Assembly (NCBI RefSeq): GCF_026004115.1
Contig: NZ_BPIM01000001.1
Coordinates: 372,001-436,000, forward strand
Direction of reading: 5' to 3'
Origin: Meiothermus sp.
GTDB lineage: Bacteria > Deinococcota > Deinococci > Deinococcales > Thermaceae
DNA: 64,000 nucleotides
Made by a program: the position numbers and the translations under genes. This document shows positions 1 through 64,000 of this stretch, one piece after another. The notes below the pieces were generated by a model, which was given only the letters and a program-made list of their open reading frames with translations, was not told where the DNA came from and ran no database searches. Positions within the stretch are counted from its first letter, which is position 1. Every line of letters begins with the position of its first letter.

Positions 1-2
1 CG

Positions 3-37
3 CCTTCCTCCCCCAACGGTGGAGGCTAGGTGGGGGC
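3..37 (-). repeat. Dispersed 35-nt hairpin repeat, copy 1
   Basis: Read on the minus strand, this stretch matches 10501-10535 on the plus strand at 33 of 35 positions. The core of the other copy is a hairpin of CCTCCCCC, gtt and GGGGGAGG. Both copies lie in non-coding DNA, which suggests a REP-like dispersed intergenic element. In this copy one arm base is changed, so the stem carries a mismatch. Confidence 0.65.
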
Positions 38-177
38 ATAACCCCCAACTGGGCCGCCCGCCTGCGAGCATTTTTTACAACACCCAGCGTTTGAAGCGCT
101 CCTGGCTGAGGTTGTGGGGGTTCACGCACCGGCCCTGCATAGCAACTTGACCCCAATTGGCCCTGGGGAAAACCGGC

Positions 178-312
178 TATAATCTTGGGTACCAAGAGGT
201 CGGTATGGGAAAGAGCCTGAGGCTATCGGCAGTGATTGGCTCTCCCGAAACCTCGAGCCCGGTATACCAAAACCCAGGTGCAGACCTCCCCATGGGGAGG
301 TCTTCTGGTTTT
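178..312 (+). promoter_or_regulatory. Possible promoter and structured, attenuator-like leader of the 2-oxoacid dehydrogenase operon
   Basis: A perfect TATAAT lies at 178-183, though no good -35 stands at 16-18 bp; TTGGCC at 157 is 15 bp away. Downstream are CTTGG/CCAAG (184-196), GGTAT (202-206) able to pair with ATACC (264-268), and an inner stem of GGG plus AGAGCC (207-217) with GGCTCT plus CCC (238-246), closing a 20-nt loop. The palindrome at 283-302 gives an 8-bp stem with a CATG loop and is followed by TTCTGGTTTT, which resembles an intrinsic terminator. Nothing in 1-427 looks coding. A terminator-ending leader about 245 nt ahead of the first gene suggests attenuation or a riboswitch. 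This is inference from hand folding, and I do not recognise the class. Confidence 0.35.
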
Positions 313-385
313 GCTGGGTGGTTGTTCCCCGCGGCAGTCCTTACCCAGGGCGCCCCGGACAAAAAAGCCTTTACCCAAGGCTTAG

Positions 386-1537
<1,152 letters not shown>

Positions 1538-1594
1538 GGGTGGAAGTTTCTGTCCTGTTTTGACATAAGACTTGTGACCTGTAACGGAGATTGT

Positions 1595-2569
1595 ATGCCA
1601 ACCATGACCTTAATCCAGGCCCTCAACACAGCCCTGGACGAAGAACTGCGCCGCGACGAGCGGGTGATGATTCTGGGTGAAGACGTAGGCAAACGCGGTG
1701 GGGTCTTCCTGGCCACCGAGGGCCTGCAGGAAAAATACGGCCCCGACCGGGTGATGGACACCCCCCTCTCCGAGGCTGCCATCATCGGGGCAGCGGTGGG
1801 GCTGGCTGCCCACGGAATGCGCCCGGTGGCCGAGATTCAGTTTGCCGATTACGTCTTCCCCGGCATAGACCAGCTTTTCTCGCAGGCCGCCAAGCTGCGC
1901 TACCGCTCGGGGGGACAGTTCACCGCCCCCATGGTCGTGCGCATGCCCACCGGCGGCGGCGTGAAGGGGGGCCACCACCACTCCCAAAGCCCAGAGGCCC
2001 ATTTCGCCCATACCGCCGGCTTGAAGGTGGTGGTGGTTGCTACCCCCAAAGACGCCAAAGGGCTTCTCAAGGCCGCCATCCGCGATGACGACCCGGTGGT
2101 CTTCATGGAACCCAAGCGCTTGTACCGCGCGGTCAAGGAAGAGGTGCCCGCCGACGATTTCCTGCTGCCCATCGGCAAAGCAGCCATCCGTCGCGAGGGC
2201 CGCGACATCACCCTGGTTTCTTACGGGGGGCCCATGGTCGAAACCCAGAAGGCCGCGCAGGAAATGGCGGCTGCGGGCATTGACCCCGAGGTCATTGACC
2301 TGCGTACCCTGGTGCCTTGGGACAAAGAAACGGTGCTGAACTCGGTGGCCAAGACCGGCCGCCTGCTCATGATTTCCGAAGCCCCCCGCACAGCCAGCGT
2401 GGCCTCGGAGGTAGCCGCTACCGTTTCAGAAGAGCTGTTCGACCAGCTTCTGGCCCCCCCTTTGCGGGTCAGCGGGTTCGACACCCCCTACCCGCTGGCC
2501 CAGGACAAGCTATATATGCCGACCGTAACCCGTATCCTGAACGCAGCCAAGCGTCTACTTGACTACTAG
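1595..2569 (+). CDS. bkdA2: Branched-chain-type 2-oxoacid dehydrogenase, E1 beta subunit
   Basis: The partner of E1 alpha in the alpha2beta2 decarboxylase, it supplies part of the ThDP site and the E2 contact surface. The protein has an N-terminal pyrimidine-binding domain ([11 protein letters not shown] near residue 30, DTPLSEAAI near 60) and a C-terminal transketolase-type domain with DLRTLVPWD near 236. I chose the ATG at 1595, which gives 324 residues, the length I recall for the Thermus protein, and has GGAGA five bases upstream. An in-frame GTG at 1574 and an ATG at 1604 are less well placed. The stop is 9 nt before the E2 start. Confidence 0.93.
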
Positions 2570-2578
2570 GGAGGAAAC

Positions 2579-3979
2579 ATGCCCAAAGAAGTGGTGTTAC
2601 CCGAGCTGGCAGAGTCCGTTGTGGAAGGTGAAATTCTTCGGTGGCTGGTGCAGGAAGGCGAAGCCCTTAAAAAAGACCAGCCTTTCGTGGAGGTCATGAC
2701 GGACAAGGTAACCGTGGAGCTACCCAGCCCCCTCGAGGGGGTCTTGTTGCAAAGGCTGGTCAAGGAGGGCGACGTGGTGCCGGTACATGCCCCCATTGCC
2801 CTGATCGCCGAACCTGGGGAAGTTACCGCCCCCATTTCCGACAAAAAACCCAGCCCGGCCCCCAGTGTGCAAGCCCAGGAGGAGCGCTCCATTGTGGAAC
2901 CGGGCCAGGTCGCCGAGGACGATGGGGCCAACCTCTCCTTATTTAAACCCGATGGCAAGCCGGAGCAGATCAAAAACCCCTTTACCCAGGTAGCGGCACC
3001 CTCGGCAGCCCAGAGCACCCCTGTTGCAGGGGCATCCGGGCGGGTGATTGCGGTGCCGGCAGCCCGCAAGCTGGCCCGCGAGCTGGGGCTGGACATCGCC
3101 CAAATTCCGGGTTCAGGGCCGCATGGCCGGGTGCGGGTAGAGGATGTACGGGCCTACACACAACGCAAAGAGCAAGCCCCGATCCCTCCAACACCAGAAC
3201 CCACCAGCCACAGGCCACAAGCTACCGGCTTCCCACCTCCGGTGCAGTACAGGCCCCCCAAGGGCTACGAAAACCTCGAGACCCGCGTCCCTTTGCGCGG
3301 GCTGCGGCGGGCCATTGCCCAGCAGATGGCGGCCTCGCACCTCTACACCGTGCGCACCCTCTCGGTGGACGAGGCAGACCTGACCGAGCTGGTAGACCTG
3401 CGCGAGCGGCTCAAGCCCGAGGCCGAGGCCCAGGGGGTCAAGCTCAGCTACCTGCCCTTTATCTTCAAGGCCCTGGGCGTCGCCCTCAAGAAGTTCCCGG
3501 CCTTGAATAGCTCGCTGGACGAGGCCAGGCAGGAGGTGGTGCTCAAGCACTACGTCAACATCGGCATGGCGGTGGCCGCTGAGAACGGCCTGATTGTACC
3601 GGTTGTTCGGGAGGTAGACCGCAAGAGCCTGCTCCAGATTGCCAAAGAGATTAACGAACTGGCCGAAAAGGCCCGTAGCAGCAAGCTGGCCCCGGAGGAG
3701 GTGAGCGGCTCTAGCTTCAGCGTGACCAACATCGGCTCGATTGGGGCCCTCTTCAGTTTTCCCATCATCAACGTGCCGGACGCCGCCATCCTGGGGGTGC
3801 ACTCCATCCAGAAGCGCCCGGTGGTGAACGAACGCGACGAGATTGTGGTGCGGCAGATGATGTACCTCTCGCTCTCCTTCGACCATCGGCTGGTAGACGG
3901 GGCCGAGGCGGCCCGCTTCTGCAAAGAGGTCATCCGGCTTTTAGAGAAGCCCGAGCGGCTCTTTCTGGAAGCCTTATAA
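2579..3979 (+). CDS. bkdB: 2-oxoacid dehydrogenase E2, dihydrolipoamide acyltransferase
   Basis: This is the core acyltransferase: it takes the acyl group from E1 on a swinging lipoyl arm and transfers it to CoA. Domain order in 466 residues is one lipoyl domain (1-80, lipoyl-lysine K43 in MTDKVT), a Pro/Ala/Glu-rich linker, a peripheral-subunit-binding domain (about 155-190, VPAARKLARELG), a second flexible linker rich in Pro, and the catalytic domain from about 235. The active-site histidine is H436 in DHRLVDG, with D440. A Shine-Dalgarno GGAGGAAAC precedes the ATG. Having one lipoyl domain is usual for branched-chain E2 enzymes. Confidence 0.93.
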   Translation: MPKEVVLPELAESVVEGEILRWLVQEGEALKKDQPFVEVMTDKVTVELPSPLEGVLLQRLVKEGDVVPVHAPIALIAEPGEVTAPISDKKPSPAPSVQAQEERSIVEPGQVAEDDGANLSLFKPDGKPEQIKNPFTQVAAPSAAQSTPVAGASGRVIAVPAARKLARELGLDIAQIPGSGPHGRVRVEDVRAYTQRKEQAPIPPTPEPTSHRPQATGFPPPVQYRPPKGYENLETRVPLRGLRRAIAQQMAASHLYTVRTLSVDEADLTELVDLRERLKPEAEAQGVKLSYLPFIFKALGVALKKFPALNSSLDEARQEVVLKHYVNIGMAVAAENGLIVPVVREVDRKSLLQIAKEINELAEKARSSKLAPEEVSGSSFSVTNIGSIGALFSFPIINVPDAAILGVHSIQKRPVVNERDEIVVRQMMYLSLSFDHRLVDGAEAARFCKEVIRLLEKPERLFLEAL

Positions 3980-4035
3980 TTTTTTGCCTGTTGGATTTTG
4001 TTTTTCATCTGAGCACTCACTAGAATGGGGTGTCT

Positions 4036-5430
4036 ATGTCAAATATCTACGACGTGATCGTGATCGGAACCGGCCCCGGCGGCTACCACGCGGCTATCCG
4101 GGCGGCCCAACTGGGCAAAAAGGTGCTGGCAGTGGAAGCGGAGTACGTGGGCGGGGTCTGCCTGAACGTGGGCTGCATTCCCACCAAAGCCCTGCTGCAC
4201 GCCGCAGAAGAACTCGAGGGCATCCGCCACGGGGCCGAATTTGGCCTCGAGGTCAAAGAGGCCAAAGTAGACACCAAAAAGCTGGGCGGCTGGCGCGACG
4301 GAATCGTCAAAAAGCTCACCGGTGGGGTTGCCCAGCTTCTGAAGGGCAACAAGGTCGACCTTAAAACCGGCTTTGCCAGGTTTATCGATAAAAACACCAT
4401 CGAGGTGGGAAACGAGCGCCTCCAGGGCCAGGCCATCATCGTGGCCACCGGCTCCGAGCCCAACACCCTGCCGGGCTTTGAGGTAGACCAGAAAAACATC
4501 GTGGACTCCACCGGGGCCTTGCGGGTGGAAGAGCAGTTCCCCAAACGTTTGCTCTGCATCGGGGGGGGTGCCATTGGCCTCGAGTTCGCCCAGGTCTACA
4601 AACGCCTGGGGGCCGAGGTCACGGTGATCGAGTTCATGGGCCAGATTCTGCCCGCCGCCGACCCCGAGACCGCGGGCTTGCTGGCCAAAATTCTGGGCAA
4701 GCAGGGCATTGCGATTCGCACCCAGACCAAAGGCGTGAAGGTAGAAAAGAAAAAAGACGGCCTGCACGTCACGCTGGAAGAGGTGAAGACGGCAACACAA
4801 GAAACCATTGTGGTGGACAAGATTCTGGTAGCCACCGGTCGGCGGCCCCGGGGCAAGGGGCTGGGGCTCGAGGCCATCGGGGTGGTGGTAGACGAGCGCG
4901 GCTACATCCCCACCAACGAGAAAATGGAAACCAACGTGCCCGGCATCTACGCCATCGGCGACGTAACCCGCCCACCCCTCCTGGCCCATAAAGCCATGAA
5001 GGAGGGCCTGATTGCCGCCGAAAACGCCGCCGGGGGCAACGCCGTTATGGACTACCAGATACCCAACGTGGTCTACACCAGCCCGGAGTGGGCCGCCGTC
5101 GGCATGACCGAGGAGGAGGCCGCCAAGGCCGGTTACAAGGTCAAGGTGGGCAAGTTCCCCCTTGCGGCCTCGGGCCGGGCCATGACCCTGGGGGCCACCG
5201 AGGGGCTGATCAAGCTCATCGGCGATGCCGAAACCGACCTGCTGCTGGGTGCCCATATGGTCGGGCCAAGCGCCTCCGATTTGATTGCCGAGATGGCCCT
5301 GGCGCTGGAGATGGGGGCTACCGTGACCGATGTGGGCCTGACCGTCCATGCTCACCCCACCCTTTCCGAGGGCATCATGGAGGCCGCCGAGCACCTGCAC
5401 CGCCAGGCCATTCACATCGCCAACCGCTAG
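4036..5430 (+). CDS. lpdA: Dihydrolipoamide dehydrogenase (E3)
   Basis: This FAD-dependent disulfide oxidoreductase reoxidises dihydrolipoyl-E2 with NAD+. In 464 residues the FAD motif GTGPGG is near residue 10, the redox disulfide lies in [13 protein letters not shown] (about 37-50), the NAD motif is GGGAIG near 176, the second FAD segment is YAIGDV near 307, and the active-site base is in HAHPTLSE near 442. I chose the ATG at 4036 because its length equals that recalled for the Thermus enzyme; the GTG at 4030 would add two residues. It is the last gene of the operon, separated from E2 by 56 nt, so it may also serve other lipoyl systems. Confidence 0.95.
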
Positions 5431-5454
5431 GTTTTTCTGGTATAACTGCGGAGC

Positions 5455-6000
5455 ATGCGGATTCGTGCAACCCTCAACGCCCTGGCCCTCCGGCTGGACG
5501 GCAACGAAACCCCCGAAATGCTGCGCAAGGCCCTGGTAGAACTGCCCCCGCTGCCCCTCGAGGTCGAGGTAGCCGGGTCGGTCGGCCCGACGGTGCTGGA
5601 GACTTTGCTCGAGCTAGGCCGTGAACGGGGTCTACAACTCAGGCCCCAACGGGGCGAAAAATACATCCCCTATACCGAGGTGATTGACCAGACCCTGCGT
5701 TCGGGCGCCCGGGTGGAGTCCCCCGGCACGGTGGTGATTCTGGGGGATGTCAATGCGGGGGCCGAGATCATTGCGGCTGGGGACATCATCGTGGTGGGGA
5801 AGCTGCGCGGACTGGCTCATGCCGGGGCCACCGGACAGGAAGAGGCCGCCATCTGGGCCATGAGCCTGGACGCCAAGCAGATTCGCATTGCCCACCACGT
5901 AGCCCAGGCTCCCGACGGTGAAAAAAGTAGCCGTGGCCCCGAGCGGGCCCGGGTGGTGAACGGTCAGATTGTGCTCGAGGCCTGGGGCAAGAAAACTTGA
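5455..6000 (+). CDS. minC: Septum site-determining protein MinC
   Basis: MinC inhibits FtsZ assembly away from midcell. The protein is 181 residues. Its C-terminal half (about 80-170) is the beta-helix MinC domain, with the typical GDVNAGAEI, GDIIVVGKLRG and AHAG steps that bind MinD. The N-terminal part is short compared with the E. coli protein. No minD or minE lies next to it. A TATAAC box ends 8 nt before the ATG, with no Shine-Dalgarno, so transcription is probably leaderless and independent of lpdA, 24 nt upstream. Confidence 0.9.
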   Translation: MRIRATLNALALRLDGNETPEMLRKALVELPPLPLEVEVAGSVGPTVLETLLELGRERGLQLRPQRGEKYIPYTEVIDQTLRSGARVESPGTVVILGDVNAGAEIIAAGDIIVVGKLRGLAHAGATGQEEAAIWAMSLDAKQIRIAHHVAQAPDGEKSSRGPERARVVNGQIVLEAWGKKT

Positions 6001-6019
6001 GAACTGTTTTCCTTTCTAA

Positions 6020-6457
6020 TCAAAAGCCAATTCCACCCGCCGACTCGCCGTAGGTACGCAGAATCTGGTCAATAACCCAGCCGGTAACCGCCACATAGAG
6101 CCAGACCGGCACCGTCCAGCGGGCCCAGGCTTTATGAATGCTGAAGCGCTGCCTGGAGGCGTTGTAGATCAACCACAGCACCAGCGGCCCGTTGATAGCC
6201 GCCAGGATGGTATGGCTTATTAAGAGGGCGTAGTAGGCCCCTCGCCACTCCTCTGGCCCCACATAGCGGGTGGTTCCATAAAGCCCCCACTTGAGCAGGT
6301 AGAACACCAGAAAAAGTGCGGCCAGGCCGGTGGCTGTCAGCATCACTCGAGGATGCCAGACCCGATCCCCCCGTTTAATGAGAATGACCCCGATGATGAC
6401 CGCCAGACCCGACAAAGCAATTAATAAGGCGGCGATATCGCCCAACATCTGACCCAT
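6020..6457 (-). CDS. DUF420 membrane protein (CtaM/YozB-like)
   Basis: This 145-residue integral membrane protein has four predicted helices (about 8-26, 42-60, 78-98 and 112-132). The family signatures HP near residue 35 and SHT/LAAINGPLV near 82-93 fit DUF420, whose Bacillus member CtaM is needed for maturation of an aa3-type cytochrome oxidase. A role in respiratory oxidase assembly is inferred from family only; no oxidase genes lie nearby. A GAGGAGG sequence lies 11 nt before the ATG. The gene converges on minC. Confidence 0.8.
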   Translation of the reverse strand: MGQMLGDIAALLIALSGLAVIIGVILIKRGDRVWHPRVMLTATGLAALFLVFYLLKWGLYGTTRYVGPEEWRGAYYALLISHTILAAINGPLVLWLIYNASRQRFSIHKAWARWTVPVWLYVAVTGWVIDQILRTYGESAGGIGF

Positions 6458-6534
6458 GGTGCTTATTTCCTCCTCGATGGTGCACAGGTATACCCTGTAG
6501 CCGTTTCAAGATAGCCTATTCCAGCAAAGGACAT

Positions 6535-6846
6535 TTATCCCTGCACGCTATTTGCGAACTCTTGGCCGAGTTTTTCCGCTAGGCGGCGCACCCGCTCCTC
6601 CCTCGAGCTGCGCGCATAGCTGTAGCCCAGCATGAAAGCCCGCTCGGCCTCCTGACGCTTGCCCAGCTGACGCTGCATCTGGGCCAGTCGCAAATAGGCC
6701 AGGGCCATCATGCCGTCGCGTTCCCTAGAAGGGCGAACCGCCTCCAGCAAACCCACCGACTCTTTCAGCGAACCCACTGCCCGCTCCGGGGGCAGTTCGC
6801 GGGCATCTCGAATCAAAATGGCGGCCTGGTCGAGCAAGCGTTGCAC
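6535..6846 (-). CDS. Small helical TPR-like protein, function unknown
   Basis: I do not recognise this 103-residue protein. It is almost entirely helical, and the alternation of A-Y-L-R-L-A-Q and A-E-R-A-F-M-L-G-Y-S-Y-A segments resembles one to two tetratricopeptide repeats. It has no signal peptide or membrane segment, so it is probably cytoplasmic. The start is a GTG. It sits between the DUF420 gene and csaA on the opposite strand, and nothing in the context suggests a pathway. Confidence 0.6.
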   Translation of the reverse strand: MQRLLDQAAILIRDARELPPERAVGSLKESVGLLEAVRPSRERDGMMALAYLRLAQMQRQLGKRQEAERAFMLGYSYARSSREERVRRLAEKLGQEFANSVQG

Positions 6847-7014
6847 AGCCCAAGTATAGGGGGCCGCAAGCGCTTCGTACAGCGAAGCAGCAATGACCAG
6901 ATGTTGCAGCTCTCAGGCTCAGATTGTAGCTTTGTCCGTTCTTTCGGCTTCCGACATTAGGCTTTGAGCTGTGCGCCAGGCATAATGCCAGGATTCTGCT
7001 GGTTGCCTTGCCAC

Positions 7015-7042
7015 CATTGACTATAGACCATTGACCATAGAC
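7015..7042. repeat. Heptamer tract A
   Basis: Four consecutive 7-mers, CATTGAC TATAGAC CATTGAC CATAGAC, end 9 nt before the csaA start codon. A weaker 7-bp register (ATTAGGC TTTGAGC TGTGCGC) continues upstream from 6956. The tract belongs to the dispersed heptamer family found at many gene boundaries in this window. Confidence 0.7.
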
Positions 7043-7051
7043 ACTTTCCTC

Positions 7052-7381
7052 ATGACGCCCTACGAAGCCTTTGAACTCCTCGAGCTGCGCGTCGGACGCA
7101 TCCAGAAAGCCCTGCCTCACCCCAAAGCCCGCAAACCCTCCTACCAGCTTTGGGTAGACCTGGGCCCCCTGGGTCTGAAGCAAAGCAGCGCTCAGCTCAC
7201 CGACCTCTACACCCCCGAAACCCTGGTGGGGCGGCTGGTCATCTGCGCAACCAACCTCGGCGAGCGCAACATTGCCGGCTTCAAATCCGAGGTGCTGGTG
7301 CTGGGCCTGCCCGACTCAGAGGGGCGGGTGGTGCTGCTCTCGGCAGAGCGCGAAGTGCCGCTGGGCGGGCGGGTTTACTGA
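7052..7381 (+). CDS. csaA: CsaA-type tRNA-binding / secretion chaperone protein
   Basis: This 109-residue OB-fold protein belongs to the EMAPII / Trbp111 group; CsaA homodimers bind tRNA and have been described as export chaperones in Bacillus. Typical features are LELRVGRIQKA near the N-terminus, KPSYQLWVDLG at about 29-39, the KQSSAQ segment at about 45-50, and the FKSEVLVLG loop near 80. The ATG at 7052 gives the length I recall for the Thermus protein; an upstream in-frame TTG falls within the heptamer tract and is unlikely. The 3' end overlaps the opposite gene by 7 bases. Confidence 0.9.
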   Translation: MTPYEAFELLELRVGRIQKALPHPKARKPSYQLWVDLGPLGLKQSSAQLTDLYTPETLVGRLVICATNLGERNIAGFKSEVLVLGLPDSEGRVVLLSAEREVPLGGRVY

Positions 7382-7737
7382 GGCAAGCTTTCCCGGTAGC
7401 GAACGACGCCTCGAGTCATCGCCATCAGTTGAAGCAAGGCAGCCGCTACAAAGCCCTCGGGTTGGGTAGGCGCAGCCGCAGGGGCAATTCGCTCCATAGC
7501 GCCGGGGGTTCGGCGGGGGGCGGTTTCAGGTCGCCCGGGCAGCGCCCACGACAAGAGCACCTTTTCCAGGTCGAAGCGGGCCTCCTCGGGGTTGGCAAAG
7601 GCCGGGGGGTGGGCGAGCCATTCGCTGACTTCGGCAGGCAGTTCGGCCTCGACCAGCGCATACAACTTACCCCATTCCCGCTGCCAGATGGCCGTCTGTA
7701 AACTCAACGGCCAGGGGCTTTGCAGCTTTTTGGACAT
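7375..7737 (-). CDS. Hypothetical protein, 120 residues
   Basis: I do not recognise this protein. The N-terminal half is tryptophan-rich and helical ([17 protein letters not shown]), followed by a proline/alanine-rich stretch (about 70-95) and a final hydrophobic helix ([12 protein letters not shown]) too short to be a sure membrane anchor. A TAATAC box lies 6 nt before its ATG, so it is probably leaderless, and it shares a promoter region with the divergent HerA-like gene. Confidence 0.55.
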
Positions 7738-7743
7738 TAGAAA

Positions 7744-7750
7744 GTATTAT
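7744..7750. promoter_or_regulatory. Shared, symmetrical -10 element of two divergent genes
   Basis: On the plus strand TATTAT (7745-7750) is a good -10 for the HerA-like gene, giving a short leader that contains CAGGAG. On the minus strand the same bases read TAATAC (7749-7744), placed 6 nt before the ATG of the 120-residue gene. Neither side has a convincing -35. Confidence 0.45.
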
Positions 7751-7768
7751 GTCCAGCAGGAGCCTCCT

Positions 7769-9220
7769 ATGCCAGAGCCCATCGCCATTGCCAAAGCTGA
7801 ATCGGAAGTATTTTTGTATCCCAGGATGGCCAACCGCCACGGCCTGATTGCCGGGGCCACCGGTACCGGTAAGACCGTGAGCCTGCGGGTGCTGGCCGAG
7901 CAGTTCTCCCGCATGGGTGTACCCGTCTTTATGGCCGACGTGAAGGGCGACCTCTCGGGCTTGTGCAAGCCAGGGGGCGAGAACCCTAAAGTAGCCGAGC
8001 GGGTACAGAAGCTGGGGCTGGCCGACTTCAAATACGAAGCCTGCCCGGTTGTGTTCTGGGACGTGTTTGGCGAGCAGGGCCACCCGGTACGGGCCACCGT
8101 CTCGGAGATGGGGCCGCTGCTGTTGGCCCGCTTGCTGGGCTTGAACGACACCCAGAGCGGGGTGCTCACCCTGGCCTTCAAGATTGCCGACGACAACGGC
8201 TTGCTGCTGCTGGACTTAAAAGACCTGCGGGCCATGCTGCAGTTTGTGGGCGACAACGCCGAGAAGTTCAAAACCGAGTACGGCAACATCTCGGCGGCCT
8301 CCATCGGCGCTATCCAGCGCGGGCTTTTGGCCCTGGAAGAACAGGGCGGCGACCGGTTTTTCGGCGAGCCGGCCCTAAAGCTCGAAGACCTCCTGCAAAC
8401 CCAGGACGGCCGGGGCGTCATCAACATCCTGGCCGCCGACCAGTTAATGCAATCCCCCAAGCTCTACAGCACTTTTTTGCTCTGGATGCTCTCTGAGCTC
8501 TATGAGCGACTGCCCGAGGTAGGCGACCCCGATAAGCCCAGGCTGGTCTTCTTTTTCGACGAAGCCCATCTGCTTTTCGACGAGGCCCCCAAGGCTTTGC
8601 GGGACAAAATAGAGCAGGTCGTGCGGCTCATCCGCAGCAAGGGGGTGGGGGTGTACTTCGTAAGCCAGAACCCCCTGGATATCCCCGATGAGGTGCTGGG
8701 CCAGCTGGGCAACCGCGTCCAGCACGCGCTGCGGGCCTATACCCCGCGCGACCAGAAAGCCGTCAAGGCCGCTGCCCAAACCTTCCGGCCCAACCCCAAG
8801 CTCGACGTGGCCACCGTCATCCTGGAGATGGGGGTGGGCGAGGCCCTGGTCTCGACCCTGGACGAGAAGGGCATCCCCAGCGTGGTGGAGCGGGCCCTGA
8901 TCTACCCCCCCCGCACCCAGCTCCCCCCGCTCAGCCCCGAGGAGCGCCAGCAGGTAATCCGGCAGTCCCCGGTCTACGGGCACTACGAGAAGGCCCTCGA
9001 CCGCGAGTCGGCCTACGAAATACTGAAGGCACGTGCCGCTGAGTCGGTGCAGCAGGCCCCCCAGGGTGCCAAATCGCCGGCCCGCGCTGAGCCGCAGGGC
9101 GGCAACCTCCTGGGCGACCTGGCCAAGGGAGCGGTGGGTTTCCTGGCCAGCCGGGAGGGGCAGCGCATTGTGCGGGGGGTACTGGGCGGGCTTTTGGCGG
9201 CTGGCAAGCGTAAACGCTAG
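7769..9220 (+). CDS. HerA-like P-loop ATPase (DUF853 family)
   Basis: This 483-residue protein belongs to the DUF853 group of HerA/FtsK-type ATPases, usually hexameric motors acting on DNA; the biological role of the group is not settled. Walker A is GATGTGKT at 29-36, Walker B is [12 protein letters not shown] near 260, and a sensor-like [11 protein letters not shown] lies near 300. The alanine/proline-rich tail is followed by a short [14 protein letters not shown] helix. The start is the ATG preceded by CAGGAG at 6 nt. It is not next to a nurA gene, which argues against a classical HerA-NurA resection pair. Confidence 0.85.
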
Positions 9221-9248
9221 CCAGGGCCAGAATGCAAAGGCCACCTGT

Positions 9249-9806
9249 TCATGCAGGCGGCTTTGGCTTTGCGGATTCGGCAGCCTGTTTTCGGGCCAGC
9301 TCGAGCAACAGCCGGTCGGCTATGTCTTCGGCCCAGGCCCGCACTTCCTGCCAGCGCCGAAAATCCCCTTCAGGTAGCCCCTTGCTCAGCACTTTTACGA
9401 CCTGGTCGCGCTCGAGGCGGTCATACTCCAGGGAACCTGCGAAAATACCCATCTCGAGCGGTTCGGCCAGGGCCCGTACCTCAGCGAGGCACGCATAAAC
9501 CTCGTGAAAATGCTCCGGGGTGGGGTTGCTCATCAGGCCCGAGACCACAAAGTACACCACCGGCAACTGCTGTAGCACTTCGCGGTGCGTCCGCACGAAG
9601 TCTATGGCTTCCGGGAGCCAGTGCGCTTCTCGAATGGGGCTGCCCAGTATCACCGCCTGATAGTCCTGCAAGCACTTCACTTGGTCCACCGCCAGCACAT
9701 CCACCACCGCCCCGCGCCGGGTCAGAACCTGGGCAATGGCCTGGGCAATTTCACGGGTGCTGCCCAGGCGGCTGGCGTAGGCAACCAGAACGCGCCATGT
9801 CCCCAC
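9249..9806 (-). CDS. Flavodoxin-domain protein (HemG-like)
   Basis: This 185-residue FMN-binding flavodoxin-fold protein has the phosphate-binding loop YASRLGSTREIA at about 10-21, an AVILGSPI strand near 53, and a YFVVSGLMSNPTPEH segment typical of the flavodoxin / protoporphyrinogen oxidase (HemG) subgroup. That subgroup oxidises protoporphyrinogen with menaquinone, but many members are simple electron carriers, so the substrate is undecided. The start is a GTG. The C-terminus is basic and proline-rich. It converges on the HerA-like gene and is divergent from the CBS protein. Confidence 0.75.
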   Translation of the reverse strand: MGTWRVLVAYASRLGSTREIAQAIAQVLTRRGAVVDVLAVDQVKCLQDYQAVILGSPIREAHWLPEAIDFVRTHREVLQQLPVVYFVVSGLMSNPTPEHFHEVYACLAEVRALAEPLEMGIFAGSLEYDRLERDQVVKVLSKGLPEGDFRRWQEVRAWAEDIADRLLLELARKQAAESAKPKPPA

Positions 9807-9893
9807 ATCATAAGGCTAGACCCAGGACCACCCGGGCTATAGAGACATCTGCCCCCGACCAGAAAGAGTACCTTTGATGGTGAGGTGATAACG

Positions 9894-10331
9894 ATGCTGG
9901 TCAAAGACTTCATGACCCCCAACCCAGATGTGGTCACCCCGGACGTAACGGTGCCCGAGGCCGCGCAGATCATGAAAAAGGGTGGGTTTCGCCGCCTGCC
10001 GGTGGTGAAGGAAGGCCGGGTGGTCGGTATCGTCACTGACCGCGACCTGAAGGAAGCCATGCCCTCGGATGCCACCTCGCTTTCCATATGGGAGCTCAAC
10101 TACCTGATTTCCAAACTCACCGTGGGCGAAATCATGACCCGCGACCCCATCACGGTAGCCGACACCCTGCCCCTCCAAGCGGCTGCCAAGCAGATGCTCG
10201 AGCACAAGGTAGGGGGGCTGCCGGTGGTTCATGACGGTAAGCTGGTGGGCATCGTGACCGTAACCGATGTGCTTAAGGCTTTCTTGCAACGCGAGGCCGA
10301 GCTGCTGGTGGGCGCAGAAAGCAATTCCTAA
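9894..10331 (+). CDS. CBS-domain pair protein
   Basis: This 145-residue stand-alone Bateman module has two CBS domains (about 6-62 and 76-135), each opening with a MTxxP or MTRDP motif and containing LPVVK/LPVVH and GIVTDRD/GIVTVTD strands. Such modules bind adenosine nucleotides and sense energy state; the partner is unknown. I chose the ATG because GGTGAGG lies 8 nt upstream; the GTG at 9885 falls inside that ribosome-binding site. It is followed by a long non-coding repeat-rich region with no obvious intrinsic terminator. Confidence 0.85.
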   Translation: MLVKDFMTPNPDVVTPDVTVPEAAQIMKKGGFRRLPVVKEGRVVGIVTDRDLKEAMPSDATSLSIWELNYLISKLTVGEIMTRDPITVADTLPLQAAAKQMLEHKVGGLPVVHDGKLVGIVTVTDVLKAFLQREAELLVGAESNS

Positions 10332-10717
10332 ATCGACCTGCATTGCCCCCACCTGAGAGCGGTTCCCACGAATACTAGTCTTAGCGGGGTTTGCTGTGGA
10401 GGGTCGGTGCGTAAACCCCTGCAAACCTTAGCTAAGTGCGCTTTAGACAGCCGGTGTTGCAAAAAAATGCTCTTAGGTAGGCGACCTACCCGGGTATTAG
10501 GCCCCCACCTGGCCTCCCCCGTTGGGGGAGGAAGGACAGGTTTTATACCAACTTTACTTGGACAGTTAGCTTTAAGGGTCGTCCCAAGCTCCCTCAACCG
10601 GCGATACCCCAGGTGCAGTCAAGCGTATTCCCATCGCTGTTTGTAAACAGCGCGGTCGGGGCGTCGCCACCTTCTCCCTACAGGGAGAAGGCGAGGGGTT
10701 CATGTGGATTTGGTATG
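10332..10717. other. Non-coding stretch rich in small hairpins
   Basis: No gene is seen. The stretch holds several short perfect inverted repeats: GGTAGG/CCTACC (10476-10490), CCTCCCCC/GGGGGAGG (10513-10531, inside the 35-nt dispersed repeat), GCTGTTT/AAACAGC (10636-10651) and CCTTCTCCCT/AGGGAGAAGG (10670-10691). A further one, CCCCTCT/AGAGGGG, lies beyond the MITE-like element at 10876-10892. The density of unrelated palindromes resembles a BIME/REP cluster. No ribosome-binding site or conserved reading frame was found. Confidence 0.6.
10501..10535 (+). repeat. Dispersed 35-nt hairpin repeat, copy 2
   Basis: This is the plus-strand copy of the element at 3-37 (33 of 35 identical, opposite orientation). 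It carries an intact 8-bp stem CCTCCCCC/GGGGGAGG around a GTT loop. Confidence 0.65.
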
Positions 10718-10844
10718 ATACCAGATTCGGTTAGTTCGTCACTGAACAGTGACGAACTAACCCGACTGAAAGGAGTGCTCTGGGATTCAAAAAGATAGCC
10801 TCTGGATTTTTTGGTTTGAATGACTGTCTTTTTGAATCCGGTAT
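10718..10844 (+). mobile_element. MITE-like two-hairpin element, copy 1 (127 bp)
   Basis: The ends are ATACCAGATTC (10718-10728) and GAATCCGGTAT (10834-10844), inverted repeats of each other with one change. Inside are two hairpins: a perfect 16-bp stem starting GGTTAGTTCG (10729-10762) with a 2-nt centre, and a second formed by GGATTCAAAAAGA and its complement, closing the right end. A second copy, reversed, lies at 29478-29749. No coding capacity is seen. The structure suggests a non-autonomous transposable element mobilised in trans. Confidence 0.65.
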
Positions 10845-10975
10845 GAGATGTAATGGTGGTGAACGCGATGTCCTCCCCCTCTGGGAGAGGGGAAACGTTG
10901 CAGTACGCCGGAGCAAAACAGAGCGAAACTGGGCAGGTTTCTAATGAAGGCTTTATCGAGCCTTTAGCTGCAAGC

Positions 10976-12592
10976 TCAGGTCTTTCTTTTTAGCGCCAGG
11001 AGCCGCTCAGCGGGCCAGGTATTAATAATCTGGTCGGGGGAAAGGCCAGCTTTGTGGGCAAAGAGGAGGCCATACTGAATATCGGCGATACCCTCAACGC
11101 TGTGCGAGTCGGGGCCCAGCGAGAAGTTGAGGCGGTCGCGCCAGGCCAGCATCAGCCGCCAGTCCAGGTCGAGGCGGTAGGGACTACAGTTAAACTCCAC
11201 TGCCTTCTGGTTTTGGGCAGCCCTTTCCAGCACCGCTTCCCAGTCGGCCTCGGCGCCTTTGCGCCGCAGGATGAGGCGCCCGCTGGGGTGGCCCAGGATG
11301 CTCAGGTAGGGGTTCTCCAGGGCACGCAGCAGACGCTGGGTTTGCTCGGCCTTGCCCAGGTTGAGCCCCGCATGCAAGCTGCCCACCACCACTTCAAACC
11401 GGGCCAGCAGCGCGTTGGGATAATCCAGCGAGCCATCGGGCAGAATATCGGACTCGATACCGCGCAGGATGCGAAAAGGGGCCAGCTCGACATTCAGAGC
11501 CTCGATCTCGGCCCATTGGCGCAGCACGTCGTCTTCTCGTAGCCCCCCGGCATAGGCCGCCGTCTGGGAGTGGTCGCAGATGACCATGTACTCGAAGCCC
11601 TGGGCGATGGCGGCCTCGGCCATCTGGCGCAAGGTACCGCTGCCATCGGAGTAGGTGGAGTGTACGTGAATCAGGCCCCGAAGCTGGGGGGCCTCGAGGG
11701 TAGTTTGCGGCGCAGGCAACCCGATGTGTTCCTGTTCACGCCAGTAGGCTGGTACAAAGGGCTGACCCAGGGCTTTAAATACCTCTTCCTCGCTTTCTGC
11801 AAAGGCAGGAAGGGTTCCCAGCGTATCGAGCCAGGCCCTCGAGCCCGTCGCCTGCACCAGCACCGAGCCAAACGACGCCGCGGGGGTGCAGAAAACCCGC
11901 AAGGGCAGGCCCTCGAGCCGCCCCAGCAGCACATCGCCCTGCACCGCCTCCACGTAGCGGCCCAGCACCCGGCGCACCTGCTCGGGTGAGCCCACCACCA
12001 CCAGATCCAGGTTGCCCACCGTTTCCAGACCGCGCCGCACACTGCCTGCTAGCTCGGCCTGGAGCCCGGCGTTCTCGAGGTCGGTCAGGAGCAGCCGGGC
12101 CACCTCGAGCCCCACCGGCAGCATCACCCGTCGCATATTGGCCAGGGCGTAGCGGGCTGCTTCCAGCAAACTGGCCTCGCTTTTGGCGCCAAAACCGGGC
12201 AGGGTACGAATTTTGCCCTGTTCGGCAAACAGCACCAGCTCCTCCAGGCTGTTCACCCCGTTATCCCACAAGGCCCGGATGCGCTTGGGGCCCAGGCCCT
12301 GCACCCGAAAGAGCTCGAGCACCCCTGGCGGTACGCGGCCCTCGAGCTCGGCCAGGTAGGGAAACTCCTGGGTCTGCACAATTTCGCTCAGCATGGGGGC
12401 CAGCCCCGGCCCCACCCCCGGCACGCCCTTGAAACCCCGGGCGGCCAGCTCACTCAGGTCGGTTTCTTGTTGCTCCAGGTTGCGGGCGGCGTTGCGGTAG
12501 GCCCTGGCGCGGAACTCCCCCTCGCCCAGCACTTCCATCAGGTCGGCGGCGTACTCGAGCATCTCCGCCAGGTCTTTACGGTTCATGCCCAT
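10976..12592 (-). CDS. polX: Family X DNA polymerase / PHP domain protein with altered polymerase site
   Basis: Bacterial PolX combines a Pol-beta-like gap-filling polymerase with a PHP 3'-5' exonuclease/phosphatase used in base-excision repair. The 538 residues show helix-hairpin-helix segments (GVPGVGP near 58, VQGLGPKR near 98), the Pol-X palm (about 155-285) and a PHP domain (about 306-538; H309, H311, D340, H341). The normal catalytic GDxD is here GNLD (193-196), so the first aspartate is N194. The third aspartate, usually in VDLRV, is P230. PHP metal ligands remain. The protein may therefore act as a nuclease or DNA-binding factor rather than a polymerase. A TAGCGT box 6 nt before the ATG suggests a leaderless start. 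Confidence 0.85.
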   Translation of the reverse strand: MGMNRKDLAEMLEYAADLMEVLGEGEFRARAYRNAARNLEQQETDLSELAARGFKGVPGVGPGLAPMLSEIVQTQEFPYLAELEGRVPPGVLELFRVQGLGPKRIRALWDNGVNSLEELVLFAEQGKIRTLPGFGAKSEASLLEAARYALANMRRVMLPVGLEVARLLLTDLENAGLQAELAGSVRRGLETVGNLDLVVVGSPEQVRRVLGRYVEAVQGDVLLGRLEGLPLRVFCTPAASFGSVLVQATGSRAWLDTLGTLPAFAESEEEVFKALGQPFVPAYWREQEHIGLPAPQTTLEAPQLRGLIHVHSTYSDGSGTLRQMAEAAIAQGFEYMVICDHSQTAAYAGGLREDDVLRQWAEIEALNVELAPFRILRGIESDILPDGSLDYPNALLARFEVVVGSLHAGLNLGKAEQTQRLLRALENPYLSILGHPSGRLILRRKGAEADWEAVLERAAQNQKAVEFNCSPYRLDLDWRLMLAWRDRLNFSLGPDSHSVEGIADIQYGLLFAHKAGLSPDQIINTWPAERLLALKRKT

Positions 12593-12620
12593 AGCCTAAC
12601 GCTAGAATCTTTACTTTATC

Positions 12621-12648
12621 TGCTGTTGTCTATGGGCTATTGACTATC
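12621..12648. repeat. Heptamer tract B
   Basis: The 7-mers TGCTGTT GTCTATG GGCTATT GACTATC run through the stop codon of hisJ and into the hisJ-polX gap, so the last codons of hisJ are written in repeat sequence. Confidence 0.65.
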
Positions 12649-13443
12649 GGCGCCTGCCAGCGCATAAGCCTCCGGCTTCCCAGCCTTGAACACCACCGCT
12701 TCCCGGTAGCCCACCGACTTTAGCAAGGCCACCGCATCGGCAAAACGGTGGGCCACGTCCTGGGGGCGGTGGGCGTCGGAGCCCAGCACCACCGGAATTT
12801 TGAGTTCAAAAGCCCTGGCCAAAAGCTCCGGGCTGGGGTAGATTTCGGCGGCCTTTTTGCGCCAGCCGGCGGTGTTCACGTCCAGCGCCAGCCCTTCCCC
12901 GGCTATCACCTGCAAGGCTTCCTCGGCCAGGTCGGCGTAGCCTTCGGGGGGCCTAAAGCCCATCACCTTGGGCAGGTCCAGGTGCCCGATGGCGTGGAAC
13001 AAGCCGGTGCGGGCGGCCTCGGCCACCAGCTTGAAATAGGCCCGGTAGACCTCCCGCAGGTCGCGCTCCTCGAACTCGGACTCGTAGCGGGGGTTGTCAA
13101 AAGGCCAGGCCCCGATGTAGTGCACCGAGCCGATGATATAGTCGTAGTCGTACTGCCGGCGCAGACGCCGCACAAAGTACTCGGTGCCGGGGTGAAAGTC
13201 GGCCTCGAGGCCAATCCCCACATAAAAGCTACCCGCTTCCGCCCGAAGCTTTTCCAGCATGGTGTGGTAAAAAGGCAGCTCTGCCAGTTCCATGCGCACC
13301 TCGGGGTCGAACCAGGCCGGCATGGGGCTATGATCGGTCATGACGATGCCCAGCAAGCCTGCTTCCCTGGCAGCTTGCACATACTCGGCAGGGGCTCCAG
13401 CGGCATGCTTGCAAAGCGGCGTGTGCATGTGGCTGTCGTACAC
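12637..13443 (-). CDS. hisJ: Histidinol-phosphatase, PHP type (HisJ)
   Basis: It removes phosphate from L-histidinol phosphate, the penultimate step of histidine synthesis. The 268-residue PHP-superfamily protein has metal-binding motifs HMHTPLCKH (5-13), MTDHSP near 35, GLEADF near 78, GSVHY near 105, HLDLPK near 153, and GSDAHRP near 221. This is the HisJ/HisK type, not the HAD-type HisB phosphatase. It starts with GTG preceded by CAGGAGAAAC. It is 44 nt upstream of polX, which carries another PHP domain, but the two are functionally unrelated as far as known. Confidence 0.9.
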   Translation of the reverse strand: MYDSHMHTPLCKHAAGAPAEYVQAAREAGLLGIVMTDHSPMPAWFDPEVRMELAELPFYHTMLEKLRAEAGSFYVGIGLEADFHPGTEYFVRRLRRQYDYDYIIGSVHYIGAWPFDNPRYESEFEERDLREVYRAYFKLVAEAARTGLFHAIGHLDLPKVMGFRPPEGYADLAEEALQVIAGEGLALDVNTAGWRKKAAEIYPSPELLARAFELKIPVVLGSDAHRPQDVAHRFADAVALLKSVGYREAVVFKAGKPEAYALAGADSQ

Positions 13444-13481
13444 GGGTTTCTCCTGTTACTCATTTTGATGGTTCCGGCACT

Positions 13482-14063
13482 CTACCAGGGTTCTACCCGC
13501 ACCACCTGGCCCTGGCTGGCCCAGACCTTGACCCTGGATCCCAGCACTTCGCTGGCCCGGGCCGACAGGGCTTCGTCCGAACCAAGGGCATCGCCCACAC
13601 TTTGTACCAGGCTGGCCGTTTCGGGGGGCGCAAGCTCGGGCGCACGCAAAAGCACCGCATCCAGTTGCCAGCGGCTGGCCCACAGGCGCTTGAGCGCCCA
13701 TAGGGTCTCCTGCTTGCCAGCCTCCAGGCCAAAAGGGGCCTCCCCGGCGTAGCGCACGAGCACCAGCCCCTCCGGCAAGGCCGCCCGAAGTTCGTCGGCG
13801 CGCTCGGGCAGCAGATACGACTCGCGCAGGAGTTTTTCCGCAAAGACACAGGCTTTCTCTAGTTTTTCTTCGTCCAGGCGTGCGCCAAACACCCCCTCGA
13901 AGGCCCGTCGGATCTGCTCGGCCAGGTTGCCCAGCTGGTAAAACTCGGCCTCGAGGCCCCCCAGCACCAGGGTAGGCGTCACCGGCAGGCCCGCCGCTTG
14001 TAGGGCTTGCAATTGCGCTACCTCGGCAGGGTAGGCCGGGGCTTGCTCGAGCGAAAAAATCAT
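13482..14063 (-). CDS. Miniature PPDK/PEP-synthase N-domain-like protein, function unknown
   Basis: This 193-residue protein echoes the N-terminal ATP-binding domain of pyruvate phosphate dikinase and PEP synthase: LQALQAAGLPVTPTLVL near the start resembles the family opening, and VLVRYAGEAPFG followed by GKQETLW and a KRLWASRW stretch (about 100-135) matches the VRSSATAED/GQQET/CWASL region. The ATP-grasp core and the phosphohistidine domain are missing, and the key VRSSA serines are replaced (VRYAG). It could be a domain remnant that has acquired another role. A TAGACT box 7 nt before the ATG suggests leaderless transcription. An intrinsic terminator separates it from the HAD gene upstream. 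Confidence 0.5.
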   Translation of the reverse strand: MIFSLEQAPAYPAEVAQLQALQAAGLPVTPTLVLGGLEAEFYQLGNLAEQIRRAFEGVFGARLDEEKLEKACVFAEKLLRESYLLPERADELRAALPEGLVLVRYAGEAPFGLEAGKQETLWALKRLWASRWQLDAVLLRAPELAPPETASLVQSVGDALGSDEALSARASEVLGSRVKVWASQGQVVRVEPW

Positions 14064-14104
14064 GCTTTACAGTCTAAGGTCTAAACCTGAAAACCACCCT
14101 CCAC

Positions 14105-14141
14105 AAAAAACACCAACCCGCCAGGGAGGCGGCTGGCGGGT
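14105..14141 (-). terminator. Intrinsic terminator after the HAD gene
   Basis: On the minus strand ACCCGCCAG pairs with CTGGCGGGT (9 bp, 8-nt loop) and is followed by TGGTGTTTTTT. It lies about 105 nt beyond the stop of the HAD hydrolase and just ahead of the next gene's start. Confidence 0.8.
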
Positions 14142-14245
14142 GTCTGGGTGGTTGAAGGCAGGCCGAGTCATTGGGATGGTATGAGTGCGCCTGGCTTCTT
14201 ATTCAGGGTAGCGCACAACAGCAGCGCTTTTGGGTTATTTGACCC

Positions 14246-14947
14246 TCAGGCGGCCATCAGCCGGGCTTCCAGCCACTCCGGCAACTGACCCATGTGCTCG
14301 AGCTGCACATACGGCCCAGGTTTGGGTTCATCCATCTGCAGTAGCTCGTTTCGCGCCCCTGGCGAGGGAATGTAAACCGCCTGACCCCCAATTCCCAGCA
14401 CCGGCCAGATGTCCGAACGCAGACTGTTCCCCACCATCAGAAAAACCTCGGGGCGGATACGGTGGCGGCGCAGGATGCGGCTGTAGCTGAAAGGGTCTTT
14501 CTCGCTCACGACCTCGAGACAGCGAAAATACTCGCCCAGGCCCGAGCGCACAAACTTGGTCTCCTGGTCGAGCAAATCGCCCTTGGCAATCACCATCAGG
14601 GGATAGTCGCCCGAGAGCTCGTCGAGCACCGCCTCTACCTCGGGCAGCACTTCCACCGGAGCGGCCAGCAACTCCTTGGTGAGGTTAACCAAAAACCGAA
14701 TGTGCTCCGGCGAAATTCGCCCCCCGGTGAGCTCGAGGGCCGTCTCGATCATGGAAAGGCCAAAGCTTTTGACCCCATAGCCGTAGTGCTGGATGTTGCG
14801 CAGCTCGGTCTCCTTCAGATATCGGTCATCGTATGAACCATTCAAGTACTGCTGCATCAGCACCCTGAACTGCGCCTGAGCCTCGCTAAAGCAGGTCTCG
14901 CTGCGCCACAGGGTGTTATCGGCATCAAAGGCAATGTACTCGACCAT
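14246..14947 (-). CDS. HAD-superfamily hydrolase
   Basis: This is a probable phosphatase of 233 residues. Motif I is DADNT (8-12), with the nucleophile D8 and acid D10. Motif II is the threonine/serine position replaced in a VIAKGD segment near 118, motif III is a lysine near 149 (SEKDPFSY), and motif IV is VGNSLRSDI near 172. A helical cap lies between motifs I and II. The substrate cannot be told from sequence. AGAGGAAG precedes the ATG, and the gene ends at a clear terminator, so it is probably a single-gene transcript. Confidence 0.8.
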   Translation of the reverse strand: MVEYIAFDADNTLWRSETCFSEAQAQFRVLMQQYLNGSYDDRYLKETELRNIQHYGYGVKSFGLSMIETALELTGGRISPEHIRFLVNLTKELLAAPVEVLPEVEAVLDELSGDYPLMVIAKGDLLDQETKFVRSGLGEYFRCLEVVSEKDPFSYSRILRRHRIRPEVFLMVGNSLRSDIWPVLGIGGQAVYIPSPGARNELLQMDEPKPGPYVQLEHMGQLPEWLEARLMAA

Positions 14948-15175
14948 AGCTTCCTCTATTTAAAGTGTAGAAGGCTATCTGGTACGGCCTGGGTCAGATG
15001 ACCCAGCAATGCGTTAAACCCAAGACAGCCCGGCTATCCAGGGCTAAAGCCAGGGCCGCATATCAGGGTCGGACGACTGCCGAACAACTGCGCAAAAACG
15101 TCCCGGTCTGGCTTCAGGCCTGTATCACCGACAAAATCATCCAGAAGCATCCCAACTCGAGTAGAGTAATCATGC

Positions 15176-16312
15176 ATGCGACTGCTCTATCTCGCCCTCC
15201 TGGTAGGTCTTGGCTTTGCCAACGCCCAGACCTGCGCGGGGCTGCCCCGGCTCGAGGTCAGTACCCCCAGCGGCTTCTGCGTGGGCATCGTCAGCCGCGA
15301 GCTGCGCTTTCCCAGGGGCCTGTTGCCCTTGCCCTCAGGCGACCTGCTGGTAGTGGAGATGAACGGCTGGAAAGCCAACCAGGGCTCGCTGGCACGGCTC
15401 TCCAAGCAGAGAAAGCAGTACCTCGCACAGCGTATTTTCAGTGGGCTGGATCGGCCCCATGGCATTGCCTTGGGCCCGGATGGCAGGGTGTATGTGGGGG
15501 AGGTCGGGCGCATCTTCCGCTTCGACCCCAAGCAAGCCCAGCCCCAAAAAGAGTACATCCTGCGTGACCTGCCTGGAAACGGGCGGCATCCCCTCACCCA
15601 GATGGTTTTCGATAAAGCAGGCAACCTTTTTGTGAACGTGGGTTCGGCCTCGGACAACTGCCAGCAGGACAAGGGCAAGGCAGTCTGCGCCGAGGCAGCG
15701 CGAAACGGCCTGATCCGCAAGTATACCCTTCAGTGGCCCCAGGGCATCGTGCGCGGCTGGAGCGTGCATGCTACCGGCTTGCGCAACTCCATGGCGCTGG
15801 CCCTTCACCCCTCGGGCACGCTGTTGCAGGGCGAGAATTCCCGTGACGCCATCCAGGCTGCCGACCCGCACATCTCCGACGAGGCCCACCCCGCCGACGA
15901 ACTGAACGTGATAGTGCAGGGCACAAACTACGGCTGGCCCTATTGCTACGAAAACGGCCAGAACGCCCCCGAATTTACCCGCTACAACTGCACCCAGACC
16001 CGAAACCCCATCCTGCTCCTCCCGGCCCATGCGGCTCCTCTGGGCATGGCGTATCTGAATGCCCAAAGCGAGTGGGGCGACGGCTGGCTGGTGGTGGGCT
16101 ACCACGGCTACCGCAAAGCCGGGCACCGCGTGGTGGCCTTCCGGGTAAACGGGCAAGGCATCCCCAGCGGCCCTGCACGGGAGCTCATCGGCAACTGGGT
16201 CTTCCCAGATGGCAAACTGGGGGCGCCGGTAGATGTGAAACAGGGACCCGATGGGAAAATTTACATTACCGATGACCGCAATGGCATGTTGCTGGTGTTC
16301 TCGAGAGTCTGA
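15176..16312 (+). CDS. Exported PQQ-type sugar (sorbosone) dehydrogenase
   Basis: This 378-residue secreted protein belongs to the glucose/sorbosone dehydrogenase six-bladed beta-propeller family. The signal peptide is about residues 1-18, with cleavage after ANA. Repeated blade motifs include RFPRGLLPLPSGDLLV, DRPHGIALGPDGRVYVGE, HPLTQMVFDKAGNLFV and the family marker GTNYGWPYCYENG near 250, ending with KQGPDGKIYITDD. Related enzymes oxidise sugars in the periplasm using PQQ and Ca2+; no PQQ synthesis genes lie here, and cofactor use is unproven. A TAGAGT box ends 8 nt before the ATG, suggesting a leaderless mRNA. Confidence 0.85.
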   Translation: MRLLYLALLVGLGFANAQTCAGLPRLEVSTPSGFCVGIVSRELRFPRGLLPLPSGDLLVVEMNGWKANQGSLARLSKQRKQYLAQRIFSGLDRPHGIALGPDGRVYVGEVGRIFRFDPKQAQPQKEYILRDLPGNGRHPLTQMVFDKAGNLFVNVGSASDNCQQDKGKAVCAEAARNGLIRKYTLQWPQGIVRGWSVHATGLRNSMALALHPSGTLLQGENSRDAIQAADPHISDEAHPADELNVIVQGTNYGWPYCYENGQNAPEFTRYNCTQTRNPILLLPAHAAPLGMAYLNAQSEWGDGWLVVGYHGYRKAGHRVVAFRVNGQGIPSGPARELIGNWVFPDGKLGAPVDVKQGPDGKIYITDDRNGMLLVFSRV

Positions 16313-16313
16313 T

Positions 16314-16928
16314 TCACTCCAGCACCCGCCATAAATACCAGGCCGCATGGGAGCGATAGGGCCGGAAACGCTCCCCCAGTTCTTCCAGCGCTTGCAGCTC
16401 GGTGATGCCATACAGCTTTTGCGACCCCTTGCGGATGCCCAGATCCAGTACCGGCCAGACATCGGGGCGGCCCAGACCAAACATCAAGAACATCTGCGCC
16501 GTCCAGACCCCAATGCCCTTGACCTGGGTCAGGTGGCGGATCACCTCCGGGTCGGGACGGTGCTCTATGCCCTCGAGGCCCCCTTCCAGGGCAAAGCGTG
16601 ACAGGTACTGCACGTAGCGGGCTTTGGCATTCGACAGCCCCACGGCCCGTAAATCTTCGCCTGGGGCCTGGTAGAGTACCTCAGGCGCCAGAGCAAAGCG
16701 GCTTTTTAAGCGCTGCCAGATGGTATCGGCGGCCTTGCCGGAAAGCTGCTGGCCCACAATCGAGCTGAGGAGCACCACGTATGGCGAACGCTCGGGGAAA
16801 GGATGGGGCGCAAAAGGAGCAGGGCCATGCTGCAATGCCAGCTTTTGCATGGCCGCATCGGCAAACGCCACCTGAAGCTTGGGGCGGGGAGCACGGGGCA
16901 TGGCCGATTCTACTGCCCCCGCTTCCAC
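16314..16928 (-). CDS. DNA-3-methyladenine glycosylase II (AlkA-like)
   Basis: A base-excision glycosylase of the HhH-GPD superfamily that removes alkylated purines. The 204-residue protein has the helix-hairpin-helix [15 protein letters not shown] near 140-154 and the catalytic aspartate in [10 protein letters not shown] near 165. It lacks the C-terminal 4Fe-4S cysteines of EndoIII and MutY, as expected for AlkA types. The GTG at 16928 overlaps moaC by 19 nt; an ATG at 16901 would shorten the protein by nine residues and is equally possible. It is the last gene of the ABC-moaC-alkA run. Confidence 0.85.
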
Positions 16929-17386
16929 TCCCCCGACTTACCCCCGGCTTTGTGCAAGAGGCGCAGGTCGGTAATTTCCAGGCCCTTGCTGGCCGCCTTG
17001 AGCATGTCGTAAACCGTAAGGGCCGCTACCGCGCAGGCCGTGAGGGCTTCCATCTCGACCCCGGTCTCGGCCTTGGTTTTGACGGTAGCCGTAATGTGCA
17101 CCCGGGCTTCTTCCGGCAGGAAGCGAAGTTCTACGTCTGCACTGGTAATGGGCAGGGGGTGGCATAGGGGTATAAGCTCCCCGGTTTTTTTAGCGGCCAG
17201 AATGCCTGCAAGCTGGGCCACGCTCAGGGGGTCGCCCTTGCCCACCCCGCCTTCCTGGAGGGCCTCCACCGCCTCCGGTTGCAACCGTACGGTAGCCTCG
17301 GCAGTCGCGGTGCGCAGGGTGGCGGTCTTCTCGCTTACATCGACCATGCGCGGCTTGCCATCTTCAAAATGGGTGAGTTTGCCCAT
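16910..17386 (-). CDS. moaC: Cyclic pyranopterin monophosphate synthase accessory protein MoaC
   Basis: MoaC acts after MoaA in molybdenum cofactor synthesis, closing the pyranopterin ring. The 158-residue protein carries the family signatures MVDVSEK near 14-20, [11 protein letters not shown] near 75-85, and the conserved GVEMEALTA stretch near 113. No other moa gene lies beside it in the window. The start is the ATG at 17386, just downstream of heptamer tract C. Confidence 0.93.
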
Positions 17387-17390
17387 ATGA

Positions 17391-17425
17391 AAAGCCTAAA
17401 GCCAAAAGCCCAAAGCGGAAAGCCT
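17391..17425. repeat. Heptamer tract C
   Basis: Five units, AAAGCCT AAAGCCA AAAGCCC AAAGCGG AAAGCCT, fill the gap between the ABC permease stop (17429) and the moaC start (17386). This is the cleanest intergenic example of the 7-bp family. Confidence 0.8.
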
Positions 17426-17428
17426 GCT

Positions 17429-18199
17429 TTAAATGTCTTTCCGCTCGAAAATGAGCAAAGCCAAAAAGGCAAAGCCCACCGTGTAGATAATAAGCAGGGG
17501 CAGACCCAGGCCCACAGCAGCGGGGCGGATGTACAGGTCTAAGTAGCTGGTGAGCAGGAAGGGTTGGATGGCCGGAAAGGCAATCAGAAGGCGCATCAAG
17601 AGCAGGGTCGAGACCGCCGCCAATGCCGCCGAGGTAGTACTCAGGAAGATCACCGCATAGAGCATGGCTAAAGCCGATAGCGGCCACAGCACCACACCGG
17701 CCAGCGCATGGGCCCGCAGCAGCTCCATAAAAGCAGCAGGAGGCGTGAGCTGGCCCACCCCGGCAAAGCTACCCTCACCCAGGCCCGTGCCACCGAAGAA
17801 GCTACCCAGGCCAAAGGGCAGGCCAGCCAGGAGTGAGCCCGCCAGACTTACCAGCAGCAGAATGAAGGGGTACGCCAGCACCACGACGATTTTGGCCCCC
17901 AACAAGCGGCTGCGGGGGCTGGGGCGCAGCAGCACCGACTTGAGGGTGCCCATCGAGACTTCCGAACCCAGGACTTCCGCCGCCGCCATGGCCGTCAGGA
18001 AGGGGAACAGGAAGTCCATGCCGGTCAGGAGCGAAAGCGCCGGCACCTGCCAGCCCGAGACCAGCTCGAGGCCATACTGTGCCCGGAGCCCCGGCGCGAA
18101 AGCCCACAAGATGGGCAGCACCAAAGCCGCCAGCAGCCCAATCTGCACCGAGCGCAGCCGCACCAGCTTGCCAAATTCCCAGATCAGTACCCGCAGCAT
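17429..18199 (-). CDS. ABC-2-type transporter permease
   Basis: This 256-residue integral membrane protein has six predicted helices (about 18-36, 56-76, 104-130, 155-178, 186-205 and 228-248), consistent with the ABC-2 permease family that works with the ATPase encoded just upstream. Charged residues cluster at cytoplasmic loops (SPRSRLLGAK near 95). The exported substrate is unknown; such two-gene systems export drugs, lipids or peptides. It ends close to moaC, separated only by heptamer tract C. Confidence 0.85.
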   Translation of the reverse strand: MLRVLIWEFGKLVRLRSVQIGLLAALVLPILWAFAPGLRAQYGLELVSGWQVPALSLLTGMDFLFPFLTAMAAAEVLGSEVSMGTLKSVLLRPSPRSRLLGAKIVVVLAYPFILLLVSLAGSLLAGLPFGLGSFFGGTGLGEGSFAGVGQLTPPAAFMELLRAHALAGVVLWPLSALAMLYAVIFLSTTSAALAAVSTLLLMRLLIAFPAIQPFLLTSYLDLYIRPAAVGLGLPLLIIYTVGFAFLALLIFERKDI

Positions 18200-18286
18200 C
18201 GGTTGCTCCTTCTCGCAATGGATGGTTGAATCAAAGACAACAGGTTAGCTCTCGAGGGAGAAGGGGCAGGAAAACCCATCTGTCCC

Positions 18287-18321
18287 ACCCTGAACCCTGG
18301 GCCCTCCCCCCTGACCCCTGC
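18287..18321. repeat. Heptamer tract D
   Basis: Five units, ACCCTGA ACCCTGG GCCCTCC CCCCTGA CCCCTGC, occupy the gap between the ABC ATPase stop (18329) and the permease start. The unit differs from the other tracts, but the 7-bp period is exact. Confidence 0.7.
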
Positions 18322-18328
18322 TATATGG

Positions 18329-19246
18329 CTAGGCATTTTTCACCCGTTCCCGGTAGTAGTCGTAGAGGTCGAAGTAGTCGGGCTCCAGAAACTGCACCTG
18401 GTAGTTCTCGCGCACCAGCGCCGCCAAAGCCACATTGGGCGACCCTTCAAAAATGACATTTACATCGCGCAGGCTCACGTTTTGCACCCCCGGTACAGTC
18501 TTGAGGAAGGCGGCCGCCCTGGGCGGGTCGTCCACCCGCAAGCGGTAGGTTTCGCCCCTGGCGCCCAGCTTGACCTCTTCCAAGAGCCGCCCTCCGCCCA
18601 GAATGCCCACCTTGTCGGAATAAGCCGATACCTCGCGCAGGTGGTGGGTGGACAACAGCACCGCCACCCCTTTCCAGGCCAGCTCGGACAGAATTTCGTG
18701 GACTTTGCTGATGCCCTGCGGATCGAGGCCGCTGGTGGGCTCATCCAGGATAAGGATTTGCGGCTCGTGCAGAATGGCCGAGGCCAACCCCAGGCGCTGG
18801 CGCTGGCCGAGCGAGTAGGTACGCACCGGCTGGTCGGCCACCGAGAGCAACTCGAGCCGCGCCAACACCTCGCGGATGCGGCTCTCCACGTTGGACATAC
18901 CCGTCAGGAAGGCGACCATCTCCAGGTTCTGTCGCCCGGTCATGTGGGGGTAAAAGGCCGCCGGAGCCTCCACCACCGCCCCCAGCGCCCGCCGGGCCAC
19001 ATAGCCACCGTTGTAGATATCCTGCCCCAGCATCCGCACCACGCCCGAGGTGGGGAAGGCCAGACCGGTGAGCAGGCGAATCAGGGTGGTCTTGCCGGAG
19101 CCGTTGGGCCCGGCCAGGGCATAGACTTCGCCCGGCTGCACGGCAAAGGTGATGTTCTCCAGCACGGGTTTGCGCCCGTACTTTTTGCCCAGTTGCTGGG
19201 CCTCGAGGGCCGCACCCGGGGTGCTGGTTGCCACAGCTTCACTCAT
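18329..19246 (-). CDS. ABC transporter ATP-binding protein
   Basis: This is the ATPase subunit of the two-gene exporter, 305 residues. Walker A is GPNGSGKTT (46-54), the signature is YSLGQRQRLGLA near 140, Walker B is ILILDEPTSGLD near 165, and the switch histidine lies in LLSTHHLRE near 198. A C-terminal extension (about 220-305) resembles the regulatory tail of ABC-2 ATPases. I chose the ATG at 19246: a perfect TATAAT ends 7 nt before it, which fits a leaderless transcript, although the frame stays open further upstream. Confidence 0.9.
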   Translation of the reverse strand: MSEAVATSTPGAALEAQQLGKKYGRKPVLENITFAVQPGEVYALAGPNGSGKTTLIRLLTGLAFPTSGVVRMLGQDIYNGGYVARRALGAVVEAPAAFYPHMTGRQNLEMVAFLTGMSNVESRIREVLARLELLSVADQPVRTYSLGQRQRLGLASAILHEPQILILDEPTSGLDPQGISKVHEILSELAWKGVAVLLSTHHLREVSAYSDKVGILGGGRLLEEVKLGARGETYRLRVDDPPRAAAFLKTVPGVQNVSLRDVNVIFEGSPNVALAALVRENYQVQFLEPDYFDLYDYYRERVKNA

Positions 19247-19356
19247 GGATGTGATTATAAGCAGGTAACGCGCCGGGCCTGGTTCACGTCCGACAGATGT
19301 GTGTTGGGCGTAACGAGGCAGCTTAATGCTTTGGGTGGACACAGAAGGGATACGAG

Positions 19357-19384
19357 CATAGTCTATGGTCTGTGATCCATAGCC
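19357..19384. repeat. Heptamer tract E
   Basis: Four units, CATAGTC TATGGTC TGTGATC CATAGCC, lie in the 280-bp gap between the ABC ATPase gene and the SRP RNA gene. The rest of that gap shows only one weak GACCCG/CGGGTC hairpin. Confidence 0.65.
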
Positions 19385-19491
19385 GACGAAAAAATCAGGC
19401 AAGGCTGGCAGGACTGGACGCTCGACTTTTTTGCGACCCGGCTTTCTGAGAGTGCGGGTCGAGGGCCTTTCAACGAGGGCTTGTACCCATC

Positions 19492-19519
19492 TTGCCTTTA
19501 GGCGTGGGTGTGTTATCCT
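19492..19519 (+). promoter_or_regulatory. Promoter of the SRP RNA gene
   Basis: TTGCCT (19492-19497), a 16-bp spacer and TATCCT (19514-19519) stand 8 nt ahead of the proposed RNA 5' end. This is close to the sigma-70 consensus and well placed for a stable RNA. Confidence 0.55.
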
Positions 19520-19526
19520 CGAGGTC

Positions 19527-19637
19527 GCGTCCTCGGTCTGACGCGGCGCACCAGCGTGAACCGGGTCAGGGCCGGAAGGCAGCAGCCCTAAGCGCCACGG
19601 AGCGGGTGCCGTCAGGGAGCCGGGGGCGCTTTTTTTG
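19527..19637 (+). ncRNA. ffs: Signal recognition particle RNA (4.5S type)
   Basis: The universally conserved SRP domain IV is present: GGTCAGG, the GGAA tetraloop in GCCGGAAGGCAGCAGCC, and CCTAAGC near 19564-19592. The ends pair over a long, bulged helix (GCGTCC near 19527 with GGGGGCGC near 19622), as in small bacterial SRP RNAs. A run of seven or more T follows at 19630, serving as the terminator. The RNA binds Ffh and targets membrane and exported proteins to the translocon. Confidence 0.95.
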
Positions 19638-19795
19638 TGTGAATAAAGCGTGAAGAAAGCCTCAGGCCATGGTTCTTGATCAACCCCGAATAGTCAAAAT
19701 CAACCTCAAAACAGCTCGAGCACCTGGGGGATTATTGCTATAGAAGGTCAAATTGGCCGCTTCTCACCTGGCAGACCCTTATACTTCGCTCTGGG

Positions 19796-20812
19796 ATGTT
19801 GCAGCGTTATCTATTGCGCGAAACGTTGTCGCTGTATCTGCTGGGCGTGCTGCTATTCGTGGGGCTAATCACCTTCGATCTGCTCTCCTCGCTCTCGGGG
19901 GCCTTCTTGAGGGCCAGAACCCCCGTGGCCGAAATAGCCCAGATGGTGGCCTACCGGGTGCCCTATACGCTGGGCATCGCGCTGCCGCTGGGGCTGGTGT
20001 TTGCCCTCCTGGTAGCCCTGGCCCGCTGGATTCGCCAGTCCGAACTCAAGGCCACCTATGCTGCGGGAGTCCCCCCCCGCACCTTCATTGGGCCGGTGCT
20101 GGGGCTTGCCCTGCTGGTAGGGGCGGTAGTGCTCTACAACGAAGGCTGGCTCAAGCCCATTGCCCAGGAGCGCTTTGAAGCCTTGCAGTACAAAATCTAC
20201 TACGGTTCCGAGCCCTCCGGCGTCCTGACCGAGCGCACCTACACCCCCCAGGGCCTTGGGGTGTACTATGCCCAGCGCATCTATCCACCGCCCGAAGGGG
20301 GGGTGGGTTCTCGGCTGGAGGGCATCCGGGTGGTGGAGCCGGGTGGCTCCGTATGGAGTGCCGAGCGAGGGGTCTGGGTCAGTGGGGCCTGGCGGCTGCA
20401 AAATGCCTACCGGGTAGACCCCAATGGCAAAATCTTCCAGGAGGCCGAGCATCCGCTGCCCTTCCCCATCGGGGTGCAGCCCAAAGCCGTCTCATACGAA
20501 GCCCTGCGCATGCCCGACCTGCATGCGGTGGCCAAAGCCGACCCTGCCGCACAGTTCCCCCTAGCCCGGCGCTACGCCAACGCCGCGGGTACGGTGGTGC
20601 TGGCCTGGCTGGCCATTGTGATTGGCCTCTCGCTGCGCGAGGCGTCCTGGGCCTTTATCGCGGTGGTGGGGCTTATTTTTGGCTACTGGACGCTTTTTAC
20701 CCTCTCGGCTCAGTTTGCCCGCTTCGATCTGTGGGGGGCGTATGGGGCCTGGCTGCCCAATCTGGTCTACGGGGCGCTGGCCCTCCTCGGCACCTGGAGG
20801 CTGGCCAGATGA
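19796..20812 (+). CDS. lptF: LptF/YjgP-type permease
   Basis: This 338-residue YjgP/YjgQ-family membrane protein has an N-terminal helix after RYLLRETLSLYLLG, two more helices by residue 100, a large middle domain (about 110-265; the periplasmic beta-jellyroll in Lpt systems) and three C-terminal helices (about 268-335). In Gram-negative bacteria LptF and LptG with LptB pull lipopolysaccharide from the inner membrane. Thermaceae are not known to make classical LPS, so the cargo here is probably another envelope glycolipid. TATACT lies 10 nt before the ATG. It is followed by lptG after 94 nt. Confidence 0.85.
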   Translation: MLQRYLLRETLSLYLLGVLLFVGLITFDLLSSLSGAFLRARTPVAEIAQMVAYRVPYTLGIALPLGLVFALLVALARWIRQSELKATYAAGVPPRTFIGPVLGLALLVGAVVLYNEGWLKPIAQERFEALQYKIYYGSEPSGVLTERTYTPQGLGVYYAQRIYPPPEGGVGSRLEGIRVVEPGGSVWSAERGVWVSGAWRLQNAYRVDPNGKIFQEAEHPLPFPIGVQPKAVSYEALRMPDLHAVAKADPAAQFPLARRYANAAGTVVLAWLAIVIGLSLREASWAFIAVVGLIFGYWTLFTLSAQFARFDLWGAYGAWLPNLVYGALALLGTWRLAR

Positions 20813-20906
20813 AGAAAGCTGCACCAGCGCCGGGAGGAAGAGCATCTGGGTGTAGCACCCCCTATCTCCTGGGTTCCCTCGTCCCTGCTCCAGGCTGGAG
20901 GCAGCC

Positions 20907-21947
20907 GTGAACACCCTGGACCGCTACTTGTCCAAGGAAGTGGGGTCCTATGTGCTGGGGGCGCTGGCGGTGGTGGTGCTGGCCTTGCTGGGCGGGGCCT
21001 TGTACGAGGTGCTGGCCCCGCTTTTGGCCCGGGGGGCCGATCCCTGGGTGGTGAGCCAGTATCTGGCCTTCCGGGTGCCCGAGGCGCTGGTACGGGGGAT
21101 GCCGCTGGCCTTCTTGTTCGCTTTATTGCTGGTGCTCTCGCGCATGGGCGAGGAGTCCGAGCTCAAGGCCATGCTGGCCGGGGGGGTTTCCAAGCTGCGG
21201 GTGCTGTTTCCCCTGCTTTTGTTGGGCAGTTTCCTGTTTGTGGTGTGTTTGGTGGCCGCCGACAGCCTGGTGCCGCGCAGCCTGCAGCAGGGGCAAAACG
21301 TTTTGCGGCAGGCGGTGTTGCAAAAACCCAGGGCGTTGCTACAGCCCGGCACCCGATTGGTAGATGCCTACGGGCGCATCGTGTACGTGGGTGAGGTGAG
21401 CGAGAGCGGCATTGGCCAGGTGCGGGTCATTACCGCAGAAGAAATTCTGCTGGCCGAGAAGGGCCGTTTTGAGCAGGGCGCGCTGGTTCTTTCGGAGGGG
21501 CTGCGGGTGACCTATGGGGGCGCTCGGCCCCGCACCGTGGCACGGTTTGAGCGGGCTACGGTGCCCTTGGTTGAACTCTCGCTGGAGCCCCCCGGCGGCC
21601 TCTTCAGCCTAACGGTAGCCGAGCTGCGCCAGCGCATCACCCAGTACAAAGCCCAGGGGCTCCCCTACCACGCCGAGCTAACCGCCCTGCACCGCAAATG
21701 GGCCGAGCCCGCCGCGGTGTACTCGTTCGCCATTTTTGCGGTGGGGTTGGCTTTTTTCCTGCTGGGAGGCAGTCGCAGCCTGGGCATGCTGGGGGTAGTG
21801 GTTCTCACCTTCATCTACTACGCCACCTGGAGCGTGGGCCGCATCATGGGCGAACAGGGGGTGCTGCACCCCATCCTGGCCGCCTGGGGGCCCAACCTGC
21901 TCTATGCGCTGGCCGGGCTGGCGCTATTGCGACTGGGGAAAAGATGA
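20907..21947 (+). CDS. lptG: LptG/YjgQ-type permease
   Basis: This second YjgP/YjgQ permease (346 residues) shares the layout of its neighbour: DRYLSKEVGSYVLGAL at the start, three N-terminal helices, a middle domain of about 170 residues, then three helices from about 275. The motif ESELKAMLAGGVS near 90 matches SELKATYAAGVP in the first protein, a cytoplasmic loop thought to contact the LptB ATPase. Its stop overlaps the lptD-like start (ATGA). No lptB candidate lies adjacent; the ABC ATPase upstream is paired with its own permease. Confidence 0.85.
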   Translation: MNTLDRYLSKEVGSYVLGALAVVVLALLGGALYEVLAPLLARGADPWVVSQYLAFRVPEALVRGMPLAFLFALLLVLSRMGEESELKAMLAGGVSKLRVLFPLLLLGSFLFVVCLVAADSLVPRSLQQGQNVLRQAVLQKPRALLQPGTRLVDAYGRIVYVGEVSESGIGQVRVITAEEILLAEKGRFEQGALVLSEGLRVTYGGARPRTVARFERATVPLVELSLEPPGGLFSLTVAELRQRITQYKAQGLPYHAELTALHRKWAEPAAVYSFAIFAVGLAFFLLGGSRSLGMLGVVVLTFIYYATWSVGRIMGEQGVLHPILAAWGPNLLYALAGLALLRLGKR

Positions 21948-24928
21948 GCATGGATGTTGGAAAACCAAGTCGCACCGTGCGAAGCCCCCTCATGGCCCGC
22001 CGCGTCCGGTTTTCGACTCCCCCGCTTTGCATCCGCTCGCTGCTCTGGCTCTCCATGGCGATGCTGGTTTTTTGGTTTGGCCCCTCTGTATGGGCACAGG
22101 AGGCCGAGGCCCCAACCTCGGGGGGGAAACGTCTGAAAATCCTCGAGGCCGAGCGCTTGGAGCTCCGAAATGAGAACAACGAGGAGCTGGTCATTCTGGT
22201 AGGCAGCCCGGTCAGGATGGACCGGGACGGTGAAAGCATCGAGGCCCCCCGGGTGGTGTTCAATCGCACCCGAAAGCGCCTTTTGCTGATGGGCGGGGTG
22301 CGCTACAAAGACAAGCAGGGTCAGCTCATCGAAGCCGACGAGCTCGAGCTCTTCACCGACGACGAAAGCTTCGAGGCTATTCAGGTCAAGATCGAGTCGG
22401 GCGAGTTTTATCTGGAAGGCCCCATCTGCCAGCGGGCCGCCGGGCAGATCCTGCTGCAAGAGGGTTACCTGACCCCCTGTCAGCGCTGCGAGCAGGAAGT
22501 AGCCGACTATGCCTTCCAGGCCCAGGAAGTGCTGCTTTATCCGGGCGACCGGATCATTGCCCGGGGGGTGTGGGTGCTTCTGCGCGGCGAGCGCACTTTG
22601 TATCTGCCGGTGCTGCTTTTGTTCTTGAACGAGCGGCGGCCCAAGCTCGAGTTCGGTCAGAGCGAGACCGATGGGGTGTTCGTAACCGCCGACCTGCCCT
22701 ACGTCTCGGACTTTGGCATCGGCTTTACCCTGCTGCGCTATTTCGAGCGGCGGGGCTGGGGCTTTGGCTTCGACCATTACGGCATTGGGACAGCCCTGGA
22801 ACGCTATCAGTTTTTGTACCTGCCCCCCCCTGCCGGGCTGGTGCTACCCGATAGCGACCCGCGCAAGGACGGCATTTTTAAATACCGCTTCAGCTACAAG
22901 CTGGAAGAGCCCGATTGGCGCCTGGAGGGGCAGGTCGTGCGCGACGATAGCTCGCAGGCCGAGCCGCGCTTTTTGCAGGGGGCGGGGGGCCAGCCCGACT
23001 ACACCACCTTCCTGATCGAGGGGGCCACCCGGCAAACCCCAACCAGCAGCGAGCCCCTCTACCGCGTCACCCTGGACGGCTACCTGGATCACAACCCCCT
23101 GGCCCTGCCCAACGAACGCACCACCCCCAAACGTCTGCCCGAGGCCGAGATCAGTTTTCCCAGGGGCATCGAGGGCGAGTTCAGGCTCAACGGGCGGGTC
23201 TTGCTGGGCTACTACGAAGCCCCCTCCAACCCCCTCAACCGTAGCGCCCGGCGGCTGGGACCCTACATTGGAGCGGGGCGGCTCTGGGTGGAGCACCGCA
23301 GCAGCTACCGCCCGGCGACGCCTCCCTGGCCAGGATTCAGTTTTAGCGTCGAGAACACCTTTATTGGCCGCTATTACACCACGCAGAATTTCGACCCTCA
23401 GGGCAATCCTACCGAGTTCGAGCGCCTGATCCGCTGGGATACCCGGGCCAGTGTGGGCCAGACCCTGGGGGCCTTCAGCGTGAACCTGAGCGTGAGCCGC
23501 AATGTGGTGGAGGGCGAAACCCCCTTTCAGTTCGACTTCGAGCGCCCCCAGCGAACGAGCCGGCTGGAGGGCTCGATTAGCTTCAACCCCGACCCCCTTT
23601 TTTCCTTCACCGCACGAGCTACCCGCGACCTCGAGCGCCGTATCTTCGACCCCCCGGCCGAGTTCGCTTTTACCTCGCGCCCCTTCCCCTGGTTCAACTT
23701 CACCACCAGCATCAGCCGCGACCTCGAGCAAGGCCGCTGGGGCCTGTTGCGCAGTGGCCTGGGCCTCTCCCCCGCTCCTTTTAGCCTGAACCTGGCCTAC
23801 GAGCGCCAGCTCGAGCTGGGTCTGGATCGCCTCCTCACCCTGAGCGCGGCCTACAGCCCACAACCCTTCAACTTCTCGCTGCGCACCGGCTACCGCTACT
23901 GGGACGTGCAGGAAAAAGAAGCCCGGCCCATAGACCAGATTCCCCTGATTGCCCGCTACGACCCCCTCGAGCTCTCCGCCAGCTACAACCCCCCCGGCAA
24001 CACCACCTCGCTCAGCCATAGCCGCGACCTGAACAACGGGCAGGCCATCCGTACCGAGCTGAACGTGGTGCTACAAGAGGCGCCGGATAGCTTCCGCCTG
24101 CGCCAGACCTTCACCCACCTGTATACACCCCTGGCCTCCGTCACCAACCCCAACCCCACCACCACCCCCGCCCTGCTGGACGGCCTGGCCCAGCTCACCC
24201 TGAGCCTGCATACCTTTGTCTTTGCCCACACCATTGGCTTTAGCCCCGGCAGCGAAACCCGCTTCCGGCTGGGCTACCAGTACAGCGCCGACCTCCTGCA
24301 GGCCGACCTCTTGTGGAACTACCGCGAGGGCCTGCTGCGAAACCCCCGCCTGGCTGTGCGGGCCGCTGTGCGCGAACCCGAGGTATTCATCAACGAGGTC
24401 TCGGCGGAGTTTCACTTCCCCGAAAGCGAAAACCTCCTCACCCTCGAGGACGACACCCGGGCTTTCCTGCGCTTTGTGCGCTTTAGCGGCGAGCTGGAAA
24501 TTTTCCCCGCGCCCCTGCGGATGGAAGACCCTCCCGGCCTTTCGTTGCAAGGTTTTGTGGCCCTGGAGCGCCTCACGGACAACAGCGGACGCTTCCGCGT
24601 GACGCTACGCGAGTTTGGCCCCACATTAAGCTTTATGGGCCAGGAAAAAACCCGCCTGTTCTACCGCATGGTGTGGAACGCGCCCGAAAGCGGCGGAACC
24701 AACCCCCGGGAGTTCTTCTTGCCCAACCTCGAGGGCACCATCCTGCGCCCCCGCTTCGACCTGATTATTGACCGTTGCTGCTGGGCTTTCCGGGCCAGCC
24801 TGGATACCCTCAAGCAGGAGTTCAAGTTTTCCTTTGCTCTAGGGGGCGATGCCGCCGAGTTCTTGTTCAGTCAGAATAATATCGTTCTGCCGGGCGGCAT
24901 CAAACTCCCTACCCCCGGAGGTCGGTAG
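21944..24928 (+). CDS. lptD: LptD/OstA-like outer-membrane assembly protein
   Basis: The 994-residue exported protein has a basic N-terminus and a hydrophobic segment (about 33-52) with probable cleavage after VWA. An OstA/LptA-like jellyroll (about 55-200) follows, including the LptD hallmark where a TPCQRC-type cysteine pair precedes a DYAFQAQEV strand and a YLPVLLLFL segment. The rest (about 230-990) alternates short hydrophobic and polar stretches rich in aromatic, Arg and Asp residues, as in a large beta-barrel. LptD inserts glycolipid into the outer leaflet. Translation is coupled to lptG by an ATGA overlap; later in-frame ATGs at 21950 and 21992 are possible starts. The cargo lipid is unknown. 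Confidence 0.85.
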   Translation: MSMDVGKPSRTVRSPLMARRVRFSTPPLCIRSLLWLSMAMLVFWFGPSVWAQEAEAPTSGGKRLKILEAERLELRNENNEELVILVGSPVRMDRDGESIEAPRVVFNRTRKRLLLMGGVRYKDKQGQLIEADELELFTDDESFEAIQVKIESGEFYLEGPICQRAAGQILLQEGYLTPCQRCEQEVADYAFQAQEVLLYPGDRIIARGVWVLLRGERTLYLPVLLLFLNERRPKLEFGQSETDGVFVTADLPYVSDFGIGFTLLRYFERRGWGFGFDHYGIGTALERYQFLYLPPPAGLVLPDSDPRKDGIFKYRFSYKLEEPDWRLEGQVVRDDSSQAEPRFLQGAGGQPDYTTFLIEGATRQTPTSSEPLYRVTLDGYLDHNPLALPNERTTPKRLPEAEISFPRGIEGEFRLNGRVLLGYYEAPSNPLNRSARRLGPYIGAGRLWVEHRSSYRPATPPWPGFSFSVENTFIGRYYTTQNFDPQGNPTEFERLIRWDTRASVGQTLGAFSVNLSVSRNVVEGETPFQFDFERPQRTSRLEGSISFNPDPLFSFTARATRDLERRIFDPPAEFAFTSRPFPWFNFTTSISRDLEQGRWGLLRSGLGLSPAPFSLNLAYERQLELGLDRLLTLSAAYSPQPFNFSLRTGYRYWDVQEKEARPIDQIPLIARYDPLELSASYNPPGNTTSLSHSRDLNNGQAIRTELNVVLQEAPDSFRLRQTFTHLYTPLASVTNPNPTTTPALLDGLAQLTLSLHTFVFAHTIGFSPGSETRFRLGYQYSADLLQADLLWNYREGLLRNPRLAVRAAVREPEVFINEVSAEFHFPESENLLTLEDDTRAFLRFVRFSGELEIFPAPLRMEDPPGLSLQGFVALERLTDNSGRFRVTLREFGPTLSFMGQEKTRLFYRMVWNAPESGGTNPREFFLPNLEGTILRPRFDLIIDRCCWAFRASLDTLKQEFKFSFALGGDAAEFLFSQNNIVLPGGIKLPTPGGR

Positions 24929-26047
24929 ATGAAATGGAGAATCCATGCCCCAATCGCTCTCCTGTTGACCCTCGCCGCCTGCACCGGCAGCAGCGAGCAA
25001 CCCACCCTCGCCCTGCTGGCAGCCGCCATCAACACCCCCAGCAGCAACACCTACCAGATTCGCTTTTTCCAGAGCAGCACCCTCCAGCCGGGCAATTTCG
25101 ACCCACCGCGCCGGGTAGGCAGTTGGGATCTGGGCGAGCCCATCGTAACCCTGCTCTACCGCCGCAGCCTACAGGAGGGGGTCAACGACCAGCTCTGGGT
25201 GCTCACGCAAAACCGCCTGCGCCGGTACAACGCCAGCAACCTCAGTGTGGAGGATGTGGGAACCCCCCAGCTCGACGGCCTTGACCAGGCCACAGGGGTA
25301 GACTGCTCGGGGGGCTATCTGCGCCAGGGGCAGAGCAACATTTTACTGGTCTGTCCCCCCGCGCCGGCCATCCCTCCCCGCCCTATCGAGGAATACCGGG
25401 CCTGGATTATTCCCTTCACGGCCACGGCCCTTCCAAGCCCCATTGACTTCACCAACCCCAACCTGGTGCGCCTGAACGCTCCTGTGCGTCTCACCCTGGG
25501 GCTAAATGACCAGCTGCTCTACCTGACGCCGGCCCAGTTCGGGCAGTACGATTTCGTCAACCCGTTCATCGAGCGACCCCTGAGCCTCACGGGCAGCCCC
25601 ACCGATCTGATTTTTGTGAACGGCCAGGGCTTAGGTCTGTTCGACGACAACGACCCCACCACCACCGACACCACCCTGGTTTCCTGGAACCTTGGCGCTA
25701 CCAGCGAGGTAGGCCTGGTGCGGGACAGCAACATCGCCGCCCGGCAGTTTGCCCGGGGCGCTCCACCGGTCTTTGTGCTGGGTACCGGACTCGCCCGCTT
25801 CGAGGGGGGCTTTCAGCTACCCCGGGAGGGCGAAACCGGGCTACTGCGCACGCTTGGCTACGCCACGGGCGTTGTGGGGCTGGATCAGTTTTTATACCTC
25901 GCCGATGCCAGCAGCCCGGCCTTGCGGGTCGTAGACCTGACCGTGAATATCGCCAACACCCTCACCAGTGCCGGGGTTCGCACCTCCACCCTGAGCAACA
26001 TCTTTCAGGAGCGCATCGTCGGCCTGGCCTTTATCCCGGTGGAGTAG
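24929..26047 (+). CDS. Lipoprotein linked to the lptFG-lptD operon
   Basis: This 372-residue protein has a lipoprotein signal: basic start, hydrophobic core and lipobox LAAC with C18. The mature part is rich in beta-strand segments and repeats of the type LWVLTQNRLRRYN, LLYLTPAQFGQYD and FLYLADASSPALRVVD, suggesting a beta-propeller fold. Its ATG follows the lptD stop directly, so the two are co-translated. I do not recognise the family, and it is not LptE by length. An outer-membrane assembly or partner role is inferred from position only. Confidence 0.7.
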   Translation: MKWRIHAPIALLLTLAACTGSSEQPTLALLAAAINTPSSNTYQIRFFQSSTLQPGNFDPPRRVGSWDLGEPIVTLLYRRSLQEGVNDQLWVLTQNRLRRYNASNLSVEDVGTPQLDGLDQATGVDCSGGYLRQGQSNILLVCPPAPAIPPRPIEEYRAWIIPFTATALPSPIDFTNPNLVRLNAPVRLTLGLNDQLLYLTPAQFGQYDFVNPFIERPLSLTGSPTDLIFVNGQGLGLFDDNDPTTTDTTLVSWNLGATSEVGLVRDSNIAARQFARGAPPVFVLGTGLARFEGGFQLPREGETGLLRTLGYATGVVGLDQFLYLADASSPALRVVDLTVNIANTLTSAGVRTSTLSNIFQERIVGLAFIPVE

Positions 26048-26114
26048 CATCCTTCGGCCCTGCATCCTACGAATATCCCTGTCCTGCCAAGCGCTATTGA
26101 GGTAGCTTGGGAAT

Positions 26115-26510
26115 ATGAACATCCACCACATTGGTATCGCGGTTCAGGATTTGGAACAGGCCGCCAGGCCCTACTTCGAGCTTGGCTACACCCTCGAGGC
26201 CCAGGGCACCGTTGAAAGCCAGGGGGTCGAGGTCTGGATGCTCAAAAGTGGGCCCAGCCGGCTCGAGCTTCTCAAGGCCACCCGCCCCGACTCGGCCATC
26301 GCCCGGTTCCTCGAGAAACGCGGGCCGGGCCTGCACCACATCGCCCTGGCCACGCCGGATATCGCCGCCGAGTTACAGCGACTGGCCGCCATTGGCACGC
26401 CCCTGATCGATGCCGCCCCCCGCTCCGGTTTTGCGGGGCACCAGGTGGCCTTCATTCACCCCAAATGGTCGGGGGGGGTGCTGGTCGAGCTGGTCGAGGT
26501 TCAGGCCTAA
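26115..26510 (+). CDS. mce: Methylmalonyl-CoA epimerase
   Basis: This 131-residue protein is a glyoxalase/VOC-fold enzyme interconverting (2R)- and (2S)-methylmalonyl-CoA in propionyl-CoA metabolism. The two beta-alpha-beta-beta-beta modules are clear: HHIGIAVQDLEQA at the N-terminus supplies a metal ligand, GLHHIALATPDI near 76 another, and VLVELVEV near the C-terminus gives the last glutamate. The length is typical. The enzyme could link branched-chain amino acid breakdown (the 2-oxoacid dehydrogenase in this window) to succinyl-CoA, but the mutase genes are not here. It converges on the DedA gene with a 1-nt gap. Confidence 0.9.
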   Translation: MNIHHIGIAVQDLEQAARPYFELGYTLEAQGTVESQGVEVWMLKSGPSRLELLKATRPDSAIARFLEKRGPGLHHIALATPDIAAELQRLAAIGTPLIDAAPRSGFAGHQVAFIHPKWSGGVLVELVEVQA

Positions 26511-26511
26511 C

Positions 26512-27111
26512 TTACTCTGGCCTGCGGCTGGGCCAGCGCAGGTTCCCAGAGCGGTAAGCCCGCCAGGCGGCCAGCAGAACGGCAAAGCCCACTCCGGCCA
26601 GCAATATCAGGTAGACGTAGCGCTCGAGGTGTGGGATCTTGGAGCCCACATAGTAGGCCACCAGTGTGAGCCCCTGGGTCCAGAGCAAGCTTCCCAACAA
26701 GCTCAGTGAAAAAAACCGCAGCCAGGGCATCTTTACCGTCCCACAGGTAAAAGGCACCACCGCCCGGAACACCGGCACATAAGGGCCTATCAAAATGGAG
26801 AGCGGGCCAAAGCGGGCCATGAAGCGCCGGGTGCGATCCAAATCTTCCTGTTTGACTTTTGCCCTGGTCAGCAAGGCCGGCCCGAACTTGCGGCCCAGGA
26901 AATAGCCCAGGTTGTTGCCCAGCACCGAACCCAAAAACAAGGCCAGCAAAGCAATGGGCAATTGCAGTTTGCTGGCCGCCGCGAGCAAACCTACCGCGAT
27001 GAGAAGCGAGTCCCCCGGCAGAAAAAACCCCACCAGCAATCCCGTTTCAGCAAACACCGTAGCGAAAATACCTAGATACCCCACTGCCTGCACATAGGCC
27101 GTTACATCCAT
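26512..27111 (-). CDS. DedA-family membrane protein
   Basis: This 199-residue DedA/VTT-domain protein carries the family signatures ETGLLVGFFLPGDSLL near 20-35, GNNLGYFLGRKFG near 67 and FGPLSILIGPYVPVFRAVVPF near 105-125, with hydrophobic helices around them. DedA proteins are inner-membrane proteins implicated in lipid-carrier (undecaprenyl phosphate) flipping and envelope homeostasis. I chose the ATG with GGTGAGG a few bases upstream. The 250-bp region behind it to 27361 shows no gene or clear signal. Confidence 0.88.
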   Translation of the reverse strand: MDVTAYVQAVGYLGIFATVFAETGLLVGFFLPGDSLLIAVGLLAAASKLQLPIALLALFLGSVLGNNLGYFLGRKFGPALLTRAKVKQEDLDRTRRFMARFGPLSILIGPYVPVFRAVVPFTCGTVKMPWLRFFSLSLLGSLLWTQGLTLVAYYVGSKIPHLERYVYLILLAGVGFAVLLAAWRAYRSGNLRWPSRRPE

Positions 27112-27361
27112 GCACCTCACCCTAAGGCAAAAGGCGTCCAATCGGCAAGCCAATTTGAAGCATAACTTTGGGTTACGCTGGGGCTAACGGCGGTTGGCTC
27201 TTCTATACGGGATTTTTCGCCATATTCACGGGCACCTTCGACCCAATCTACCCTCCCGAATTCTCCCGGCACCCAAAGAATCGGCGGTCGGAACACCTTA
27301 CGCGTGTCTTATCGAGAAGCTCAGCTGTGAGGTGTGTACAGATTTCTATGGTAAAGGTGTT

Positions 27362-28063
27362 TTACCGAGGCGGGAAAATCTGCAACTCCAGCACCCGGCC
27401 CCGGGGGCTGCGGCTGGCTGCATAGACCAGGCTTTCGCCAATTTCGGCGGGGTCTACCCAGGCCATGGGGTCGGCGTCGGGCATCTCTTTGCGGTTGGCC
27501 GGGGTGTCCACGGCCCCCATGGGGTAGACAATCGCCACCCGGACTGCCGTGCCCGTTAGTTCGGCATCCAGCGAGCGCAGGTAGGTCGCCACAGCGGCTT
27601 TGGCGGCGGCATAGAGCGCCACGCCGGGCCCCACCCCATTCCAGGCAGCCGCCGCCGAAATACCTGCAATAAAGCCGTCTTTCTGGCCCAGGAGCTCGGG
27701 CAGTATGGCCCGGGTCATGTAAAACAGGGTACGCATGTTGAGGTCGAACATCCGGTCGTAGAGGCTGGGATCGGTGTCCTTGACGGGCGCGTAAGCGAAG
27801 CCCCCTACGGTATGAATCAGACCATCCACCCGCCCGAAGTGGGCTTTCACCTGGCGCACCAGCATTTCGGCGTCGGGGTAGTGGGTCAGGTTGGCCACAA
27901 AGGCCCGCCCGCCCAGTTCCTGTGCTCGCTGGGTAATGGTCGTTTCATAAGCATCGGCGAAGGCCAGCTTTGCGCCTGCCTTGATGAACGCCTGGGCGAT
28001 GGCCCCCGCAATGGCGCCCCCACCACCGGTGAGAGTATAGACTTTGCCCTCAAGGGTCTTCAT
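27362..28063 (-). CDS. Short-chain dehydrogenase/reductase
   Basis: This 233-residue NAD(P)-dependent oxidoreductase has the Rossmann fold. The dinucleotide motif is TGGGGAIAGAIA near 11-22, slightly unlike the usual TGxxxGxG. The catalytic YxxxK is YAAAK near 154, with a serine in AGISA near 138, and HTVGGFAY near 89 replaces the common NNAG. An acidic DAY after the second strand suggests NAD preference. The substrate is unknown. The start is the ATG at 28063, with GATAAT ending 6 nt upstream. Confidence 0.85.
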   Translation of the reverse strand: MKTLEGKVYTLTGGGGAIAGAIAQAFIKAGAKLAFADAYETTITQRAQELGGRAFVANLTHYPDAEMLVRQVKAHFGRVDGLIHTVGGFAYAPVKDTDPSLYDRMFDLNMRTLFYMTRAILPELLGQKDGFIAGISAAAAWNGVGPGVALYAAAKAAVATYLRSLDAELTGTAVRVAIVYPMGAVDTPANRKEMPDADPMAWVDPAEIGESLVYAASRSPRGRVLELQIFPPR

Positions 28064-28209
28064 AAGACAATTATCGGCGGGTTCGCCCAAGCGCGCTTGT
28101 CTGTGGAGTCACATTTGGTTTTCCGGGGGTCAATGGAAAGCCAGGGGTCAATTCTCCTACAGTTTTATCGTATTATCCCGCTCAGGGCAGCTAGGCTCCC
28201 AGGAGGCTT

Positions 28210-28647
28210 ATGGCGACGAAAAAAGTGGTACTGCATCGTTTGGGAGGACACCGGTTTGTAGGCATCAACGAGCAAGGCGACAAGGTAATGGTGGACGGCG
28301 ACCAGCCCGCTACTGGCATGCGCCCCATGGAGCTTTTGCTGGCAGCGCTGGCAGGCTGCACCGCCTACGACGTCGTGGACATCATGGAGAAGAAGCGCCA
28401 GCCCCTGGCCAGCTACCGCGTGGAGGCTGTGGGCGAGCGGGCCGAGGAGCACCCCAAGCGCTTCACCCACATTGTGGTTACCCACTATGGCGCCGGGCCC
28501 AGCGTGACCCGGGAGGCCCTCGAGCGGGCCGTGGAGCTCTCCCACACCAGATACTGCTCGGTCTCGGCCACCCTGAACGCCCATATTGAGACCCGGGTGG
28601 TAGTAGAGCCCTGGCAGGGCGAGCCGCAGCTTCAGCAGCAACAGTAA
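28210..28647 (+). CDS. OsmC-family peroxiredoxin-like protein
   Basis: This 145-residue OsmC/YhfA-group protein acts on organic hydroperoxides or on unknown substrates with two redox cysteines. Both are present: C50 in LAALAGCTAYDV and C116 in SHTRYCSVSATL. The beta-strand HRFVGINEQG and the long central helix typical of the fold are also visible. A strong AGGAGG precedes the ATG by 4 nt. It is divergent from the SDR gene and stands alone, so it may be a stress-response gene. Confidence 0.88.
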   Translation: MATKKVVLHRLGGHRFVGINEQGDKVMVDGDQPATGMRPMELLLAALAGCTAYDVVDIMEKKRQPLASYRVEAVGERAEEHPKRFTHIVVTHYGAGPSVTREALERAVELSHTRYCSVSATLNAHIETRVVVEPWQGEPQLQQQQ

Positions 28648-28704
28648 ATTTTTCTAGAGCAAACCCCCATACTCTCTCATGCAAGGCTCTGGTAGCGTTG
28701 CCCC

Positions 28705-29478
28705 ATGCGAGTGACTATTTTAGCTGCTGTACTGGTTTTATCTGGCCTTGCCCTGGCTCAAACCACTTCTAATTCTCCTATCGCCTGGGGTTCATATACC
28801 ATCCGGCAAGAAGCGGGCCTGCTACGCATCATCCGTGCAGACCGCACGCAGGTGGAAATTAAAGGCGGGCAGTTCGAGGTCAAGCAGCTCGAGCTGACCG
28901 GCCAGGCACCCGCCGAACTCTGGATCAACGAAACCTCGGGGCCTCACACCACGGCTTATTTCTTCACCCAGGAGCAGGGCTTTCGCAACCTGCTCATCTA
29001 CCGGGGGCGCACCGCCGGGGTTCTGGAAGTGCGCGATGTGGACGGCGACCGGCGGCCCGAGATAATTGTGGGCACCGATGTATTTTCCGACTTTGGCGGC
29101 TTACCTCGGGAGGTGTACCCCCGCCTGACCTACATCCTGGCCTGGGACGGGGTGCGCTATGTGGACGCCACCGCGCGTTTCCCCGCCTTGGGTTTCCGCA
29201 CCCTTTCCTATTACCGCACAGCCCTCCAGGACGCTCTCATCCAAAAGGACGAAGTCAACGCCCGCAGCGCCGCGCTGGGCTACTACGGGCGCGGCCTCAT
29301 TACCGGCCAGGCCGACGAGGCCAAAAAGTGGCTGATGGCCAACACCCCCCTGGCCATCCGGCGCTGGCTGCTGGACCTCGAGGGCGAGGTTATCCGGGCT
29401 TTGTATACCGACCTGGCCTGCCGGATGACGGTGAGTTACAGCCGGAGCCTGCCCCCCAAGCCAGTTTGCAACAGGTAA
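28705..29478 (+). CDS. Exported protein with a calcium-loop-like motif, function unknown
   Basis: This 257-residue protein has a clean signal peptide (1-18, cleaved after ALA). The mature part has strand-rich segments and a DVDGDRRPEII loop near 115, which resembles the Ca2+-binding DxDxDG of FG-GAP or EF-hand-like repeats. The C-terminal third is helical, with tyrosine-rich YYGRG. Two cysteines (CRMT and VCNR) near the C-terminus may pair outside the cell. No family is recognised. TAGCGT lies 6 nt before the ATG (leaderless type), and its TAA stop overlaps the first base of MITE-like copy 2. Confidence 0.65.
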   Translation: MRVTILAAVLVLSGLALAQTTSNSPIAWGSYTIRQEAGLLRIIRADRTQVEIKGGQFEVKQLELTGQAPAELWINETSGPHTTAYFFTQEQGFRNLLIYRGRTAGVLEVRDVDGDRRPEIIVGTDVFSDFGGLPREVYPRLTYILAWDGVRYVDATARFPALGFRTLSYYRTALQDALIQKDEVNARSAALGYYGRGLITGQADEAKKWLMANTPLAIRRWLLDLEGEVIRALYTDLACRMTVSYSRSLPPKPVCNR

Positions 29479-29749
29479 TACCGGATTCAAAAAGACAGTT
29501 TACAAAAACAAAAACCCCAGGGTTGTCTTTTTGAATCCTAGATCACACCCCGCCCTTTCGGTCGGCGAAAAAAGCGTCTGCCTTCCAAGGGGCGGTATCG
29601 CCCTCCGCTACGCGGATAACTTCCAAGGGGCGGTATCGCCCTCCGCTACGCGGATAACTTCCAAGGGGCGGTATCGCCCTCCGCTACGCGGATAACTTCG
29701 GTCGGGTTGATTCGTTACCGAACGTTAACGAATCAACCGAATCTGGTAT
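29478..29749 (-). mobile_element. MITE-like two-hairpin element, copy 2 (272 bp, enlarged)
   Basis: The ends are ATACCGGATTC (29478-29488) and GAATCTGGTAT (29739-29749), the same inverted termini as copy 1 but in the opposite orientation. The first hairpin pairs GGATTCAAAAAGACA with its perfect complement. The second pairs GGTTGATTCGTTA (29705-29717) with its complement (29726-29738). The sequence of this second stem differs from copy 1 on both arms yet stays paired, so the fold is conserved. Between the hairpins sits about 160 bp of extra DNA, including a 38-bp tandem repeat. No gene is present in this gap. Confidence 0.65.
29582..29695. repeat. Three perfect 38-bp tandem repeats
   Basis: Three identical 38-bp units begin at 29582, 29620 and 29658, each starting CTTCCAAGGGGCGG and ending CGCGGATAA. 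They lie in the centre of MITE-like copy 2 and are absent from copy 1. Perfect identity indicates recent expansion, and copy number may vary between strains. Confidence 0.9.
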
Positions 29750-29758
29750 AACAGCCGC

Positions 29759-29800
29759 AGATTGCTGAAGGCTCAAGGCCGAAGGCGATGGGCGAAAAGC
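29759..29800. repeat. Heptamer tract F
   Basis: Six units, AGATTGC TGAAGGC TCAAGGC CGAAGGC GATGGGC GAAAAGC, directly follow MITE-like copy 2 and precede the addA stop codon. Confidence 0.75.
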
Positions 29801-29826
29801 TGCCTGATTGCCAGGAAACCTGGAGG

Positions 29827-32598
29827 TCAGGAGCCTGGCTGCGTAAACCCATTTCGCTTTTCAGAGGGCCTGATCTCGTCCAGGGCAGCCTCCAGGAAGG
29901 TCTTCTCCAACCGAATGACCTCGCCAAAACGCAGGTACACCAGCCGCACCTCGGGTTCTATCTGCCAGGCCTGCTGAACGGCAGCCAGGTAAACCCCAAG
30001 CTGGAAGTAATACTGCTCGGGCCGCACCTCCTGGTCGGTCTTGTAGTCTTCCAGGTACCACTGCTCACCCACCCGGTAGAGCCGGTCTATTACGCCTTGC
30101 CAGACGGTTGTGCCCAGGGGGAGGGCTACCGCGAACTCGGGGTAGTCCTCGTCGCGGGGCCAGGGGAGCTGTGTGCCCAGAAGCCCCTGGTAGCTTTGCA
30201 GCAGGGTGTTCACTTCGTCCATGATGCCGGCCCGCTCGTCGGGGTCATAGGGAAACATCACCTCCTGGGCCTCGAGGTTGGCCAAATGTGCGGGGTTGTC
30301 GGGGTGCCAGTTCTGCCCGATGGCGTAGTGTACCAGCGTTCCGATGGCCCTGGCCCGGCCCGGCAAGGTCTCCCCTTCTTCGGGGTCCGGAAGCGGCAGG
30401 GGTTCGGCCTCAAGGCGCTTGTAGGCCGAGGGCGAGAAGAGCGGGGGAAAAGGCTCGATCTCGAAGCGGGCGGCCACCCAGGGTGCGGATTCGAGCGGTT
30501 CGGACGAGCCAATGACCGGGGTTGGCGGTATGGGCTGGTAGCGCCAGGTCTGTAACGTGAGTTCGGGTCGGTTGTAGCGCGGGCTGTAAGGCCCCAGGTT
30601 CAGCGCCTCCAGCACCCTCACCCAACCCTCGGGCCTGTCCTTGCTCACGCTACCGGTCAGCAGCAGGGTGTCGCGGGCCCTCGAGGCCGCCACGTAGAAG
30701 AGGCGGTAACTCTCCTCCTGCTCGAGGGCTTTGACCTGCTCTTTGAATACCCCAAACTGCGGGGTATCCGGCAGGGCCACCCATTGCGTCAGGTGGGCAG
30801 CATCGTCCTCCTTACGTCCCAGGTAAAGCGGTCGGGCCTGGTGGGTGTTCTTCCGGCCCAGGTCAAACACCGCCACCACCGGCCACTCCAGCCCTTTGGC
30901 GCGGTGAATGGTCAGGATTTGCACGCCCTCGCCCGCCTGCGGCACATCGCCCGCGTCGGCCTGGCGGGAGAGCATCTGAAGCCGCTCCAGCAAGCCCTCC
31001 AGGCTCTGTGGCGGGCGCGAGGCGAAGTAAAAGAGCAGGGCGTCCACATTTTCCCGCGCACGCGGCTCCAGAAACTCGGGGTAGGCCCGGCCCGCCATCA
31101 GGGGTGCGCGGATCAGGTACTTGAGCGCCTCGAGCGGAGCCTCCAGGCGCAGCCGGGCCTGAACCTGTCGCAGACGCGTATACACGCTAGGCCACCGGAG
31201 TTCCAGGGCTTGCAGGGGCGCACTCGATTGCAGCACCTGCTCGATTTGGGCCAGCTCCAGGGGCTTGAGGGGCCCCTCTTCGGTGTGCTGTCCAAAGGGG
31301 CTTCGCAAAAATACCGCCAGCGAAAGCCCCTGGGGGTTGAGGGCGGCCCGCAAGGTGTGGTAAAGGTCGCGCACTTCCTGTCGCTCGTAATAGCCCCGCC
31401 CTTGCAGGAGCACGTAGGGCACCTGGGCAGCTCTGAAGGCTTCTTCCAGAAAGCGCACGCTTTGGTACGAACGCACCAGCACGGCCATCTGGGAAAAAGC
31501 GGTCTGGCTTGATAAATCCCGCAGCCGGTGTGCCAGCACCCAGGCTTCCTGCTGCCGCAGTTCGTCGAGGGGGCTTTCGCCCACAACCCAGTGAATCTCC
31601 AGCCGCCCCTGCTCGGATCGAGTACTTTCCACCGGCGGAGCTTCCTCGGGGCCAAAACCCTGTCCCTGAGCAGCTAGATTCTTGGTCAGGTGGTTCAAAA
31701 AGCGCACCAGGGTCTGGCTGTGCCGGTAGCTCCGGGCCAGCGGCGGCAGAAGCTGGCCCTCCCGCAGGGCCTTGCGAAAGACCCCTACATCGGCATCGCG
31801 GAAGGCGTAAATGGACTGCTTGGGGTCGCCAACCATCTCGATGGGCAGTCCGGCCTGCTCGAGGGCCTCGAAAAAAGCCCCTTGCAGGGGGTTTACGTCC
31901 TGGTACTCGTCTACCAGGAGCACCCGTACCCGCTCGAGCACCCGCTCCAAAGCGCGGGGGTGGCGGGTAAGTTCCAGGGCGCGGCGCTCGATTTCAGAAG
32001 GCGAGAGCAGGTTGGCCCCCAGGCGGGCCTCGTAAGCGGCATATACCGCCGCATAAACCCTCAGCAAGCGCTGGTTGACCTCCCCTTCGGCAGGCTCGAA
32101 GACTTCGGCCTGAGAGCGCCTGGAAAACAGGTGCAGGAGGGGTTCGGTCAGGTCGTCGGTGGCCTCGCCGAAGAGCAGATGGCCCGGATCCTGGGCCAGA
32201 TAGCGCAGGGTGTTCCACTCTTCCTCGAACAGGGCCAGAGCTTCCCAATCGCCCAGCATGGAGAAGTCGGGGTCGAGGTGCAACAGGGGGGCCGCAAGGC
32301 GCAGGCACTGACCCATGAAGCCGTGGATGGTACTCAGCGTAGCCCCCGTAATCTCGCGGGCGGCCTCCTGGAAAGCAGGCTGGCTTGCCGCCGAGGCTTC
32401 AAAATCCAGATGCTGCCCCTTGGTGAGCACATCCTCGATGGCCTGCCCCACCCGCACCCGCAGTTCGTCGGCGGCCTTGCGGGTAAAGGTCACACCCGCG
32501 ATACGGCGCAGGGGCGTACCGGAAGAAATAAGCTCCAGGTAGCGCAAGACCAGGCTGGCGGTCTTACCGGTTCCGGCGGAGGCGACACGAACTTTCAC
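29827..32598 (-). CDS. addA: AddA-type helicase-nuclease
   Basis: This UvrD-superfamily helicase with a C-terminal PD-(D/E)XK nuclease is the motor subunit of an AddAB double-strand-break resection enzyme. In 923 residues, Walker A is ASAGTGKT (6-13), motif II is VDEYQDVNPLQ near 230, and motif VI is FYVAASRARDTLLL near 650. The nuclease domain lies at the end, with D838 in GVIDR and D851-Y-K853 in EDYKT. The most likely start is the GTG at 32598, which puts Walker A near the N-terminus as in relatives; upstream codons belong to a doc-like remnant. It is shorter than Bacillus AddA (about 1230). Confidence 0.85.
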   Translation of the reverse strand: MKVRVASAGTGKTASLVLRYLELISSGTPLRRIAGVTFTRKAADELRVRVGQAIEDVLTKGQHLDFEASAASQPAFQEAAREITGATLSTIHGFMGQCLRLAAPLLHLDPDFSMLGDWEALALFEEEWNTLRYLAQDPGHLLFGEATDDLTEPLLHLFSRRSQAEVFEPAEGEVNQRLLRVYAAVYAAYEARLGANLLSPSEIERRALELTRHPRALERVLERVRVLLVDEYQDVNPLQGAFFEALEQAGLPIEMVGDPKQSIYAFRDADVGVFRKALREGQLLPPLARSYRHSQTLVRFLNHLTKNLAAQGQGFGPEEAPPVESTRSEQGRLEIHWVVGESPLDELRQQEAWVLAHRLRDLSSQTAFSQMAVLVRSYQSVRFLEEAFRAAQVPYVLLQGRGYYERQEVRDLYHTLRAALNPQGLSLAVFLRSPFGQHTEEGPLKPLELAQIEQVLQSSAPLQALELRWPSVYTRLRQVQARLRLEAPLEALKYLIRAPLMAGRAYPEFLEPRARENVDALLFYFASRPPQSLEGLLERLQMLSRQADAGDVPQAGEGVQILTIHRAKGLEWPVVAVFDLGRKNTHQARPLYLGRKEDDAAHLTQWVALPDTPQFGVFKEQVKALEQEESYRLFYVAASRARDTLLLTGSVSKDRPEGWVRVLEALNLGPYSPRYNRPELTLQTWRYQPIPPTPVIGSSEPLESAPWVAARFEIEPFPPLFSPSAYKRLEAEPLPLPDPEEGETLPGRARAIGTLVHYAIGQNWHPDNPAHLANLEAQEVMFPYDPDERAGIMDEVNTLLQSYQGLLGTQLPWPRDEDYPEFAVALPLGTTVWQGVIDRLYRVGEQWYLEDYKTDQEVRPEQYYFQLGVYLAAVQQAWQIEPEVRLVYLRFGEVIRLEKTFLEAALDEIRPSEKRNGFTQPGS

Positions 32599-32680
32599 AG
32601 GTGTTTGTCGGTGCAGTCCTGGTTGCAGGCAATGAGCAAAAAGACTCGAAATCCCTCGATACTGAGATAGCCTGCAGCCA

Positions 32681-32827
32681 TCATAAAGCAGACTCCAGAG
32701 CCGATTTGTCCCGGACGCCCTCCAGTCCTCCATAGCGAACCAGGGCATTGCGGTGGAGCACTTCAACCAACCCCCCTGTGGGGTAACGGTGTCCCTTGCA
32801 ACGATAAAAGAAACTAGCGCTGGGCAA
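32681..32827 (-). pseudogene. Truncated Doc/Fic (death-on-curing) toxin fragment
   Basis: One minus-strand frame encodes 48 residues that include VEVLHRNALVRYGG followed by EGVRDKSALESAL, the conserved N-terminal helix region of death-on-curing toxins. It then stops at TGA, before the HPFxDGNKR Fic active site, which I did not find in any frame downstream. The frame overlaps the end of the small gene at 32814-32987 (possible TTG start at 32827), the usual antitoxin-toxin layout. The remnant was probably cut off by a deletion that joined it to the addA upstream region. Confidence 0.65.
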
Positions 32828-32987
32828 GGCCACGCAATACCTCCGCATTGCGATCGAGAGCCTCGGCCACTATGCGTTCCTGCTCTTCCGCTGAAATCTC
32901 CTCGAATTCGATCCCCTCTACTGCAGATAGTTCTACGGACGCAGGTAGGTCGAGTTGAACCGGCGGCTTGGTATCGGCTGTAGCCAT
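32814..32987 (-). CDS. Small acidic protein, probable antitoxin of the broken doc module
   Basis: This 57-residue protein has a clear ribosome-binding site (CAGGAGAAAC) before its ATG. The N-terminal part is proline-rich and extended, and the C-terminal 25 residues form a charged helix (EEQERIVAEALDRNAEV). The family is not recognised by sequence. Position directly ahead of, and overlapping, a Doc-type toxin fragment suggests an antitoxin whose partner has decayed. It is divergent from the aminotransferase gene. Confidence 0.55.
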   Translation of the reverse strand: MATADTKPPVQLDLPASVELSAVEGIEFEEISAEEQERIVAEALDRNAEVLRGLAQR

Positions 32988-33050
32988 GTTTCTCCTGTTT
33001 GGAAGCATTATAGCAAGAACCTGCTAGAATTCGAGCGTTAGAGGTTTTTT

Positions 33051-33920
33051 GTGAAGTACGCCCACATCAACGGAACCATTGTCGAGCACGCCCAGGCCAG
33101 CCTGCACATCTCGGATCTGGGCCTGCGGCGGGGCTATGGGGTGTTCGAGTTTTTTCGTATTTTGCGGGGGATTCCGGTTTTTCTGGAAGACCACCTACAG
33201 CGCTTCGAGAATTCCGCCCGGCTTTTGGAGCTCGAGGTTCCCTACAGCCGCGATACGCTCGAGGGCTTCATTCTGGAGCTTATTCGGATGAACCATCTTG
33301 AGCAGGGCGGCATCCAGATGCTCCTGACGGGCGGCTACTCCGAGGACGCCTTTACCCCCGGCAGGCCCAACCTGGTCATGGCCCCCATTGCGGTCAACCC
33401 ACCCCCGCCGCACCTCTACGAGCAGGGCGGCAAGGTGATTCTGCACCAAAACCTACGCGAGCTGCCCGAGGCCAAGACCACCGACTACCTGGTAGCGGTG
33501 CGCCTCGCCCGGCGGGTGCGGGCCGAGGGGGCCACCGAGGTGGTTTATCACGATGGGCAATGGGTCTCGGAAGGGGGGCGCAGCAGCCTTTCCGTCATCA
33601 AGAACGGCGTGCTCATCACTGCGCGGGAAGGGGTCTTGCCGGGCATCACCCGCAAGCACATGCTGCAGGTGGCAAAGCCCCTGCTGCCCATCGAGGAGCG
33701 CGCCATTGCCCTGGGCGAACTTTTCACCGCCGACGAGATGCTCCTGACCGGGGCCACCCGGCAGGTCATGCCCATTACCCAGATCGAGGACAGGCCCATA
33801 GGTAGCGGCCTGGTGGGGCCTTACGCCCGGGCTTTGATGGAGGCTTTCAAGAAGCACCTAGAAGCCTACCTGCTCGAGCGGGCAGCGGTGGGCAAAACCT
33901 CTGTATCAAAGGGCATTTGA
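33051..33920 (+). CDS. Class IV PLP aminotransferase (D-amino-acid / branched-chain type)
   Basis: This 289-residue fold-type IV aminotransferase has conserved family segments: GLRRGYGVFEFFR near 24-36, the PLP lysine in ELPEAKTTDYL near 145, EVVYHDGQWVSEGGRSSL near 163-180, and LPGITRK near 200. Family members include D-alanine transaminase, BCAT (IlvE) and aminodeoxychorismate lyase (PabC). The SEGGRSSL wording and absence of BCAT-specific signatures lean towards a D-amino-acid or PabC-like enzyme, but substrate is undecided. The start is a GTG. A role in peptidoglycan or folate supply is possible but not shown by context. Confidence 0.78.
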   Translation: MKYAHINGTIVEHAQASLHISDLGLRRGYGVFEFFRILRGIPVFLEDHLQRFENSARLLELEVPYSRDTLEGFILELIRMNHLEQGGIQMLLTGGYSEDAFTPGRPNLVMAPIAVNPPPPHLYEQGGKVILHQNLRELPEAKTTDYLVAVRLARRVRAEGATEVVYHDGQWVSEGGRSSLSVIKNGVLITAREGVLPGITRKHMLQVAKPLLPIEERAIALGELFTADEMLLTGATRQVMPITQIEDRPIGSGLVGPYARALMEAFKKHLEAYLLERAAVGKTSVSKGI

Positions 33921-33950
33921 ACTTGTCGCCCGGGATAGGTTGCGGCAGAA

Positions 33951-36362
33951 CTAGCCGGTTCTACCCTCGCGGCACATATCTTTGACCCCACAGCTACGGC
34001 AACGAAAGCCGGGGTTGGGTGTTATCTCCCCGGCTTGGTGGCTTTTGTGCACTACTTGAACCTTCTGCAAAAGTTCCTCGAGCTTTTTCCAACCCGCTTC
34101 GACCGGCTTGTCGTAAACCCGCACCGGCTCCCCCAGCACCGGCCAGGCCCAGATGTGCACCCGGCGAATGCGCCCCTTGAAGGCCGAAAGCAGGTAGCCG
34201 GCAGCCCAGCGCTCACTCCAGCGGTCACGTACCTGCTCCTCGGCCTCCTTGGGAGGGGTTTCAGGAGCTACAAAGCGGTAGATGTGGGCCTCGCTGCCCT
34301 TGCGCAGCACTCCGTCCAGGTAGGCTTCCAGCCCCTGGCCCTGTAGCCTGAAGCCCAGGCTCAGCTCCCCCAGAAGACTGTAGTGATGGCGCATCCAGCC
34401 TTCGGCCTGGGGAAACTGCTGGGATAGGGCCTGAAGCCGTGCCGGTACAAGTTTATCGGCCTTGCGCAGCTCGCGCACCCAGGTCTGCCACCACGGGGGT
34501 GCCTCCGGCTTTGGGATTAGCTGCTGGGCCCAGAACTGAAAGCTGCATTCGCTATAGCGACGCAGGTCTTCTACCCGGGGTGGCCCCAGGTTCACCAAGC
34601 CCAGGGGGGCCTGGTAGCCCTCGGAAGGGGCCGACTCCAGCAGGCTGGCCAGGGGCAGCCTGGGCAGATAGGGCGGCGGGTGCCTGCCCACCAGGGCCGG
34701 CTCGGGCTCGAGGGGCCCCTCCTGGCTGGCCTCGGGGTAAGTGATGATTACCTCGTCGGCGCGGGCTCGGAGTTCCTGCAAAAGCAAGCGATCCCGCCCC
34801 AAAAAACGCTTGGGCAAGAGGCCGCCAGCTTGCCGGAGGGCTTCCTCCAAACCCATGCGCCATTCCTCGGGCACGAAGTAGTCTTCTTGTTCGCCGGTAC
34901 TGTAAGCCCCCTCCACCGCGTAGCTCAGGTAAAGCTTCTTCCAGCGCTGCCCTGAGGCCAGGGTAGGCGTAAGCAGGGCCACCCCCCCTGGCGGACGGTG
35001 CGGCTCGTAGGTCTCGGCCAGCAAGGCCGCCCACCAGTGACGAAAATCGGGGCCGGTGGCGATGCGGTGAGCCTCCAGGGCCCGCTCCATCAGGGTGGCC
35101 CGGCGCGGGCTGTGGCGCACCTCCGGCAGGGAGTCGAGCAGTTCTTCGGCCCAGGCCAGCGAGGACTGCTGGGAGATGGCACCGCGGTTGTCGAAAGCCG
35201 ACCCATCCTCGCCAGGGGACTTGAGGCGCGAAAGCCAGGCCATCCACAGGTCGTAAAGCCCCAGTTCTGCCGCCAGCCGGGCAATGGCGGCATTGCCCAC
35301 CAGGCTGCGCTCGAGGGCCGCCCGGCCCAGGGGGGCCAGGTCGGGCACGGACAGCAGGCGAGAAGGGGTGGGGTAGTCGGGCAGCTCCAAAAGCTCGAGC
35401 AAGAGCCGCCCCTCGGGGGTGTCGGCGGCGCTGCGGGGGCGGTAATCCACCAGGGGCAGGCCGTACTCGTCGGCCAAAGTGAGCAGGGCCGGAATCCGGG
35501 ACTCCGGCGCCACCACGGCCACCTCGAGGGCCTTATAACCCAAAGCCAGGTCGCGCTTGAGGGCCCGCATCACCCAGCGGGCCTCGCTCACCGGGTTCTG
35601 GGCGCGGTAGATTTGCGTCTGGGTAGGGCGGGGGTGCAGCGCCGCATCGGGCGAAAGGCCGGGCGGGGCCTCCGGCAGCCCAACCCAGACCGGCACGTGC
35701 ACCGAAAGCGCCTGCAACAGTCGAAGTTCCAGTACACCCAGTTCGCGGAAGCCGTCCACCACCACCAGGTCGGGCTCGAGGCCGATGGGCGCGGGCTTGC
35801 TGCGCGAAGAGGCGGACTCCACAAACTGCACAGGCCTCGTCTGACGCTCGAGCTGCACCGGTCCTTGCTCCAGCAAGGCCAGCGCCCCGGCGCGAAAGTC
35901 GTCATAGTCCCAGCGACCCCAGACGGTTTTGAGTTCCTCGTAGCGGGCGTAGACCTTTTGCAAGCGCCGGGCCTCGGGGCCCAGCGGGGGTATCTGCTGG
36001 GGCGCCACCCCGTTGCGCTTGGCCTCGGCAATGACGCGGGTAAACAAGCGGGCCTCGCCCGGGCTGGGCAGGGGGCCTTCGCCAGATATCAGCGCCTCCC
36101 CCACCAGCGCCACCCGGCTTGGCCCGGTCAGAATGGGTTTTAGGCCAAAGCTGGCAGCCAGCAGCCGATAGTAAAGCTGCTGCGAGGTGAGCACCTCGAG
36201 GCCCAGCACCGCGCCGTTCTCGGTTGCGCGGCGGTAAACGTAGGCTTTTTGCGCCGGCAAGCAGACCCACCAGACCCGCTTGCGCTGTTGCAGGTAGGTG
36301 TACGCGAGCTCGAGCAGGCGGGTGGTTTTGCCGGAGGCCGGAGGGCCGACAATCAGATGCAC
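33951..36362 (-). CDS. addB: AddB-like subunit with a degenerate nuclease site
   Basis: This is the partner of AddA: an inactivated helicase-like chain that scans for recognition sequences, plus a C-terminal iron-sulfur nuclease domain. In 803 residues, Walker A GPPASGKTT is near 6-14. Four cysteines fit the AddB cluster: C606, C788, C791, C797. The nuclease core looks damaged: D683 (YLDG) remains, but the usual DYK is replaced by YRF at 695-697. Resection may thus use only the AddA nuclease. TATAGT lies 6 nt before the GTG start, a leaderless pattern. addA is 1.35 kb further along the same strand, separated by the divergent aminotransferase and the broken toxin module. Confidence 0.8.
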   Translation of the reverse strand: MHLIVGPPASGKTTRLLELAYTYLQQRKRVWWVCLPAQKAYVYRRATENGAVLGLEVLTSQQLYYRLLAASFGLKPILTGPSRVALVGEALISGEGPLPSPGEARLFTRVIAEAKRNGVAPQQIPPLGPEARRLQKVYARYEELKTVWGRWDYDDFRAGALALLEQGPVQLERQTRPVQFVESASSRSKPAPIGLEPDLVVVDGFRELGVLELRLLQALSVHVPVWVGLPEAPPGLSPDAALHPRPTQTQIYRAQNPVSEARWVMRALKRDLALGYKALEVAVVAPESRIPALLTLADEYGLPLVDYRPRSAADTPEGRLLLELLELPDYPTPSRLLSVPDLAPLGRAALERSLVGNAAIARLAAELGLYDLWMAWLSRLKSPGEDGSAFDNRGAISQQSSLAWAEELLDSLPEVRHSPRRATLMERALEAHRIATGPDFRHWWAALLAETYEPHRPPGGVALLTPTLASGQRWKKLYLSYAVEGAYSTGEQEDYFVPEEWRMGLEEALRQAGGLLPKRFLGRDRLLLQELRARADEVIITYPEASQEGPLEPEPALVGRHPPPYLPRLPLASLLESAPSEGYQAPLGLVNLGPPRVEDLRRYSECSFQFWAQQLIPKPEAPPWWQTWVRELRKADKLVPARLQALSQQFPQAEGWMRHHYSLLGELSLGFRLQGQGLEAYLDGVLRKGSEAHIYRFVAPETPPKEAEEQVRDRWSERWAAGYLLSAFKGRIRRVHIWAWPVLGEPVRVYDKPVEAGWKKLEELLQKVQVVHKSHQAGEITPNPGFRCRSCGVKDMCREGRTG

Positions 36363-36399
36363 AGCTTCACTATATCGGCCCCCTCACAGGCCCGTGAAG

Positions 36400-36936
36400 C
36401 TACCGAATCGCGGGCTCTAGCACAGGAAACCGCACCGGCGAACGCTGGTAAGCCGCCAGCCAACGGGGGTCTGACAGGGGTTCTAAGTTCCGCCCCAACA
36501 CCAGCACCCCCACCACCCGGCCCTGGTGGGTTAGAAAGCAGCGGTAGCCCCTGGGCTCACTCACATACCAGTTGCCCAGATTGAGGGTCTGGGTCACCCC
36601 CTCAAAGCGTCGGGCAAGCTGGTTGCGCAATCGCAGGGCATCCTGCACGGGGCGATCAACCACCACCACCGCGATGTCCTCGAGGCCCAGCGGCACCGGG
36701 GTCAGGTCTATGTTTACCGTGAGGCGCGACACCGGCACGCCGTCTGCCGCCAGCACCACCCGCAGCAAGAAGCGCTGGGGCGCCGCCCGCTCGGCATAGG
36801 CAAACTGGGGGCGCAGGTTCTGGAAAAGGGTCATGCAGCGTTCCATCACCAGTGGATCGCTCGGTTGAGCCCAGCCCAGTGCCCCAAGGCTCCAGACCCA
36901 CAGGGCTATGGTCGGCGGAATGGCCCTGCGCCACAC
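36400..36936 (-). CDS. Exported protein of the copper monooxygenase operon, function unknown
   Basis: This 178-residue protein has a signal peptide (hydrophobic about 6-22, cleavage near GWA-Q). I chose the GTG at 36936 because GGGGAGAAG lies just upstream; an open frame continues further up into the monooxygenase gene but lacks a good start. The mature part is a strand-helix-strand pattern with VVVVDRPVQDALRLRNQLAR and a GNWYVSEPRGYRCF segment with two cysteines overall (MERCM and YRCF). No known domain is recognised. It begins 11 nt after the monooxygenase stop, so it is co-transcribed. Confidence 0.6.
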   Translation of the reverse strand: MWRRAIPPTIALWVWSLGALGWAQPSDPLVMERCMTLFQNLRPQFAYAERAAPQRFLLRVVLAADGVPVSRLTVNIDLTPVPLGLEDIAVVVVDRPVQDALRLRNQLARRFEGVTQTLNLGNWYVSEPRGYRCFLTHQGRVVGVLVLGRNLEPLSDPRWLAAYQRSPVRFPVLEPAIR

Positions 36937-36946
36937 GGCTTCTCCC

Positions 36947-38323
36947 CTACTCCCGCACCCCGAAGAGCGAGCCCAGGCACATCTCGTCGGTAGTCCCCTC
37001 ACCCCAGGTCATATAGCGGGGCGGCAAGATCTCCCCACCCGGGCCAGGGATGGCCGACTTATTGTCGTGGACGCAGGTAACCCGCACCCGGTCGCCCTGG
37101 CGCAGCCGGAGGGGGGTCTGGTACCAGTACTCGCCCTGCCACTGGAAGTTCCACTGGGGAATGTAAAAGAGCGTCCGGGCCCCCGCCGTGCCGGGGTTGA
37201 CCTCCACCTTGAACTCCACCCCCCGCAGGTGCATGTGGGCGGTCACGCCGTAGACCTCCATGGCGCTTTGGGTTGTCCAGTCGCAGGAGGTGGCCTGACG
37301 GCTGCCATCGCCCACGTTGCGCTGGGCGTAGCCCTCGATGGAGGTGTTGCACAGCAGGTGAATCCAGTCGGCAATAAAGCCCAGCTCGGTTCTGGCTCGA
37401 GCGTACTCGCGGGTGCACTGTTCCCCGGTCAGGCCAGGCGGGCATTTGATTTCCACCGGGGCGGCCAGGGTCATGCCCACCAGGCGCTTGAGCTGCACCC
37501 CTTGGGGGGCCAGGTACAAAGCCATCTGGGTGGCGTCGGGGTTGGCGCCCGAGGCGGTGTTGTAGTGCACCTGCATCACCACCCGGCTGCCGGCCCGCAG
37601 GAGCCGTCCCGTGCCCTCCGGCAGCAGGGTGGCTCCTCCACCAGGCACCCAGAAGCCCAGTATGCCGCCGATGCTGCGGGGGTCGCTGCTCAGGCCCGGC
37701 CCGCCAAAACACTTCCAGCCGGGGCCGGGCTCGGTGCGGTCTTTGGCCAGGGCGGCCTCCACCATATCGGGGCCGATCAGGAACAAGATCACGTGATGCA
37801 CGCTGCGCTTGTCACCCGGAATAATCTTGTAGCCGGTCATGTAGGTGTCGCGGTCGAACGTTGCAGGCATCAGGAAGCAGCGATAATCGTCCTGCAAGGC
37901 ATCGTCGGGGGTGTAGGGGGGGTTCAGTGTGGCCACCAGGTCAGGCTGTGGAGCGGGCACGGCTGCTTTAGCAGCTACCGGCCTGGGGTCACCCAACGGC
38001 GCACCTGCCTGGGCCCAGGCAATCAGGGCAGCCTTGGCGCTGGCGGAAAGCTTACGCTCGTCCTTCAGGGGGGGTGTGCCCGCGCCGGGGGGCCAGGGCG
38101 GCATCCGGCCCTGCTTCACCGAGTCGGCAATGGCCGCAGCCATGTTGCGGGCCCAGCGGGCATCGTCGAGGGGAAAGGGCGCAATACCCCCTTCGGCATG
38201 ACAACCCGCGCAGTTGGCTTGCAGAATCTCGGCCACTTCCCCGTAGTAGGTAGGGGGTTGGGCGGGCCCGGCTGCAATGGAACCCAGGGCCAAAAAAATC
38301 AGCAGCGGCAAACGTTTCGGCAT
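36947..38323 (-). CDS. Cytochrome c fused to a PHM/DBH-type copper monooxygenase
   Basis: This 458-residue exported protein has a signal peptide at about 1-21. Residues 25-110 form a c-type haem domain with C38-A-G-C41-H42 and a probable Met ligand (M74 in GRMPPWPP). Residues 125-458 match the copper type II monooxygenases (peptidylglycine monooxygenase, dopamine beta-hydroxylase). CuH-type ligands H176, H177 and H253 are present, together with CuM-type ligands H363 and H365 (AHMHLRG) and M448 (DEMC). All six copper ligands are thus in order. The haem could deliver electrons in place of ascorbate (inference). The Sco gene lies 2 nt upstream in the operon. The substrate is unknown. Confidence 0.8.
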   Translation of the reverse strand: MPKRLPLLIFLALGSIAAGPAQPPTYYGEVAEILQANCAGCHAEGGIAPFPLDDARWARNMAAAIADSVKQGRMPPWPPGAGTPPLKDERKLSASAKAALIAWAQAGAPLGDPRPVAAKAAVPAPQPDLVATLNPPYTPDDALQDDYRCFLMPATFDRDTYMTGYKIIPGDKRSVHHVILFLIGPDMVEAALAKDRTEPGPGWKCFGGPGLSSDPRSIGGILGFWVPGGGATLLPEGTGRLLRAGSRVVMQVHYNTASGANPDATQMALYLAPQGVQLKRLVGMTLAAPVEIKCPPGLTGEQCTREYARARTELGFIADWIHLLCNTSIEGYAQRNVGDGSRQATSCDWTTQSAMEVYGVTAHMHLRGVEFKVEVNPGTAGARTLFYIPQWNFQWQGEYWYQTPLRLRQGDRVRVTCVHDNKSAIPGPGGEILPPRYMTWGEGTTDEMCLGSLFGVRE

Positions 38324-38325
38324 AT

Positions 38326-38907
38326 TTACCTCAGCAGTTGGGCGATTTCTTCCTTCAGCTTAGCGGTGGAAAGGCGGCTGACCCCATAGAGCATCCGTAC
38401 CAACCGCCCCTGGGCGTCCAGCAGGGCCATGGCGTCGGTATGAAAAATCAGCCGCCCACCGGGGGCCAGGTTGTACTCGACGCTGGCGGCCTCGGCAATG
38501 GGGCGGATGGCTTCGGGCCTGCCGGTCAGGCCCTGTACCGGCGCAAAACCCCGCAGATATTTTTGCAGCGTTTGGGGGGTGTCGCGCTCGTCCACGCTCA
38601 GGAGCAGTAACCGCAGGTGGGGTGGGGCGCCCAGGGCCTCGTAGGCGGGTAGCAGGCGGCCCAGCGTGAGGGGGCAGGCGTCGGGGCACTGGGTGTAGCC
38701 AAAGAGCACCACCGCCGGGCCCTTAGGCGGAAACACAAACGCCTTGTTCTCGTGCGAACGCAGTTCCACGCTGGGGAGCGCTCTGGGCGGCTTGAAGTCG
38801 GCCACCCCCGGCCCGGAGGCAGGCAGATAATGCCCCCCGTGCGCCCAGACCAGGCTAAAAAGCCCCAAAAGAAAGATGCTGCGTAGAGGCGGTTTCACCT
38901 TCACCAT
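38326..38907 (-). CDS. Sco/SenC-family copper chaperone
   Basis: This 193-residue thioredoxin-fold protein has an N-terminal signal/anchor (about 8-22). The copper-binding CxxxC is C74-P-D-A-C78 (FGYTQCPDACP), with the third ligand H156 in RLIFHTDAMALLD. Sco proteins deliver copper to, or reduce, the CuA site of cytochrome oxidase. Here the gene is the first of an operon with a copper monooxygenase, so the chaperone may serve that enzyme. An ATG one codon upstream (38910) is an equally good start. The 180 bp ahead, to the helicase gene, holds nothing recognised. Confidence 0.88.
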   Translation of the reverse strand: MVKVKPPLRSIFLLGLFSLVWAHGGHYLPASGPGVADFKPPRALPSVELRSHENKAFVFPPKGPAVVLFGYTQCPDACPLTLGRLLPAYEALGAPPHLRLLLLSVDERDTPQTLQKYLRGFAPVQGLTGRPEAIRPIAEAASVEYNLAPGGRLIFHTDAMALLDAQGRLVRMLYGVSRLSTAKLKEEIAQLLR

Positions 38908-39089
38908 CATGACCGGAACCAACCCAAAAGAGAATCGGATAACGCAGGGTGTAATGCAGCGGAAGTCGGAGGACGCAGTTTTCAAGTCGGGCTGGCCCCT
39001 GCTTGTCTTCGGCCAAAACACGACTTCCCCGGGTTCCTGCCTCTTTAGGCTAGCACCGCTCACTGAAACCAGGCTGAAGCCAAAGATAC

Positions 39090-41480
39090 CTACCCCACCA
39101 CCTCGAGCCTTGCGTAGCGCAGGGCCAGCTTACGAACCCCATCGGCAAAAGCCACCGTAGCCACGCCGTCTTCCAGACTCACCACCAACCCGGTGCCAAA
39201 CTGGATGTGCTTGACCTTTTGGCCGGGTTTGAGGGCGGGGGGGCCGCTCTGGGCCGGGCGCTTGAGGAGGAAGCGCTCGAGGTCAGCAAACTCGCCTTCT
39301 GGCCCCTGGCCCGGCTCCACATCGAAGGCTTCCCAGAGGGTTTTGGCCTCGAGGCTAAGCCCCAGCGCCTCCAGCCAACCGGCCTGCTCGGCCCGGGCAA
39401 AAAGCCTCAGTACCTTGGCGGCAACCCCAGGCGCCTGCGGGGCGTTCCACCACTGGTACAAGTAGCGCTCGAGGCCCAGCTTGTGTGCTCCCTGGGCCAG
39501 GGCCAGGGTCTGGGCCGTAGAAAGTTCTTCGGCCCAGAGGGCCAGGGCCTCCCCCATCCGCTCCACGGCCCCCAGCACTTGCAGGTGCTCGGCTTCCTTC
39601 AGAAAAGGCGATAAGGGCAGGCTGGAAAGGGCGTACAGGTAGGTGTGCTGGGCGCTTCGGGTCAGGGCTACGTAGAAGAGGCGGCGTTCTTCCTCGAGGT
39701 TCTGCGAACCGCTATAGGGCAGGGTGCCCTCGTTGCAGTCGGGGATGAAGACCAGGGGCCACTCGAGGCCCTTGGCCCGGAAGATGGTCATCAGGCTCAC
39801 CCGCTCGCGGGTGTCCTGGGCCGGGTCGCCCAGGTGTTCCTGGGCCAACAGCTCGATGTGCCGTAGCAGGGCGCCCACGCTGCCCTTGTCGCGGACATAC
39901 TCCAAAAAAGCCCGCACCCCCTCGGCCTTGCCCGCCCCCACCTCGTAGAAACCCGAGGAACGCAACAGATGGCGGCAGTAGTCCAGACGGGCCTCGAGCG
40001 CCTCCAGCACCGCGTAGGCTGGGCTTCGCTCCAGCACCGCGCTCAGCCACGTAAACAGCTCGGCCAGCTCGTGCAGACGCCTACCAACCCGCTCCTCTGC
40101 ACCCGCCGCCTCGGCTTTGAGGGCCTCCACCAGCGAGGCCCCCGGCTCCACCCGTCGCCAGACGGCATCGGCCAGGGCACGGCTCAGGTAACGCTTGGGG
40201 GTGTTGTAGATTTGCAGCCACAAACGCTTATGTTCTTCTTCCAAGCCCCCTTGGGCCAGGCGCAGGTAGGCCAGAAGCCCCTGGATCTCCGGACGCTGAT
40301 AAAAGGGCGGGCTGCCCACCACCCGGTAGGGAATTTGCCGCTCGATCAGGGCCTGCTCGAGGTAAGGGGTCTGGGCATAAAGCCGCACCAGCACCACCAT
40401 CTCGGCTGGCCGGCGGCCCTCCGCGAGCAGACCGGCTATGTCGCTTACCAGGCTTTGCGCCTGGGCGGGCATGTGGGGCTCCATCCGCAGGTGCACCCGG
40501 CCCGCAAAACCCCTGGTCAGGCTCAGGCGCTTGGGCTCGCGCTGCTGGTTCTGCGCAATCACCCGCCCGGCCAGCGCCACCTGCGGCGCCGGGCAGCGGA
40601 AGCTGTCGCGGATCAGGTATTTTTTCGCCTGATAGCGCTGGGCAAACTCCAGGATGAAGCGGGGGCTGGCGCCCCGCCACTCGTAGATGGTCTGGTCGTC
40701 GTCGCCCACGGCCATGTAGTTGCGGTGCGGGGCGGTAATCAGGTCAAGCAGCTCCGACTGGGCCAGGTTCACATCCTGAAACTCGTCCACCAGCACCGCT
40801 TGAAAAGCCTTTTGTACGGTTTGCAGGATGCCCGGGTAGCGCACCAGCACCTCCCAGCCCTGCAGCAGCATGTCGTCGAAGGTAAGAAGCCCTTCGGCCC
40901 GCCGCACCTGCTCAAAGAGCCGGTACAGCTCCAGGTACCACTCGAGCTCCCGGGGCGCTTCGGCCTGCGAGGCAACCTGGAGGGCCGCCGGAGGCAGACT
41001 GGCCCCCTTCAGGTCGGCGTATTGCAGGTTGCCCTTGCAGGCCCCCACATAGCTCAGGAAGTCCTCGGGCTCGAGGTTCTCCAGCTCGGGTGCCCAGGAC
41101 AGTTTCAGGTCTCGAGCCCGCCGCAGGGTGCGCTGCAAGAGGGCCTGCTCCGAGCCCTCTTCCTTCAGCTCGGCCAGCTTCAAAAGCCCCTCCGAAGCGG
41201 CCTTGCGCACAATGCGGTAGCCCAGGGCGTGCAGGGTGGAGACCTGCACCCCGTGGGTGTGGGGCCAGCGCGTGAGCGCGCGCCTGAGGTCGTCCACTGC
41301 CATGCGGCTAAAGGAAGTAGCCAGAATCCTGCGCGGCTCAAAAACCCGCTCGCGCACCAGGCGCTCCAAGCGGTGCACCAGCGCGGTGGTCTTGCCCGCC
41401 CCCGCCACCGCAAACACCAGCGCAGGCCCCTCGTTGTGGGCCACGATGGCTTGCTGTTCGTCGGTCAGGCGCAAGGACAC
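39090..41480 (-). CDS. UvrD/PcrA-like DNA helicase
   Basis: This superfamily 1A helicase has 796 residues. Walker A is AVAGAGKTTAL (24-34), motif II is DEFQDVN near 240 (commonly DEYQDTN), motif III is AVGDDDQTIYEWRGA near 265, and motif VI is FYVALTRSAQHTYLY near 615. The C-terminal about 45 residues form the PcrA-type Tudor-like domain (VKHIQFGTGLVV). It could act in excision repair, replication-fork clearance or as a paralogue with its own job; a separate canonical UvrD cannot be excluded. The start is GTG with TAGACT 9 nt upstream. Confidence 0.85.
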   Translation of the reverse strand: MSLRLTDEQQAIVAHNEGPALVFAVAGAGKTTALVHRLERLVRERVFEPRRILATSFSRMAVDDLRRALTRWPHTHGVQVSTLHALGYRIVRKAASEGLLKLAELKEEGSEQALLQRTLRRARDLKLSWAPELENLEPEDFLSYVGACKGNLQYADLKGASLPPAALQVASQAEAPRELEWYLELYRLFEQVRRAEGLLTFDDMLLQGWEVLVRYPGILQTVQKAFQAVLVDEFQDVNLAQSELLDLITAPHRNYMAVGDDDQTIYEWRGASPRFILEFAQRYQAKKYLIRDSFRCPAPQVALAGRVIAQNQQREPKRLSLTRGFAGRVHLRMEPHMPAQAQSLVSDIAGLLAEGRRPAEMVVLVRLYAQTPYLEQALIERQIPYRVVGSPPFYQRPEIQGLLAYLRLAQGGLEEEHKRLWLQIYNTPKRYLSRALADAVWRRVEPGASLVEALKAEAAGAEERVGRRLHELAELFTWLSAVLERSPAYAVLEALEARLDYCRHLLRSSGFYEVGAGKAEGVRAFLEYVRDKGSVGALLRHIELLAQEHLGDPAQDTRERVSLMTIFRAKGLEWPLVFIPDCNEGTLPYSGSQNLEEERRLFYVALTRSAQHTYLYALSSLPLSPFLKEAEHLQVLGAVERMGEALALWAEELSTAQTLALAQGAHKLGLERYLYQWWNAPQAPGVAAKVLRLFARAEQAGWLEALGLSLEAKTLWEAFDVEPGQGPEGEFADLERFLLKRPAQSGPPALKPGQKVKHIQFGTGLVVSLEDGVATVAFADGVRKLALRYARLEVVG

Positions 41481-41513
41481 AGTCGGAATAGTCTACTCAA
41501 CACCACGTTATTC

Positions 41514-41534
41514 CTTATGCTAATGGCTTATAGT
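41514..41534. repeat. Heptamer tract G (short)
   Basis: Three units, CTTATGC TAATGGC TTATAGT, lie in the 83-bp gap between the kinase stop and the helicase start. The period is clear but short, so this is a weaker member. Confidence 0.45.
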
Positions 41535-41563
41535 TGTGAGGCAAAACGCGACGGAAAAGAGCT

Positions 41564-43408
41564 TCACGCAAACCGGTATAGCTTCCCACCCAGCGTGGCC
41601 ACAAAAAGGGCCCCCCGGTAGGGCAGGGGCGGCACCTGGATGGGGCCCAGGCCGGTGGCCTCGAAAAGCAGACGCCCGCTCTGGGTGTCTACGCCCAGCA
41701 GCCGGCCTTCCTCGGTGCCCAGGTAGAGCACCCCGTGGGCAATGGAGAGCCCCGCCGTCACCTGGCCGACCTCGAGCTTCCACACCTCGTCGCCGGTTTT
41801 TTGGTTCAGGGCGTACAGTGTGCCGGCCCAACTCGCAGCGTACAGATGCCGGTCGTCCAGGGCCGGTGCGCCCCAAAGCTCGCCCTCGAGGTCGAAGCTC
41901 CACTGCACCTCGCGGGTCAGAGGATCGAAGGCGTGGATTTCTCCGGCCCAGGTGGGAATGAACAAGAGCCCCCCCCGGGCCGGCAAGGCCGTGTGCACCG
42001 CCCCTGTCTCCACCTTGTAGCGCAGGTGGCCGCTCAGGGGGTCGAGGGCATACAGCCAGCCGCCCTCGCTGGCCACAAACAACAAACCCCGGTAGAGCGT
42101 GGGCGAGGCCGAAAGCTCGCTCCCGGCCTGGAAACCCCAGCGCAGGGTGCCGCTGGCCTCGAGGGCATACAAAAAGCCATCGCGCCCAGCCAGGTAGATG
42201 AGGTCGGCTACCAGGGGTGCGGCGGTAATCTCGGCACGGGTAGGAAAACTCAGGATGGGCCGGCCGGAGAGCGACATCCCGGTCAGGCGGCCATCCCAGG
42301 CCGCCACATACACCCGCTCCTCGGTCACCACCGGCGGGGCCGAGACCTCGTCGCCTAGGCGCTGGCGGTAGACCGAGCCATCGGTCAGGTCGATGCGGGC
42401 GATGCCCTGCCCCGCCCCCACCCAGAGGCTGCCCTCGCGGGCTACGAGCTCTCCCGGCCAGGCCACCTCGCCCGAAAGGTCGTAGGTGCCGCGGAGCTCG
42501 AGTTTTTCAGGCCGGGCCGGGCCGGTGGGGTAGTGCCCGCTGCGGCTGGCCCCCGCCCGGGGCGTGGCCGAGAGGCTCTCGCGGTAGCGGCGCAGAGTTT
42601 CTTCCAGCACCGCGTGGGCCGTGGCCGCATTGGCCGGGCGTTCGCCGGGGGTTTTTTGTAAGAGCGCCTGAATCAGGCTAGCTACCTCGTCCGGAATGGC
42701 CGGGTTCAGGCTCTGGGGCGGCCGGGGAGGCTCGTAGACGTGCTGGTAGAGCACCGACTGGTCGTTCTCTCCCTCGAACAGGGGCTGGCCGGTAAAGGTG
42801 CGGTAGAGCACCGCGCCAAAGCTGTACAGGTCGGCCTGGGGAGTAAGGGAGAGGCCCTTGGCCTGTTCGGGGGCCATATACTCAGGGGTGCCCACGGTAA
42901 TGCCGGTGCGGGTAAAGTGACGGCTTTCCTGCATCAGGTAGGCCAGGCCAAAGTCCATGACCTTAGGCTGGCCTTCGGGCGTAACCAGGATGTTGCGCGG
43001 GGTCAGATCGCGGTGGATCACGCCCCGGTGGTGGAGGTGCCCCAGGGCTTCCAGCACCCGCGCCGAGGCCGTGAGCAGGCGCAGGCCCTCCAGGCCATCT
43101 TCGAAGGGGCCCAGGCGGTCGTAGCTACCGCCCTCGACCAGCTCCATCACGAAGTAGGTGCGCCCCTCTTCCTCACCTAGATCGAATATCTGCACCACGC
43201 CCGGGTGGGAGAGCTTGGACAAAGCCTTGACCTCGCGGAAAAAGCGGTTGCGCTCGCTGGGGTGCAGGTAGGCGTGCAGAATCTTGACAGCTACCGGGCG
43301 ATCCATACGCTCATCGGTAGCCCGCCAGACCTCGGCCATGCCCCCCTCGCCCAGGGGGGCCACAAGCCTGTAGCGTCCGGCCAGTTTCACCTTATCCATG
43401 GTACTCAT
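41564..43408 (-). CDS. Ser/Thr protein kinase with PQQ-type beta-propeller
   Basis: The 614-residue protein pairs an N-terminal Hanks-type kinase domain (about 10-275) with a C-terminal propeller (about 315-614). Kinase motifs are the glycine loop GEGGMAEVW, K42 (VAVK), HRDLTPRN with D134, DFG with D152, and GTPEYMAPEQ. The usual HRDLKP lysine is threonine. The propeller has repeated W/Y-LYALD, GLLFVASEGG and GELWGAPAL blades, like BamB/PQQ repeat proteins. There is no transmembrane helix between the domains and no signal peptide, so the sensor would be cytoplasmic, unlike many kinase-propeller proteins. A second start (ATG at 43399) is possible. Confidence 0.9.
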   Translation of the reverse strand: MSTMDKVKLAGRYRLVAPLGEGGMAEVWRATDERMDRPVAVKILHAYLHPSERNRFFREVKALSKLSHPGVVQIFDLGEEEGRTYFVMELVEGGSYDRLGPFEDGLEGLRLLTASARVLEALGHLHHRGVIHRDLTPRNILVTPEGQPKVMDFGLAYLMQESRHFTRTGITVGTPEYMAPEQAKGLSLTPQADLYSFGAVLYRTFTGQPLFEGENDQSVLYQHVYEPPRPPQSLNPAIPDEVASLIQALLQKTPGERPANAATAHAVLEETLRRYRESLSATPRAGASRSGHYPTGPARPEKLELRGTYDLSGEVAWPGELVAREGSLWVGAGQGIARIDLTDGSVYRQRLGDEVSAPPVVTEERVYVAAWDGRLTGMSLSGRPILSFPTRAEITAAPLVADLIYLAGRDGFLYALEASGTLRWGFQAGSELSASPTLYRGLLFVASEGGWLYALDPLSGHLRYKVETGAVHTALPARGGLLFIPTWAGEIHAFDPLTREVQWSFDLEGELWGAPALDDRHLYAASWAGTLYALNQKTGDEVWKLEVGQVTAGLSIAHGVLYLGTEEGRLLGVDTQSGRLLFEATGLGPIQVPPLPYRGALFVATLGGKLYRFA

Positions 43409-43450
43409 GGGCTATGCAACCATTATGGAGCCAGCAAGCTCTAGCCGGCG

Positions 43451-52304: not shown

Positions 52305-52402
52305 TACCCAAGCAGACTTGGTTTTTGTGCCCCGAAGCAGGGGTAGCCCAAAACCCTGCACCTCAAGCCCCATCCAGCCGAACTGCGGTAACATAGGGCC
52401 AT

Positions 52403-52651
52403 ATGACCTGGGTATGGGTGGGGGCGCTCCTGGGGCTTCTGATATTGCTGGGTGCCGGGGTTTACTACTTGAGCAGACGGAACCCCTCCAGCAGACATTC
52501 AGCCTCAGATGCCCGTAATTCTCAGCCGTACAACCCTTCGGTATTTGTAGATATGGACGACAAGCCGCCCATGGAGATTGACTTCGACGCCGGCATCAAA
52601 GCCAATCAGCGGGCTCTATCCAAGAACCCCAGCAAAGACGAAGCCTCTTGA
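52403..52651 (+). CDS. Small single-span membrane protein
   Basis: This 82-residue protein has one N-terminal transmembrane helix (about 3-24) followed by RR and a polar, acidic tail (VDMDDKPPMEIDFDAG). The orientation is probably N-out, C-in by the positive-inside rule. No family is recognised. TAACAT ends 8 nt before the ATG and there is no Shine-Dalgarno, so the mRNA is likely leaderless. It follows recG after 98 bp and may be expressed independently. Confidence 0.6.
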   Translation: MTWVWVGALLGLLILLGAGVYYLSRRNPSSRHSASDARNSQPYNPSVFVDMDDKPPMEIDFDAGIKANQRALSKNPSKDEAS

Positions 52652-52707
52652 GTTTCTGTCAGAGCCCCACTGACCCCCCGCTGACCAAACCACCCTAGCC
52701 TGAATGT

Positions 52708-52818
52708 ATGGAAAGTTTGCTGGCTGCATTGCTGCTCCTGGTCGTCGCCCTGCCCGTGGTGGCCCTGGTCTGGCGGGGGATCCTCGAGAACAGCCCGGCC
52801 GATGAAGTGCTGGACTGA
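52708..52818 (+). CDS. Very small membrane protein, 36 residues
   Basis: The short frame encodes ESLLAALLLLVVALPVVALV, a single membrane helix, then WRGILENSPADEVLD. TAGCCT lies 6 nt before the ATG, the same leaderless spacing as neighbours. The size and composition fit a small membrane protein like those that tune transporters or oxidases, but it is unrecognised. It may be co-expressed with the 82-residue gene 56 bp upstream. Confidence 0.5.
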   Translation: MESLLAALLLLVVALPVVALVWRGILENSPADEVLD

Positions 52819-52853
52819 GCAGGGCTGGTTTTTGCCTGACTCCGCTTATTCAA

Positions 52854-53858
52854 TCAGCCCTTCCACGCTGCGGCAATGGCGTTCCCCACCGCCCGCCGCA
52901 GTTCCAGGATGCCGGTTTCCCGGTGCCGGCTGGGGTGCACCCGGTTGGTCAGCAAAACCCAGGCATAGCCCCGCTCAAAATCCATCCAGACGCCGGTTCC
53001 GGTAAAGCCTGTGTGGCCCAGGGTCTGGCGGCTGCACAGGCTGCCGCCGCTAAAAGCAGGTTGGGGAATTTGCCAGCCCAAAGCCCGCTCGGCGTGTTGA
53101 GGCCGACGCATCTCTGCCAGGGCTGCCTCCGAGAGCACCTCGCCTTTCATCAGCCGCTGAGCGTAGGCCAGAACCCCCCTCAGGCTGCCAAAAAGCCCCG
53201 CATGTCCGGTAGCACCCCCCAGGGCAAAGCAGTTCTCGTCGTGCACCTCGCCTTGCAAAACCCTTCCACGCCAGGGGTCTTGCTCGGTCGCGGCGCAGTC
53301 TTGGGGGTCGGTGGGATTGAAGCAAAACCCTTCTGGAAGTGCAAAAGCCGCCAGGCTATGACCCCGGACGCGCTCGAGCACCAGGCCCAGCAAGATGTAA
53401 CCGATGTCCGAGTAAACCTGCGACCCCGCCGGCCCCACCTCCCAGCGGTGCTGCAAAACCCGCTGCTTGAGGGTATGGCTTTCACCCCCCCAGGTATAGA
53501 TGGCCTCCCAGCCCGGCAGGCCGGAGACATGGGTGAGAAGCTGGCGCAGGGTACGGCGCGGCAACTCCGAGCCTTGCATCCAGGCCAGCTCGGGCAAAAA
53601 GCGCGAAAGCGGGTCGTCCAGGTCGGCCAGTCCCTCTTCGACCAGGTGAAGTATCTGGGGCACGGTAAAGAGCACCTTGGTCAGGCTGGCCAGGTCAAAC
53701 AGCGTATCGGGGTCTATCACCCCCGGTTTTTGCAGATGCTTGAGGCCTGCGCAAAACATTTCCTTAGACCCGTCCAGATGCACCACACCCAGCGCGGCCC
53801 CCGGAATCCGGCCCGACTCAATAGCCTCCTGAACGATTTGTGTGGCTTTCTCGAGCAT
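52854..53858 (-). CDS. Beta-lactamase-family serine hydrolase
   Basis: This 334-residue class C beta-lactamase / EstB / D-aminopeptidase-fold protein has the catalytic SLTK (S58-K61), YSD near 146 as the second motif (usually YxN) and HTGFTG near 278 as the KTG-box equivalent. There is no signal peptide, so it is probably cytoplasmic, and it is likely an esterase or peptidase rather than a true beta-lactamase. The start ATG has TAGACT 9 nt upstream. The gene is divergent from the GNAT gene, with about 70 bp between starts. Confidence 0.85.
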   Translation of the reverse strand: MLEKATQIVQEAIESGRIPGAALGVVHLDGSKEMFCAGLKHLQKPGVIDPDTLFDLASLTKVLFTVPQILHLVEEGLADLDDPLSRFLPELAWMQGSELPRRTLRQLLTHVSGLPGWEAIYTWGGESHTLKQRVLQHRWEVGPAGSQVYSDIGYILLGLVLERVRGHSLAAFALPEGFCFNPTDPQDCAATEQDPWRGRVLQGEVHDENCFALGGATGHAGLFGSLRGVLAYAQRLMKGEVLSEAALAEMRRPQHAERALGWQIPQPAFSGGSLCSRQTLGHTGFTGTGVWMDFERGYAWVLLTNRVHPSRHRETGILELRRAVGNAIAAAWKG

Positions 53859-53931
53859 GACCTATTCAGTCTATACCGCTATCCTGTCGGCCCAAACCAT
53901 TGTCCCCTGGGCTTTGCCGTATGCTAAAAAG

Positions 53932-54495
53932 GTGACGCTCAGCAACACCTGGCCCCGCCATGGGAAAGTCACCCTCAAGCCCTTTACCGAAGCCCTCACC
54001 GAAACCGAGTGGCGGCGTTTTTACGAATGTTTCCGCGACCCCGAAATTGCCGAGTGGAACGGGAGCCGCCCGCTCAAAATGCCCCTCTGGCTTTTCAAAC
54101 GGGTGGTGATGGGCGAGGTCAGCCGGGGCGACCGCTTAGGCTTCGGGATTCTGGACGAAAAGGGCGAGTGGCTGGGCACGGTGGAGCTCTACGAAATGAC
54201 CCGCAGCGAAGCTACCCTGGGCATCCTGATTGGGGCCAAAGACCGCTGGGGACAGGGTTACGGTACCGATGCGGTCAAAGCAGTTCTGGAATACGCCTTC
54301 TGTACCCTGGGGCTGCAAAAGGTCAAGCTGCGCACCTACAAGCACAACCTGCGCGCCCAACGGGCCTTCGAGAAAGCGGGTTTTCGGCACGTACCAACCC
54401 CTCCGGCTCCTACCCCTCGCTTCAACTTTGGCCTGGCCCCCAAGTCCGAGTTTGTGCCGATGGAAATTACCAGGGAAGAGTGGGCGTGTTTTTGA
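53932..54495 (+). CDS. GNAT-family N-acetyltransferase (RimJ/RimL-like)
   Basis: This 187-residue acyl-CoA N-acyltransferase has acetyl-CoA motif A in GAKDRWGQGYGTDAVKAVLEYAF near 103-125, and LRTYKHNLRAQRAFEKAGF near 135-153 is the family ending. It resembles RimJ/RimL or spermidine/aminoglycoside acetyltransferases; the acceptor is unknown. I chose the GTG at 53932: TATGCT ends 6 nt upstream (leaderless). Earlier in-frame ATGs overlap the divergent hydrolase gene. Between its stop and the marR promoter (54496-54694) there is only a weak GCAGG/CCTGC hairpin. Confidence 0.82.
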   Translation: MTLSNTWPRHGKVTLKPFTEALTETEWRRFYECFRDPEIAEWNGSRPLKMPLWLFKRVVMGEVSRGDRLGFGILDEKGEWLGTVELYEMTRSEATLGILIGAKDRWGQGYGTDAVKAVLEYAFCTLGLQKVKLRTYKHNLRAQRAFEKAGFRHVPTPPAPTPRFNFGLAPKSEFVPMEITREEWACF

Positions 54496-54694
54496 TACAG
54501 GATCATTTTCGTCTCGACATCAGGCCGTAGTCAATGCGCCCCGTGCCCATCCTTGCTGAAGGAGGCGGCGCGGGGTATTTGTGAAAAACATCCAGGGTAG
54601 CACTTTCCAACCATTAGCAGGAAGGCTGCAGGCGGGCCTGCAACCCCTGCGAAGTTATTTTGCAAATGTATATTTTGGAAATGAATACTTTGTA

Positions 54695-54733
54695 TTGACA
54701 ATAGTTCATTTTGAAAGTAACTTAATTAAGTTA
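54695..54733 (+). promoter_or_regulatory. Promoter and palindromic operator of the marR-exporter operon
   Basis: TTGACA (54695-54700), a 17-bp spacer and TAACTT (54718-54723) form the best promoter in the window. A perfect 16-bp palindrome, TAACTTAATTAAGTTA (54718-54733), covers the -10 box and the first base of the start codon, ideal for autorepression by a MarR dimer. ATGAA/TTCAT (54681-54710) flank the -35 as a second candidate half-site pair. Local AT content is far above average. Confidence 0.75.
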
Positions 54734-55152
54734 TGACCTGGACAATACTAACCAGCATTTGGAAGCTGAGCCGTGAGGTGCGGGAGGAAACCCTGCCCTG
54801 CCTCGAGCGGCTGGGGCTGGCCCCCACCGATCCCTGGCTCCTGAGTGAGATTGAAAAATACCGCTACCCCACCGAGGTAGTACGAATCATGCAGATGCCC
54901 GCCCCTACGGTAAGCCAGATGCTCAAGCGGCTCGAGGCCAACGGCCTGGTAACGCGCTCGCTGGATCTCGGCGACTTGCGGCGGTATCACTTCCAACTGA
55001 CCGAACAAGGCAAAGCAGTGCTCGAGGAAAGCCGCCAGTGCATGCTTCGGGCGATGGAACGGAGGCTCGAGCGCCTCACCACCGCACAGCGCCACTTGTT
55101 TGTCGAGTTGCTGGATATTCTCGCCAAGAGCGAGACAGCAGGAAAGGAATAA
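54733..55152 (+). CDS. MarR-family transcriptional regulator
   Basis: This 139-residue winged-helix dimeric repressor has the recognition helix in MPAPTVSQMLKRLEANGLV (about 56-74) followed by the wing (RSLDLGDLRRYHFQLTEQG, about 76-94); a helical dimerisation tail follows. MarR proteins bind phenolic or drug-like ligands and release DNA. The gene sits 2 nt upstream of the exporter, so it very likely controls this operon through the palindrome at its own start. There is no Shine-Dalgarno; the -10 is 9 nt from the ATG, so the message is leaderless. Confidence 0.9.
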   Translation: MTWTILTSIWKLSREVREETLPCLERLGLAPTDPWLLSEIEKYRYPTEVVRIMQMPAPTVSQMLKRLEANGLVTRSLDLGDLRRYHFQLTEQGKAVLEESRQCMLRAMERRLERLTTAQRHLFVELLDILAKSETAGKE

Positions 55153-55154
55153 TT

Positions 55155-58100
55155 ATGGCCGAGCCCATCCGCAGCAGTTCCGCATCTGCCGAAACATCTA
55201 GCGGGATGCCCCGCGAGACCCGCATGACCCTCATTGGCATCATGCTGGGGCTATTCCTGGCCGCACTCGACCAGACCATTGTTTCCACGGCACTGCCTAA
55301 GATCATCGCCGACCTCAACGGCACCGAGCTATATGCCTGGGTCACCACCGCCTATCTGTTGGCTTCCACGGTCTCGGCCCCTATCTTCGGGCGTCTGACT
55401 GAACTCTTTAGCCGCAAATCCATCTTGATTATTGCCATCCTGATCTTCTTGGGGGGTTCGGCGCTGTGTGGGCTGAGCCAGAATATGCCCGAGTTGATCC
55501 TCTTCCGCGGCATTCAGGGAATTGGGGGTGGGGCGCTTTTCGCCCTGGCCCTCACCACCATCGCGGTGCTCTTCCCCCCCCGCGAGCGCGGCCGGATAGG
55601 CGGCCTCTTCGGCGCAACTTTCGGAGTTAGCAGTGCGGTCGGCCCCTGGCTGGGCGGCCTCCTCACCGATCACCTCTCCTGGCATTGGGTCTTTTACATC
55701 AACATGCCGGCAGGCGCAGTGGCCCTGTGGTTCATCGGACGCTTTATGCCCCGCTTGAAGCCCGATCAACGCGAGACCTTCGACTTCCTGGGGGCTGCAC
55801 TGCTGATCGTGTGGACCGTCCCGCTGATGCTGGCCTTTTCCTGGGGCGGCAGCACCTACCCCTGGAGCAGCCCCCGCATCCTGGGTCTCTTCGCCCTTAG
55901 CGCGGTGGCATTGGTGCTGTGGATCTGGTCGCAAAGCCGCGAGAAACACCCGCTTTTCGATCTCTCGATTCTCAAGATTCGCACCTTCAGCATCGCTTCT
56001 GCTGCCACCTTCTTCTATGGCCCGGCCTTCTTGGGAGCAGTGGCCTTTTTACCGCTTTACCTCCAGGTGGTGAAGGGGGTCTCGGCCTCGGCTTCGGGCG
56101 TCACGGTGCTGCCCCTAACGGTGGGGGTGGTATTCGGCGCAACCGGCAGTGGAATTCTCTCGGGGCGTCTGGGGCGCTACAAACCGCTGCTTCTCATCGG
56201 CACCCTCTGGTTGCTGGCGGTCTTCCTGGCGTTGCACTTTGTGCTGAGCGTAAGCACCCCACTGTGGCTGGCGGTTATTTTCTTCTTCCTGCTGGGCCTT
56301 GGCCTGGGACCTTCGCAGTCGCTGCTACAGATCGCCGCGCAAAACAACATCCCGCCGCAGCGCCTGGGTTCGGCTACCGCAGCCACCCAGCTTATCCGGC
56401 AGATTGGCTCGACCATCGGGATTGCGCTGTTGGGAACGGTGCTCACCCAAAGCCTGAACGCCGAAACCTGCAAGGTCTTCCCCGACAACGCCTCCTGCAA
56501 GCCCGGGGCGCTGGTGCGGCAGAGCGAGGGAGGAACCGGAGCCAACCTGGATGCGCAGTTCCAAAAGCTCGAGGCCCAGATCGTAGCCGCACTCAAAGGC
56601 GATGAGGCCGCGTATGAAGAACTGATGGCGAATAAGGATGTTCCCGAAGACGTAAAAAGCAAGCTGGTCAAGGGGGGGCTCCCGGCCCAGTTTAAGGAAA
56701 CAGAGGCCAAGGTAATCGCCGCACTGAAGGGCGACCAGAAAGCCTATGCCGAGCTGATGAATGACCCCAACGTACCCCCTGAGCTCAAGTCCCGCCTTGT
56801 GAAGGGCGGCATCCCGGCGCAGTTCCAAAAGCTCGAGGCCCAGGTCGCCACGGCCCTCAAGGGCGACGAAAAAGCCTATACCGAGCTGATGAATGACCCC
56901 AACGTACCCCCTGAGCTCAAGTCCCGCCTTGTGAAGGGCGGCATCCCGGCGCAGTTCAAGGAGCTTGGCGATCAGGTCGAAGCCGCTTTGCGCGGAGATA
57001 TTGCGGCCTATAACCGCCTAATGAGCAACCCCGACGTCCCGGCGGAGCTCAAGTCCCGGCTTGTCGAGGGGGGCATTCCCGCCCAGTTCAAGGAACTCGA
57101 GCGCCAGGTGGAGGCTGCTTTGCGGGGAGACCTGCGGGCTTATAACGCCCTGATGAGCAACCCGCAGATCCCGGCGCAACTCAAGAGCCGCTTGGTGAAG
57201 GGCGGGATCCCGGCGCAGTTCCAAAAGCTCGAGGCCCAAGTCGAAGCCGCGCTCAAAGGCGATCCCGAAGCCTACACTGCGCTAGTCAACAACCCGCAAG
57301 TCCCCGCCGAGCTGAAATCCCGCTTGGTCAAGGGGGGAATTCCCGCCCAGTTCGTCCAGCTCGAGCGCCAGGTGGAGGCCGCCCTCCGGGGGGATGAGAC
57401 GGCCTACACGGCCCTCATCGGCAATCCCCAGGTTCCCGCCGACCTCAAAAACCGGCTGGTCAAAGGCGGCATCCCGGCCCAGTTCAAACAGCTCGAGGGG
57501 CTCTTGATCGCAGCCCTGAACGGGGATCCGGCGGCCTACCAGGCCGTACAGAACAACCCGCAGGTTCCGGCCCGGTTCAAGCAGCAGATTCCCCAAGGTG
57601 GGATCGCCGCCCAGGTTCAGGCCCAGATCGCCCAGACCGAAAGCCTGCTCGAGGCCGCCCTCCAGGGCGACGAGCAGGCTGCCCAGACCCTTCGGGCCGA
57701 CCCCAACCTGGACCCCCGCATCCAGAGCCTCTTGGATAACCCGCCCCCCGCCGAGGCCCGCTCCGCGACCTTAGCCCAGGTCAAAACCGAGCTCGAGGCC
57801 CAGATTCCGCAGATCATCGCCGCTGCCACCCAGCAGGCCGAGTCCAGAATCAGGGCTGGGCTACAACAGGCCCAGGCCGAGGCATTGGCCCAGGCTATCG
57901 CCGGGGTCAAGGCGGGCTTGGCTCAGGCCCAAAGCAAGGCCATCGCGGCGGCCACCGCCGCGGTGCGGGAAAATCTGCGCAAAGCCCAGGCCCAAGCCAC
58001 AGAAGCAGCCATCGCAGCCGTCGGAAAAAACCTACAAGCCGCCCAGGCTAGCGCCACCGAACAGGCGGTAAAGGCGGTACGGGAAAACCTGCGCAAAGTG

Positions 58101-58460
58101 CAGGCCCAAGCCACCGAACAGGCGGTAAAGGCCGTGATCGAGAACCTGCAAAAAGCCGAGGCCACCGCCGAGGGAAAAGCCATCCAGGCGGTGCGGGAGA
58201 ACCTGGCCGTTGCTCAGCAAAAAGCCCTGGTAGAAGTGCCGCAAACCGTGGTCGCCAGCCTCGAGCAAACCAAAGAAAAACTCCAAAACGCCCTGAACAA
58301 CGGCATCACCAAAGCCGAAAAAAACATCTTCCTCTATGCAGCGATTTTTGTGCTGATTTCACTCCTCTTTATCGTGGTGCTGCCCAACGACGAGCTGCGG
58401 GGTGGGGGTGGCTTTGGGGCTCGAGGTGGAGAGGCGGGGACACCTGCACCAGCTCACTAG
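55155..58460 (+). CDS. EmrB/QacA-type MFS exporter with a giant repeat insertion between TM13 and TM14
   Basis: This 1101-residue proton-coupled drug exporter is about twice the usual size (around 500). Residues 1-434 hold thirteen helices: TM1 includes FLAALDQTIVSTALP, and the motif-C region GVSSAVGPWLGG (about 157-168) is normal. After TM13 (about 405-432) come two cysteines (C439, C448), then eight 44-residue repeats (467-818), a degenerate ninth (819-865), and an alanine/glutamine-rich helix with 19-residue repeats (897-1030). TM14 is at about 1057-1077. With 14 helices and N-in, the insertion lies outside the cytoplasmic membrane. It may act as a built-in periplasmic adaptor (inference). 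It is in an operon with a MarR regulator. Confidence 0.85.
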   Translation: MAEPIRSSSASAETSSGMPRETRMTLIGIMLGLFLAALDQTIVSTALPKIIADLNGTELYAWVTTAYLLASTVSAPIFGRLTELFSRKSILIIAILIFLGGSALCGLSQNMPELILFRGIQGIGGGALFALALTTIAVLFPPRERGRIGGLFGATFGVSSAVGPWLGGLLTDHLSWHWVFYINMPAGAVALWFIGRFMPRLKPDQRETFDFLGAALLIVWTVPLMLAFSWGGSTYPWSSPRILGLFALSAVALVLWIWSQSREKHPLFDLSILKIRTFSIASAATFFYGPAFLGAVAFLPLYLQVVKGVSASASGVTVLPLTVGVVFGATGSGILSGRLGRYKPLLLIGTLWLLAVFLALHFVLSVSTPLWLAVIFFFLLGLGLGPSQSLLQIAAQNNIPPQRLGSATAATQLIRQIGSTIGIALLGTVLTQSLNAETCKVFPDNASCKPGALVRQSEGGTGANLDAQFQKLEAQIVAALKGDEAAYEELMANKDVPEDVKSKLVKGGLPAQFKETEAKVIAALKGDQKAYAELMNDPNVPPELKSRLVKGGIPAQFQKLEAQVATALKGDEKAYTELMNDPNVPPELKSRLVKGGIPAQFKELGDQVEAALRGDIAAYNRLMSNPDVPAELKSRLVEGGIPAQFKELERQVEAALRGDLRAYNALMSNPQIPAQLKSRLVKGGIPAQFQKLEAQVEAALKGDPEAYTALVNNPQVPAELKSRLVKGGIPAQFVQLERQVEAALRGDETAYTALIGNPQVPADLKNRLVKGGIPAQFKQLEGLLIAALNGDPAAYQAVQNNPQVPARFKQQIPQGGIAAQVQAQIAQTESLLEAALQGDEQAAQTLRADPNLDPRIQSLLDNPPPAEARSATLAQVKTELEAQIPQIIAAATQQAESRIRAGLQQAQAEALAQAIAGVKAGLAQAQSKAIAAATAAVRENLRKAQAQATEAAIAAVGKNLQAAQASATEQAVKAVRENLRKVQAQATEQAVKAVIENLQKAEATAEGKAIQAVRENLAVAQQKALVEVPQTVVASLEQTKEKLQNALNNGITKAEKNIFLYAAIFVLISLLFIVVLPNDELRGGGGFGARGGEAGTPAPAH
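56553..57608 (+). repeat. Eight tandem 132-bp (44-residue) coding repeats
   Basis: Units start at 56553 and every 132 bp. Each encodes AQF-x-x-LE, a helix ending ALKGD or ALRGD, then AY-x-x-LM-x-NP-x-VP, and ends with LKSRLVKGGIP. The second and third units share a DNA run of about 70 identical bases, so duplication is recent, while the eighth is diverged. No indel breaks the 44-residue frame. Confidence 0.92.
57843..58244 (+). repeat. Tandem 57-bp (19-residue) helical coding repeats
   Basis: About seven units of 19 residues follow the pattern AVRENLRKAQAQATEQAVK. The clearest five begin at residues 936, 955, 974, 993 and 1012. They form one long alanine-rich helix or coiled coil leading to TM14. 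A 19-residue period is neither heptad (7) nor hendecad (11) and would drift around the helix. Confidence 0.8.
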
Positions 58461-58480
58461 AGCGCTCCTCGTCAGGCCCC

Positions 58481-59605
58481 TTATGCTCCCAAGCCCAACC
58501 ACAGTTCGCCCCTGGGCGCCAGGGTCAGAGCGGGTCTGGGCTGGGGATCGCCCCGCAGGGGCTCGAGCGACCCAAACAGCGAGAGGGCAACCTCCAGCAC
58601 CATCTGGGCGAAGTGCATCCCCAAACAGATGCGCTCCCCCCCGCCAAAGGGCAGGTAGCCCCAGGCCGGGATGCGCCCCTGGAAGCGGGACGGGTCGAAG
58701 GACAGGGGCCTTTCCCACAGGTCGGGGTGGCGGTGGGTCAGGTAGGGGCTGTAGAGCACCAGGGCTCCTTTGGGAATCGGGTATCCGTCGAACTCGAGCG
58801 TCTGGGCGGCCCGGCGGCTGCCGATAAAGCCCGGCGGGTACAGGCGCAGGGTCTCCTTAATGAGCAAGGGGTGGCCTTCAGGGGTGTGCCAGTCCGGGTA
58901 GCAGGCCACGTGCCACAAGGCCCAGGCCAGGGTATGGGCGGTGGTATCGTAGCCCGCGGCCAGCCCAATTAAAACTTCCTCCCCCGGCAAGTGGGCCGCC
59001 AGGCCAAAGCCTGCCGCCTGCAGTTGCGCTACCCGACGGCGAACCTGGGCAAAAAGCAGCGGGCGCGGCCACAGCGGGGCCGGAAAGGGCCGCTTGAGGG
59101 GGGCCAGGAAGCGGGCCAGCTCATCCGCGGGAAACCGACCTTCAAAGTAGGCCACATTCAGGCTCACCTGGGCCACCAGGGAGGCCCAGCTGTTGGCTTC
59201 AAACTCGCCTTGGGGCCTCCTTTCTTCCAGCGCAGCCCGGATGCGCTCTTTAAGCCCTAGCAGGGCCTTGGCGTGAAAGTAGGGGTTCAGTTCCTGGCGC
59301 TTGGGCTTGTGTTCGGGGGCATCGGTGGTGATGATGCCGCCATTCAGATAGGGGGTGAGGCTAGAGAAGCTGCCTTTCGAGCGAAAGGTTTCCAGGTCGG
59401 TCAGCAGCCTGCGGTTCCACTCGGGGCTGTAGCCCACCACAGCCTTGCGGCCCAGACCCAGACCAAACACCGGCCCCAGGGCGGCTCCTTCTTCCAGCAG
59501 CGCCAAAGGCTCTCCCGCCCAACGCGGTAGATGAGCGAAGCGCCCCCAGGGATAGCCTTTGGGCTGGGGTAGGGGCCGCCTGGTAGCAACCCCCTTTAGC
59601 CTCAC
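58481..59605 (-). CDS. Cytochrome P450 of the carotenoid cluster
   Basis: This 374-residue soluble P450 has the I-helix oxygen site in GLAAGYDTTAHTL near 205, the ExxR in KETLRLYP near 240, and the haem loop FGGGERICLG with C327. It starts with GTG overlapping the desaturase stop (GTGA). It belongs to a cluster with desaturase, glycosyl- and acyltransferase genes. In Deinococcus a P450 (CYP287A1) hydroxylates C2 of the beta-ionone ring, and Thermus CYP175A1 hydroxylates C3. The Meiothermus carotenoid has a 2-oxo group, so a C2 oxidase is most likely (inference). It converges with the MFS gene. Confidence 0.88.
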   Translation of the reverse strand: MRLKGVATRRPLPQPKGYPWGRFAHLPRWAGEPLALLEEGAALGPVFGLGLGRKAVVGYSPEWNRRLLTDLETFRSKGSFSSLTPYLNGGIITTDAPEHKPKRQELNPYFHAKALLGLKERIRAALEERRPQGEFEANSWASLVAQVSLNVAYFEGRFPADELARFLAPLKRPFPAPLWPRPLLFAQVRRRVAQLQAAGFGLAAHLPGEEVLIGLAAGYDTTAHTLAWALWHVACYPDWHTPEGHPLLIKETLRLYPPGFIGSRRAAQTLEFDGYPIPKGALVLYSPYLTHRHPDLWERPLSFDPSRFQGRIPAWGYLPFGGGERICLGMHFAQMVLEVALSLFGSLEPLRGDPQPRPALTLAPRGELWLGLGA

Positions 59606-60960
59606 AGGGCCCCTCCCCTCTGGCCCAAAAACCGGCTGAGCAGCCAGCCCGCCCCGTTCCACCCCGAGAGCATGGAGAGCGGCACCCCCCCGCCGGGGTG
59701 TACCGTGCCGCCTACCTGGGCCAGGTTCCGCAGAGCCGCCACCTCCCAGCCGGGGCGCAGCGCCCCCAGCAACCCGTGCGGGGCCCGCCCGTACAGGGCC
59801 CCCCGGTAGGCGGTCTGGCTGTAGTCCAGGGGACTCAGGGCCCGCCAGGCCGCAATGGGAAGGGGGTGCCGTCGTTCTAGCTGACGGAGCAGGTGCTGGG
59901 CGTAGGCCTGGCTTTCGGAGGGACTGGTCTGCTTGGATAAGCTCGGCGCATTGACCAGCAAGAAGGCGGTGTCGCCGTCGGTGTGCAGGTACAGGGTGGG
60001 GTTCTGGGGCCAGCGCCCGGCGGCTATTTCGCGCCACTCGGCGCGGTAATCCGGTGAAAAGTAGATGTAATGACCCAGCGGCACGGCCTCGGCGAGCTTC
60101 ATCAGCACGGCAAAGCCCGAGACCCCCAGGGCCTCCTGGGGTAGCGGCAGGCCCAGCCACGCCAGGGTGAAGTGCCGATCCGCCGCCGATACATAAAGGT
60201 CGGCGCTGTGCCAGCCCTGATCGGTTTGCAAAGCCCCCACCCGACCCGGCAGGCGTTGTAGCTGAAGTACTTTATGCCCGAACAAAAACTCGACCCCCTG
60301 CGCCCGGGCCAGTTCGTAGAGTTGCTGGGCCAGAGCCCGCATCCCGCCCGGCAGATGAAACACCCCCAGCCCCAGTTCTACCCAGGCGATGTTGTGGAGC
60401 ACCGCCGGGGCCCGGTAGGGGTTGGCCCCCAGGTAGGTAGCAAAGCGCAGAAAAAAAGGCGTCAGGTAGGGGCCCGACTGCACCAGGGCCGAGAGGGGTT
60501 GCAAGGGGTGCGCCTTCACGCCCTCGCGCAAGCCGTACTGCAGGAGCCGAAAAGCCTGCGGAGGCGGGCCAAAGATGAAGGTCTCTCGAGCCCCTTCGTA
60601 CATCGTGCGGGCTTCGCCCAGCAAGCGCCGGTAATCGCGGGCTTCCTGGGCCGAAAGCTGGGCCAGGGTAGCCCCTAGCTCGAGTTCGGGGGCAAAGACC
60701 CGGCCATCGGGCCAGGCATAGCGGGTAAGTGGGGATACGGGTTTGAGCCCTGGTAAATCGTGCCCAAAGGCACCCAAAATCTGGCGGGGAATTTCGGGCA
60801 GCGTAAGCACCGTGGGGCCGGTGGGCACCCCCTCCCAGCCGATGGCCTTGCCGCCCGGCTGGTCGAACTGCTCGATAACGCTCACTTCCAAACCGGCTTG
60901 ACGAAGCCGCAAGGCCGCAGCCAGCCCGGCAAAACCCGCTCCTACCACTATTGTCCTCAT
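59602..60960 (-). CDS. Carotenoid desaturase (CrtD-like, CrtI family)
   Basis: This 452-residue FAD-dependent amine-oxidase-fold enzyme has the dinucleotide motif [15 protein letters not shown] near 5-19. The opening then reads [10 protein letters not shown], as in CrtI/CrtD/CrtN relatives, and the C-terminal FAD signature is [17 protein letters not shown] near 420. The carotenoid of Meiothermus ruber carries a 3',4'-double bond, which fits a C-3',4' desaturase (CrtD) acting on the acyclic, hydrated end (inference). A 4-nt overlap (ATGA) joins it to the glycosyltransferase gene, and a GTGA overlap joins it to the P450. Confidence 0.85.
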
Positions 60961-62045
60961 CGGCTATATTCTCGGCCTTTCCAGGTATACTTCTTTTGTC
61001 CAGAGCGCAAATAGATGGGCGTGCTGAAAAGTGGGGCCAGGGGCACCAGCCCAAACTCCCACCACGCCCGTCCGGTTTTGAGGTTGAGCAACAGACGCTC
61101 CAGCAGACCCACGGCCCCCACCCACAACCAGCCGGGCTCGAGCAGCGCCATCGGCCAGCACAAGGTATAGGCCGTCAGGTGGCCCAGGTACGATAGCGCC
61201 AGCACCCCCCGACTGCGCCCGTGGAACTCGATCAGGTTCTTACCCAACCCCTCGACTATTTCCGCAAAGCTGCGGTACATCCGCACCGACACCAGACCGC
61301 CCCCCAGGGCCACAGCCAGGCGCTGCCCCGCTGCTTTGGTCTTTTGCGCCAGGCGCACATCCTCGAGCACCTCCCCCCGCACCGCCGCATGGCCCCCCGC
61401 AGCCAGGTAGGCCTGCCGGGTGAAGGCCATTACCTGCCCGTTGGCCGCCGCCGCCGAAGGAAAGGGCGTCCTGATAAGGGGATAGGGCAGGTAACACAAA
61501 AGCACATCGTCAATCAGGGGCAAAAGCACCCGCTCGGCCAGGCTGGGGGTAATCTGGCGCGGGTACACCGAGACCAGCCCGGCACGCTCCTGCTCCATCC
61601 GGGCCAGCACCGCCCGCACCCCGCGCTTGCGCCAGTACACATCGGCATCGCTAAAGAGCAGTACCTCCCCCTGGGCGGCCTGGGCCAGTTGAAAGCAGGC
61701 CCAGGTCTTGCCCATCCAGCCCTCGGGTTTGGGCAGGCCCGGAATCAGGCGCACCCGAGCATCCTGGCGGCCAAACGCTTCAACTATCTGGGCCGTGCCA
61801 TCGGTGGAGTGGTCGTCCAGCACAAGGATTTCCTGTACCCCTTGCAGGAGCATCCCCGGCAGGGTCTCGCGCAGGTTGTGGGCCTCGTTGCGGGCGGGCA
61901 CCAGGAGCGAGACCGTGGGGCGAGGGCCCTGCAATTTCTCCCGCTTCAAAACCGGGAACAAGGCCGTGTTCAAGAGCAAGATAAGTAGCTTCAGCCCCAG
62001 CCAGGCCAGTACCGTGTAGAGAACGTAATCGAGAAGAGCGGGCAT
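60957..62045 (-). CDS. Family 2 glycosyltransferase, probable carotenoid glycosyltransferase (CruC-like)
   Basis: This 362-residue membrane-bound GT-A enzyme has an N-terminal helix (about 8-30), the nucleotide-sugar fold with [18 protein letters not shown] near 45-62, DDHSTDGT near 76-83, the metal DxD in FSDADVYW near 130, and EDVRLAQK near 227. Two to three C-terminal helices follow (about 280-345). In the context of carotenoid tailoring genes it probably attaches a sugar to the 1'-hydroxyl made by the CruF-type hydratase (inference), but hopanoid or other lipid glycosylation is possible. Confidence 0.8.
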
Positions 62046-62063
62046 AGGGGTCAGGTGAGGAAC

Positions 62064-62098
62064 GAGCGATCAGCCATCGGCCTTGTTTGAGCCAGCGG
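62064..62098. repeat. Heptamer tract L (weak)
   Basis: Units GAGCGAT CAGCCAT CGGCCTT GTTTGAG CCAGCGG occupy the gap between the acyltransferase stop and the glycosyltransferase start. The register is 7 bp but the unit is poorly conserved, so this is a weaker member. Confidence 0.4.
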
Positions 62099-62101
62099 CT
62101 T

Positions 62102-62770
62102 TCAGCGCCCTCCCGTCAGTTTACCCAGCGCCGCCCCCCAGGCCGCCATGCGCTCGTGGGTGCTCTGGCGCCCGGCCAGGCGCAGTTCAAAACCGGGTAG
62201 CGGTTCCTCGGCGGGGGCGGTGCGAATCTGTTGGTCCAGTTCGGTGAGCATCTGTTCGAGGTGCTCGTGCAGCAGGTTCAGGTCAGGCCCCAGGGGTTCG
62301 CCGAACACCAGGTAGGCCTCGGCGAACTCGTGCCCGCGCAGGGTGACCCTCGAGGCCACCGGCACCACCGGCACCCCTGCCTTCTCGGCGAACCAGACCA
62401 CCCCTTTGTTCAGCTCGCCCAAAGCGCCAGGTGGGCGCAACTCACCTTCGGGAAAAACAATCAGCACCTGGCCCTGTTCCAAGGCCCGCAGACCCTCGCG
62501 GGGCTTGGCCGCCGAAACCGTGTCCAGGTGGCGAAAAAAAGCGAACTCCCGTAAGCGGCGCTCCCCCACCACAATCTTGAAAGGCTTCCGGGCGCCCCAG
62601 AATAAAACCGGCAACAGATAGCTATCCCACCAGGAGTGATGGTTGCCCGCCAGCACAAAAGCCCCCTCTGGCAACGCACCCCGCACCCACACCCCCCGCA
62701 AACCCCGTTGGACGGTACGGCGGAACAACACCCGGAAGAAAGCGGCCAGCAATCGTGCCCAAGGTCGCAT
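62102..62770 (-). CDS. PlsC-type acyltransferase, probable carotenoid glycoside acyltransferase
   Basis: This 222-residue 1-acylglycerol-3-phosphate-acyltransferase-fold protein has the catalytic HX4D as HHSWWD near 44-49 and the phosphate-binding FPEGELRPPG near 110-119, with an N-terminal hydrophobic stretch (about 5-25). Such enzymes acylate glycerolipids. Within this cluster, acylation of the carotenoid glucoside (CruD-like role) is likely but not proven. TAGGGT lies 9 nt before the ATG with an AGG just ahead of the start. Confidence 0.78.
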   Translation of the reverse strand: MRPWARLLAAFFRVLFRRTVQRGLRGVWVRGALPEGAFVLAGNHHSWWDSYLLPVLFWGARKPFKIVVGERRLREFAFFRHLDTVSAAKPREGLRALEQGQVLIVFPEGELRPPGALGELNKGVVWFAEKAGVPVVPVASRVTLRGHEFAEAYLVFGEPLGPDLNLLHEHLEQMLTELDQQIRTAPAEEPLPGFELRLAGRQSTHERMAAWGAALGKLTGGR

Positions 62771-62862
62771 CCTGCTTACACCCTACCAGGGTCAAGCACC
62801 AAAGGTCGAGGGGCTGGGCGTGGCGTAAACGGTCGTATACCGCAGACTACCAGACACGATTC

Positions 62863-62904
62863 GAAAGGCTTTCAGCACCAGGCCTTTAGCCTTCAGTCAT
62901 CGGC
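62863..62904. repeat. Heptamer tract M
   Basis: Six units, GAAAGGC TTTCAGC ACCAGGC CTTTAGC CTTCAGT CATCGGC, run across the stop codon of the CruF-type gene and into the gap towards the acyltransferase. Confidence 0.6.
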
Positions 62905-64000
62905 ACCCGTCCGGGCCCTCCAGCACGCCGCAGATACGAGCCCCAGGCCAACGCGTTCATAGCCAGGCCGCACACCAAAGCCGCCGGCCACAGGCCAAAC
63001 AGGGCCAGCCCAACAGGGATGAACAGGGCCTCGAGCCGGTAAGCCCAGGCAAAAGACCTGTTTCGGTGCAACTCGGGCCCCAGCCGACCGTATATCCAGG
63101 AAATCAGGGCACCCACCGCGAACCAGGCCAGGTAGTTCTGTAAGGGAGCGCCATACCAGAGGGGATGGGGGTCTTGCCAGGCCCAGTAGCCCCGGGCAGG
63201 CATCAGGGCTTCCAGGCCCAGATCCCAGGCCACCACCAGCAATCCGGTCAGCCAAGGCCGCCCCCCAGCCAGCCCATGCGCCGAGAGCACCAAGGCAAAC
63301 CAGCCCAGCGGCACAATCAGGGGCACGCCCAGCACGGTAGGCGGCGGGGCCCCCAGGTAGGTGTATTGACCAAAGGGCAGGCCCGTTTTACTGCCCAGAA
63401 GCTCCACCCCCAGGCCCAGAGCAAAGGCCAGCGCAAACAGCAGCCCAATCCGAGCCCCTACCTGCGCGTAGCCCCACCATAGCGCGGCCAGGCTGATGAG
63501 CGACATCTGCACCAGGCTGATGAGGGCGAAGCCCTCGGGCCATAGCGGCACCGGAATGCGCACCAGCACCGCCAGCGCCAGCAGCACCATCCAGGGCTTC
63601 AGGTGGGTTCTAAGCCATTTGAGGCGTACCAGGGCTTCCGGCTGCCCTAAAAGCCAGAGCGCCTGGGTTGTGGCAGTCGCCAACAACACCGCCCATACCA
63701 GAAGCGCAGCCTGGCCCCCCACAAGCCAACCAACTGCGCCCCCCAGCAACGCAGCTCCAAGCGCCACTACCGCCAGGGTTCGGCGAGCGGCCCAGAGCAG
63801 GTCGCCCCCCCAAACCGCCAGCACAGCCAGCACACAGCCCCACCAGGCCAGGGCCGCGCCCAGCAAGTCATCGGCCCTCAGCACCAGCAGCACCGCGCCC
63901 AACAATGCCAGGCCCATCCCCCCCAGCCCGCCCCACCAGCGCAGCCAGGCCGGGCCCGCCTCCTTCTGGGGTGAGCGAACCCAGACCAGCCCGCCCCAGG
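62886..64000 (-). CDS. cruF: CruF-type carotenoid 1',2'-hydratase, membrane protein, 5' end beyond the window
   Basis: This polytopic membrane protein has about ten predicted helices. The C-terminal 200 residues match the carotenoid-biosynthesis DUF422/CruF family: [74 protein letters not shown]. CruF adds water across C1'-C2' of gamma-carotene derivatives. The first 100 or more residues are extra hydrophobic helices that the core family lacks as I recall it. An ATG lies at 63917, but the frame stays open to the window edge, so the true start is probably outside. It is the most upstream carotenoid gene seen here. Confidence 0.8.

Follow-up and report, generated by a model that had tools for sequence, protein, structure and literature searches.

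A PHM/DBH-type copper monooxygenase with a fused c-type cytochrome, encoded beside a divergent Sco protein in Meiothermus

The window, the whole stretch of 64,000 nucleotides that was analysed, stems from a Meiothermus genome of 3.35 Mb and carries three consecutive minus-strand genes, encoding a divergent Sco copper chaperone, an exported fusion of a c-type cytochrome with a PHM-type copper monooxygenase, and a small exported protein. The sco reading frame ends 2 bp ahead of the PHM start codon, and the small gene opens with a GTG at 36936, 10 bp past the PHM stop. The PHM gene and its neighbours recur in the same order in related Meiothermus, and the PHM protein is 97% identical to that of M. 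hypogaeus DSM 23238. In the order of transcription, the features are:

38326..38910, minus strand: divergent Sco copper chaperone (PF02630, E 1.1e-18, 67.9 bits against a cut-off of 22.8)
38674-38688, minus strand: Sco CxxxC, aligned with canonical Sco copper ligands
38440-38442, minus strand: Sco His, likewise aligned with a canonical Sco copper ligand
36947..38323, minus strand: exported cytochrome c - PHM-type copper monooxygenase fusion, 458 aa
38261..38323, minus strand: signal peptide, about residues 1-21, read from the sequence (KR, hydrophobic run, AGPA)
38198..38212, minus strand: haem c attachment motif CAGCH, residues 38-42 (PF13442, 31.4 bits, cut-off 27)
38093..38104, minus strand: MPPW, residues 74-77, an MPP following CxxCH, with the likely axial Met74
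37793..37798, minus strand: CuH ligands H176 and H177, conserved in 92/92 homologues and aligned to HH of rat PHM
37565..37567, minus strand: CuH ligand H253 in a QVHY motif, conserved in 92/92 and aligned to QVHY of PHM
37283..37444, minus strand: helical insert with four cysteines, residues 294-347, separating the two PHM subdomains, from the alignment, with helices in the model
37229..37237, minus strand: CuM ligands H363 and H365 (HMH), conserved in 92/92 and aligned to HTH of PHM
36980..36982, minus strand: CuM ligand M448 in a DEMC motif, conserved in 92/92 and aligned to DEMC of PHM
36400..36936, minus strand: small exported protein, 178 aa, regarded as a neighbour outside the system

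An earlier note had read CxxCH and six copper ligands in one exported chain, and we found the motif together with H176, H177, H253, H363, H365 and M448 at exactly the residue numbers it gave. Pattern-seeded scans provided a set of 92 homologues, a sample rather than a census, from at least seven phyla, with members in Deinococcota, Actinomycetota, Myxococcota, Acidobacteriota, Planctomycetota, Bipolaricaulota and Fraseribacteriota and in proteobacterial MAGs. Only 16 of the 458 positions are invariant across this set, and they include all six ligands; the naive chance of six named positions all falling within those 16 is about 6e-10, so that the ligand pattern is far from chance. The invariant histidines are the five ligand histidines only; H322 and H419, the remaining two in the PHM part, vary. 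Q251, two residues before the CuH histidine, is Gln in 89/92 homologues, and the core cysteines C149, C205, C417 and C449, which we take to pair as in PHM (C149/C205 and C417/C449), are kept in 91/92.

Searched against solved structures, the profile of 57 homologues matched rat PHM (2e-12) and human DBH (3e-11), with the HH, QVHY, H-x-H and DEMC motifs of PHM all in register. The window protein alone scored just under the Pfam cut-offs (22.6 versus 23 bits for PF03712, 22.1 versus 30 for PF01082); 47-49 of the 57 homologues matched PF01082 and PF03712 at E<=0.001. The AlphaFold2 model (pLDDT 90.7, pTM 0.87) showed the PHM catalytic-core fold of two beta-sandwich subdomains and aligned with PHM and DBH at Z 21-22.5 over about 255-280 residues. 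Foldseek placed PHM and DBH, and nothing else, in the top ranks, and VIA-align scored the model at Z 22.5 against DBH (280 residues, 3.0 angstrom) and Z 22.4 against PHM, with Z values of 18-22.5 for DBH and PHM and 8.6 for the next fold, PNGase F. Structure prediction, which the earlier note had named as able to refute its reading, thus at the fold level did not refute a PHM-type copper monooxygenase, an assignment that the invariant ligands and profile matches bear out as well. Filing the window protein under the PHM/DBH-type copper monooxygenases is therefore sound; that it holds copper and haem, the direction in which electrons move through it, its activity as a hydroxylase and the class of its substrate are what we infer.

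Textbooks describe PHM and DBH as animal enzymes that draw their electrons from ascorbate and serve peptide-hormone amidation and noradrenaline synthesis. Rat PHM (PDB 1PHM, 1OPM, 1SDW) shares with the window protein the two-subdomain fold, a CuH site of three histidines, a CuM site of two histidines and a methionine, two core cysteine pairs and the QVHY and DEMC motifs. The window protein differs in adding an N-terminal cytochrome c, where the animal enzyme uses ascorbate, and a cysteine-rich insert between the subdomains. This insert (C294, C303, C325 and C347) is found in Deinococcota and Actinomycetota members and is replaced or missing in Myxococcota-type ones. DBH (PDB 4ZEL) likewise combines the catalytic core with an additional N-terminal domain, but there it is a haem-less DOMON, accompanied by a dimerisation domain, whereas the window protein lacks a dimerisation domain and carries a class I cytochrome c. 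A characterised bacterial PHM-type enzyme or cytochrome fusion was not found in the open-licence literature.

The N-terminal region matched the cytochrome family PF13442, and DOMON gave no Pfam match there up to E 1. Both marks of a class I c-type cytochrome are present, with CAGCH as CxxCH and Met74 as the axial methionine, and an MPP follows CxxCH in every cytochrome domain examined, usually at a spacing of 32 residues, which therefore points to a Met/His haem. The haem domain described in the earlier note thus holds up as a fused c-type cytochrome suited to electron transfer, and the Meiothermus genome also contains genes for cytochrome c maturation.

Among the 92 members, 48 carry the cytochrome fused, seven have it as a separate gene and 37 have none in the reading frame. 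At the seven unfused loci, all in Deinococcota (M. granaticius-type G006 and G012, as well as G055, G056 and G057), the cytochrome gene immediately precedes the PHM gene or lies one gene further upstream. These loci form one clade (SH-aLRT 91), indicating a single split event after which the pair was kept together. For the loci that were examined closely, a frameshift was rejected as the source of the separate cytochrome, given that their PHM reading frame has its own signal or anchor and that the split forms are one clade. At one locus (L111:5255-5965, G057), an exported 237-aa reading frame with no Pfam match lies between the cytochrome and PHM genes.

The 37 members free of a haem domain, mostly from Actinomycetota, keep every copper ligand; haem is thus not essential to the chemistry of the family, and another donor must exist in these members. 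In four haem-free loci read (L035, L049, L059, L064), no CxxCH gene was adjacent to the PHM gene. The same 37 members give some weight to a different role for the cytochrome, which might dock the enzyme to the respiratory chain, sense redox or be structural while another reductant donates to a PHM-type hydroxylase. We consider this unlikely, if worth keeping in mind, since at all seven unfused loci the cytochrome gene has remained adjacent or close to that for PHM, and the conserved axial methionine fits electron transfer rather than gas sensing. Taking the Met/His cytochrome and the gene linkage together, the fused haem as electron donor is the best reading and, judging by sequence, haem likely replaces ascorbate as the electron source. 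The haem-fused, haem-separate and haem-free forms amount to a natural experiment on this donor role.

A haem domain feeding a secreted copper monooxygenase is known from the cytochrome domain of cellobiose dehydrogenase and its partner, lytic polysaccharide monooxygenase. The haem-to-copper electron feeding of that pair is the working principle proposed here, although the folds are unrelated, the haem is b-type rather than c-type and the copper site is another one. The N-terminal DOMON of DBH has the same fold as the haem domain of cellobiose dehydrogenase (PMC4846438), which would make an interesting parallel to the cytochrome of the window protein.

The two coppers of PHM are separated by about 11 angstrom, and ascorbate provides the one reducing equivalent that each of them uses (PMC6123673). 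For the window protein, we propose that a Sec signal would direct the fusion across the membrane. On the far side, haem c would be joined to CxxCH by the cytochrome c maturation machinery and, in Meiothermus, the neighbouring secreted Sco would assist copper loading. The respiratory chain would then reduce the N-terminal cytochrome, whose Met/His haem would pass electrons to CuH (H176, H177, H253), and CuM (H363, H365, M448) would bind O2 and hydroxylate a C-H bond of a small, non-peptidylglycine molecule. We put the probability that the protein is an exported PHM/DBH-family copper monooxygenase with its own electron-supply module at about two in three.

An alternative to the proposed substrate class is that the protein performs true PHM function and amidates the C termini of secreted peptides. 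While PHM and DBH are its nearest relatives in sequence and fold, Arg240, Asn316 and Tyr318 of PHM, the residues that hold the peptide carboxylate, align with T361, L450 and S452 of the window protein. Among the 57 profile members, position 450 is Leu in 55, the main residues at position 361 do not include Arg, and position 452 is variable. With the peptidylglycine-binding residues of PHM replaced, this PHM/DBH-type enzyme is unlikely to be a peptide-amidating one; we rejected amidation as a candidate function and leave it a very small probability.

The Sco protein shares with Sco1/SenC the Sco domain, the CxxxC motif and the distal histidine, but it is divergent, linked to phm and, in place of a membrane anchor, has a predicted cleaved signal and a mature HGxH. 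Cleavage is predicted directly before HGGHYLPASGPG (HGGH, 38830-38841), with HGTH in the sister genus, and this N-terminal two-histidine pattern is conserved in eight genomes. The mature N-terminal histidine and the second histidine at position 4 may possibly form an extra copper site.

A canonical Sco is encoded elsewhere in each of the 12 Thermaceae genomes tested, including those without phm. The divergent one occurred in these genomes only beside phm (G000, G001, G005, G007, G013) and was absent from phm-less G009, G016 and G041 as well as from PHM-bearing G003, G004, G006 and G012. The earlier note had called the Sco dedicated, which is correct insofar as Meiothermus and one sister genus have a second, divergent Sco whose gene occurs only beside phm, but does not extend to the family, where a Sco near PHM is missing from most other homologues, Calidithermus included. 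One further neighbour emerged from a Sco-family profile search: in L083, from an uncultured actinobacterium, the gene directly upstream of a haem-free PHM encodes a Sco lipoprotein (PF02630, E 4e-17). This actinobacterial pair is independent, so two or more origins of the Sco-PHM link are probable. Sco proteins usually serve cytochrome oxidase (COX), so the locus might be read as an assembly factor for COX biogenesis. With a canonical Sco elsewhere in every genome tested, phm-less ones among them, and both COX1 genes of the genome far from the sco-phm locus, we rejected this candidate and regard it as highly improbable.

The small exported protein had been counted by the earlier note as part of the operon. 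We instead regard it as a resident neighbour, because it is kept in Thermaceae without PHM: it is encoded in five Meiothermus genomes that lack PHM and, matched more weakly, in most of genus g4 (probably Thermus). It was rejected as a partner on the further ground that G016 (L095) keeps the order helicase, small gene and AddB, with about 0.1 kb from helicase to small gene and no sco-phm between them. Its structure model (pLDDT 78) gave no significant fold match. The phm gene is accessory, being present in 9/18 Meiothermus genomes. It lies beside the small gene and AddB in all three of the genera g1, g2 and g3, and was therefore probably ancestral in these and lost from some Meiothermus, a direction that is itself inferred. 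In the window, the AddB-like reading frame (33951-36362, 803 aa, no Pfam match) has a RecB-like helicase-nuclease (29827-32766) close by. A gene at 41564-43408, three genes upstream of phm, encodes a protein kinase joined to a PQQ-type beta-propeller (PF00069 with PF13360/PF13570).

No substrate or pathway gene was seen near phm in the window, and the neighbourhoods in other phyla gave no recurrent substrate clue beyond genus-level synteny. The lack of such a gene in the window and the accessory distribution of phm would suit a PHM fold serving some other copper-redox role (peroxide, nitrite, copper stress or copper oxidase) with no organic hydroxylation. This is improbable in our view: the full CuH and CuM sets, M448 included, are invariant and Q251 is nearly so, which fits a monooxygenase, and a single-copper stress function would need only one site, not both.

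More broadly, bacterial PHM-type hydroxylases that need no ascorbate could be a widespread class. Driven by a cytochrome c domain or partner of their own, they would act outside the membrane on a substrate class new to PHM/DBH, and in Meiothermus they would be loaded by a specialised secreted Sco with an HGxH second copper site; we see the chances of this wider picture as evenly balanced. A branch in bacteria whose cytochrome is built in or linked by gene position would reveal a further electron route to a dicopper hydroxylase and would bear on the origin of the animal enzymes. It would also supply a heat-stable catalyst of C-H hydroxylation, perhaps one that can be powered by electrochemistry.

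Several observations concern the distribution of the family. A plasmid search for PHM returned one remote match; the record, listed under Nonomuraea gerenzanensis, is 11.85 Mb long, which suggests a chromosome rather than a plasmid. A Myxococcota-like cytochrome-PHM gene lies in a record titled Klebsiella pneumoniae MAG (L065:7826-9224), which is probably mislabelled. In a Fraseribacteriota MAG (L023:7853-9897), two PHM-type reading frames, both without a cytochrome, stand in tandem, the second aligning with the C-terminal part only. Finally, an uncultured Deinococcota family (G054, G055, G056; L107-L122) shows an unusual paralogue expansion, with 5-8 PHM or cytochrome matches per genome.
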